Source: a virus
Direction: 5' to 3' (one strand)
IMG/VR virus record: IMGVR_UViG_3300033064_003691
Span: 1-32,485 of that record
Length of the DNA stretch: 32,485 bases
Shown here: in pieces, positions 1 through 32,485 of the stretch
How positions within the stretch are numbered: position 1 is the stretch's first letter
Layout: each line of letters opens with the position of its first letter
Notes under the pieces: generated by a model
Databases searched by the model: none
Told to the model about the DNA's origin: nothing
What the model saw: only the letters and a program-made list of their open reading frames with translations
Made by a program: the position numbers and the translations under genes

Positions 1-33
1 CAAGGCTTTGAAATCTGGCACATCCCCAGCCAT
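1..33 (-). CDS. 5' end of a minus-strand host gene, cut by the window edge
   Basis: Only eleven codons are visible, reading MAGDVPDFKAL, and the gene continues past position 1. The ATG is preceded on the minus strand by GGAG with an eight-base spacer, which is a good Shine-Dalgarno arrangement and the main reason to call it a gene. The stretch is too short to name a product. It is transcribed away from the deacetylase gene at 740, so the gap between them should contain promoters for both. Confidence 0.5.
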   Translation of the reverse strand, partial: MAGDVPDFKAL

Positions 34-50
34 TATCGGTTCTCCAACCT

Positions 51-111
51 AGAGCAATCTGCAATTAATCGGAGTCGCTCTCGCGACCTAAGTAATGGCT
101 TCAATTGCTCT
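51..111. repeat. inverted repeat AGAGCAAT / ATTGCTCT, copy 1
   Basis: AGAGCAAT at 51-58 is matched by ATTGCTCT at 104-111. The same pair recurs at 309-369, so this looks like a dispersed intergenic element rather than a chance hairpin. Its function is unknown. Confidence 0.5.
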
Positions 112-271
112 GTTCCTAAAGAGTTTGAGCCTGTTTTAACGAAACATGCTCTAGGCGAATGATTACGGCGCTACCCGGTTGCGGAGCCCAACAAACCGCG
201 CCTTATGGCCCCCGTCAAGGGCACAGTCGCATTCGCAACCTACAGGTTTGTTCGGTGATCGAAAACCTGGA

Positions 272-292
272 GCATTTTCATTCAGAAAATGC
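272..292. repeat. 8-bp perfect hairpin GCATTTTC / GAAAATGC
   Basis: Arms at 272-279 and 285-292 are separated by five bases. No T-run follows on either strand, so it is not a clear intrinsic terminator. It resembles the short hairpins often found between alphaproteobacterial genes. Confidence 0.45.
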
Positions 293-308
293 CCGGATCT
301 TTCGAATT

Positions 309-369
309 AGAGCAATTTTTCCAATCACTTAGAATCGCGTCGCATTTCTCATTAATTCGGAATTGCTCT
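309..369. repeat. inverted repeat AGAGCAATT / AATTGCTCT, copy 2
   Basis: Arms at 309-317 and 361-369 form a perfect 9-bp inverted pair with a 43-base spacer. Copy 1 (51-111) has a spacer of similar length, which supports a common origin. Confidence 0.5.
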
Positions 370-511
370 TGGCTGTGCCGCAACCGTGAACGGCGGGATG
401 GGCCCCGGCGAATCGCACTAAAGCTGCCGCATGCCGGTTGATTTTCGCCGTTTCGCGCCACCCCCTCGCACCGCCGGATCGCCGCATTTTGCACGGTTCG
501 CCGGGCACCGC

Positions 512-541
512 TTGACGAATGCCGGTGCATGCCATTGATAT
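512..541 (+). promoter_or_regulatory. possible sigma-70-type promoter upstream of the deacetylase gene
   Basis: TTGACG (512-517) is followed after 18 bases by TGATAT (536-541), a poor -10 match. It lies about 200 bases before the chosen start of the deacetylase gene, so the assignment is tentative. Confidence 0.25.
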
Positions 542-739
542 ATTGATCATGATCGGGGCAGGGGCGGTTTGCGGTGACGGTCGGCCGAGGGTTTGGCCGT
601 TGCATGAATGGCGTCAGGCGGATGCCGCCCCGGCGTCAGGCGAATAGGGAGTTGGCCACTGGTCCGCGAAAAGCCGAAACAGGGGGTGCGCTCACGGCCC
701 GCGCGGCAACGGCGCGCGCGCAGGCGGCGGGCAAGATTG

Positions 740-2158
740 ATGACAAAATCATTTCTGATTGCGCTGGCCGGATTTGCCGTCGGCCTGGGCGTTACCACGG
801 CCCTGATGTTTATCTCGCCCGAGCTCGAGGGGACCGATCAGGCGGCGCGGTCACCGGTTGCCAATTTGCCGGCTGTGGAACAGCGCATTGCCCTGACCCC
901 CGCGCCGCCGGAAAATACCCTGGATAGCGGGGCAAAGGCCGAAGCGGACACCAGGCCCGCACCCGCCGAACAGCCCGGCGTTCCCATGCGGACCGCCGCC
1001 GTCAAATCGCCACCACCGCCGGCACCACCGCCGGCACCACTACCAACAGCCCCCGCCGTCCGAGAGGTACCGGCGGCGCAATCGGGGCCGAAAATGCCGG
1101 CTATCAGACGGCCCGGCATCGCCACCGCGCTGCTGGAGACACCCGAACCCGCGGAGATACAGGCCGCTGCCCCCCCCAAAGCGCCGACCGCGAATGGTCC
1201 GCCGCCAAATACGCAAATTTCAGATGCGGCCATTGCGGCCGAGGCACGGCGCCGGGAACAGATGGAGGATGAGAACGTCCGTCTGGCCAATCTGACCACG
1301 CCCGCCATTTTACCCCCCGCGCCGCCGCCCCTGCCGCCATCCGAAACCGTGCCCAGCGCCACCCCCGGCGCGGCGGAACCGTTGCCCAGGGCCGTTCCGC
1401 GCGACACCTGGCAACGCTTTGCCGCCCTGACCCCACCCATCGAGGGCCGGGCCCAGGTGGCCATTGTGCTTGATGATATGGGGCTCAGCCAGTTCCGCTC
1501 GGACCGGGCCATTGCCCTGCCCCGGCCGATCACCCTGGCGATCCTGCCCTATGGCAATCATCTGGATGGCCTGGTGGCACGCGCCCGGACCGCCGGCCAT
1601 GAAATCCTGCTGCATTTACCCATGGAGCCTATTTCCCCGGACGCCGATCCGGGACCGGACGCCCTGTTGACCGGCCTGCCGCTTGCCGAACTGGATCGGC
1701 GCATCGCCACGAACCTGTTGCGGCTGGATGGCTATGTCGGCGTCAACAACCACATGGGCAGCCGCTTTACCGCGTCCGAGCGCGAAATGCGCCGGGTCAT
1801 GCGCGCCCTGCAGGCCCGGGGCATGTTGTTTCTCGATAGCCTGACCACCGGTAAATCCACCGGCCACCGCCTGGCCTGGGAATACGGAATTCCGACGGTG
1901 GTGCGGGATATTTTCCTCGATAACGACCGCGACCCGGCAAAGATCCGCCAGCAACTGGCCTTGACGGCGGCCACGGCGCGCGCGCACGGCCACGCCATCG
2001 CCATCGGCCATCCCTATCCCGAAACCCTGGATGCCCTGGAAGGCTGGCTGCCGGGGTTAAGAGGCCGTGGTCTGGTGCTGGTTCCCATCAGTGCCCTGGC
2101 GAAACAACCGCCCGCCAAACAACCGCCCACCAAACAAGCCGTCCGGGGTTCGGGCTGA
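740..2158 (+). CDS. divergent polysaccharide deacetylase family protein (DUF610), membrane-anchored
   Basis: A 472-residue protein. Residues about 4-24 form a hydrophobic N-terminal anchor or signal segment. A long Ala/Pro-rich linker (to about residue 230) follows, and then the catalytic-type domain. Visible motifs are DDMG near 244, HLPMEP near 292, NNHMGS near 336 and GHPYPET near 422. These fit the divergent polysaccharide deacetylase family (COG2861/PF04748), a NodB-like fold thought to act on envelope glycans in the periplasm; the substrate is not known. The ATG at 740 was chosen because it puts the hydrophobic segment at the N-terminus. The reading frame is open back to 608, but that extension is Arg-rich and unlike a leader. 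No strong ribosome-binding site precedes 740. It is a host gene, outside the prophage. Confidence 0.88.
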   Translation: MTKSFLIALAGFAVGLGVTTALMFISPELEGTDQAARSPVANLPAVEQRIALTPAPPENTLDSGAKAEADTRPAPAEQPGVPMRTAAVKSPPPPAPPPAPLPTAPAVREVPAAQSGPKMPAIRRPGIATALLETPEPAEIQAAAPPKAPTANGPPPNTQISDAAIAAEARRREQMEDENVRLANLTTPAILPPAPPPLPPSETVPSATPGAAEPLPRAVPRDTWQRFAALTPPIEGRAQVAIVLDDMGLSQFRSDRAIALPRPITLAILPYGNHLDGLVARARTAGHEILLHLPMEPISPDADPGPDALLTGLPLAELDRRIATNLLRLDGYVGVNNHMGSRFTASEREMRRVMRALQARGMLFLDSLTTGKSTGHRLAWEYGIPTVVRDIFLDNDRDPAKIRQQLALTAATARAHGHAIAIGHPYPETLDALEGWLPGLRGRGLVLVPISALAKQPPAKQPPTKQAVRGSG

Positions 2159-2172
2159 ATCAAGTTTTTAAA

Positions 2173-2198
2173 AAGCGACAGCGAACGCGCTGGCGCTT
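2173..2198 (+). terminator. weak imperfect hairpin after the deacetylase gene
   Basis: AAGCG and CGCTT enclose a two-base mismatch and then AGCG/CGCT around a four-base loop. There is no T-run after it, so termination here would be inefficient or Rho-assisted. Confidence 0.3.
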
Positions 2199-2239
2199 GG
2201 CCTCCTAAAATAGCCGCCGAATTATCGCCCGCCGCCCCC

Positions 2240-2268
2240 TTGACGCGCCGCCGCCCAGCCGCTATTTC
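2240..2268 (+). promoter_or_regulatory. probable promoter of tRNA-Glu
   Basis: TTGACG (2240-2245) and TATTTC (2263-2268) are separated by exactly 17 bases. Transcription would begin about five bases before the mature tRNA 5' end at 2280. Confidence 0.6.
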
Positions 2269-2279
2269 TGCTGCGTCCC

Positions 2280-2355
2280 GTCCCCATCGTCTAGTGGCCC
2301 AGGACGCTGGCCTCTCACGCCGGAAACAGGGGTTCGACTCCCCTTGGGGACGCCA
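2280..2355 (+). tRNA. tRNA-Glu (CTC)
   Basis: All cloverleaf parts can be read. The acceptor stem is GTCCCCA paired with TGGGGAC (2345-2351). The anticodon stem is CTGGC/GCCGG with one G-U pair, and the loop is CTCTCAC with anticodon CTC at 2314-2316. The T arm contains GGTTCGACTC. The discriminator is G2352 and a genomically encoded CCA lies at 2353-2355. The phage integrase gene starts its 3' end only 67 bases downstream, so the 3' half of this tRNA is the likely phage attachment site. Confidence 0.95.
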
Positions 2356-2360
2356 TTAAA
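2325..2360. other. candidate left attachment site (attL) in the tRNA-Glu 3' end
   Basis: The T arm and acceptor 3' strand of tRNA-Glu sit at the host/prophage boundary, next to a convergently placed integrase gene. Tyrosine recombinases commonly use such tRNA 3' ends, and integration keeps the tRNA intact. The matching attR lies outside the window, so the exact core cannot be set. Confidence 0.4.
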
Positions 2361-2390
2361 TCAATGACTTAGCGGAAATGTTCGGGGATC

Positions 2391-2416
2391 GGGGAACTGC
2401 CGGGGAACTGTTTCCC
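2391..2416. repeat. tandem GGGGAACTG direct repeats with overlapping small hairpin, between tRNA and integrase
   Basis: GGGGAACTG occurs at 2391-2399 and 2402-2410, preceded by a related GGGGATC. The second copy overlaps GGGAA-N4-TTCCC, which could fold on the minus strand. It may be integrase or excisionase arm sites, or a weak terminator for the leftward operon. Confidence 0.35.
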
Positions 2417-2422
2417 GTGGCC

Positions 2423-3508
2423 CTAATTTTCCTCGTTATCGCGCTTGGCGCGGCCGCGCCGGGCGGCTTCCCGATCGGGTAAAACGTAACCGCCCAGGAC
2501 CGGGCTGGTGATGTTGTGGCCGCTGAAACTGATTATCTCGGCGTTGGTGGATCCGCGATTGCCCATTTCGGTCAGCGCCGTGGTGCGCAGATCATGGAAA
2601 GTCAGGCCAGGGCGCACGCCGGCGCGGTCCTTAATCTTGCGGAATGCCCGGCCGAAAATATTCTTATCCGGGTAGGGCTGCGCGGTTTGTTCGGAAACGA
2701 TCAAATGCGTCGAGGTCTTGTCGGTCGCCTCGATCATTTCCAGGCTGCGGGCGCCCAGGGGCAACCATAGATCCCGCCCGGCGCCGCGCCGCTTCATCTG
2801 CCGCACGGTCAGCCCCTCGCCGTCATATTGGTTCCAGGTCAGGGCCAGGATATCCTGTTGCGGCAAGCTGGTGTCATAGGCGATCTGGATCGCCAGGGCC
2901 ACCGACGGCCGGGCCTCGGCGATATTGCCCTGGGATGATCTGTGCGGCGCCAGGGCGGCCGCGATCACCGCGTCAACCTCGGCCGGCAACCACACGGCAT
3001 CGCGCGCCGGTGGTTTCTGGATCTGCAAGCGCCGCGCCGGGTTGTTTTCCAGGCCGCCGAGTTCGATCGCGAATTCAAATAATCGATGCAACCATTTCAT
3101 AATCTTGCGCGCCCGGTGCGGCGATCCTTCAAGCAATAATTCCGCATAATAGGCGCGGCAATCGGCCCGCTTTAGGGAGCGGACCAGGGCCGGGCCGAGG
3201 GCGGCGCGGATCCGCTGGAAGGCATAGTCTATTTCATCCTGGGTGGCGGGCGCCTTGGCGGTATAGAAGATCGGGTCGACCAGGAAACGGTCGATCAGGC
3301 CGGCGATGGTGGCGGCGCTGGGTTTGGGCGCCGCCTTGGCGTGGCGCGCGGCATCGTGGGCGGCGTTTTGCAGGGCGACGTAGGCCTCGGCCGCAGCCCG
3401 ATCGGGGCCGAATGATTGGCCGCGAAAGCCGGCGCGGCGCATACTTTGGCTTGGCTTGAATTTGTAGTGTGTCGCGGCGCCTCGCCCGTCGATGATTAAA
3501 TGCTTCAT
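2423..3508 (-). CDS. int: tyrosine-type site-specific integrase
   Basis: A 361-residue protein, a normal length for phage integrases. Residues about 65-165 look like the core-binding domain and 175-345 the catalytic domain. Visible active-site residues are HDLR (H305, R308), GH (H331) and the presumed nucleophile Y341 in LGGYV. The position of the first catalytic arginine, usually a TGLR-like motif, reads TSLPQQD (213-219), so that Arg is replaced by proline or shifted. Related alphaproteobacterial integrases with an LSPVD-like variant are recalled from general knowledge, so the protein may still be active. It is the last gene of the leftward operon; its ATG overlaps the previous stop (ATGA at 3505-3508). 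The role is insertion into and excision from tRNA-Glu. Confidence 0.93.
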   Translation of the reverse strand: MKHLIIDGRGAATHYKFKPSQSMRRAGFRGQSFGPDRAAAEAYVALQNAAHDAARHAKAAPKPSAATIAGLIDRFLVDPIFYTAKAPATQDEIDYAFQRIRAALGPALVRSLKRADCRAYYAELLLEGSPHRARKIMKWLHRLFEFAIELGGLENNPARRLQIQKPPARDAVWLPAEVDAVIAAALAPHRSSQGNIAEARPSVALAIQIAYDTSLPQQDILALTWNQYDGEGLTVRQMKRRGAGRDLWLPLGARSLEMIEATDKTSTHLIVSEQTAQPYPDKNIFGRAFRKIKDRAGVRPGLTFHDLRTTALTEMGNRGSTNAEIISFSGHNITSPVLGGYVLPDREAARRGRAKRDNEEN

Positions 3509-3711
3509 GGCCTAAAGATCCTTCCCATGGCGCGCCCGGCCAGGCGGCCGGCGGCGCGGCGGCCCAGGCGTTTGGCGATGCCCTTGGGGCCACGGCGCAC
3601 GGCATTAACGTCGCCCAGGTGGCGGGCGATGCGGTAGAGCCAGGTGCGGAGTTTTCCCAGGGTCATGGGGCGGGATCTTGGGCCGATCAGGGTGGCGCTG
3701 TCAATTGCCAT
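3505..3711 (-). CDS. short basic phage protein of unknown function
   Basis: A 68-residue Arg/Lys- and Gly-rich protein. Its middle reads GKLRTWLYRIARHLGDVNAV, followed by a strongly basic tail with repeated GR(A/L) pairs. Small proteins of this look sit next to integrase genes in alphaproteobacterial prophages, but no role is established. The ATG at 3711 overlaps the end of the excisionase-like gene by 11 bases, and its stop overlaps the integrase start. The frame is open upstream to 3894, but that stretch is a shadow of the neighbouring gene. Nucleic-acid binding is plausible from charge alone. Confidence 0.65.
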   Translation of the reverse strand: MAIDSATLIGPRSRPMTLGKLRTWLYRIARHLGDVNAVRRGPKGIAKRLGRRAAGRLAGRAMGRIFRP

Positions 3712-3940
3712 GGCCGAAGCGGGCATCGAGCCAGGCGCGGCCCGGGTCAGCCTCGGCGCTCTGGTCGACGGCCAGCACGGCGTCGAGTTGCGCCGTCGAC
3801 CAGCGGCGCGGCTTACTGTTTGGCGCGATCGGTTGCGGCCAGGTGCCGGCCTTGACTTCGCGGAGAAATTGCGCCGACGAACGGGCGCCGACATAGCGGG
3901 CGGCCTCGGCCGTGGGCAGGGTGTTCGGCTGGTCGGTCAT
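3701..3940 (-). CDS. excisionase-like helix-turn-helix protein
   Basis: A 79-residue protein. LPTAEAARYVGARSSAQFLR (residues 8-27) and WPQPIAPNSKPRRWSTAQLD (34-53) fit the winged-helix pattern of MerR/AlpA-like excisionases: an AAxxxG helix, a turn, then P-x-R-W before a short helix. Its place close upstream of the integrase supports a recombination-directionality role. The start at 3940 overlaps the stop of the DUF4031 gene (ATGA). It could instead be a transcriptional regulator, because the family does both. Confidence 0.7.
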   Translation of the reverse strand: MTDQPNTLPTAEAARYVGARSSAQFLREVKAGTWPQPIAPNSKPRRWSTAQLDAVLAVDQSAEADPGRAWLDARFGHGN

Positions 3941-4260
3941 GGGCTGGCCTGGGCCGTGGCGGCGAGGAAATCCGCCCAGGCGGTTGCGGGATCGGCCAGC
4001 GGCGCGTCGGCGGGGGCGAGGCCCATGCGGCGGATCGCCATCATGGCGGCGGCCTGGCACTGGGTGATTTCGACCGCGCCGGCCTCGACCGCCAGGGCGC
4101 GCTTGACCATGGCAATGTCGTAATGGTTGCCCTGATACCATCGCCGCGCCACGCCGATCAGGTCGGCCATGGCGTGCAATTCGGCCTCTGTGTCGGCGAT
4201 CATGTGGCACATGATCATACGGCGAAACGGGGCTTTCATATCGTCAACATAAACGGTCAC
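3937..4260 (-). CDS. DUF4031 family protein
   Basis: A 107-residue protein beginning (M)TVYVDDMKAPFRRMIMCHMI, followed by ELHAMADLIGVARRW and HYDI. This is the characteristic N-terminal half of DUF4031 (PF13223), a family common in phages and bacteria with no proven activity. The start is taken as GTG at 4260, because family members begin at TVYVDD and the GTG overlaps the upstream TGA as GTGA. An ATG at 4275 in the same frame would add five residues. Expressed as part of the leftward operon. Confidence 0.8.
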   Translation of the reverse strand: MTVYVDDMKAPFRRMIMCHMIADTEAELHAMADLIGVARRWYQGNHYDIAMVKRALAVEAGAVEITQCQAAAMMAIRRMGLAPADAPLADPATAWADFLAATAQASP

Positions 4261-4631
4261 GGCAGCAATTCCCATTCGATTACGACGCCGTCAAAGGGCA
4301 GGCCGTGGGTTTTTTGGAACCATTCGAGCATTTCGCGGGCGTCAACAAAGCCGTCCGCGCGGGCAAACTGATTTTTGCCTTCGCCGGCGGTCAAGCGGCC
4401 GCCATTGATGCTTATCACCTGTTGTATGGTGATTTTGAATTCCGATACCCGCGATACTTTGCCTTCGCCCAGCTTGCGGCATTGTGTCGTTCTCATGCCG
4501 GTGTAGAGGGCCAGGGTGTCGCCGGGCTGGCAATGGGCGCGGCCGTCCTTGCGGTGGGCGCGGATGGTCTGGCCTTTCGCGCCGCTCTTGACGTCTGGCG
4601 CAAATCGCTTCTGGAAATTAAGAGCCGGCAT
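4257..4631 (-). CDS. ASCH-like phage protein
   Basis: A 124-residue protein. It has an N-terminal FQKRFAPDVKSGAKGQTIRA segment, then GDTLALYTGMRTTQCRKLG, the beta-rich pattern of ASCH/PUA-like folds often found in phages (a basic TIRxxRK loop followed by GDxLxLYxGxR). ASCH proteins are thought to bind RNA, and a few act on modified nucleosides; nothing here fixes the substrate. The start at 4631 has AAGGGA upstream at a good distance. It overlaps the coiled-coil gene by 14 bases. The C-terminus (residues 96-124) is aromatic and acidic: EMLEWFQKTHGLPFDGVVIEW is its core. Confidence 0.7.
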   Translation of the reverse strand: MPALNFQKRFAPDVKSGAKGQTIRAHRKDGRAHCQPGDTLALYTGMRTTQCRKLGEGKVSRVSEFKITIQQVISINGGRLTAGEGKNQFARADGFVDAREMLEWFQKTHGLPFDGVVIEWELLP

Positions 4632-5010
4632 TGTCGGGATCCCTTTCGTTTTTAATGATCGGAAATGTGCAGACGCGGCGGGTCGATGCCTCGACCATGG
4701 CCGGCACCCGCTTGGCCATATCCGCGACGATGGCCTCGGCCGTAATGGCGCGGCCTTCCATGCTGTCAAAGGCCGCGAAGGCGTCTTGCGCGCTTCTCGC
4801 GCCGCCGATCCGGTCGCGGTCGGCCGTGATGGCAACGATTTCGCCGCGCAGATCCGAAAGGCGGCTTTGCGCCTTGGCTTCGCTTTGGACCAGGGCGTCG
4901 GTTTCGTCCAGGAGGCTGTCGCGTTCGGCCTCAAGTTCGGCGATCCGTTCGGCCTGTCTGGCCGGCTTGGCTTGATCGGTGCGTTTGGTCTTGCTGGTGT
5001 TCGTGGCCAT
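4618..5010 (-). CDS. small coiled-coil phage protein, function unknown
   Basis: A 130-residue protein. After a basic N-terminus, residues about 20-65 are rich in E, L, A and R with heptad spacing (AERIAELEAERDSLLDETDA), suggesting a coiled coil and therefore self-association. The rest is alanine-rich with no recognised motif. It lies between the zinc-finger-like gene (2-base gap) and the ASCH-like gene (14-base overlap) of the leftward operon. Not assigned to a family. Confidence 0.65.
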   Translation of the reverse strand: MATNTSKTKRTDQAKPARQAERIAELEAERDSLLDETDALVQSEAKAQSRLSDLRGEIVAITADRDRIGGARSAQDAFAAFDSMEGRAITAEAIVADMAKRVPAMVEASTRRVCTFPIIKNERDPDNAGS

Positions 5011-5012
5011 GG

Positions 5013-5336
5013 CTATGCCTTTCCGGTGGCGGCGGGCGGTGCGCTGAGGCGCAGGAATTCGGCGCTGGTGGTGCGGATGGCGGTAATGAAGGCGCGGTCG
5101 AAATCGGGCGGCTGTTTGCCCTTGGCTAAACCTTCAATGATGCGCCGCAGATCCGGGCCAAGGATTTCCTGCGGATCCATGGCGTTGACGTGATCGCGGC
5201 ACAGGCGCAGGCCCATGACCAGGGCCAGGGGCCGGTGCAGGTCGATGGCCCAGTCCCTGGCGGGCACGCAAAGCTTGGGCGCCCATTTCCCGGCGTGGGC
5301 GCAGCCGTCGCGCTGGCACGTTTCGGCGGCGGTCAT
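5013..5336 (-). CDS. small cysteine-containing (possible zinc-binding) phage protein
   Basis: A 107-residue protein. Cysteines at 7, 12, 23 and 46, with His49 in LCRDHV, could form a metal site: CQRDGCAHAGKWAPKLC, then RLCRDHV. The middle (DWAIDLHRPLALVMGLRLC) looks helical or partly buried. The ATG at 5336 overlaps the upstream stop (ATGA), indicating coupled translation. The frame is open further upstream, but that part shadows the neighbouring gene. Function unknown. Confidence 0.65.
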   Translation of the reverse strand: MTAAETCQRDGCAHAGKWAPKLCVPARDWAIDLHRPLALVMGLRLCRDHVNAMDPQEILGPDLRRIIEGLAKGKQPPDFDRAFITAIRTTSAEFLRLSAPPAATGKA

Positions 5337-5923
5337 GGGGCGACCTTTGGCGGCGCGTCGGCGGGGCGCGGGCCATAGATTTCCGTCGCCACCGCCTCGA
5401 CCTGTTCGCGGGTGATGCCCGGCGCGGTATCCATCAGCGTTCCACGCACGAAGCTGACCCGTTGGTCCCATTTCTCGGCGGCGGTCATTTCGTGGAAGCG
5501 GGTCATGTCGAGCAATTTGTTTATTTTCTCGTCGGTTGCTACGAAGGCTGGCTTTGGGTTGGCGCGGTCCAGGCGGTCGATTTCGGCGGCGATCAGGGCG
5601 CCGGCCTTGACCAGCAGGTCGCGGCGTTCGGCGACGGTGTAGGTGGCGGGGTTGGGCAGGCGTCCGTCGCGATGCCATGCCGATCCCTCGCGGCAAGAGC
5701 CGTAGCGGTAGCGGTTGTCGAAGCCGTCGGACCAGGGCCAGGGATCCATGAAGACGCCGCCGGCGGCGCCGGGAAATTTCCTGAATATAGGATAGGGCGA
5801 TGCGTAGCAGGCCGCCGCCAGCGCCAGTTCGCCATTGGGGTGTTCGTCGTCGTGGTGGTCGTCAAAGCCTTCCACCTCGATCTGGCGGCGGCGTTCGGCG
5901 GCGATATCATCGATGGCGCTCAT
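5333..5923 (-). CDS. phage protein with ERRRQIEVEG / GELALAAACYA motif
   Basis: A 196-residue protein. Its N-terminal part has IAAERRRQIEVEGFDDHHDD (8-27) and GELALAAACYA (31-41), a combination seen in many phage proteins of unknown activity. Some of these are annotated as nucleotide-metabolism domains, but that is not relied on here. The C-terminal part, from about residue 146, reads MTAAEKWDQRVSFVRGTLMD and resembles a separate small phage protein, so this could be a two-part fusion. The start at 5923 overlaps the upstream stop (ATGA). No catalytic motif is recognised. Confidence 0.7.
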   Translation of the reverse strand: MSAIDDIAAERRRQIEVEGFDDHHDDEHPNGELALAAACYASPYPIFRKFPGAAGGVFMDPWPWSDGFDNRYRYGSCREGSAWHRDGRLPNPATYTVAERRDLLVKAGALIAAEIDRLDRANPKPAFVATDEKINKLLDMTRFHEMTAAEKWDQRVSFVRGTLMDTAPGITREQVEAVATEIYGPRPADAPPKVAP

Positions 5924-6246
5924 GTGCGTTGCTCCCATTGGGTCTTTCCGGTCAAGGGGCCGGGTTTTGAGGGCGGCGTCGCCATGGCGGCGGCTAGGTC
6001 GGTCAAGGCCCACGGCTCGCCTTCCACGAATGCCTTGATGAAGACGCCGCGCCGGGCGTCGCCGGCGATCTGGTTGGCGGCGTATTCGAGGGCCGCCAGG
6101 GCGTCAGGGTATCGGCCCGCGCGGTCATTCAGGCGCGCGATTTCGGCGCCGGCGTTGTCGATGAAATTGGCGGCCGCGCGCTTGTCGGGTGCGTGGAGCG
6201 CGCGCCGGGCCTCGGCGGTGGTGGGGAATTTTGCATTTCCGTGCAT
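5920..6246 (-). CDS. hypothetical phage protein
   Basis: A 108-residue alanine-rich protein beginning MHGNAKFPTTAEARRALHAP. No domain is recognised. The start at 6246 is supported by GAAAGGA six to twelve bases upstream. Unlike most genes in the leftward operon, it is separated from its upstream neighbour (the ParB-like gene) by 128 bases, which contain a strong hairpin (6267-6313). Confidence 0.6.
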   Translation of the reverse strand: MHGNAKFPTTAEARRALHAPDKRAAANFIDNAGAEIARLNDRAGRYPDALAALEYAANQIAGDARRGVFIKAFVEGEPWALTDLAAAMATPPSKPGPLTGKTQWEQRT

Positions 6247-6266
6247 GGCGGATCCTTTCAAGATTG

Positions 6267-6313
6267 GCACCGGCGCCGGCGGCAGGGAGAGTGTGGCACC
6301 GCCGGCGCCGTGC
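6267..6313. promoter_or_regulatory. long GC-rich hairpin between ParB-like gene and downstream genes
   Basis: A 16-base arm (6267-6282) and a 15-base arm (6299-6313) pair perfectly except for one bulged C, around a 16-base loop. No T-run follows on the minus strand, so it may be a messenger-stabilising or processing structure or a weak attenuator within the operon rather than an intrinsic terminator. Confidence 0.5.
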
Positions 6314-6374
6314 ATCGCCGCCGAAGTCCGCCCCGATCCTCGGCAAAAGGAAGGGCGGGTGGCGGCGAATGGGG

Positions 6375-8633
6375 TTATGGTTTTGCCGTTGCCTCTGTTT
6401 TTGGCTTCGGCGCGGCGTCGCCGCCGCCGTCAATGGCGGCGATCATGCCGGCGCGGTCGGCGAAGGTCAGTTCGGGCGGGATCCAGCCGACGGGCAGTTG
6501 GCCGGCCAGTTCCGTCACCAGTTCGGCCTTTGACTTCGGGCGGGTCGGGTCGCCGCACAGGTCGGAATGGTGGGTGGCGGTGACGCCGTGCGCCATGGCC
6601 TGCAAGCGCGGCAGCCGGAACATGCCGAGAAATTCCGTCAAGTCCCTGGGTGTATCGACCGGGCTGTCGGCCTGCGCGCCAGTGGCCTCGGCAATGGCCA
6701 GGGTCAATTCGCTGTCGCCCAGGGTGGGTTGATAGCCGGGCCAGCAACCGACCTGGCGGGCGACAAGATGCTGAAAGATCTCGGCACAATGGCCGGGGTT
6801 GGCGGTCAACCAGCGGAAGGTGGCGGCATCATCGACGCTGTCGGTCCGCCAGCCGTCGCCGGTGATTTTCAGGGCGCCGGCCTTTGCCAGGGGCGCCAAC
6901 AGCGCCTTGGTATCGGCGATCAATGCCGGGTGGCCGTCGGGCGCCATGTCGTCGGGGCTGAACGGGTCGGCGCTGATCTTGACTTCGCCGGCGCCGTAGC
7001 GGTGCAACAGGGGCAGGATCACCAGGGCCATGGCGACCGCCTCCATATGGCCGTGGCCAATATTGGGGTGGGCGATGGCCCGCTGCAAGGCCTTGGTCTT
7101 TTCGCCCTGGCAAAGAATGATCGTCTTGCCGGTGACGGTTGCCGATGGCAGCTTGACGGCGGGTTCGGTGGTGGTGGTGCCGGTATTGGTGTCGGCGTCG
7201 GTGTCGGCCTTGCCTTTGCCGGCGTCGCGAAGATCGATATAGTCGACGCGAATTTGCACGGTCAGGGCGGTGTCGTAGATGATCAGGGCGCCGGCCCTGG
7301 GATCGTCCGGGCTGACGCGCTGATAGTTGCTGCTTTCGCCGTCGGCGTAGTCGCGCTTGGCGATGCGTTTGACCCAGGCGTATTGCCCGGCCAGTTCGGC
7401 CTCTTTGGCATCGATGGCGGCGGCCTGCAAACGGCGATATTGCACCATGTCCTCGAAATAGCCTTCGCCGTATAGCAGCGGCGCGATGGCTTTGCCGTTC
7501 TCGATCGCGGTGTCGCCGTTGGCATCCAGGATGATGCCGTCATAGAGCGCCAGATCAAACAGGGCCTGGCCGACCAGGGGGCTTTCCAAAGCGAGGCGGT
7601 CGCGGCTATCGCCGGCGTCCCAGCCATAGCCCTGGGCGATTTCGTCCAGGCATTCGGCCTGCAATTCACGGCTGGCCATGGTCAACACCTGGGCATGATC
7701 CAGGCTGATAGTGCCAGCAACCAGGGCGCCTTGCGCCTCTGGCGTCAGGGAGGTTGACAGGCGCAGGCGCTTTTGCACATAGCGCCGCGACATGCCGATG
7801 GCCTCGGCGATCCGCGCCGTCGCCCTGCCATCCCCATCCGCTCTATCGCAATAGGCCCGGAAGGCGTTGGCTTCATCCATGGGGGATAGGTTTTCGCGCT
7901 GTAGATTTTCCGTCATGGCGGCGAACAATACCTGGTCGTCGGAAAGATCGCGGACCAGGACCGGCACGATGTAGCTGTCGGCGTCGATCCTGCCGTCGTC
8001 GGCCAATTTATGGAGGGCGCGCAGGCGGCGGTTGCCGGCTATGACTTCGAAGCGCACCAGGTCGCCGACTTCATCGTCGGTGCGGTTTTCGGGGCTGGGC
8101 CGGGCGACAAGGTTTTGCAGCAGGCCCTGGGCCAGAATGCTATCGGCCAAGGCGGCGATTTCGCCGGCGTCAAAAATGGTGCGGGGGTTGAGCGGGCAGG
8201 CGTCAAGGTCGTCGACGGCGATATATTGCAGTTCGCCGCCATGATCACCGGCAATGGCGCCGGTGCTGAAACCGTTACTGTCCAGGCTTGGCGAACGGCG
8301 TTCGCCGCCGTCCATTTCGACAAGGTCGGCGTCGGCGGTGGGGGCCTTGTCGGCGGCGGCGATGGAGGCGACGGCGGCGCGGCCCAGGGCCGACAATGTG
8401 TCGGGCTTGCGTTGCAACAGGCCCTTGTCGACCAGTTCTTTCAGGGCGTTGCCGACGGTCGATTTGCCTATGGCCAGGGCCTTGCCGGTATCGCGGACAC
8501 TGGGCAGATCCTCGCCGCGTTCAAGGGTGGCGCCGGCGAAACCGAGGACCAGGACGGCATTCTCGGAGAGGCTGGCCAGGGCGGCGATATAGGAGGCGGC
8601 GGTGAATGTGGTGACGTGAGCGGTGGCGTTCAT
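6375..8633 (-). CDS. large ParB-like protein with N-terminal winged helix
   Basis: A 752-residue protein, much longer than a typical ParB (about 300). Residues 20-80 look like a MarR-type winged helix (SVRDTGKALAIGKSTVGNAL, then VDKGLLQR). Residues 137-250 carry the ParB N-domain: NPR at 149-151, GNRRLRAL at 200-207 and ENLQRENLSPMDEA at 242-255. Residues about 270-292 form the ParB/KorB HTH (IAEAIGMSRRYVQKRLRL). The C-terminal 450 residues are not recognised and include a Thr/Asp-rich linker near 480-500. Such proteins occur in plasmids and phages and may segregate DNA, regulate genes or (in some) cut DNA; the ParB fold suggests nucleotide binding at GNRR. The start has GGGAG upstream. A 17-bp palindrome lies within the coding sequence at 8290-8306. 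Confidence 0.85.
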   Translation of the reverse strand: MNATAHVTTFTAASYIAALASLSENAVLVLGFAGATLERGEDLPSVRDTGKALAIGKSTVGNALKELVDKGLLQRKPDTLSALGRAAVASIAAADKAPTADADLVEMDGGERRSPSLDSNGFSTGAIAGDHGGELQYIAVDDLDACPLNPRTIFDAGEIAALADSILAQGLLQNLVARPSPENRTDDEVGDLVRFEVIAGNRRLRALHKLADDGRIDADSYIVPVLVRDLSDDQVLFAAMTENLQRENLSPMDEANAFRAYCDRADGDGRATARIAEAIGMSRRYVQKRLRLSTSLTPEAQGALVAGTISLDHAQVLTMASRELQAECLDEIAQGYGWDAGDSRDRLALESPLVGQALFDLALYDGIILDANGDTAIENGKAIAPLLYGEGYFEDMVQYRRLQAAAIDAKEAELAGQYAWVKRIAKRDYADGESSNYQRVSPDDPRAGALIIYDTALTVQIRVDYIDLRDAGKGKADTDADTNTGTTTTEPAVKLPSATVTGKTIILCQGEKTKALQRAIAHPNIGHGHMEAVAMALVILPLLHRYGAGEVKISADPFSPDDMAPDGHPALIADTKALLAPLAKAGALKITGDGWRTDSVDDAATFRWLTANPGHCAEIFQHLVARQVGCWPGYQPTLGDSELTLAIAEATGAQADSPVDTPRDLTEFLGMFRLPRLQAMAHGVTATHHSDLCGDPTRPKSKAELVTELAGQLPVGWIPPELTFADRAGMIAAIDGGGDAAPKPKTEATAKP
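8290..8306. repeat. 17-bp palindrome GGCGAACGGCGTTCGCC, copy 1
   Basis: Perfect 7-bp arms surround GGC. It lies inside the ParB-like gene, in the linker between its winged helix and ParB domains. The same palindrome, with at most one centre change, occurs at 19174-19190 and 26881-26897. Confidence 0.6.
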
Positions 8634-8881
8634 GTCTTGTATTCTCCCTGTGGGTTAAGTCTGTACCAATGGCTGTTACGGTTGCGGCGCCAGCGTTCGT
8701 TGGTCCGGGCATGGCGGACGCCGACCCGGCCCATGAAGTTGGCGACCGGGTAATTTTTATCGAGGAAATCCTGGGCGGCCCGGCGCGTTGCATGGCGGAT
8801 GGCGCTGTCCCTGCCGTTCGGCAGTTCGATGATCCAGGGCGGCAGGCAGGGTTCGCGCCGGGGTGTCGTGGCGTCGATCAT
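8630..8881 (-). CDS. small basic hypothetical phage protein
   Basis: An 83-residue protein, rich in Arg and His with a C-terminal RNRNSHWYRLNPQGEYKT. No family is recognised. Its start overlaps the upstream stop and its own stop overlaps the ParB-like start (ATGA at 8630-8633), so all three are probably translated in a coupled way. Codon use and composition match the neighbours. Confidence 0.65.
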   Translation of the reverse strand: MIDATTPRREPCLPPWIIELPNGRDSAIRHATRRAAQDFLDKNYPVANFMGRVGVRHARTNERWRRNRNSHWYRLNPQGEYKT

Positions 8882-9186
8882 TGGCTGGCCTCCCCACCGG
8901 CGGCCTGACCGCCGGCATCTTCAAGATTGCGGGCGGCTTTAGCCGCGCGCATGAGAGCGCGGCGGGCGCGGGGCAGGGTGGCGTAATGGCCCAGCACGGT
9001 CAGGTCGGGGGTGATGGCGCGCCAGCAGCGGCGGCCGGCATGTTCGGGGTGTTCGACCCGGCGGGCGCGGCCCAGCTTTATATAGCCGTCGCGCAGAATG
9101 CGGATCTGGCCCAGGCGAACGCCCCGGCCATGGGCCGGCGCCACGCCGCCGCCGGATAGGATGGAAAGATGCCAGCGGGCGGTCAT
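8878..9186 (-). CDS. hypothetical phage protein
   Basis: A 102-residue basic protein. The N-terminus is MTARWHLSILSGGGVAPAHG, and a beta-rich middle (IRILRDGYIKLGRARR) is followed by an Ala/Arg-rich helical C-terminus. No known domain is seen. The ATG at 9186 overlaps the stop of the HTH gene (ATGA); an upstream in-frame ATG at 9255 would run into that gene and is rejected. Confidence 0.6.
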   Translation of the reverse strand: MTARWHLSILSGGGVAPAHGRGVRLGQIRILRDGYIKLGRARRVEHPEHAGRRCWRAITPDLTVLGHYATLPRARRALMRAAKAARNLEDAGGQAAGGEASQ

Positions 9187-9422
9187 GGCGCGGCTGCCTT
9201 CCCGCCGGTGGTGTCGCCGGCATTGCCGCCGGCGGCTTCCAGGTCGGCCAGCCATTTATCCAGGGACGCGGGGAAGGCGGCGAGGCCGACGCCGGCGATA
9301 TTGAAGATCGGCGGGTTGGCCTTGCGCCGGATTTCGTAAACCTTGGCGCGGCTCATGCCCAGGTGCGCGCCGATGGCGTCGGCGCCATAGAGCGGTGTTT
9401 GTGGTTTGATGGCGGCGGTCAT
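9183..9422 (-). CDS. small HTH (AlpA/excisionase-type) DNA-binding protein
   Basis: A 79-residue protein. LYGADAIGAHLGMSRAKVYE (residues 11-30) is a good winged-HTH match, and the following PPIFNIAGVGLAAFPASLDKW fits the wing and final helix of the HTH_17/AlpA type. This is the second such protein in the leftward arm, the other lying beside integrase at 3701-3940. Being far from the integrase, it is more likely a transcriptional regulator than an excisionase. ATGA overlaps occur at both ends. Confidence 0.7.
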   Translation of the reverse strand: MTAAIKPQTPLYGADAIGAHLGMSRAKVYEIRRKANPPIFNIAGVGLAAFPASLDKWLADLEAAGGNAGDTTGGKAAAP

Positions 9423-10072
9423 GACGCGGCGCCGTCTTGCGGGCGCAGGGCCGCGAAGTGGCCCGGTTCGCCCATGGCGCCATGGGGGGCGCGGGGCGGA
9501 TAGGTAAAGGCGGCGGCGGCGGCGGCGGTGAGTGCGCCGTCGAGGGTCAGCAGACGGTCGGCGATTTCCAGGATCAGGCGGTTAGGCTGGCACCAGGGCG
9601 CGGCTTTGACCAGGGCGGCGCAGGCGCGGGCCGCCGCTTCCACATGGTCGCTTATGGGGTCGCGGCCCGCCTCGCCAACGGGATTGGCGGGCATGGCCAA
9701 GGCCAGGGCCAGGGCCGGCGAGCGTGACAGGGCGGCGCGGCAGGCGATCAGGATGCGCCCGCCCGCCGTGCCGGCGACGATTTCGTCGCGAAAGGATAGT
9801 GCCAGCCGCACATGGCTGGCATCGGGCGCCCGCCATGGCATGGCATAGGGCGTTTCAATGTCGTGGCAGTACAGGCACAGCACGGGCGTGCTGTCCCTGC
9901 CAGCCAGGCCCCGGTCGCTGTGGGGCACACTGTAGGGCACACGGGCCGGGCGACGATAGCCGGCGCGGCCGGGGGAAATAGCCAGGATGACGCCATCGGC
10001 GCGCCAATCGGTGACGGCCTGGGCGATCTGGTCTTCCCGGCAAATAGCCAATGGGTGTGCGGCGGCGGGCAT
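9419..10072 (-). CDS. phage-encoded protein resembling predicted tyrosine phosphatases
   Basis: A 217-residue protein. ILIACRAALSRSPALALALA (107-126) contains the CX5R signature of cysteine phosphatases (C111, R117, then S118). Flanking features also match bacterial predicted tyrosine phosphatases (COG5350-like): CHDIETP near 69-75, HVRLALSFRDE near 87-97, and a C-terminal QPNRLILEIADRLL. Two signature positions differ: the His before Cys is Ala, and the usual Gly is Ala, so activity may be reduced or lost. The start at 10072 shares one base with the upstream stop (TGATG). The role is unknown; modifying or sensing host phosphoproteins is possible but not shown. Family membership is inferred by eye. 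Confidence 0.6.
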   Translation of the reverse strand: MPAAAHPLAICREDQIAQAVTDWRADGVILAISPGRAGYRRPARVPYSVPHSDRGLAGRDSTPVLCLYCHDIETPYAMPWRAPDASHVRLALSFRDEIVAGTAGGRILIACRAALSRSPALALALAMPANPVGEAGRDPISDHVEAAARACAALVKAAPWCQPNRLILEIADRLLTLDGALTAAAAAAFTYPPRAPHGAMGEPGHFAALRPQDGAAS

Positions 10073-10395
10073 CAGGCGGCGCCGTTGGGGTTGTTGCCGG
10101 TAGGGTCGTCGCCATAGTGGGCGAAGATTTCATCCTCGCCGGCGGCGCGGCGCAGGCCGCCGGGCGCCTGAATAATCCAGCCGTTGCCCAGGCGCCCGAC
10201 TAGAATGCCGTGGCCGAAGCCTTCGACGGCGACCCGGTCGCCGATGCGGTGGAGGAATGGCCGCGGTGGGCCTGGGGGTGGGTTTAGGGGTGAGGTTGGG
10301 AGTGCGGCGTCGGCGTCCCGGTAAAGCGCCTCGGCGGCCGCCGCGTCGAGGGCGCGCGTTTTGCGGTATTCGTCAAGATTGGTAATTTCCGCCAT
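10072..10395 (-). CDS. first gene of the leftward operon, hypothetical
   Basis: A 107-residue protein starting MAEITNLDEYRKTRALDAAA. The C-terminal half has IGDRVAVEGFGHGILVGRLG and an acidic end, suggesting a small beta barrel. The N-terminal ITNLDEYRKTRAL pattern is common in small alphaproteobacterial phage proteins of unknown role. The start at 10395 has GGAGATAG upstream. An in-frame ATG at 10467 lies within the promoter and is rejected. Transcription probably begins about 35 bases upstream, under the operator at 10445-10461. Confidence 0.65.
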   Translation of the reverse strand: MAEITNLDEYRKTRALDAAAAEALYRDADAALPTSPLNPPPGPPRPFLHRIGDRVAVEGFGHGILVGRLGNGWIIQAPGGLRRAAGEDEIFAHYGDDPTGNNPNGAA

Positions 10396-10438
10396 GACCG
10401 CTATCTCCGTTCCGTTCGGTATGTTCGGTGACGGTGGG

Positions 10439-10467
10439 AATTTGTACTCCGGAATGGAGTATGTCAA
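10439..10467 (-). promoter_or_regulatory. leftward early promoter (PL-like) with operator in its spacer
   Basis: On the minus strand a perfect TTGACA (10467-10462) is followed after exactly 17 bases by CAAATT (10444-10439), a weak -10. The 17-base spacer is the operator palindrome itself. It precedes the operon running to integrase, and bound repressor would directly block RNA polymerase. Confidence 0.7.
10445..10461. promoter_or_regulatory. phage operator, copy 1 (TACTCC-N5-GGAGTA)
   Basis: TACTCC (10445-10450) and GGAGTA (10456-10461) form a perfect 6-bp inverted repeat with spacer GGAAT. The same site with one spacer change lies at 12203-12219, between the repressor and cro. Two copies at the two divergent control regions strongly suggest the binding site of the repressor, Cro or both. 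Confidence 0.8.
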
Positions 10468-10545
10468 GAAAAATAATAATCGAATACGGGTTTATGAATT
10501 GTTTTCCGGTTCTGCTACCGTGTTTGCAGCCGTTGGGGGAAAGCC

Positions 10546-10887
10546 ATGACCGAGCGTATCAAGGTGATTGTACGGGGCAGCGAGGATGAGCCGTACCGGG
10601 TGGTGATCACGCGGGCGGACGGCGGTTTCACCGCCACCTGCACCTGCAAGGCCGGGCGTTATGGGCAGTGGTGCAAGCACCGACTGTGGGTATTGCGTGG
10701 CGAGACGAAGGGCGTGGTGGCCGGCGATGTGGCCGCCGCCGTGGCGCTGATCGCGGGCAGCGATATAGAGCTGTTGCTGGCCGACTATGCCGAGGCCGAT
10801 GCGGAAATGGCGCGTGTCAAGCGGCGGCGTGATGGTCTGGTTGGGCGATTGAAGGAAACTTTTGGCATCCACGGCAAGCCGAAATAG
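10546..10887 (+). CDS. small SWIM zinc-finger protein
   Basis: A 113-residue protein. TCTCKAGRYGQWCKH (31-45) gives the CxC-Xn-CxH SWIM pattern (C32, C34, C43, H45), preceded by a beta-hairpin-like VVITRADGGFTA. The C-terminal half is helical and charged. SWIM domains bind DNA or proteins; here the domain stands almost alone. The start has GGGGGAAAG upstream. The gene reads rightward from the operator/promoter region at 10445, opposite to the left operon, and is followed after 29 bases by an unknown gene. It may be a lysogeny-expressed accessory gene, since it points toward the repressor and is not part of either early arm. Confidence 0.8.
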   Translation: MTERIKVIVRGSEDEPYRVVITRADGGFTATCTCKAGRYGQWCKHRLWVLRGETKGVVAGDVAAAVALIAGSDIELLLADYAEADAEMARVKRRRDGLVGRLKETFGIHGKPK

Positions 10888-10916
10888 GCTGGCGTGGTTG
10901 ATGGAATAGAGCCGCA

Positions 10917-11402
10917 ATGGCGCTCTGGAGCAAAGACCTGGGGATTGAATTCACCGCCAGCCACCCTTTGGGCGATGGTTACCGCCTGGCCGTGGGCTGG
11001 TGCTATGACCTGCGCTGGGCATCCCGCGCGGCCATGGGTATCCGTTATCGGAAGGCGGCGCCGTCGTCGCGGCAAAACGGGGCCTGGGTGCGCCGAAATC
11101 CACCGTTTTTGAGCTTTGAAGTCGGGCATATTTTCTATGACCATCCCCTGCCAAGGGAGGGTCTCTGGCCGCAAACGTGGTATCTATTGACCTCGATCGT
11201 GCAGGTCGAAACGGCCACACCGGACACCCTTGACGGCAGTGAATTCCGGTCTGGTCAAGTGACCTTTGACGTGACGCCGGTAAAAGACGCGGAGAAAGTC
11301 GGGGCCGATGCGGTGCGGCATGTCATGAGCCAGGCGGATTTTGTTGAATTTCTGAGGCTGGGTAAGTCCGCCGCTAAAAAACCGGCTTCTGAACAAATTT
11401 GA
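10917..11402 (+). CDS. hypothetical protein, accessory gene next to the repressor
   Basis: A 161-residue protein, MALWSKDLGIEFTASHPLGD at the start, rich in Trp and aromatic residues (GLWPQTWYLLTSIVQVETAT) and looking beta-rich. No family is recognised. The ribosome-binding site is weak. The 3' end overlaps the 3' end of the repressor gene by 29 bases in convergent orientation, which is unusual. It may be co-transcribed with the SWIM gene at 10546. No signal peptide or membrane segment is seen. Confidence 0.65.
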   Translation: MALWSKDLGIEFTASHPLGDGYRLAVGWCYDLRWASRAAMGIRYRKAAPSSRQNGAWVRRNPPFLSFEVGHIFYDHPLPREGLWPQTWYLLTSIVQVETATPDTLDGSEFRSGQVTFDVTPVKDAEKVGADAVRHVMSQADFVEFLRLGKSAAKKPASEQI

Positions 11403-12135
11403 TGCAGCCCAGAATTTCTGCCTCGTCGGCGTCATCGGGTTGATAGTCGATATCCCGTTTTTCCGGCGAAAATGAGCGCATCCGCTCGTCAAGGCCGTTG
11501 TGCCGGCGTGGCGTGGCCTGGATCATGATGGTATTCGGCAGGCGCTTGTTGCTGCTGCGTACGATAACGACGATATCCCCGGTCACCGAACGATCAATGA
11601 TCCCCGCCAATGTTTCGAAGCTGTCGTCCGCGCCGCGCGTGGTCAGGAAACGTTGTGCGACTACCTGTTGACCAATTTGTAATGGTCCCGTTAGGGCGTC
11701 GAGGCGTTGGACGATAAGCACGGTCTGTGGTGGATAGTCCATGTAATCCGCCGAGTCGTCTAAAATTTCGGCGGCGAAATAGTCGTCTGGATTTTCGAGC
11801 CGCCGCACCTGTACCCGGTCCAAGGGTTTGTTGGGCGCGTGAAAATGGCTGGGGTGCACGTCGCTTTCATGGGCGGCGATGGTTGTTGTCAGCGGCACGG
11901 TTGGTGCCGGTCGTTTGCCGAAAAGTTCGCTGGCATCAACCTGTAGCGCGGCGGCAAGTTTGCCAATTTCTTCCGATTTCAGGCGCCGTTCGCGGCGTTC
12001 GTAGTGCCCCACGGCATTGCCGCTAAGGCCGGCCAGATCGCCAAGCTGCGCCTGGGTGAGATTGCGCGCTTCGCGCAGCTCCCGCAAGCGCTCGGGCGCC
12101 GGGTCGTTTTCGGCGATTTGTGCTGACGCATTCAT
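11374..12135 (-). CDS. XRE-family phage repressor (CI-like)
   Basis: A 253-residue protein. An N-terminal HTH (ERLRELREARNLTQAQLGDL, then GLSGNAVGHYERRERRLKSE) is followed by a linker and a C-terminal domain that looks like the LexA/CI S24 fold (PPQTVLIVQRLDALTGPLQI; GIIDRSVTGDIVVIVRSSNK). The usual Ser-Met and Lys of the autoprotease are not clearly present: DDSAD stands where GDSM is expected and no VKR motif is seen. No Ala-Gly cleavage site is obvious. The start at 12135 is the ATG nearest the HTH; an ATG at 12171 in frame would add 12 residues and neither has a good ribosome-binding site. Operators lie at 12203 and 10445. It presumably maintains lysogeny. Confidence 0.88.
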   Translation of the reverse strand: MNASAQIAENDPAPERLRELREARNLTQAQLGDLAGLSGNAVGHYERRERRLKSEEIGKLAAALQVDASELFGKRPAPTVPLTTTIAAHESDVHPSHFHAPNKPLDRVQVRRLENPDDYFAAEILDDSADYMDYPPQTVLIVQRLDALTGPLQIGQQVVAQRFLTTRGADDSFETLAGIIDRSVTGDIVVIVRSSNKRLPNTIMIQATPRRHNGLDERMRSFSPEKRDIDYQPDDADEAEILGCIKFVQKPVF

Positions 12136-12194
12136 GGCCCCTTGAATGGCAAAGGTGTGCGGTTGCGTCATGTTGCAAATTTGAATTTCCACGC

Positions 12195-12223
12195 TTGCAC
12201 GATACTCCGAAATGGAGTACACG
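12195..12223 (+). promoter_or_regulatory. tentative rightward promoter (PR-like) over operator 2
   Basis: TTGCAC (12195-12200), a 17-base spacer and TACACG (12218-12223) flank the operator, mirroring the layout at the leftward promoter. The -10 match is poor, so this is tentative. The repressor's own promoter should lie in the same interval on the opposite strand. Confidence 0.4.
12203..12219. promoter_or_regulatory. phage operator, copy 2 (TACTCC-N5-GGAGTA)
   Basis: TACTCC (12203-12208) and GGAGTA (12214-12219) with spacer GAAAT. It matches the operator at 10445-10461 in 16 of 17 positions. It sits between the divergent repressor and Cro-like genes, where CI/Cro control would be expected. 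Confidence 0.8.
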
Positions 12224-12270
12224 GGAATAGCTACATATTGTGGGGCTTGCCCCGAATTGGGGAAGATGTT

Positions 12271-12519
12271 GTGAAACTTGGCCATTGGATCATCAGCGAA
12301 AAGATCAATTTCTCCGTTCTGGCGCAGCGCACGGGGTGCAAGCCCGACACGACGCGGCGGCATTGTCTGCCGATCGGCGACCCGGACCACCGGCTGCCAC
12401 GGATCGACATGATGCAGCAATATTATCTGCTGACCAACGGCGCCGTGACGCCGAATGATTTTTATGATCTGCCGGATCTGCCGGCGGTCCCTGCCGGCAA
12501 GCAGGCCGCCGATGGCTAG
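12271..12519 (+). CDS. Cro-like regulator
   Basis: An 82-residue protein starting at GTG, with GGGGAAG six to thirteen bases upstream. It has a short HTH (ISEKINFSVLAQRTGCKPDT) and the tail IDMMQQYYLLTNGAVTPNDF, a pattern frequent in YdaS/Cro-type regulators of alphaproteobacterial phages. It is the first gene of the rightward arm, divergent from the repressor, with operator 2 in the gap. The frame is open upstream to 12142, but that would cover the operator and overlap the repressor start. The next gene starts inside its last codons. Confidence 0.78.
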   Translation: MKLGHWIISEKINFSVLAQRTGCKPDTTRRHCLPIGDPDHRLPRIDMMQQYYLLTNGAVTPNDFYDLPDLPAVPAGKQAADG

Positions 12520-12955
12520 GCGCGGCTGGCGCAGCGCCGCGCCGTGGGCCGAAAGTGGCGACGATGCCCGGCTGTTGGCGGCGTGGCCGACGAAAAAAAC
12601 GGCGGTGGTTATTGCCCAGGAATTGGGGCGGTCGCTGTCGGCGGTATATAAAAGGTCCAGTTTGTTACGGTTGCCGGATCGGCGGACAATCGCGCGGATC
12701 GAAACGCCGGCCTCCGTGGTCGCGGCGGCGCCGCGCTATTACGACAAGGGCGCCGCTGGGCAGATTAAGAGGCGCGGCGCGCCGGGGGCTTTGCGCCGGG
12801 ATCCGCCGCCGGCCAGCGCCAACGAAAAGAAAATGCGCAAATGCCTGGGCGGCTGCGATCAACAATTCTGGTCTGATCATATCGGCCACCGCATTTGCCA
12901 TTCATGCGCCGGCCGTGGCCATGCGGTCGGCAATTCGAGAAGGCGGGGCGGATGA
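12512..12955 (+). CDS. small HTH protein with C-terminal four-cysteine motif
   Basis: A 147-residue protein. Residues 17-53 (DDARLLAAWPTKKTAVVIAQ, then ELGRSLSAVYKRSSLLRL) look like a GcrA/Myb-like or sigma-region-4-like HTH. The C-terminus has KCLGGC...ICHSC (C111, C115, C129, C132), a possible zinc ribbon. A disordered Arg/Ala/Pro-rich linker joins them. It overlaps cro by eight bases and the next gene by four (ATGA). It is probably a DNA-binding regulator of the rightward early genes; GcrA relationship is suggested only by the HTH pattern. Confidence 0.65.
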   Translation: MARRGWRSAAPWAESGDDARLLAAWPTKKTAVVIAQELGRSLSAVYKRSSLLRLPDRRTIARIETPASVVAAAPRYYDKGAAGQIKRRGAPGALRRDPPPASANEKKMRKCLGGCDQQFWSDHIGHRICHSCAGRGHAVGNSRRRGG

Positions 12956-13215
12956 GCAGCCGCCCGTTAGACTATGCCGCCCATACAATTCCGGGCCAGA
13001 TACCGGGGCGTTGGGCCTCGATCCGCGACGACGGCGTGACCGTCGAATTAATGGCCGGCAATGGCCGTCATTGCGTTTTCGTTCCCATGGAGCCGCGCCA
13101 TTTGTTGGCCCTGGGGGCGGATTGCCTGGAAGCCGCGCGGCGGCACCTGCGGCGCGCGGAATTGGCCGCCGAAAAGGCGCGGCGCGTGCCGCCGCCGCCC
13201 GGGGTCTTCAAATGA
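12952..13215 (+). CDS. hypothetical phage early protein
   Basis: An 87-residue protein beginning MSSRPLDYAAHTIPGQIPGR. The middle (ASIRDDGVTVELMAGNGRHC) suggests a small beta-sheet, and the end is a charged helix followed by PPPP. Not assigned to a family. Start and stop both overlap neighbours (ATGA at 12952-12955 and again at 13212-13215), so it is clearly part of the rightward early operon. Confidence 0.65.
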   Translation: MSSRPLDYAAHTIPGQIPGRWASIRDDGVTVELMAGNGRHCVFVPMEPRHLLALGADCLEAARRHLRRAELAAEKARRVPPPPGVFK

Positions 13216-14090
13216 ATAGGGCGGTTGAAAGCCCGTCTAATAATGCCGACGCCGGGGCCGGCCGGGCGGCGGCTTTTGATGCATTGGGCAAGGCGGTCGC
13301 GGCGGCCGGCAAGGCCCAGGCGCAGATCGAGGCGGATATCTATCATAAGGCCCTGTTGGCGGCGGTCGTCGCGGGCCGGCCGGGTCGGGATTTGACGGCG
13401 GGTTTCGCGCCGCTGATCAAGCCGTTGGGCCTGGGCCTGGCCCGCGTCGAAGGGGTGCGGGTGTCGGGCCGGGCCGGGTTGTGGCAGCCGGTCGATGGTG
13501 GGGTTGGAATGGGTGTCGGTTCTGGTATTGGTGGGCGCCTGGCCCTGATTATCCCGGCGCGGGTCTATGAAATTTTTAACGTCCCGGCGGATGATTGGCA
13601 GCCCGCGCGGTCCTTCGCCGTGCCGACCGTCATTGACCTGGTCGCCGTCGATCCCGCCGCGCCAATGCGCCACGCCCTGCGCTTTGGCGTGGCGGATTGT
13701 TTGGGCGCGCTGGATCCCGCCAGCCGCGAGGCGCGCCTGTTCTCGACGCCGATCGCCTGGTTGCGCGGCGCATTGGCGTGGCAGTGGGCCGAGACGGGGC
13801 GGGTGGCCGAGGCCGAGGCGGCGGCCCGCGCGGCCGGCGCGGATCCCGATGCCGATCCTAATGCCCGTGCCGTGCCGCCGGGCCGGCACGGCCTGTGCGT
13901 GCTGCGCCCGGAAACGGCGAAGTGGCCGGCGCTGTTGTCTGGCAAGACGCAAATCTGGTGCGACCGGCCGGCCTATGGCGCGGCGATCACCGCGCGGCTG
14001 AAAGCCGACCGCAAGCGCGAGGCTGGGCGGCTGCCCAGGATTTTGACGGGCCGGGGTGCGGCGCAAAACCGAGGGGCGGGTGCGGTATGA
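13212..14090 (+). CDS. hypothetical replication-region protein
   Basis: A 292-residue protein directly upstream of the SF3 helicase and coupled to it by an ATGA overlap. Residues about 110-215 contain RLALIIPARVYEIFNVPADD and TVIDLVAVDPAAPMRHALRF. A later GRHGLCVLRPETAKWPALLS and CDRPAYGAAITARLKADRK end the ordered part. Similar unknown proteins are found beside D5-type helicases. Because the helicase here lacks a primase domain, this protein is a candidate primase or primase partner, but no primase motif can be pointed to. A Gly/Val-rich insertion occurs near residues 98-108. Confidence 0.65.
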   Translation: MNRAVESPSNNADAGAGRAAAFDALGKAVAAAGKAQAQIEADIYHKALLAAVVAGRPGRDLTAGFAPLIKPLGLGLARVEGVRVSGRAGLWQPVDGGVGMGVGSGIGGRLALIIPARVYEIFNVPADDWQPARSFAVPTVIDLVAVDPAAPMRHALRFGVADCLGALDPASREARLFSTPIAWLRGALAWQWAETGRVAEAEAAARAAGADPDADPNARAVPPGRHGLCVLRPETAKWPALLSGKTQIWCDRPAYGAAITARLKADRKREAGRLPRILTGRGAAQNRGAGAV

Positions 14091-15463
14091 GCAATAATTA
14101 TTTCGGCGAGGAACTGGCCGGCGAATTCGGCGACCCGCCCGATACGGCGCCGCGCGAGCCGCCGGTCACCAGGATTGTCGAGGCCATGTTAAAGGCGACG
14201 GCGTTCAAACGGGACCGGCCGGGCAATGTCTATCGCTTTACCGGCAAGTGGTGGGAGGAATTGTCGGCCGCCGATCTGGATCACCTGGCCTTTGCGGCCG
14301 ACACGAAAAACACCTCGGCGCACCGGCGCAGCGAAATCGTCAAGCTGTTGGGCGTGCGCGCCCATGACATGGTTTTCGAGTTCGGCGGCGTGGCGTCGTC
14401 CGAAGTGGCGTTCGAGAACGGCGTTCTGGACGTGCTGACCGGGCGCCTGCGCCCGCACCGGGCCGAGGACTATCTGGAAAGCGTGCTGCCCTGGGAATGG
14501 GATGGCAAGGCGATCTGTCCGGTCTGGCTTTCAACCCTGGCGACATTCTTTGGCGAGGAATGCAGCGACGGCCGGCACGATGCCTTGCAGGAATTCGCCG
14601 GCTATATCAGCCTGTCGACCAACCGTTTCAAAAAGGCGCTGTTGCTGATCGGCGATGGTGATACGGGCAAGAGCCTGATTACCGATATCTTCACGGCCAT
14701 GGTGGGGGCTGATCGCACCAGCCAGCTATCGTTGGAGCATATGGACGATCCGACCCTGCGCGGGGTGATCAAGGGCGCGCGGCTGAATGTGGCCTCCGAA
14801 GTTTCCAGCCGGGCGCCGATTTCCGATGCGGGCTTTAAGGCCCTGATCGCCGGTGATCTGGTGTTGATTAACCGCAAGTACCGGCCGGCGGAAATGTACC
14901 GGTCCATGGCCAAGCATGTCTTTGCCGCCAATTCGCTGCCGCCCATGCGGGGGAAGGCGGCGGAAGTATTGAGCCGCTTTGTCATGCTGCCCATGGACCG
15001 GGTGATCGTACCCAGGGATCAGGACCCGAACCTGGCCGACAAGCTGCGGGCGGAAATGCCGGGCATCATGGCCTGGGCGATCGCCGGCGCCCGGCGTTTG
15101 TTGGAGGCCCAGGGGCGGTTCACCGTCATTACATCGAGCGCAGATGTGCTGGAAGACTGGAAGGCCGAAGTGAACCCGATGGTCGATTTCAATTTGGAAT
15201 GGATGGTGCGGTCCCAGCACGAATTCGTTTCGTTTGAGGAAATCGCCGAACGGCTGCGCAAGAAAATGCACCATCAAATAAGCACCCGGCAGGTGGGCAA
15301 GTGGTGCCGGGCCATCGGCCTGGAAACCGATACCAAGCGGGTAAGGGCGGATGGGCGCACCGTCAAGGCGGTGATCGGCTGGGTGATCGCGGGCAGCCCT
15401 GTTGCGCTGTCGATCGGGGCGTTCGATGGCGAGGAAACGCCGCCCGATATTGACAAAATCTAG
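14087..15463 (+). CDS. SF3 (D5-type) phage replicative helicase
   Basis: A 458-residue protein. Residues about 25-165 are a D5 N-terminal-like region (FKRDRPGNVYRFTGKWWEEL; SEVAFENGVLDVLTGRLRPH). The SF3 ATPase follows: Walker A GDGDTGKS near 188-195, a Walker B-like region RLNVASEV near 236-243, and the sensor Asn in HVFAANSLPPMRG near 285. The C-terminal region about 375-440 includes a winged-helix-like FVSFEEIAERLRKKMHHQIS. Family members unwind DNA during phage or plasmid replication as hexamers. No primase motif is present N-terminally, so priming must come from elsewhere. The repeat array at 15498-15730 begins 35 bases after its stop, as expected for a helicase and its origin. Confidence 0.9.
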   Translation: MSNNYFGEELAGEFGDPPDTAPREPPVTRIVEAMLKATAFKRDRPGNVYRFTGKWWEELSAADLDHLAFAADTKNTSAHRRSEIVKLLGVRAHDMVFEFGGVASSEVAFENGVLDVLTGRLRPHRAEDYLESVLPWEWDGKAICPVWLSTLATFFGEECSDGRHDALQEFAGYISLSTNRFKKALLLIGDGDTGKSLITDIFTAMVGADRTSQLSLEHMDDPTLRGVIKGARLNVASEVSSRAPISDAGFKALIAGDLVLINRKYRPAEMYRSMAKHVFAANSLPPMRGKAAEVLSRFVMLPMDRVIVPRDQDPNLADKLRAEMPGIMAWAIAGARRLLEAQGRFTVITSSADVLEDWKAEVNPMVDFNLEWMVRSQHEFVSFEEIAERLRKKMHHQISTRQVGKWCRAIGLETDTKRVRADGRTVKAVIGWVIAGSPVALSIGAFDGEETPPDIDKI

Positions 15464-15497
15464 CCTTCGGGTGGGCCGGTTGGCCGCCTGATCGGGC

Positions 15498-15730
15498 GTT
15501 ACCGAAGGGGATTTCGTGTTACCGGGTTCGGTAACGCGGCGCAAGATTGTTTCAAGATGTTACCGAAGCCGGTAACAGGCGCGGCCTTCGGTAACGGGCG
15601 ATTGTCGTGGCGGATCAAGGGCTTGGCAACATTGTTACCGTGTTACCAGAATTGTCTTATTTGTTTACTAGAGAAAGGGGTAAGGGGTGGGAATAGAGAA
15701 GAATAAAGGGCGCTTCGGAAACACGGTAAC
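15498..15730. repeat. GTTACC/GGTAAC iteron array, candidate replication origin
   Basis: Nine copies of GTTACC or its complement GGTAAC lie in 233 bases. They start at 15498, 15518, 15530, 15559, 15571, 15590, 15634, 15642 and 15725. Two pairs form 18-bp palindromes (15518-15535 and 15559-15576) that match each other, in opposite orientation, at all but one position of GTTACCGAASCCGGTAAC. Single sites at 15498 and 15590 extend to GTTACCGAAGG on opposite strands. The array follows the SF3 helicase gene, is gene-free up to 15686, and its last copy lies inside the next gene. An origin is favoured; a multi-site operator or packaging site is possible. Confidence 0.7.
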
Positions 15731-16319
15731 AGCCCGTGGTGGTGTGCGCGAGGCCGTCGATATCGAGCGGCTGTTGCATTGGGTTTATGCCATGCAGAAG
15801 CCGCACTATGGCGGCCGCATGGGTGGCGGCGGTGGCGGCTATGACGGCTTGGCGGCCTTGGGCACCAGGGTCGACGGGACCGGCGCCGGCGTCTGGCGCT
15901 GCGACGAAGACGCCGAAACACTCCATGCCATGGTCGACCGCCTACCCGATCCGTTGTTGATCCGCCGTCATGCCGAAGTCGGCGGCCATCCCGATTGGAA
16001 GCCGGGCGCTTGGCATCGGGTCGTGCCGATGTGGCGCACGCCGCCCGCCGACGCGGCGCCGGGGCAAAAGCCGCGCCCGGTGATGGAATACAATGAGCGC
16101 AAGCATCCGGTCGTGTGTTTGTTGCGCGAGGTCGATCCGCCGGAATATACCGCCATGGCTCGCGCCACCTATGGCCAATGGCACGGCGCCCTGACCACGT
16201 TGGTTCAGCGTTGCGCCAAGACGCCGCTGCGTCGCTTCGATGCAGTCGGACCTGTCGCGCCCGCTGCGCCCTGGCTGTCCCCTCGAAAAAGGGTGTTGCG
16301 TGATTTATCAATAACTTAG
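15687..16319 (+). CDS. hypothetical phage protein
   Basis: A 210-residue protein starting at GTG, with AAGGGG just upstream. It contains VDIERLLHWVYAMQKPHYGG, a Gly-rich RMGGGGGGYDGLAALG loop and EYNERKHPVVCLLREVDPPE. No recognised family. It sits between the iteron array and the terminase genes, a position where many phages encode a late regulator, nuclease or HNH protein, but no such motif is seen. The last GGTAAC of the array is in its codons 13-15. A terminator-like hairpin lies about 80 bases after its stop. Confidence 0.65.
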   Translation: MGIEKNKGRFGNTVTARGGVREAVDIERLLHWVYAMQKPHYGGRMGGGGGGYDGLAALGTRVDGTGAGVWRCDEDAETLHAMVDRLPDPLLIRRHAEVGGHPDWKPGAWHRVVPMWRTPPADAAPGQKPRPVMEYNERKHPVVCLLREVDPPEYTAMARATYGQWHGALTTLVQRCAKTPLRRFDAVGPVAPAAPWLSPRKRVLRDLSIT

Positions 16320-16580
16320 GCCGTGGGTGTCAGGTGACGATTTGCAGGGCCTGCGAAAATCATCTAACCGAAAGGCACAGTCTGGATTTGCTGCGAATTG
16401 GAACCGCCGACGGGAAACCGCCGGCGGTTTTCGTTTGCGCGTCCCAAAATTTCGCGCGGGTCCCTCTGACGATCTATCGAAAGCCTAACGGTAGCGCAGC
16501 GTGCGGCGTGATTTTTTTTCGGGTTTCGAGATTGTTGGCGGGTTGTTGTTGTTGTTGTCATTTGCAGGGAAGGGCAGGCC
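16320..16580. other. gene-free gap before terminase; candidate cos/late promoter region
   Basis: This 261-base gap contains the terminator hairpin, an eight-T run (near 16512-16519) and a run of GTT triplets (near 16542-16557). Lambda-family phages place cos just before the small terminase gene. That suggests the packaging site lies here, but no cohesive-end sequence can be identified by eye. A weak frame (16334-16687) is a shadow. Confidence 0.35.
16402..16435 (+). terminator. likely intrinsic terminator before the late genes
   Basis: AACCGCCG (16402-16409) pairs with CGGCGGTT (16422-16429) and is followed by TTCGTTT. It would end the early rightward transcript, separating it from the terminase and head operon. 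Confidence 0.5.
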
Positions 16581-17165
16581 ATGATCGACGTAAGCGATGC
16601 GGCGCCCGGCGCCTTGACTGTCAACCTGACCGAGGCCGCCCGCCTGTTGGGAATTTCCGTGCCGGCCTTCAAGGGCTGGCTGGATAAATACGACGATCTG
16701 CCGGTGCGCTTGCTCGGCACCAATGGCCAGCCCTACGAATTCGACGCGCAGGAATTGGCGGCCTGGCACCAGACCAAAAAAGCGACCCTGGCGGCGGCGG
16801 CCCTGGATCGCGGGGCCGAGATCGACCAGTGGCGGCTTAATCTGTTTGGGGTCGAGGCCCAGGCCGAGGCGAGCGGCCGCTCGGCCAAGGAATTGTTAGA
16901 GGAAATCCAGACCCAGAATGCGATCGACAACCTGGCCCTTCGGCGCGGCGAACTGGTGCGCGCCGCCGAGGTGCGGGATTGTGTCGAGGGTGCTTTCGTC
17001 ACGCTGCGCGCCACGGTGATGGATATCCCCGACGCGGTCGCCCGCGAACTGGACCTGGATCGCGCCGACCGTGAAATAATCCGCGCAGTCTGCCGGGCCG
17101 CCCTGGCCTCGGCCTCGATCACCCTGGCCAGCCTGGCCGACGACAATCAATCGGTGGCAGCGTGA
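16581..17165 (+). CDS. terminase small subunit, Nu1-like
   Basis: A 194-residue protein. The N-terminal winged HTH reads LTVNLTEAARLLGISVPAFK and is followed by a wing with YEFDAQELAAWH; this is the Nu1/DNA-packaging arrangement. The central part is helical and ends in REIIRAVCRAALASASITLA. It should recognise the packaging site and recruit the large subunit. The start has AGGGAAGGGC upstream. Its stop shares a base with the ATG of the large subunit (TGATG). Confidence 0.85.
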   Translation: MIDVSDAAPGALTVNLTEAARLLGISVPAFKGWLDKYDDLPVRLLGTNGQPYEFDAQELAAWHQTKKATLAAAALDRGAEIDQWRLNLFGVEAQAEASGRSAKELLEEIQTQNAIDNLALRRGELVRAAEVRDCVEGAFVTLRATVMDIPDAVARELDLDRADREIIRAVCRAALASASITLASLADDNQSVAA

Positions 17166-19222
17166 TGGACCTGCAAGGCCTGCAAATTGGCGGCTACGCG
17201 CCGGCGGCCGGGATCTTCGCCGAGGCGGCGGCGCTGATCGAGGCGCCCGACGATATCGCCCTGACAACCTGGGCCGAGGATAACCGGCGCCTGGATAACG
17301 CGGGCGGCGGCAGATCCGGGCCATTCAATTTTGACGAAACGCCATATTTGCGCGAGCCGCAAGACTTGCTGGCATCGACGGCGATTTTTACGGCTATCGT
17401 TTTGATGGGCGGGGCGCAATCGGGAAAAACGGAAGTGATCTTGAACTGGATCGGCCATACGGTCGCTGTGGATCCTGCCGATATGCTGATCTTGCATCCC
17501 GACAAGGAACTGGTGCGCGAGTTCATGGTCGCCCGGCTGGGCAAAATGTTGGCACATACCGACGGCCTGCCGCGCACCCAGGTCGACAATGTTTTCGAAA
17601 AGCGGTTTCGCGGCGCCTCGATCTATGGCGTCTGGCCGGTCGGTTCGCAATTGCGGCAACGTCCGATCCCGCGCTGGGTGATCGATGATCTTGACAACGT
17701 GCCCGAGGATATCGAGAAGCAAGGCAGCGCCAAGGGCCTGTTGATCGGCCGGCAAACCACATTCGAGGGCCGCGATAAATCCTTGATGGCGTCGTCGCCG
17801 TCCCTGGGGAAAACGCGCGGCATCGAGGCCGAATATATGGCCGGGACGCGCAAGGTCTGGCATTGGCCCTGCCCGTCATGCGGCGAATATTTCGCGCCGG
17901 CCTGGGGCCAGGTTCACGTCGAAAGCGATGCCGGCGAATTGATCCCGGTCGAGGAAGCGGCAATTACGTCGGCGCGCGGCCAGGCCACGGCGGCGCTGGT
18001 CTGCCCGGCAAACGGTTGCGTCATTGCCGGCCGGCATAAACGCGCCATGAACCGGGCCGGCGTTTGGGTTGGCCCGCTGCAAACGGTCGCCGACGATGGC
18101 ACCGTCAGTGGCCCGGAAATCGAAACGGCTGTCGCCTCTTATCACCTGCATGGCCTGATCGGTTTGTCGTCATGGGGCCGGCTGGTCAAGATTTACCTGG
18201 ACGCCTGGGAGAAATGGCAAAACTTTCAGGACGAAAGCGAACTGCGCACCTTCACCAATACGGGCCTGGGCCAGAATTACCAAGCGCGGGTCGGTGACGG
18301 CGACCGGGTCGAGGCCGATGCCTTGGTCGCGCGGGCCGCAACGGCCGGCTATGTCCTGAAAACCGTGCCGCCCTGGGCGGTCTGCCTGACGGCGGCGGTG
18401 GATATCCAGGGCAATCGGTTCGAGGTTTTGGTTACGGCCTGGGGTGTCGGCTTTGAAAGCGCCGTGGTGGACCGTTTCGCCATTCTGTCGCTTGACGATG
18501 GCGTCACGGCGATCAATCCCGGCCGTCATGCGGAACACTGGGGCCAGATTTTGCAAAAGGTGATCTGGCGCCGCTATCCCCTGGCCGGCGATGCCCGGCG
18601 ATCGATGCCGATATTGAACACGGCGATCGATACGGGCGGCGTCGAGGGCGTGACAAATAACGCCTTTCAGTTCTGGCATACGGCGATCGGCGCCGGCGTG
18701 CCAGTAACGGCGATTACACTGGTTAAGGGCGGCAGCAATCCCAAGGGCCGGCTATTGCCGCCGCCGACGATCGACGCCAAAAGGAAAATGCCGGGCTTTC
18801 CCGATCCTGAATTATTTCTCCCGAATGTGAACCGGGTAAAAGATATCCTCGCCGCCCGCCTGGCACTGCCCGACCTGGGGCCGGGCTTTGTGCATTTGCC
18901 GGCCGATATGGATGCCGGCCACGTCGCCGAGATCACCGCCGAAAATAAGGTCAACGGGATCTGGGAAAAAACCGGCTTCGGCGCAAACGAAACCTGGGAT
19001 TTGCTGGTTTATAACCTGGTCGCCTTGATGCGCCACGGCACCACCGATGGCAGCCTGGCCTGGGTGCCGGCCTGGGCGCGGCCGGAACAAAGGCCGGCCA
19101 CGGATCCCGCGATCGATGCCGCGACCGATCCCGCGATTGCGCCGGCGGCCGGTCCCGCGCCTGTCCAGGCGCCGGCGAACGCCGTTCGCCCACCGCAAAC
19201 CATTATGCGAAGGGATTTTTAG
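17165..19222 (+). CDS. terminase large subunit (gpA family)
   Basis: A 685-residue protein. The Walker A motif is GGAQSGKT at residues 82-89. An acidic Walker B-like WVIDDLD lies near 170-176, and a cysteine pair CPSCGEYF near 236-243 is also typical of GpA-type terminases. The C-terminal nuclease-like part includes VDIQGNRFEVLVTAWGVG near 410-427. The C-terminus is a Pro/Ala-rich tail. It powers DNA packaging into the prohead and cuts concatemers. The ATG at 17165 is preferred; the GTG at 17162 would add one residue. A 17-bp palindrome lies within the tail-coding part (19174-19190). Confidence 0.95.
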   Translation: MDLQGLQIGGYAPAAGIFAEAAALIEAPDDIALTTWAEDNRRLDNAGGGRSGPFNFDETPYLREPQDLLASTAIFTAIVLMGGAQSGKTEVILNWIGHTVAVDPADMLILHPDKELVREFMVARLGKMLAHTDGLPRTQVDNVFEKRFRGASIYGVWPVGSQLRQRPIPRWVIDDLDNVPEDIEKQGSAKGLLIGRQTTFEGRDKSLMASSPSLGKTRGIEAEYMAGTRKVWHWPCPSCGEYFAPAWGQVHVESDAGELIPVEEAAITSARGQATAALVCPANGCVIAGRHKRAMNRAGVWVGPLQTVADDGTVSGPEIETAVASYHLHGLIGLSSWGRLVKIYLDAWEKWQNFQDESELRTFTNTGLGQNYQARVGDGDRVEADALVARAATAGYVLKTVPPWAVCLTAAVDIQGNRFEVLVTAWGVGFESAVVDRFAILSLDDGVTAINPGRHAEHWGQILQKVIWRRYPLAGDARRSMPILNTAIDTGGVEGVTNNAFQFWHTAIGAGVPVTAITLVKGGSNPKGRLLPPPTIDAKRKMPGFPDPELFLPNVNRVKDILAARLALPDLGPGFVHLPADMDAGHVAEITAENKVNGIWEKTGFGANETWDLLVYNLVALMRHGTTDGSLAWVPAWARPEQRPATDPAIDAATDPAIAPAAGPAPVQAPANAVRPPQTIMRRDF
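19174..19190. repeat. 17-bp palindrome GGCGAACGCCGTTCGCC, copy 2
   Basis: Seven-base perfect arms, in the sequence for the Pro/Ala-rich tail of the large terminase. It differs from copies 1 and 3 only at the centre base, so it equals the reverse complement of those copies. Confidence 0.6.
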
Positions 19223-19223
19223 C

Positions 19224-19442
19224 ATGGCCCTAACGCTTGCCATTTCCGAGGCGCAATTAGATTTGTGGGTGGCCGCCTCGACGGCGGTCGCGGCCAATCA
19301 AAGTTATACAATTGGCGACCGCGCATTGACCCGCGCTGATGCCAAAGAGGTCCGCGAAATGATCGTATTTTGGCAGGGCCAATGCCTGGCCCAAGGCGGG
19401 TCGACGACGCCGTCGGCGCGCCTCGCGGTGGTGATGGAATGA
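19224..19442 (+). CDS. small head protein (gpW / DUF6148-like)
   Basis: A 72-residue protein. LTLAISEAQLDLWVAASTAV and YTIGDRALTRADAKEVREMI give the two-helix plus hairpin pattern of gpW/DUF6148 proteins, which lie between terminase and portal genes and help complete the head. The start is one base after the terminase stop; no ribosome-binding site is better than AAGGGA 8-13 bases upstream. Its stop overlaps the portal start (ATGA). Confidence 0.75.
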   Translation: MALTLAISEAQLDLWVAASTAVAANQSYTIGDRALTRADAKEVREMIVFWQGQCLAQGGSTTPSARLAVVME

Positions 19443-21067
19443 GCCAGCGCAGTTTGTTTGATCGCGCCGCGTTGGCAATTTCGCCGCGCTGGGCCGCCCG
19501 GCGTGCCGCCGATCGCCTGGCCTATGACGCTGTGTATTCCGCCGCCGCCGGTTATAGCGGCGGCCGGTCGGATCGCCGGCCGACGTTTAACTGGCGCCCT
19601 GGCGGTGGATCCGCCGACGCCAATATCATGCCGACCTTGGAGAGTTTGCGCGGCCGGGCGCGGGATGCGTCACGCAATGCCCCGATCGCAACGGCGGCCC
19701 TGGGCCGAAATGTTACGTTCGTGGTTGGCGACGGTTTGCGCGCGCAACCGCAAATCGATCGCGAGGTGGTCGGCCTGGATCCCACCGCCGCCGGGAAATG
19801 GGAATTATCGGCCGGCCGCGCCTGGCGCTTATGGGCTGAAAGTGACGCCTGCGATGCGTCGCGATCGCTCGATTTTGCCGGCTTGCAGGAATTGGTTTAT
19901 CGGGCCGCGCTCGATAGCGGCGACGTTTTTGTCGTGCTGCGCGATGTAAAGCGGCCCGGCTGGCCTTATGGCCTGGCCTTGCAGGTATTCGAGGCCGACC
20001 AGGTCAGCAATCCCAACGGCCAGCGCGACGGCACCGAATTGAAAAGCGGCAATAAAATCGTCGGCGGCGTCGAGCTGGACGAATATGGCGCGGCGGTGGC
20101 GTATCATTTCCAAAATGTGCATCCTGGCAACGTGGCCGGGCGTGCGGATCGGACGTGGTCGCGGGTGCCAACCTGGTCGCCCGAATTGGGCCGGCGCCAG
20201 GTGTTGCACCTGTATGACAAATTGCGGCCCGGCCAGACGCGCGGCGTCCCTTTCATGGCGCCGGTGGTCGAGCAATTAAAGCAATTGACCAGCTATTCGG
20301 AGGCTGAATTAACGGCCGCCGTGATTTCGGCCATGATTGCAATTGTTCACAAGGGATCCGGCACGCCGTTACCTAACGTGGATCCCAACAATAACCTGGC
20401 CCCGGCTGGGCCGGCCCGCGAATACAAAATGGCGCCGGGCGTGGTTCTGGATCTGGGCAAGGAAGACGAAGTCACCTCGCTAAACATGGGCCGGCCCAAT
20501 CCCGAATTTGATCCATTCTATACCGCCGTGGTCGGTCAGATCGCCGCCGCGATCGATATCCCCAGGGAAGTTTTATTAATGCACTTTGTGGCCAGCTATT
20601 CGGCCAGCCGTGCGGCCCTGGAAATGATGGCGCAATTCGTCCGTCGCCGGCGGTCCTGGTTGACCCGTCGCTTTTGCGCGCCGGTCTATGGCGCCTTGAT
20701 TACCGAGGCGATCGCGGCCAATCACCTGGCCGCGCCGGGATTGTTCGAGGATGCCATGGTTCGCCAGGCCTGGCTTGGCTGCGCCTGGATCGGCCCGAAA
20801 CAAATGTCGCTCGATCCCATGAAGGAAAACAAGGCCGACGAAATCGCCGTCGCCCATGGCTGGAAAACCGACCAGGAAGTCACGGCGGAAAAAACCGGCG
20901 GCGATTGGGACCGCAACATTGGCCGCCGCAAACAGGAAATTGCCCTGGCTGCCGACGCCGAGGGTATGGGCCACAACGGCGGCCCGGCCCTGGATCCCGA
21001 AGATAACAACGACTTGCCCGGTCCCGACTTAGAAGACGCCTTGCAAAAATTGGAGGATCAGCAATGA
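19439..21067 (+). CDS. portal protein, lambda family
   Basis: A 542-residue protein. Lambda-type portal features include RARDASRNAPIATAALGRNV, IVGDGL-like VVGDGLRAQP, a central FEADQVSNPN region and IDIPREVLLMHFVASYSASR near the channel helix. It forms the dodecameric channel through which DNA enters and to which the tail attaches. Length and order (terminase, gpW-like, portal, protease) match the lambda family. It overlaps both neighbours by four bases. The C-terminal 40 residues are acidic and low-complexity. Confidence 0.94.
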   Translation: MSQRSLFDRAALAISPRWAARRAADRLAYDAVYSAAAGYSGGRSDRRPTFNWRPGGGSADANIMPTLESLRGRARDASRNAPIATAALGRNVTFVVGDGLRAQPQIDREVVGLDPTAAGKWELSAGRAWRLWAESDACDASRSLDFAGLQELVYRAALDSGDVFVVLRDVKRPGWPYGLALQVFEADQVSNPNGQRDGTELKSGNKIVGGVELDEYGAAVAYHFQNVHPGNVAGRADRTWSRVPTWSPELGRRQVLHLYDKLRPGQTRGVPFMAPVVEQLKQLTSYSEAELTAAVISAMIAIVHKGSGTPLPNVDPNNNLAPAGPAREYKMAPGVVLDLGKEDEVTSLNMGRPNPEFDPFYTAVVGQIAAAIDIPREVLLMHFVASYSASRAALEMMAQFVRRRRSWLTRRFCAPVYGALITEAIAANHLAAPGLFEDAMVRQAWLGCAWIGPKQMSLDPMKENKADEIAVAHGWKTDQEVTAEKTGGDWDRNIGRRKQEIALAADAEGMGHNGGPALDPEDNNDLPGPDLEDALQKLEDQQ

Positions 21068-22536
21068 CCGCCGCGTTTGATCTGGCAATGGCCGAGGCCT
21101 GGGCGATGGCCGAAAAACCGCTTCTGACCCTTTTCGATATTGCCGCCCGCACGAATGAAACGCCGGCGGCGATCGAAACGCAATTGGGTCGCCCATTGGT
21201 CAATAGCCAAAAAACCACTATCCGCGATGGTGTCGCCATGGTGCCGATCGCCGGCCCCATATTCCGCCGGGCTAATCTGTTCACCCAGATTTCGGGCGCC
21301 ACGTCTAATGAGGTTCTGGCCCGTGATCTGCGCGCCGCCGCCGATGATCCCGCCGTTACGGCGATCCTATTGGCGATCGATAGCCCCGGCGGCGAGGTCA
21401 ACGGGACCAACGAAGTCGCCAAGCTGGTCGCGACGATCCGCGACGAAGGCAATAAGCCGATCGTCGCTTATGTTTCGGGCATGGCCGCCTCGGGGGCCTA
21501 TTGGATCGCCAGCGCCGCCAGTAAAATTTATGTCGATGAAACCGCATTGCTGGGATCAATCGGCGTGATTGCCGGTTTTACCGACCGTAGCGAAATGCCC
21601 GGCCAACCGAAAAAAATAACGATCATTTCCAGCCAATCGCCGAACAAGGCGCCGGATCCCACAACGGATGCGGGCCGGGCGACGATCCGGGCGACGGTTG
21701 ACGGGCTGGCCGAGGTGTTTATCGCCCAGGTCGCCGCCGGCCGCGACGTATCGGTCGAAACCGTCAAGGAAGATTTTGGCCAGGGCGATGTTTTGATCGG
21801 CGCGGCGGCGGTGGCCGCCGGCATGGCCGACGGCATTGCCACCCATGAGGAAGTTCTCGCCGGGCTTATTGCCGGCACAATTGCCGACGCGGATCCGCGC
21901 CCGGCTTCACCCCAGCATAGAGGTACTGGAAAAATGGTTACGAAAAACGCGGATCAGATCCGTGCAGAGCATCCCGAGGCTTTTGCCGAAATCAGCGCCA
22001 CGGCGCGCAAGGAAGGCGAGATCGCCGGCGATGCCCTAGGCCGCCAGGCCGGGCATGATGAAGGCCTGGCCGTTGGCATTGCTGCCGGCAAGGCTGAAGG
22101 CCTGGCGCTGGGCGCCGACGCCGAGCGCCTGCGCGTGGTGGCCTTGGAAGCCGTGGCGTTGCCCGGCTACGAACCTTTGCTGGCTGCCCACAAGGCCGAC
22201 GCCGCCCTGACTGATACGGATCTAATGCGCGCCCAGGTCGATGCGCAAAAGGCAAAGGGTGGGCAGGCGATTGCGGCTACGGCGGCCGACGAACAAACCC
22301 TGGCGATCGATTTGCCGCAACCGGCGGCGAGTGCCAGCGGTACGCCAGCGGTCCAGGCCGTGATCGTCGAGGGCGACGAGGAAGGCGCAGTCGCCGCCGA
22401 CAAGGCGGAATGGTCGGCTAATTCTGCCCTGCGGGCCGAATTCAACCTTAGCGGCGAGGCTGGCTATCTGGCCTATGCCAAGGCCGCGCGGGCCGGCACG
22501 ATTAAGGCGCCGGCCGTGATGATGGTTCCGGCCTAG
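21064..22536 (+). CDS. S49-family head maturation protease with C-terminal scaffold region
   Basis: A 490-residue protein. Residues about 55-280 are a ClpP/SppA-like S49 peptidase: LLAIDSPGGEVNG (102-114), the catalytic serine in SGMAASGAYW (138-147, Ser143), and GSIGVIAG (164-171). K195 in SPNKAP is the candidate partner lysine. Residues 291-490, starting at an internal Met, are Ala/Glu-rich and helical, consistent with a scaffold. This mirrors the lambda C/Nu3 arrangement. It processes or assembles the prohead and is probably itself cut. It overlaps portal by four bases. Confidence 0.9.
   Translation: MTAAFDLAMAEAWAMAEKPLLTLFDIAARTNETPAAIETQLGRPLVNSQKTTIRDGVAMVPIAGPIFRRANLFTQISGATSNEVLARDLRAAADDPAVTAILLAIDSPGGEVNGTNEVAKLVATIRDEGNKPIVAYVSGMAASGAYWIASAASKIYVDETALLGSIGVIAGFTDRSEMPGQPKKITIISSQSPNKAPDPTTDAGRATIRATVDGLAEVFIAQVAAGRDVSVETVKEDFGQGDVLIGAAAVAAGMADGIATHEEVLAGLIAGTIADADPRPASPQHRGTGKMVTKNADQIRAEHPEAFAEISATARKEGEIAGDALGRQAGHDEGLAVGIAAGKAEGLALGADAERLRVVALEAVALPGYEPLLAAHKADAALTDTDLMRAQVDAQKAKGGQAIAATAADEQTLAIDLPQPAASASGTPAVQAVIVEGDEEGAVAADKAEWSANSALRAEFNLSGEAGYLAYAKAARAGTIKAPAVMMVPA
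21934..22536 (+). CDS. probable internally started scaffold protein (Nu3-like)
   Basis: An in-frame ATG at 21934 (MVTKNADQIRAEHPEAFAEI), preceded by AGAGG about 12 bases upstream, would give a 200-residue protein identical to the C-terminal part of the protease. The lambda C gene encodes its scaffold Nu3 in exactly this way. The segment begins after the peptidase domain, and its composition is that of a scaffold. Independent translation is inferred, not shown. Confidence 0.5.
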   Translation: MVTKNADQIRAEHPEAFAEISATARKEGEIAGDALGRQAGHDEGLAVGIAAGKAEGLALGADAERLRVVALEAVALPGYEPLLAAHKADAALTDTDLMRAQVDAQKAKGGQAIAATAADEQTLAIDLPQPAASASGTPAVQAVIVEGDEEGAVAADKAEWSANSALRAEFNLSGEAGYLAYAKAARAGTIKAPAVMMVPA

Positions 22537-22555
22537 TCCGAAAACTCTAACAACA

Positions 22556-22573
22556 ACCGCCGCCCTGGGCGGT
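22556..22573 (+). terminator. small hairpin between protease and decoration genes
   Basis: ACCGCC and GGCGGT form six base pairs around GCCCTG, with no T-run. It may modulate messenger stability or act as a weak attenuator. Confidence 0.3.
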
Positions 22574-22623
22574 CGGTCACAAGTCTAACCTTGCAATGAT
22601 TGCAAAAAATTGAGGTAGGAAAA

Positions 22624-23391
22624 ATGACGACTTTGGCAGTTGATACCCCTCGCCGGTTTACGCCGTTCGGGACCGACGTCGACGCATTCGGCGTGATCGC
22701 GTCGGATACTATTTATGAAGGTTCCGCCGTTGGCGATAACGGTTCGGGCTATGGCCGGCCGTTGGTTTCGGCAGATCCGTTTCGCGGCTTCGCCCTGCAA
22801 AAGGCCGACAATTCGGCCGGCGCCGCCGGTGCCCTTAACGTCAAGGTTCAAACGCGCGGGCAGATCCGCCTGGCGATTACCAGCCTGGGCATTACCGACG
22901 TAGGCCGCCCGGTCTATGCGGCCGACGACAATACCTTCGCCCTGACCGGCTTGGGCACTTATATCGGCCGGGTGGTGCGGTACGAAAGCACCGGCGTGGG
23001 CATTGTCGCTTTCGATGTTATGTCGCCCGAGCGGGAATTGATCGTTCCTATTGCCCTGACGCTCGCCAACCTGGCCGATGGCGACGTCGTAACCGCCTAT
23101 ACGCCGGGCTTTCCGGGGCGGATCAAGGCGCTGGATTTTGCCGTCCTGGTGGCGGTGACGACGGCGGCGAAACTGTCGACGCTAAATGCCGAAATTAACA
23201 CCACCAACGTCACGGGCGGCGCGGTTGCCTTGACGTCGGCCAATTGTACGCCGATCGGTAAGGTTGTCGCCGGATCCGCGGTTTCCGCCGCCAATGCTTT
23301 CGATATTAACGACACGATATCGATCGAGGCGGCCAGCACCACCACCTTTGTCGAAGGCTCGGGCGTCCTACTGGTCAAGCTGGGGTACTAA
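22624..23391 (+). CDS. head decoration (cement) protein with C-terminal domain
   Basis: A 255-residue protein. The N-terminal part (to about 135) has the pattern of capsid cement proteins: ASDTIYEGSAVGDN, FRGFALQKADNSAGAAGALN and a beta-rich GQIRLAITSLGITDVGRPVY. The second part, from about 145, reads LTLANLADGDVVTAYTPGFP and ends in FVEGSGVLLVKLGY; it looks like a separate beta-sandwich domain. Decoration proteins bind the expanded capsid surface; an extra domain could be exposed. The start has GAGGTAGG upstream. The gene lies just before the major capsid gene, as usual. Confidence 0.75.
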   Translation: MTTLAVDTPRRFTPFGTDVDAFGVIASDTIYEGSAVGDNGSGYGRPLVSADPFRGFALQKADNSAGAAGALNVKVQTRGQIRLAITSLGITDVGRPVYAADDNTFALTGLGTYIGRVVRYESTGVGIVAFDVMSPERELIVPIALTLANLADGDVVTAYTPGFPGRIKALDFAVLVAVTTAAKLSTLNAEINTTNVTGGAVALTSANCTPIGKVVAGSAVSAANAFDINDTISIEAASTTTFVEGSGVLLVKLGY

Positions 23392-23393
23392 TC

Positions 23394-23413
23394 CGGCGGG
23401 CGTCTGCCTGCCG
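23394..23413 (+). terminator. GC-rich hairpin after the decoration gene
   Basis: CGGCGGGC pairs with GCCTGCCG (one G-U) around GTCT. Only CGCTAAATGTTT follows, so termination would be partial at best. Confidence 0.35.
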
Positions 23414-23476
23414 CGCTAAATGTTTAATCCGTCGCCGCCGCCAATGGCTACGCGACAAATCTAGGGAAATTGAAAA

Positions 23477-24433
23477 ATGAGTGCTTTAGGTCTTGGCAGC
23501 CGGGCGATCCTCGGCTTACTTCACATGCGGTTGGAACAGGGCGCGATCGGTTGGATCGACCGCCTGGCTATGGCAATTAGCAGCGACCAGGCGTCGGAAA
23601 CCCATAAATGGCTCGGCATGTCGCCGGCCATGCGCGAGCATGTCGGCGGCCGTTTGGTGCATGGCCTGCGCGAGCAGGGGATTACGATCACCAACTCGAA
23701 TTTCGAGGCAACCATAGCGGTCATGCTTGACGAAATTCGCCGGGACAAAACGGGCCAGGTCGTGCAGCGGATCAACGGTCTGGCGGCACGCGCTAACAGC
23801 CACGGCGCCGGCCTGTTGTCGACATTGATTTTGAACGGCGAAAGCACGGTTTGCTATGATGGCCAGTTCTTTTTTGATACCGATCATTCCGAGGGTGATA
23901 GCGGCACCCAGGACAACGATATCCAGGTCGACGTTTCAGCCCAGGCCGTGCCGACCGACGAACAGGGTTCGACGACGGCACCGAGCGCGAAAACCATGCG
24001 CGAGGCAGTCTTGCAGGGGATCCAGCAAATCCTGGGCTTTGTCGATGATCAAGGCGAGCCGATCAACGAAGGGGCCAGCGAATTCATGGTGATGGTTCCG
24101 ACGCCGTTCTGGTCCTCGGCCGTTGCGGCTGTTGTCACGCCGACCTTGGCGGGTGGCGAGACAAACGTCCTGGCTGGGTTGCCGGGCATGTCGTTGAGCG
24201 TGGTGCCTAATCCGCGTCTGACCTGGACCGATACCTTTGCCGTCTTTCGTGCCGATGGTAGCGACGGCGGTGCGCCGTTTATCAAGCAAGAGGAAGTGCC
24301 CTTGACGACGCCATACCAGGCCGAGGGCAGTCCCGAGGAATACCATAACGGCCGGCATCTTTACTCCGTCGATTGGACCGGGCAAGTCGGCTATGGCTTC
24401 TGGCAGCACGCTTGCCAGGTGAAACTTATCTGA
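23477..24433 (+). CDS. major capsid protein, Mu gpT-like
   Basis: A 318-residue protein. Features match the Mu gpT family (PF10124): WLGMSPAMREHVGGRLVHGL, LLSTLILNGESTVCYDGQFF, FDTDHSE, and a C-terminal WQHACQVKL. It forms the icosahedral shell. Its start has TAGGGAAA upstream. A Mu-type capsid behind a lambda-type terminase and portal is a mosaic arrangement. A strong intrinsic terminator follows at 24451. Confidence 0.9.
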   Translation: MSALGLGSRAILGLLHMRLEQGAIGWIDRLAMAISSDQASETHKWLGMSPAMREHVGGRLVHGLREQGITITNSNFEATIAVMLDEIRRDKTGQVVQRINGLAARANSHGAGLLSTLILNGESTVCYDGQFFFDTDHSEGDSGTQDNDIQVDVSAQAVPTDEQGSTTAPSAKTMREAVLQGIQQILGFVDDQGEPINEGASEFMVMVPTPFWSSAVAAVVTPTLAGGETNVLAGLPGMSLSVVPNPRLTWTDTFAVFRADGSDGGAPFIKQEEVPLTTPYQAEGSPEEYHNGRHLYSVDWTGQVGYGFWQHACQVKLI

Positions 24434-24450
24434 TTTTGGGTTGATGGGTG

Positions 24451-24487
24451 CGGCGGCCAGGCTCGGGTCTGGCCGCCGTTATTTTTT
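24451..24487 (+). terminator. strong intrinsic terminator after the major capsid gene
   Basis: CGGCGGCCAG (24451-24460) and CTGGCCGCCG (24469-24478) form a perfect 10-bp stem with an 8-base loop, followed by TTATTTTTT. It would reduce transcription of the tail genes compared with the head genes. Confidence 0.85.
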
Positions 24488-24531
24488 GGCGCGACGCCAT
24501 GCGGGCGCGCGCAGTCGGGAGAATTTCGGTT

Positions 24532-25284
24532 ATGCAAGTTTTTACTGTTACGTCAATTTTTGTCGGGTTCGAGATCGGCGCGATCCTGGCCCTGGACGCA
24601 AACCAGGCCGCGCGCCGGGCGCATAATATCCGCCCCTTGCTCGGCGATCCGGCCACGTTGCAAAAGCTGGTTGATGACCTAGGCGAGGAGGTGTGCACGG
24701 CCATTGCCAGCTATTGCGGGGCGACCGATCGGCAGCCCTTCGAGGTGGTGCGGGCCGTTCAGTTCAAGCGCGGCGAGGAAGTCGCGGTTATTCGTTCGGG
24801 TTCGTTAAACAAGGCATTTCTGCAAAACCTGGCGCCGGCCGAAAGTGACGCCGCCCGTGCGGTGGTTGCCGCCGTTGCCGAGGCAGTGGAACACGGCAAT
24901 CAGGTGAAGGCCGACCGTGCCGCCGGCGCGCGTGATTTGGCCGCCGTGAGGGCCGCAGGCAAGGGCGCAGGCACCAAATCGCGGCGGGCCGAGGGCAAGC
25001 TAAACCGGGCCGAGGTCAAGGCGGTTAAGGCTGCCATGCTTAAGCTGGATCCCGCCGACGTGGCCCATTGGACCCTCGACGGCAAACCCAATGCCCAGGT
25101 ATTGGGTGAAAAGGTTGGTTTTGTCGTTTCGGGCGATAACCGCGACGCAATTTTCGCGGCCATGGTGAAGGCCAAGGCCATCACGCCGCCTACCGCGATC
25201 GCCGGTGGCGGCGAAACCGACGGCCCAAATGGTGGCAATATGGCGGACGGCGGCGGCGCGGCTACCAATCCGGGCCTGATCTAA
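24532..25284 (+). CDS. hypothetical phage head-tail region protein
   Basis: A 250-residue protein. The N-terminal MQVFTVTSIFVGFEIGAILA is followed by an acidic-helical segment. The C-terminal part, LNRAEVKAVKAAMLKLDPAD, then AHWTLDGKPNAQVL, resembles small Mu-like prophage proteins found after the capsid gene. It ends in a Gly-rich tail. The ATG at 24532 is chosen over an in-frame ATG at 24448, which lies in the terminator; GGGAG lies about 10 bases upstream. Function unknown. Confidence 0.65.
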   Translation: MQVFTVTSIFVGFEIGAILALDANQAARRAHNIRPLLGDPATLQKLVDDLGEEVCTAIASYCGATDRQPFEVVRAVQFKRGEEVAVIRSGSLNKAFLQNLAPAESDAARAVVAAVAEAVEHGNQVKADRAAGARDLAAVRAAGKGAGTKSRRAEGKLNRAEVKAVKAAMLKLDPADVAHWTLDGKPNAQVLGEKVGFVVSGDNRDAIFAAMVKAKAITPPTAIAGGGETDGPNGGNMADGGGAATNPGLI

Positions 25285-25287
25285 ACC

Positions 25288-25599
25288 ATGGCCGTCGAAA
25301 GCGCCGCTGATCTGGCCGGGTTTTTCGCGCCTGGCGAGTTCGGCGTCGCGGCCACCTATACGCCTGCGGGCGGGCCTGCGGTCGCCGTGACGGTGCAGCA
25401 TTTGCAGCCGTTGGTGGCCGCTGATCTGGGCGGCGCCGATGTCATGGTTCGCCGGCGGTCGGTGTTGTTGCAGGCTGTGGAGGTCGCAACGCCGGTGCGG
25501 GGCGATACGGTCACCATCGATGCGGCTGTTTATACCGTTGTCAACGCCGAACTGGACGGCCTAGGCGTGCTTTGGACCGTCGGGCTAAAGGGCGGGTAG
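25288..25599 (+). CDS. small head-tail connector-like protein
   Basis: A 103-residue beta-rich protein (FGVAATYTPAGGPAVAVTVQ; TPVRGDTVTIDAAVYTVVNA). The pattern and position fit the head-tail joining (gpFII-type) family of siphoviruses. It starts three bases after the upstream stop and abuts the next gene (stop then ATG without gap). Assignment rests on fold pattern and gene order. Confidence 0.65.
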   Translation: MAVESAADLAGFFAPGEFGVAATYTPAGGPAVAVTVQHLQPLVAADLGGADVMVRRRSVLLQAVEVATPVRGDTVTIDAAVYTVVNAELDGLGVLWTVGLKGG

Positions 25600-26214
25600 A
25601 TGGCGAATATCGGCGTCGATGTGGTTTCCGGCGGCCCTGGCCGGCGTGGGGTCGGGGTGGCGCGCGCGGTCAAGAAAATCATTGATCGGGAAATTGCCGA
25701 CCTGGACGCCGCGACCGAGAAGGGCGTCAAGGCGACGGGCAAGACGTTAAACGATCGGTTGCGCGGAGAGACGCGCCGGGCCGGTCTGAAAAAACTAGCC
25801 GGCACCTGGCGCCTGAATAAATACCAATCGGGATTTAAGACAGCGGCCTTTGTCTATTCCAAGGCCCAGGCAATCATGGAACTGGCCGACAAGGGCGGGA
25901 CGGTGCGGCCGAAGCGAACGAAATATCTGGCGATCTGGTTGCCGGCGGCCGGGCGAACGGCGGGATCCGGCGGCGGGCGTCGGAGTAAAACGCCGGCGGA
26001 TTTTATCGGCAAGAAAAATATTCATTTCATCCCGCCGCGCGGCAAGTCGCCTGCGCGCCTGGTGCGGGTGACAAAGTCACGGGTAACGCTGTTGTTCTTT
26101 CTGGTCAAGCAAACCCGCCACCACAAGCGGATCAATATCGCGGCCGCCGCGCGGGCGGCAAATGAAAACCTGGCGCCGAATATTCTAAAGGAAATGCGGA
26201 GGGGTGCGGCATGA
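25600..26214 (+). CDS. tail-completion-type protein (DUF6441-like)
   Basis: A 204-residue basic protein. Features are an N-terminal helical region (VKATGKTLNDRLRGETRRAG), a central WRLNKYQSG-type segment and a C-terminal VTLLFFLVKQTRHHKRINIA pattern typical of the DUF6441 family found in this slot. It probably has a gpZ-like role in completing the tail or its junction. It overlaps the next gene by four bases. Confidence 0.7.
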   Translation: MANIGVDVVSGGPGRRGVGVARAVKKIIDREIADLDAATEKGVKATGKTLNDRLRGETRRAGLKKLAGTWRLNKYQSGFKTAAFVYSKAQAIMELADKGGTVRPKRTKYLAIWLPAAGRTAGSGGGRRSKTPADFIGKKNIHFIPPRGKSPARLVRVTKSRVTLLFFLVKQTRHHKRINIAAAARAANENLAPNILKEMRRGAA

Positions 26215-26675
26215 CGACGGCCAGGGTGGAAGCTGTCATGGCGGCGCTGGTGGCGCAAGTCACGGCGGCGCTTGTCGGTGTCACGATTTGGGAGGAAAGC
26301 GAGGCCGCCGTTGCGGCCGACGATTGCCCGTTGATCATAATCTACCAGGGCGACTTAAACGCCAACGAGGCCGACGATAGCGGATCCAGCGGCGACACAG
26401 GTTTCGCGCTTGAGGTCGATATTATCTTGCATGTTTCGGGCACCGCCAGCCGGGGGGCCATGAATGATCTTTACAAGGAAGTTGTGAACGCAATCGTCAG
26501 CGATCCCGGCGGCCGCACGCTCGGCGAACTGGGCGGCGTCAGCCACATATTAGAGGCCGGACTAGGTGCCGCCGAGTTTTTGAAAGACGCGCGCGATGCC
26601 GATATGCGCGTCGCCGAATTGCAAATGGTTGTCAGTTTTCTTACCGCGCCGAATGACCGAGCGGTCGCCGGCTAA
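26211..26675 (+). CDS. tail terminator-like protein
   Basis: A 154-residue protein, with IWEESEAAVAADDCPLIIIY, FALEVDIILHVSGTASRGAM and a final beta strand LQMVVSFLTAP. This alpha/beta pattern and the place just before the tail-tube gene match gpU-type tail terminators, which cap the tail. No sequence motif is decisive, so the assignment relies largely on gene order. Confidence 0.65.
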   Translation: MTTARVEAVMAALVAQVTAALVGVTIWEESEAAVAADDCPLIIIYQGDLNANEADDSGSSGDTGFALEVDIILHVSGTASRGAMNDLYKEVVNAIVSDPGGRTLGELGGVSHILEAGLGAAEFLKDARDADMRVAELQMVVSFLTAPNDRAVAG

Positions 26676-26691
26676 CATGAAGGGTTAAAAA

Positions 26692-26859
26692 ATGCCTGAG
26701 AAAAAAGCACCTGAGAGAAAAATGCCGGCGCACAAGCGCGCGGTTTTTGTGCGCAATGCCAGGCCGGCGCCGGCGGATCCGCCCGCCGACAATCGGGCCG
26801 AGGCGCCCGCCGACGGTAAGGCCACCGCCGCGCCGCCGCCGCCAAAGCCTAAAAAATAA
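26692..26859 (+). CDS. short Lys/Ala/Pro-rich phage protein
   Basis: A 55-residue protein beginning MPEKKAPERKMPAHKRAVFV and ending PPPPKPKK. AAGGG lies eight to twelve bases upstream of the ATG. Such low-complexity basic peptides occur between tail-terminator and tail-tube genes in other phages. It is probably disordered; function unknown. Confidence 0.55.
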   Translation: MPEKKAPERKMPAHKRAVFVRNARPAPADPPADNRAEAPADGKATAAPPPPKPKK

Positions 26860-26880
26860 ATCCGGGGTTTGTCCCAAGCC

Positions 26881-26897
26881 GGCGAACGGCGTTCGCC
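26881..26897. repeat. 17-bp palindrome GGCGAACGGCGTTCGCC, copy 3
   Basis: Perfect 7-bp arms around GGC, in the gap before the tail-tube gene. It is identical to copy 1. No T-run follows, so it is not a standard terminator. Confidence 0.6.
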
Positions 26898-26942
26898 TGG
26901 TAAGCATTTTAACGACGGGTAAACCGTAAAGGGGTTAGGTCT

Positions 26943-28121
26943 ATGTCTACGAAATTTCGGACGCGCGCTCGATTGTTTTTGGTTGATGCCGAGGCGGTAA
27001 GTGGGACGGCGGAAGCCTTAACGCCGGCGGCCGACGCTTGCAAAATCGAAAACCTGCAAATCGAGGCGCCGGTCGAGGTCGAGCAAACCAACGAACACCA
27101 GGCCGGGCTTGACGCTTCGGCATCGATCCCCGGTGCCGTGCCGTCGCGCATGTCGGGCGATGTTTTGATCAAGGGGGCCGGTACCGCCGGCGTCGCGCCC
27201 GAGGGCGGCCCGTTGTTACGGGGCGCCGGCCTGTCGCAAACCCTGCAAGCGGCGGCGATCGCGGATACCGCCCAGGCCGGCGCCGCTGGCAGCCTAACCC
27301 TGGCCGCTGGTGAAAGCGCCGTCGATAATATCCACGTTGGAAAGGTCATTAAGATTACCGGCGGCACCGGAACGCTGAACGAGGCGCGGCTGATTTCCGG
27401 CTATGTGGGTAGCAGCAAGGTTGCCTCGGTATATCCTGATTGGTCGGTGACGCCGGATGTTACGACAACCTACAACATTGCCGCCAATGCGCTTTATGTT
27501 CCGGCCTCGACGGGCATGGAAACTATCACGGCCTTCGGCTATTTGATGCCGGCATCCGGCACCACGGCGCGCTTGCAAAAGATCGTCGGCGGTGTTGCCG
27601 GCATGACCATGCGCGTGCCGGCCAACAAGGTCGGCCGTTATTCGTTTTCCATGCTCGGCAAATTGCCGGAAAATCCGACCGATCCAACGACGCCGACCGG
27701 GACGGCATACGATACGCCGACCGCACCGGCGTTTATTGGCGCCGACGCCTATCTCGGCGGCGTCGCGATCCAGATCAACGAGTTCTCGCTGGACCTGGGC
27801 AATGACGTAAAACTTGCCGTCGATCCGACCGAGGCGAACGGTTATGACGCGGCGTTTGTCAATGAGCGGCGGATCGTCGGGTCAATCGACCCGCGTATTT
27901 CCGATCTTGCAACGCGGGATATCTTCGCCGATTTGAGGGCGCCGACCCGCCGCGATTTGTGGTTGCGGTGGGGCACGGCCTCGGGCAATTCGGTATCGCT
28001 CTGGATCCCAAATTTTCAATATACCGGCGTTGGCCATGGCGATGCCGATGGCGTGATTACGCAAGTGGCGCCGTTCGAATGTCCCGACCCGGATACCGGC
28101 GTTTACATCTGCATTTACTAG
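26943..28121 (+). CDS. major tail tube protein
   Basis: A 392-residue protein. The start STKFRTRARLFLVDAEAVSG and the core QIEAPVEVEQTNEHQAGLDA are typical of siphoviral tail-tube subunits. A large inserted domain (about residues 105-190) contains a repeated TG-rich beta pattern (IKITGGTGTLNEARLISGYV). The tail tube forms hexameric rings stacked along the tape measure. AGGGG lies 11 bases upstream. The gene is followed by the tail assembly chaperone pair, as expected. Confidence 0.82.
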   Translation: MSTKFRTRARLFLVDAEAVSGTAEALTPAADACKIENLQIEAPVEVEQTNEHQAGLDASASIPGAVPSRMSGDVLIKGAGTAGVAPEGGPLLRGAGLSQTLQAAAIADTAQAGAAGSLTLAAGESAVDNIHVGKVIKITGGTGTLNEARLISGYVGSSKVASVYPDWSVTPDVTTTYNIAANALYVPASTGMETITAFGYLMPASGTTARLQKIVGGVAGMTMRVPANKVGRYSFSMLGKLPENPTDPTTPTGTAYDTPTAPAFIGADAYLGGVAIQINEFSLDLGNDVKLAVDPTEANGYDAAFVNERRIVGSIDPRISDLATRDIFADLRAPTRRDLWLRWGTASGNSVSLWIPNFQYTGVGHGDADGVITQVAPFECPDPDTGVYICIY

Positions 28122-28150
28122 ATCGACCCACTTAATAAGGATCCAGAAAT

Positions 28151-28798
28151 ATGGCGATCATTTTAACCGCCGGCAGCACGGTGCCGTTTACCGTCGACGA
28201 TGTTTTGCCCGGCGAGGACAATCCGCGCACCTATATTCTGGCGGTGCCGACGCGGGCGATGCGCCAGGAATTCGAGCGGGATAAGCAGGGCGATATGGCC
28301 GCCAAGGCCCTGGCGATTGGTGTGCCCGAGATCAGGGTCTGGTCGGTGTCGGCGTTTCTAAATTTGGCCGATGGCTGCCTGGCCGAAATCTTTCCCGATT
28401 TCCGGGCGCCGGATAAATTGGCGGCGATCGACGCCATTGCCGCCTATCGGGCCGCCTGGGCCGAGGATCCCGGCGCCATCGATGATGCTGTTCTGCGGAC
28501 CTACTGGGATCTGGAAAAGAAGTTGATAGCGGGATCCGACGAATTCCGCCACGCCGCTAACGATCGCCATCGTTATTTGGAGGTTCTAGGCGAGGCGGCG
28601 ACCCGGCGCTTTGTGCAGGCTATTACGGGACCGGATGGCGAGGCGCTGGATCCCGTCGGGCGCGCCTTGCCGCGTGCCTTTGGCCGCCTGACCGCCGCCG
28701 CGTTAGAGCGGATCCCGACGCCGCACCAGGTCGATATTTTTATGGAGGTTAACCGTCTTTCCGAACCTACCGAGGACGAAATAAAAAAGTCGGATTGA
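28151..28798 (+). CDS. tail assembly chaperone (gpG-like)
   Basis: A 215-residue protein between tail tube and tape measure, the conserved slot for tail assembly chaperones. It contains SVSAFLNLADGCLAEIFPDF and helical middle and C-terminal segments; sequence similarity to lambda G itself is not evident. AAGGA lies upstream of the ATG. The last codons read GAA ATA AAA AAG TCG GAT TGA, which contain a -1 frameshift heptamer, so a part of translation should continue into the frame ending at 29115. Confidence 0.75.
   Translation: MAIILTAGSTVPFTVDDVLPGEDNPRTYILAVPTRAMRQEFERDKQGDMAAKALAIGVPEIRVWSVSAFLNLADGCLAEIFPDFRAPDKLAAIDAIAAYRAAWAEDPGAIDDAVLRTYWDLEKKLIAGSDEFRHAANDRHRYLEVLGEAATRRFVQAITGPDGEALDPVGRALPRAFGRLTAAALERIPTPHQVDIFMEVNRLSEPTEDEIKKSD
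28783..28789 (+). promoter_or_regulatory. -1 ribosomal frameshift site A AAA AAG
   Basis: The heptamer lies in the correct X XXY YYZ phase relative to the gene starting at 28151 (codons AAA 28784-28786 and AAG 28787-28789). The -1 frame then continues as GTC GGA TTG ACC and stays open to 29115. This is the slippery sequence used by E. coli dnaX. Three codons remain before the zero-frame stop. Confidence 0.75.
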
Positions 28799-29115
28799 CC
28801 GTCGCCGTTGCCGTGATGCACCCGGCGGAATTCGGCGACGGTCACGAATTCACCCAAGATAACCCGGCACCGGAAGGCCAGGGCTGGTTGCTTGAGGCCC
28901 TGGGCTATGACGCCGACAATTTGTTGCGGGTGCATCCCGCGAACCTGATCGATGCAGAATGCCGCCTGGCCTGGTCGCTTTACAAAGACTACGCCGGCGG
29001 CGGCCTCGGCGCCGGGCATTTGCCCCAGGCCGGCGGGGCGCTTGATCAGGCCTGTTGCACCATGGCGGCTTTGGCGGTGATCGCCCAGGCTGTCGATCTT
29101 TTGAAACCGGAGTAA
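28795..29115 (+). CDS. T-like extension of the tail assembly chaperone (frameshift product)
   Basis: A 106-residue reading frame, if begun at TTG 28795, with WLLEALGYDADNLLRVHPAN and a C-terminal helical part with a CC pair. The frame lies -1 to the chaperone at 28151. There is no ATG near its start and no ribosome-binding site of note. Translation by frameshift from the upstream gene, giving a fusion of about 321 residues (28151-28789, then -1 from 28789 to 29115), is therefore more likely than independent initiation. An ATG at 28816 is the other option. The tape measure gene follows after four bases. Confidence 0.7.
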   Translation: MTVAVAVMHPAEFGDGHEFTQDNPAPEGQGWLLEALGYDADNLLRVHPANLIDAECRLAWSLYKDYAGGGLGAGHLPQAGGALDQACCTMAALAVIAQAVDLLKPE

Positions 29116-29119
29116 CCCC

Positions 29120-32100
29120 ATGGCCAATGCCAAGCGCGAATTATCGATCCGCCTGGCGGTGGACAATTCGGCGCAATCGGTCGCCCGGTTGCAGGCCGTG
29201 GGCACGTCTGGCGACCATGCCATGGCCAAGATCCATCGCGGCGCCAAGCAGGCCGACCGCAGCATGGCGGGTCTGATTACCCGCACCAATTTGCTGAACG
29301 TGGCGACCAAGGCCGCCGGCGTAGCGGTGGTCGCCATGGCGGGGGCGGCGGGTTTCGCCCTGTTGTCCAACCGCGCAATCAAGGCCGGCGATGCCATTGC
29401 CAAAACCTCCGACCGGATCGGGATATCGACCGACACTTTGCAGGAATACCGCCACGCCGCCGATCTGGCAGGCGTTTCGACGGAGCAACTAGATAGCGGT
29501 TTCGAGGCCTTTACCAAGCGCCTGGGCGAGGCCCGTGCCGGCACCGGCACCATGACCACCTTGATCCAAAAAATGGATGCCGAGTTTCTGAAAACCATTG
29601 TCGCGGCCAAGTCGTCGGATGATGCCCTTGGCCTGATGTTGGCCAAAATTGGCAGCCTGAGCAACCAGGCCGACAAGGCGGCCCTGTCGGCCGCCGCCTT
29701 TGGCCGCTCGGCCGGCGTCGGCATGACCTTGTTGGTCAAGGATGGCACCGCCGCCCTTGAAGGTATGCGCAAGGAGGCCCGCGACCTGGGCCTGGTGATC
29801 GAGGAACACCTGTTGCGCCAGGCCGAGGAAACCACCGACAAGCTGTCGATTATGGCCAGCGTCATAGATGCGCAGACCAATACCGCCCTGTTGGCCCTGG
29901 CGCCATTGATCGCCGACATAGCGGTAAACATGACGGCGGCCGCCATCGCGGTCGGCAAGTTCTATGGCGCATTTCAGGATATCGGCGACCGTACATCGTC
30001 GGGTTTGCAGGATAGCCTAGCCGAATTAAAGGCCGACCTGGCGGCCGGCCAGGAATTGCTGCAAGCCTTCCGCGATAGCGGCAGCGCCGGCAACCAGTTG
30101 GCGGTCACGGAAAAACGTATCGCCGTGATCGAGGCGCGGATCGCCAAGGTGCAGGGCGCGTTAAACGCGCGCGCGACGGCGGCCAGCGGCAAGGGTAGCC
30201 CGCTGTCAATCGAGATCGGCCCGTCGAATGCCGAACTTGACTATGCCGAGGCCAACCGGGCGCACCGTAACCGGATCGCGGCCGAGGGCATGGCAGACGT
30301 CGAGGTCGAATTCGCCAAAAAAGCGGCGGACGAACGCGAACTGATAGCCAAGGCCGCGCGGGAGAAAATTTTTAAGGATTGGACGGCGGCCAATGAGCGC
30401 AGCGTGGCCGAGGTTGTTTCCCTCGGCCTGGGCGTTTCGGGCGTCCTGCGCGATAGTTTCCGCGACGGCCTCGATGGCAGTTTGACATTCGTCGAGAGTT
30501 TCGCGGCCCGTTTCGAAAATATTATGTTCGACACAATTGCCAACATAGCCGAGGCCCTGGTCTTCCAGCCGATTATCAACGGCGTTGTCGGCGGCATTGC
30601 CGGCGGCAATCCCGCTGGTGGCGGTTCGGGTCTGGCCGCCGGCGGCGGTTCGGGCCTGGCTGGCTCGATCGCGCAATCCATTGTCGGCAAAGCAATCGGC
30701 GGCCCCATATCGGAAGCCCTTGGCCTTGATAGTATATCGACAAGTATTTCCTCGGCGCTCGGCTTCGGTGGATCGGCCGCCATTAGTGCCGGCGCGGTCG
30801 AGGCGGCGGGCCTTGGCTTCGCCACGGCGGCAACGCCGGGGGTGGCCGCCGCCGGTGGCGGCCTTGCCGGCGGGCTGGGTTTGAGCGCCTTTGCTGGGCC
30901 GTTGGCCATTGGTGTCATTGGCGCCCTGGCGTTAAGCGGCATTTTGGGTGGCGGCGAGGGCCATTACGGCGCCTTGTCGCGGGTCGGCCAGGATGAAGAC
31001 GGCCGGGCCATTGTTGCCGATACCGGCGCCAAAAACGCCGATCCATCCAGCGTTATTGCCGAGGCGCAAAAGGCCGCCGACCTGTTGAACCTTTTGATCG
31101 ATGCCGGTGCCAGCATTGACCTGCGCCAGGCCGGCGAAAAACTGGGCGTTGAATTGGGTATCGCCGACGAAGACGGCCAGCGCAACCAATCGGCGGCGCA
31201 ATTGGTGCAGAATGTTGTTGCCTCGGGCGCCGTCACTGGTCTTTCAGACCAGGCCTTGGCCCTGGCCCTGCAAGGCGCCAGCGTGGCGCAGATCCAACTT
31301 GCCGAACTGGCGCCGGCGCTGACCGCCGCCGGTACCGCCCTGGGCGAATTCGCCGGCCAGGTACAAACCGCCTCGACCGAGGCCGCCCGCGCGGCGGCGT
31401 ATTATACCAGCGCGGCCGTGCGCCTGGGCGAGGCGGCGGGTGCCCTGGGCATTGGTGCCCTGTCGCCGCTGTCGCCCGAACAACGGCTGACGTCGGCGCG
31501 GGGGATCTTTACCAACCGCCTGGCTGCCGCCCAGGGCGGCGATCGGGATGCCATAGGCGCCCTGGCGGGCGCCGGGTCGGCGTTGTTATCCGCCAGCCGT
31601 GACTTTAATGCGTCCTCGGGCGCCTATACCCAGGATTTCGACGCGGTGGTGTCGGCCCTGGGGCAGACCCAGGCAATCAGCGAGGGCTTGGCGGCCGATG
31701 CCTCGGCCGAGGTTTTGGAACTGGGCAAGCATACGAATTTGCTGGGCGCCATCGTCGCCAACCTGGCCGGCGCCGAGGGGCCGAATGCGGATCTGTTGCG
31801 CCAGCAATTGGCCGCCTTGGAAGTTCTGGCCCTGGGGTCGGGCTTGTCGGCCTCGGCGGTATCCTCGGCCGTGGGCGCGGTCGGCGAGCAGCGCGCCGAC
31901 CAGGTGTCGGCGGCGACGGCGCGGGCGGCCAGCGCGGCCGCCGCGCCAAAAGTGACGGGGCTGGATAGTTCCGACACTGGCGAAAAGTTAATGGTGCAAT
32001 ATGACCGCGCCGCAAAATTGTCAGAGAGTAAAAAGACGGCCTGGCAAATGTACCTTGTGCATGAATGGCGCGGGCTTTTGAGTGGCAGTAACGGCCCTAT

Positions 32101-32404
32101 GCAAGAATTCATGCCAAATAAATATCCAAACCACCGGCAGCCTGGTTTTGAATTTGGCGGTGATTTCGTGGTGCCGGGATCCGGTGGCCCGGATAGCCAA
32201 AACGTGGGTTTCCGCGCTACGCCGGGTGAAATTGTAACGGTGCAACCGCCTAACGTGATCAACACCCTGTTGGCGCAGTTCGAGGCGCAGCGCCGCCAGT
32301 TCGCGCGGATGCAGGATCTATTGGTCGAAATCAACGAAAACACCGCCGATAGCGCGGCGGCGACGCACAAGGTCGAGCGCCGCGTCGCCGGCGTCAAGGC
32401 GTAG
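29120..32404 (+). CDS. tail tape measure protein
   Basis: A 1094-residue protein. The N-terminus (ELSIRLAVDNSAQSVARLQA) is followed by a hydrophobic segment about 58-78 and long helical stretches. Near 480-610 are Gly/Ala-rich hydrophobic segments (GGSGLAAGGGSGLAGSIAQS; GLGLSAFAGPLAIGVIGALA). The C-terminus has GGDFVVPGSGGPDSQNVGFR, a common tape-measure ending. Using about 0.15 nm per residue, a tail near 160 nm is expected. It sets tail length and may help DNA delivery. GGAG lies nine bases before the ATG. No peptidase motif is obvious. Confidence 0.9.
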   Translation: MANAKRELSIRLAVDNSAQSVARLQAVGTSGDHAMAKIHRGAKQADRSMAGLITRTNLLNVATKAAGVAVVAMAGAAGFALLSNRAIKAGDAIAKTSDRIGISTDTLQEYRHAADLAGVSTEQLDSGFEAFTKRLGEARAGTGTMTTLIQKMDAEFLKTIVAAKSSDDALGLMLAKIGSLSNQADKAALSAAAFGRSAGVGMTLLVKDGTAALEGMRKEARDLGLVIEEHLLRQAEETTDKLSIMASVIDAQTNTALLALAPLIADIAVNMTAAAIAVGKFYGAFQDIGDRTSSGLQDSLAELKADLAAGQELLQAFRDSGSAGNQLAVTEKRIAVIEARIAKVQGALNARATAASGKGSPLSIEIGPSNAELDYAEANRAHRNRIAAEGMADVEVEFAKKAADERELIAKAAREKIFKDWTAANERSVAEVVSLGLGVSGVLRDSFRDGLDGSLTFVESFAARFENIMFDTIANIAEALVFQPIINGVVGGIAGGNPAGGGSGLAAGGGSGLAGSIAQSIVGKAIGGPISEALGLDSISTSISSALGFGGSAAISAGAVEAAGLGFATAATPGVAAAGGGLAGGLGLSAFAGPLAIGVIGALALSGILGGGEGHYGALSRVGQDEDGRAIVADTGAKNADPSSVIAEAQKAADLLNLLIDAGASIDLRQAGEKLGVELGIADEDGQRNQSAAQLVQNVVASGAVTGLSDQALALALQGASVAQIQLAELAPALTAAGTALGEFAGQVQTASTEAARAAAYYTSAAVRLGEAAGALGIGALSPLSPEQRLTSARGIFTNRLAAAQGGDRDAIGALAGAGSALLSASRDFNASSGAYTQDFDAVVSALGQTQAISEGLAADASAEVLELGKHTNLLGAIVANLAGAEGPNADLLRQQLAALEVLALGSGLSASAVSSAVGAVGEQRADQVSAATARAASAAAAPKVTGLDSSDTGEKLMVQYDRAAKLSESKKTAWQMYLVHEWRGLLSGSNGPMQEFMPNKYPNHRQPGFEFGGDFVVPGSGGPDSQNVGFRATPGEIVTVQPPNVINTLLAQFEAQRRQFARMQDLLVEINENTADSAAATHKVERRVAGVKA

Positions 32405-32415
32405 GGGGCGGGCAA

Positions 32416-32485
32416 ATGGTAGTTTATGCGGATCGGGTCAAGGAAACCTCGGCAACCAGCGGCACCGGGTCGCTCGACCTGGATG
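32416..32485 (+). CDS. start of a further tail protein gene, cut by window edge
   Basis: Twenty-three codons are visible, beginning MVVYADRVKETSATSGTGSL. This start pattern (YADRVKETT-like, then TGTGTL) is common in phage tail-tip or fibre proteins downstream of the tape measure gene. GGGGGCGGG lies just upstream. The product cannot be named with certainty. Confidence 0.6.
   Translation, partial: MVVYADRVKETSATSGTGSLDLD

Follow-up and report, generated by a model that had tools for sequence, protein, structure and literature searches.

A frameshift in tail assembly genes was reportedly described by Xu, Hendrix and Duda in 2004. The slippery heptamer of phage lambda is G_GGA_AAG. At the lambda G/GT locus, a programmed −1 frameshift takes place in the tail assembly genes, and g-t frameshifts are also on record for the haloarchaeal viruses HCTV-1, -2, and -5 (PMC5009743). 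The latter differ from the family reported here in having archaeal hosts, and they are likened to it by description. Outside tail genes, the Escherichia coli dnaX signal combines the heptamer A_AAA_AAG with an upstream SD-like element and a downstream hairpin (PMC3711429, PMC5600365).

Here, we analyzed a 32,485-nucleotide stretch of viral DNA (IMG/VR record IMGVR_UViG_3300033064_003691), referred to in its full length as the window. It contains a locus that we read, with a probability of about 0.94, as a programmed −1 ribosomal frameshift by which a single message gives rise to two tail assembly chaperones. Similarly to lambda G/GT, two overlapping open reading frames (ORFs) lie between the major tail protein and the tape measure protein, the second in the −1 frame and without a start of its own, and an in-phase heptamer is located near the end of the first. 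In contrast to lambda, the heptamer is A_AAA_AAG, it is accompanied by a strong hairpin and an SD-like element, and there is no detectable homology to a catalogued chaperone. With E. coli dnaX, the locus shares the heptamer itself and a hairpin a few nucleotides downstream (at +6), and its upstream SD-like sequence is a candidate counterpart of the dnaX element; however, slippage in the window would yield a product longer than the normal one, whereas slippage in dnaX yields a shorter one.

Slippery heptamer and overlapping frames

The G-like ORF, which encodes the proposed tail assembly chaperone made without slippage (215 amino acids; assigned from the ORF call, position, and homologs), spans positions 28151 to 28798 on the plus strand, as do all the elements of the locus described below. 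Codon reading placed the heptamer AAAAAAG at 28783 to 28789, exactly in phase with this ORF as A_AAA_AAG and two codons ahead of its stop (GAC GAA ATA AAA AAG TCG GAT TGA). At the site, the −1 frame reads AAA AAA GTC GGA TTG, and it is free of stops from 28753 to a TAA ending at 29115. Thus, both the phase of the heptamer and the −1 relation of the downstream frame, as claimed in the initial annotation, were confirmed. The T-like part, recognized through tblastn and HMM homologs, comprises 110 residues counted from the heptamer (28783 to 29115) and would be joined to G by the slip. The predicted products are a 321–amino acid fusion with slippage, carrying the predicted junction peptide ...EDEIKKVGLTVAVAVMHPAEF..., and the 215–amino acid protein without it. 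Across the late genes (4841 codon steps), no in-phase A6N heptamer occurs other than the one at this site; the chance expectation within the 15-codon overlap is about 0.003 for an in-phase A6N heptamer and about 0.04 for any X_XXY_YYZ heptamer.

Conservation of the heptamer in homologous loci

Direct searches of phages, plasmids, viral contigs, and genome contigs with the G and T proteins gave no matches. Relatives were reached by way of an alignment of the major capsid protein and then by searching locally with tblastn and HMMs, and further loci were obtained from a scan with the T part, from annotated phages, and from a profile search of a class-wide genome sample. After two duplicates had been dropped, this resulted in 45 distinct homologous loci including the window. 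T homologs were identified by tblastn in L090, L113, and L092 and by HMM in 45 loci, while homologs of the G-like ORF with 18 to 26% identity occupied the same place.

The initial annotation had named conservation of the heptamer in homologous prophages as a test of slippage. All 45 loci carried an X_XXY_YYZ heptamer that is in phase and located at the homologous residue, where T homology begins, and the opposite outcome, loss of the heptamer with both frames kept, did not occur. The heptamer was A_AAA_AAC in 40 loci, A_AAA_AAG in two, G_GGA_AAC in two, and A_AAA_AAA in one, a distribution to be read with the fact that one viral scan used a KK-containing peptide pattern, which favors loci with six As at the site. 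The two A_AAA_AAG members are the window and Rhodobacter phage RcTiptonus, and the G_GGA_AAC members are Rhizobium phages RHph_I4 and L338C. Thus, the "classic," dnaX-type A_AAA_AAG of the initial annotation is indeed present, but its AAG is an exception in a family whose norm is A_AAA_AAC. All five members from the class-wide genome sample had an in-phase heptamer. In L026, which reads GTA AAA AAC TAA, an apparent loss of the heptamer came from a late-starting HMM match. A zero-frame stop directly follows the heptamer in 13 members; elsewhere, G continues for up to about 48 codons. The letters of the heptamer vary and its slipperiness is kept, as selection on frameshifting would predict. Judged by sequence, the family extends over phages and prophages of alphaproteobacteria as well as some others, with a predicted frameshift signal in every member examined.

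Several of these relatives are annotated phages. Rhodobacter phages RcZahn (gp27/gp28) and RcTiptonus (gp42/gp43) have a homologous T part, with the heptamer in phase at the corresponding residue, and the same T homology and heptamer position were found in Rhizobium phages RHph_TM16, RHph_I4, and vB_RleS_L338C, Agrobacterium phage JP1, and Alteromonas phage P24. The heptamers of these phages are mostly A_AAA_AAC or G_GGA_AAC, and the pair is annotated as two genes. The A_AAA_AAG of RcTiptonus (L169:1501-1507) likewise lies in a pair whose two frames are listed separately, as genes 42 and 43. For RcZahn, the published description reports "no clear evidence" of a tail chaperone frameshift signal (PMC8601537); however, homology places an A_AAA_AAC at L006:6200-6206 (positions 23927 to 23933 of the record), in phase in gp27 and with the −1 frame entering gp28.

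Gene order and prophage setting

The upstream neighbor of the pair is a tail tube protein gene (26943 to 28121, plus strand; Pfam PF18906 Phage_tube_2, E = 2.2e-8), and the downstream neighbor is a tape measure protein gene (29120 to 32404, plus strand; phrog_9483, E = 1.2e-29; phrog_8125, E = 6e-26). These matches bear out the earlier placement of the pair between tail tube and tape measure. The ORF following T encodes a tape measure protein in nine of nine relatives tested, with matches to several different PHROG families. A tape measure gene is likewise annotated downstream in several phage records, for the phages named above wherever the record reaches that far.

The window also contains genes for a lambda-like terminase and portal, a Mu-like major capsid protein, and a head-tail attachment protein. 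Its early region encodes a 752–amino acid ParB-like protein (ParB_N and HTH_ParB; 6375 to 8633, minus strand), which is far longer than a usual ParB. At the left edge, a bacterial divergent polysaccharide deacetylase gene (PF04748; 608 to 2158) lies beside the integrase gene (2423 to 3508, minus strand); the alphaproteobacterial genome G364 has a gene with 90% identity to the full length of this deacetylase gene, and neither the tail tube protein nor the T-part profile found a match in that genome. The window is thus a prophage adjoining a bacterial gene, a setting in which the change of frame might reflect prophage decay, or else a sequencing error, next to a heptamer present by chance. However, 44 further loci, drawn from phages, prophages, and metagenomes, show the frame relation together with the heptamer; this conservation refutes such an explanation and leaves it a negligible probability.

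Families and folds of the two proteins

Neither Pfam nor PHROGs contained a family for the G or T part, searched alone or via relatives. AlphaFold models had a mean pLDDT of 87 for G, which is mainly helical, and 82 for T; Foldseek gave no significant match for T against a viral library or for G against viral and PDB structures. Homology of the two window proteins to lambda gpG, gpT, or any catalogued chaperone was likewise undetectable. Thus, the assignment as chaperones is based on where the genes lie and on the predicted frameshift. The lambda G/GT logic invoked in the initial annotation is strongly supported by our comparison, as is the gene position, whereas common descent with the lambda genes found no support in detectable homology. 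Together, the G and T parts probably represent an uncatalogued chaperone family that would use the known G/GT mechanism.

Start codons in the T frame

The T frame had been described as opening without a good start. In the window, the starts near the site are TTG at 28795, GTG at 28813, and ATG at 28816, and none is preceded by an SD sequence. Among the 45 members, 32 have no ATG, GTG, or TTG in the T frame between −30 and +75, leaving possible starts in 13, the window among them; an SD-led start near the site was found in none of the 45. Thus, the earlier description holds for the window and extends to its relatives. The TTG at 28795 to 28797 overlaps the G stop codon TGA at 28796 to 28798 (TTGA), which makes it conceivable that T is produced in the window as a separate protein by translational coupling, and the case against coupling therefore rests on the relatives. 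Most of these lack any start near the site, although all of them keep the heptamer. Moreover, the two lysines encoded by the heptamer mark the start of T homology, ahead of the TTG, and this codon has no SD before it. We therefore regard coupling at TTG 28795 as very improbable.

Downstream hairpin and upstream SD-like element

A predicted stimulatory hairpin, identified as an inverted repeat and by folding, occupies 28796 to 28844. Its perfect 12–base pair (bp) arms (28796 to 28807 and 28833 to 28844) enclose a 25-nt loop that itself folds, and the 5′ arm opens with the G stop codon. A 6-nt spacer (28790 to 28795) separates the heptamer from the stem, in line with a family-wide preference for +6. 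The downstream 66 nt of RNA fold at −32.4 kcal/mol, with a z score of −3.49 relative to dinucleotide shuffles; for nearly the same stretch, comparison with synonymous recodings of the T frame gave a z score of −2.76 (p = 0.01).

As many metagenomic members are interrelated, the family-wide signal was counted in a non-redundant set of 29 members, which reduces but does not abolish redundancy. In 23 of the 29, the best stem of 7 bp or more began between +5 and +8; synonymous shuffles gave 9.1 ± 2.5 such members, and the rate at pseudo-sites was 13%. The best stem started exactly at +6 in 16 of the 29 (5.7 ± 2.0 under synonymous shuffling). In several members, the stem arms have no sequence kinship. 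Within the alignable group, covariation of the stem was positive but modest (76% of cells paired versus 72% when shuffled), since the same arms code for conserved residues as well. For this analysis, the stem registers were recomputed with the conserved F codon as an anchor, because the MAFFT alignment had misplaced the window's 3-nt insertion relative to the 5′ arm, setting it on the opposite side. Four perfect 12-bp hairpins occur in the window, as compared to about 0.4 expected; the remaining three inverted repeats, whose loops measure at most 40 nt, lie at 3761 to 3803, 6271 to 6310, and 27222 to 27284.

Upstream of the heptamer, an SD-like GAGGA is located at 28772 to 28776, the last G of GAGG being 8 nt before the heptamer; the placement of the element 7 nt before the heptamer sets it apart from dnaX. 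Of the 29 non-redundant members, 20 had an SD-like tetramer between −14 and −4, as compared to 15% at control positions (maximum, 38%), an excess to which codon choice at conserved residues could contribute. Evaluated locus by locus through duplex energy, SD-like pairing was not significant, so that the signal is visible only as a position-specific enrichment across the family. Both the hairpin and the SD-like element were absent from the initial annotation.

The spacing of the hairpin also bears on whether the fusion might instead arise from slippage of RNA polymerase on the run of As. Such slippage occurs in Thermus dnaX on nine As (PMC3711429), and the site in the window is indeed an A run. 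However, this run has only six As, two members carry GGGAAAC without any run, and a fixed 6-nt distance to a hairpin is a mark of ribosomal frameshifting. Polymerase slippage is thus a highly improbable source of the fusion, even more so than coupling is of a separate T protein.

Heptamer choice and host tRNA-Lys

In E. coli, A_AAA_AAC is much less shift-prone than A_AAA_AAG (PMC5009743). It could be imagined that the last base of the heptamer is tuned to the tRNA-Lys of the host, with AAC used where tRNA-Lys(CUU) is present and AAG only where tRNA-Lys(UUU) is alone, because tRNA-Lys(CUU) would hold AAG firmly. Among five host genomes sampled for A_AAA_AAC members, four had tRNA-Lys(CUU); the fifth, 1.0 Mb in size, yielded neither the CUU nor the UUU form. 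A genome of Rhodobacter capsulatus, the host species of the A_AAA_AAG phage RcTiptonus, contained tRNA-Lys(UUU) only, with no CUU form found. The same was true for G364, the genome closest to the flanking gene of the window, where absence from a draft is weak evidence. However, RcZahn also infects R. capsulatus and yet has A_AAA_AAC, and in insertion sequences, AAG motifs reportedly remain possible where tRNA-Lys(CUU) is present (PMC4066793). We thus consider tuning to the host tRNA unlikely. Across the tRNA-Lys loci recorded (L203 to L212 and L225), the CUU form was seen in several alphaproteobacterial genomes, and three Rhodobacteraceae genomes had the UUU form only.

Discussion

Under programmed −1 frameshifting, the majority of ribosomes would read the G ORF (28151 to 28798) and end at its TGA. 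A minority would pause before the 12-bp hairpin with tRNAs on AAA in the P site and AAG in the A site, possibly assisted in pausing or slipping by anti-SD pairing with the upstream GAGGA. After slipping back by one base, these ribosomes would read on to 29115 and produce the G-T fusion, so that the ratio of the two products would favor G. By analogy with lambda gpG and gpGT, G may coat the tape measure protein, and the T part may recruit tail tube subunits; a chaperone function of this kind would suit the position of the pair.

The G/GT frameshift itself is textbook knowledge, and what is added here is a probable, uncatalogued chaperone family with a universal frameshift signal. It makes a joined annotation of the G and T genes possible and corrects the published negative for Rhodobacter phage RcZahn. 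Last, the near-uniform A_AAA_AAC renders the relation between host tRNA and heptamer choice testable inside one gene family.
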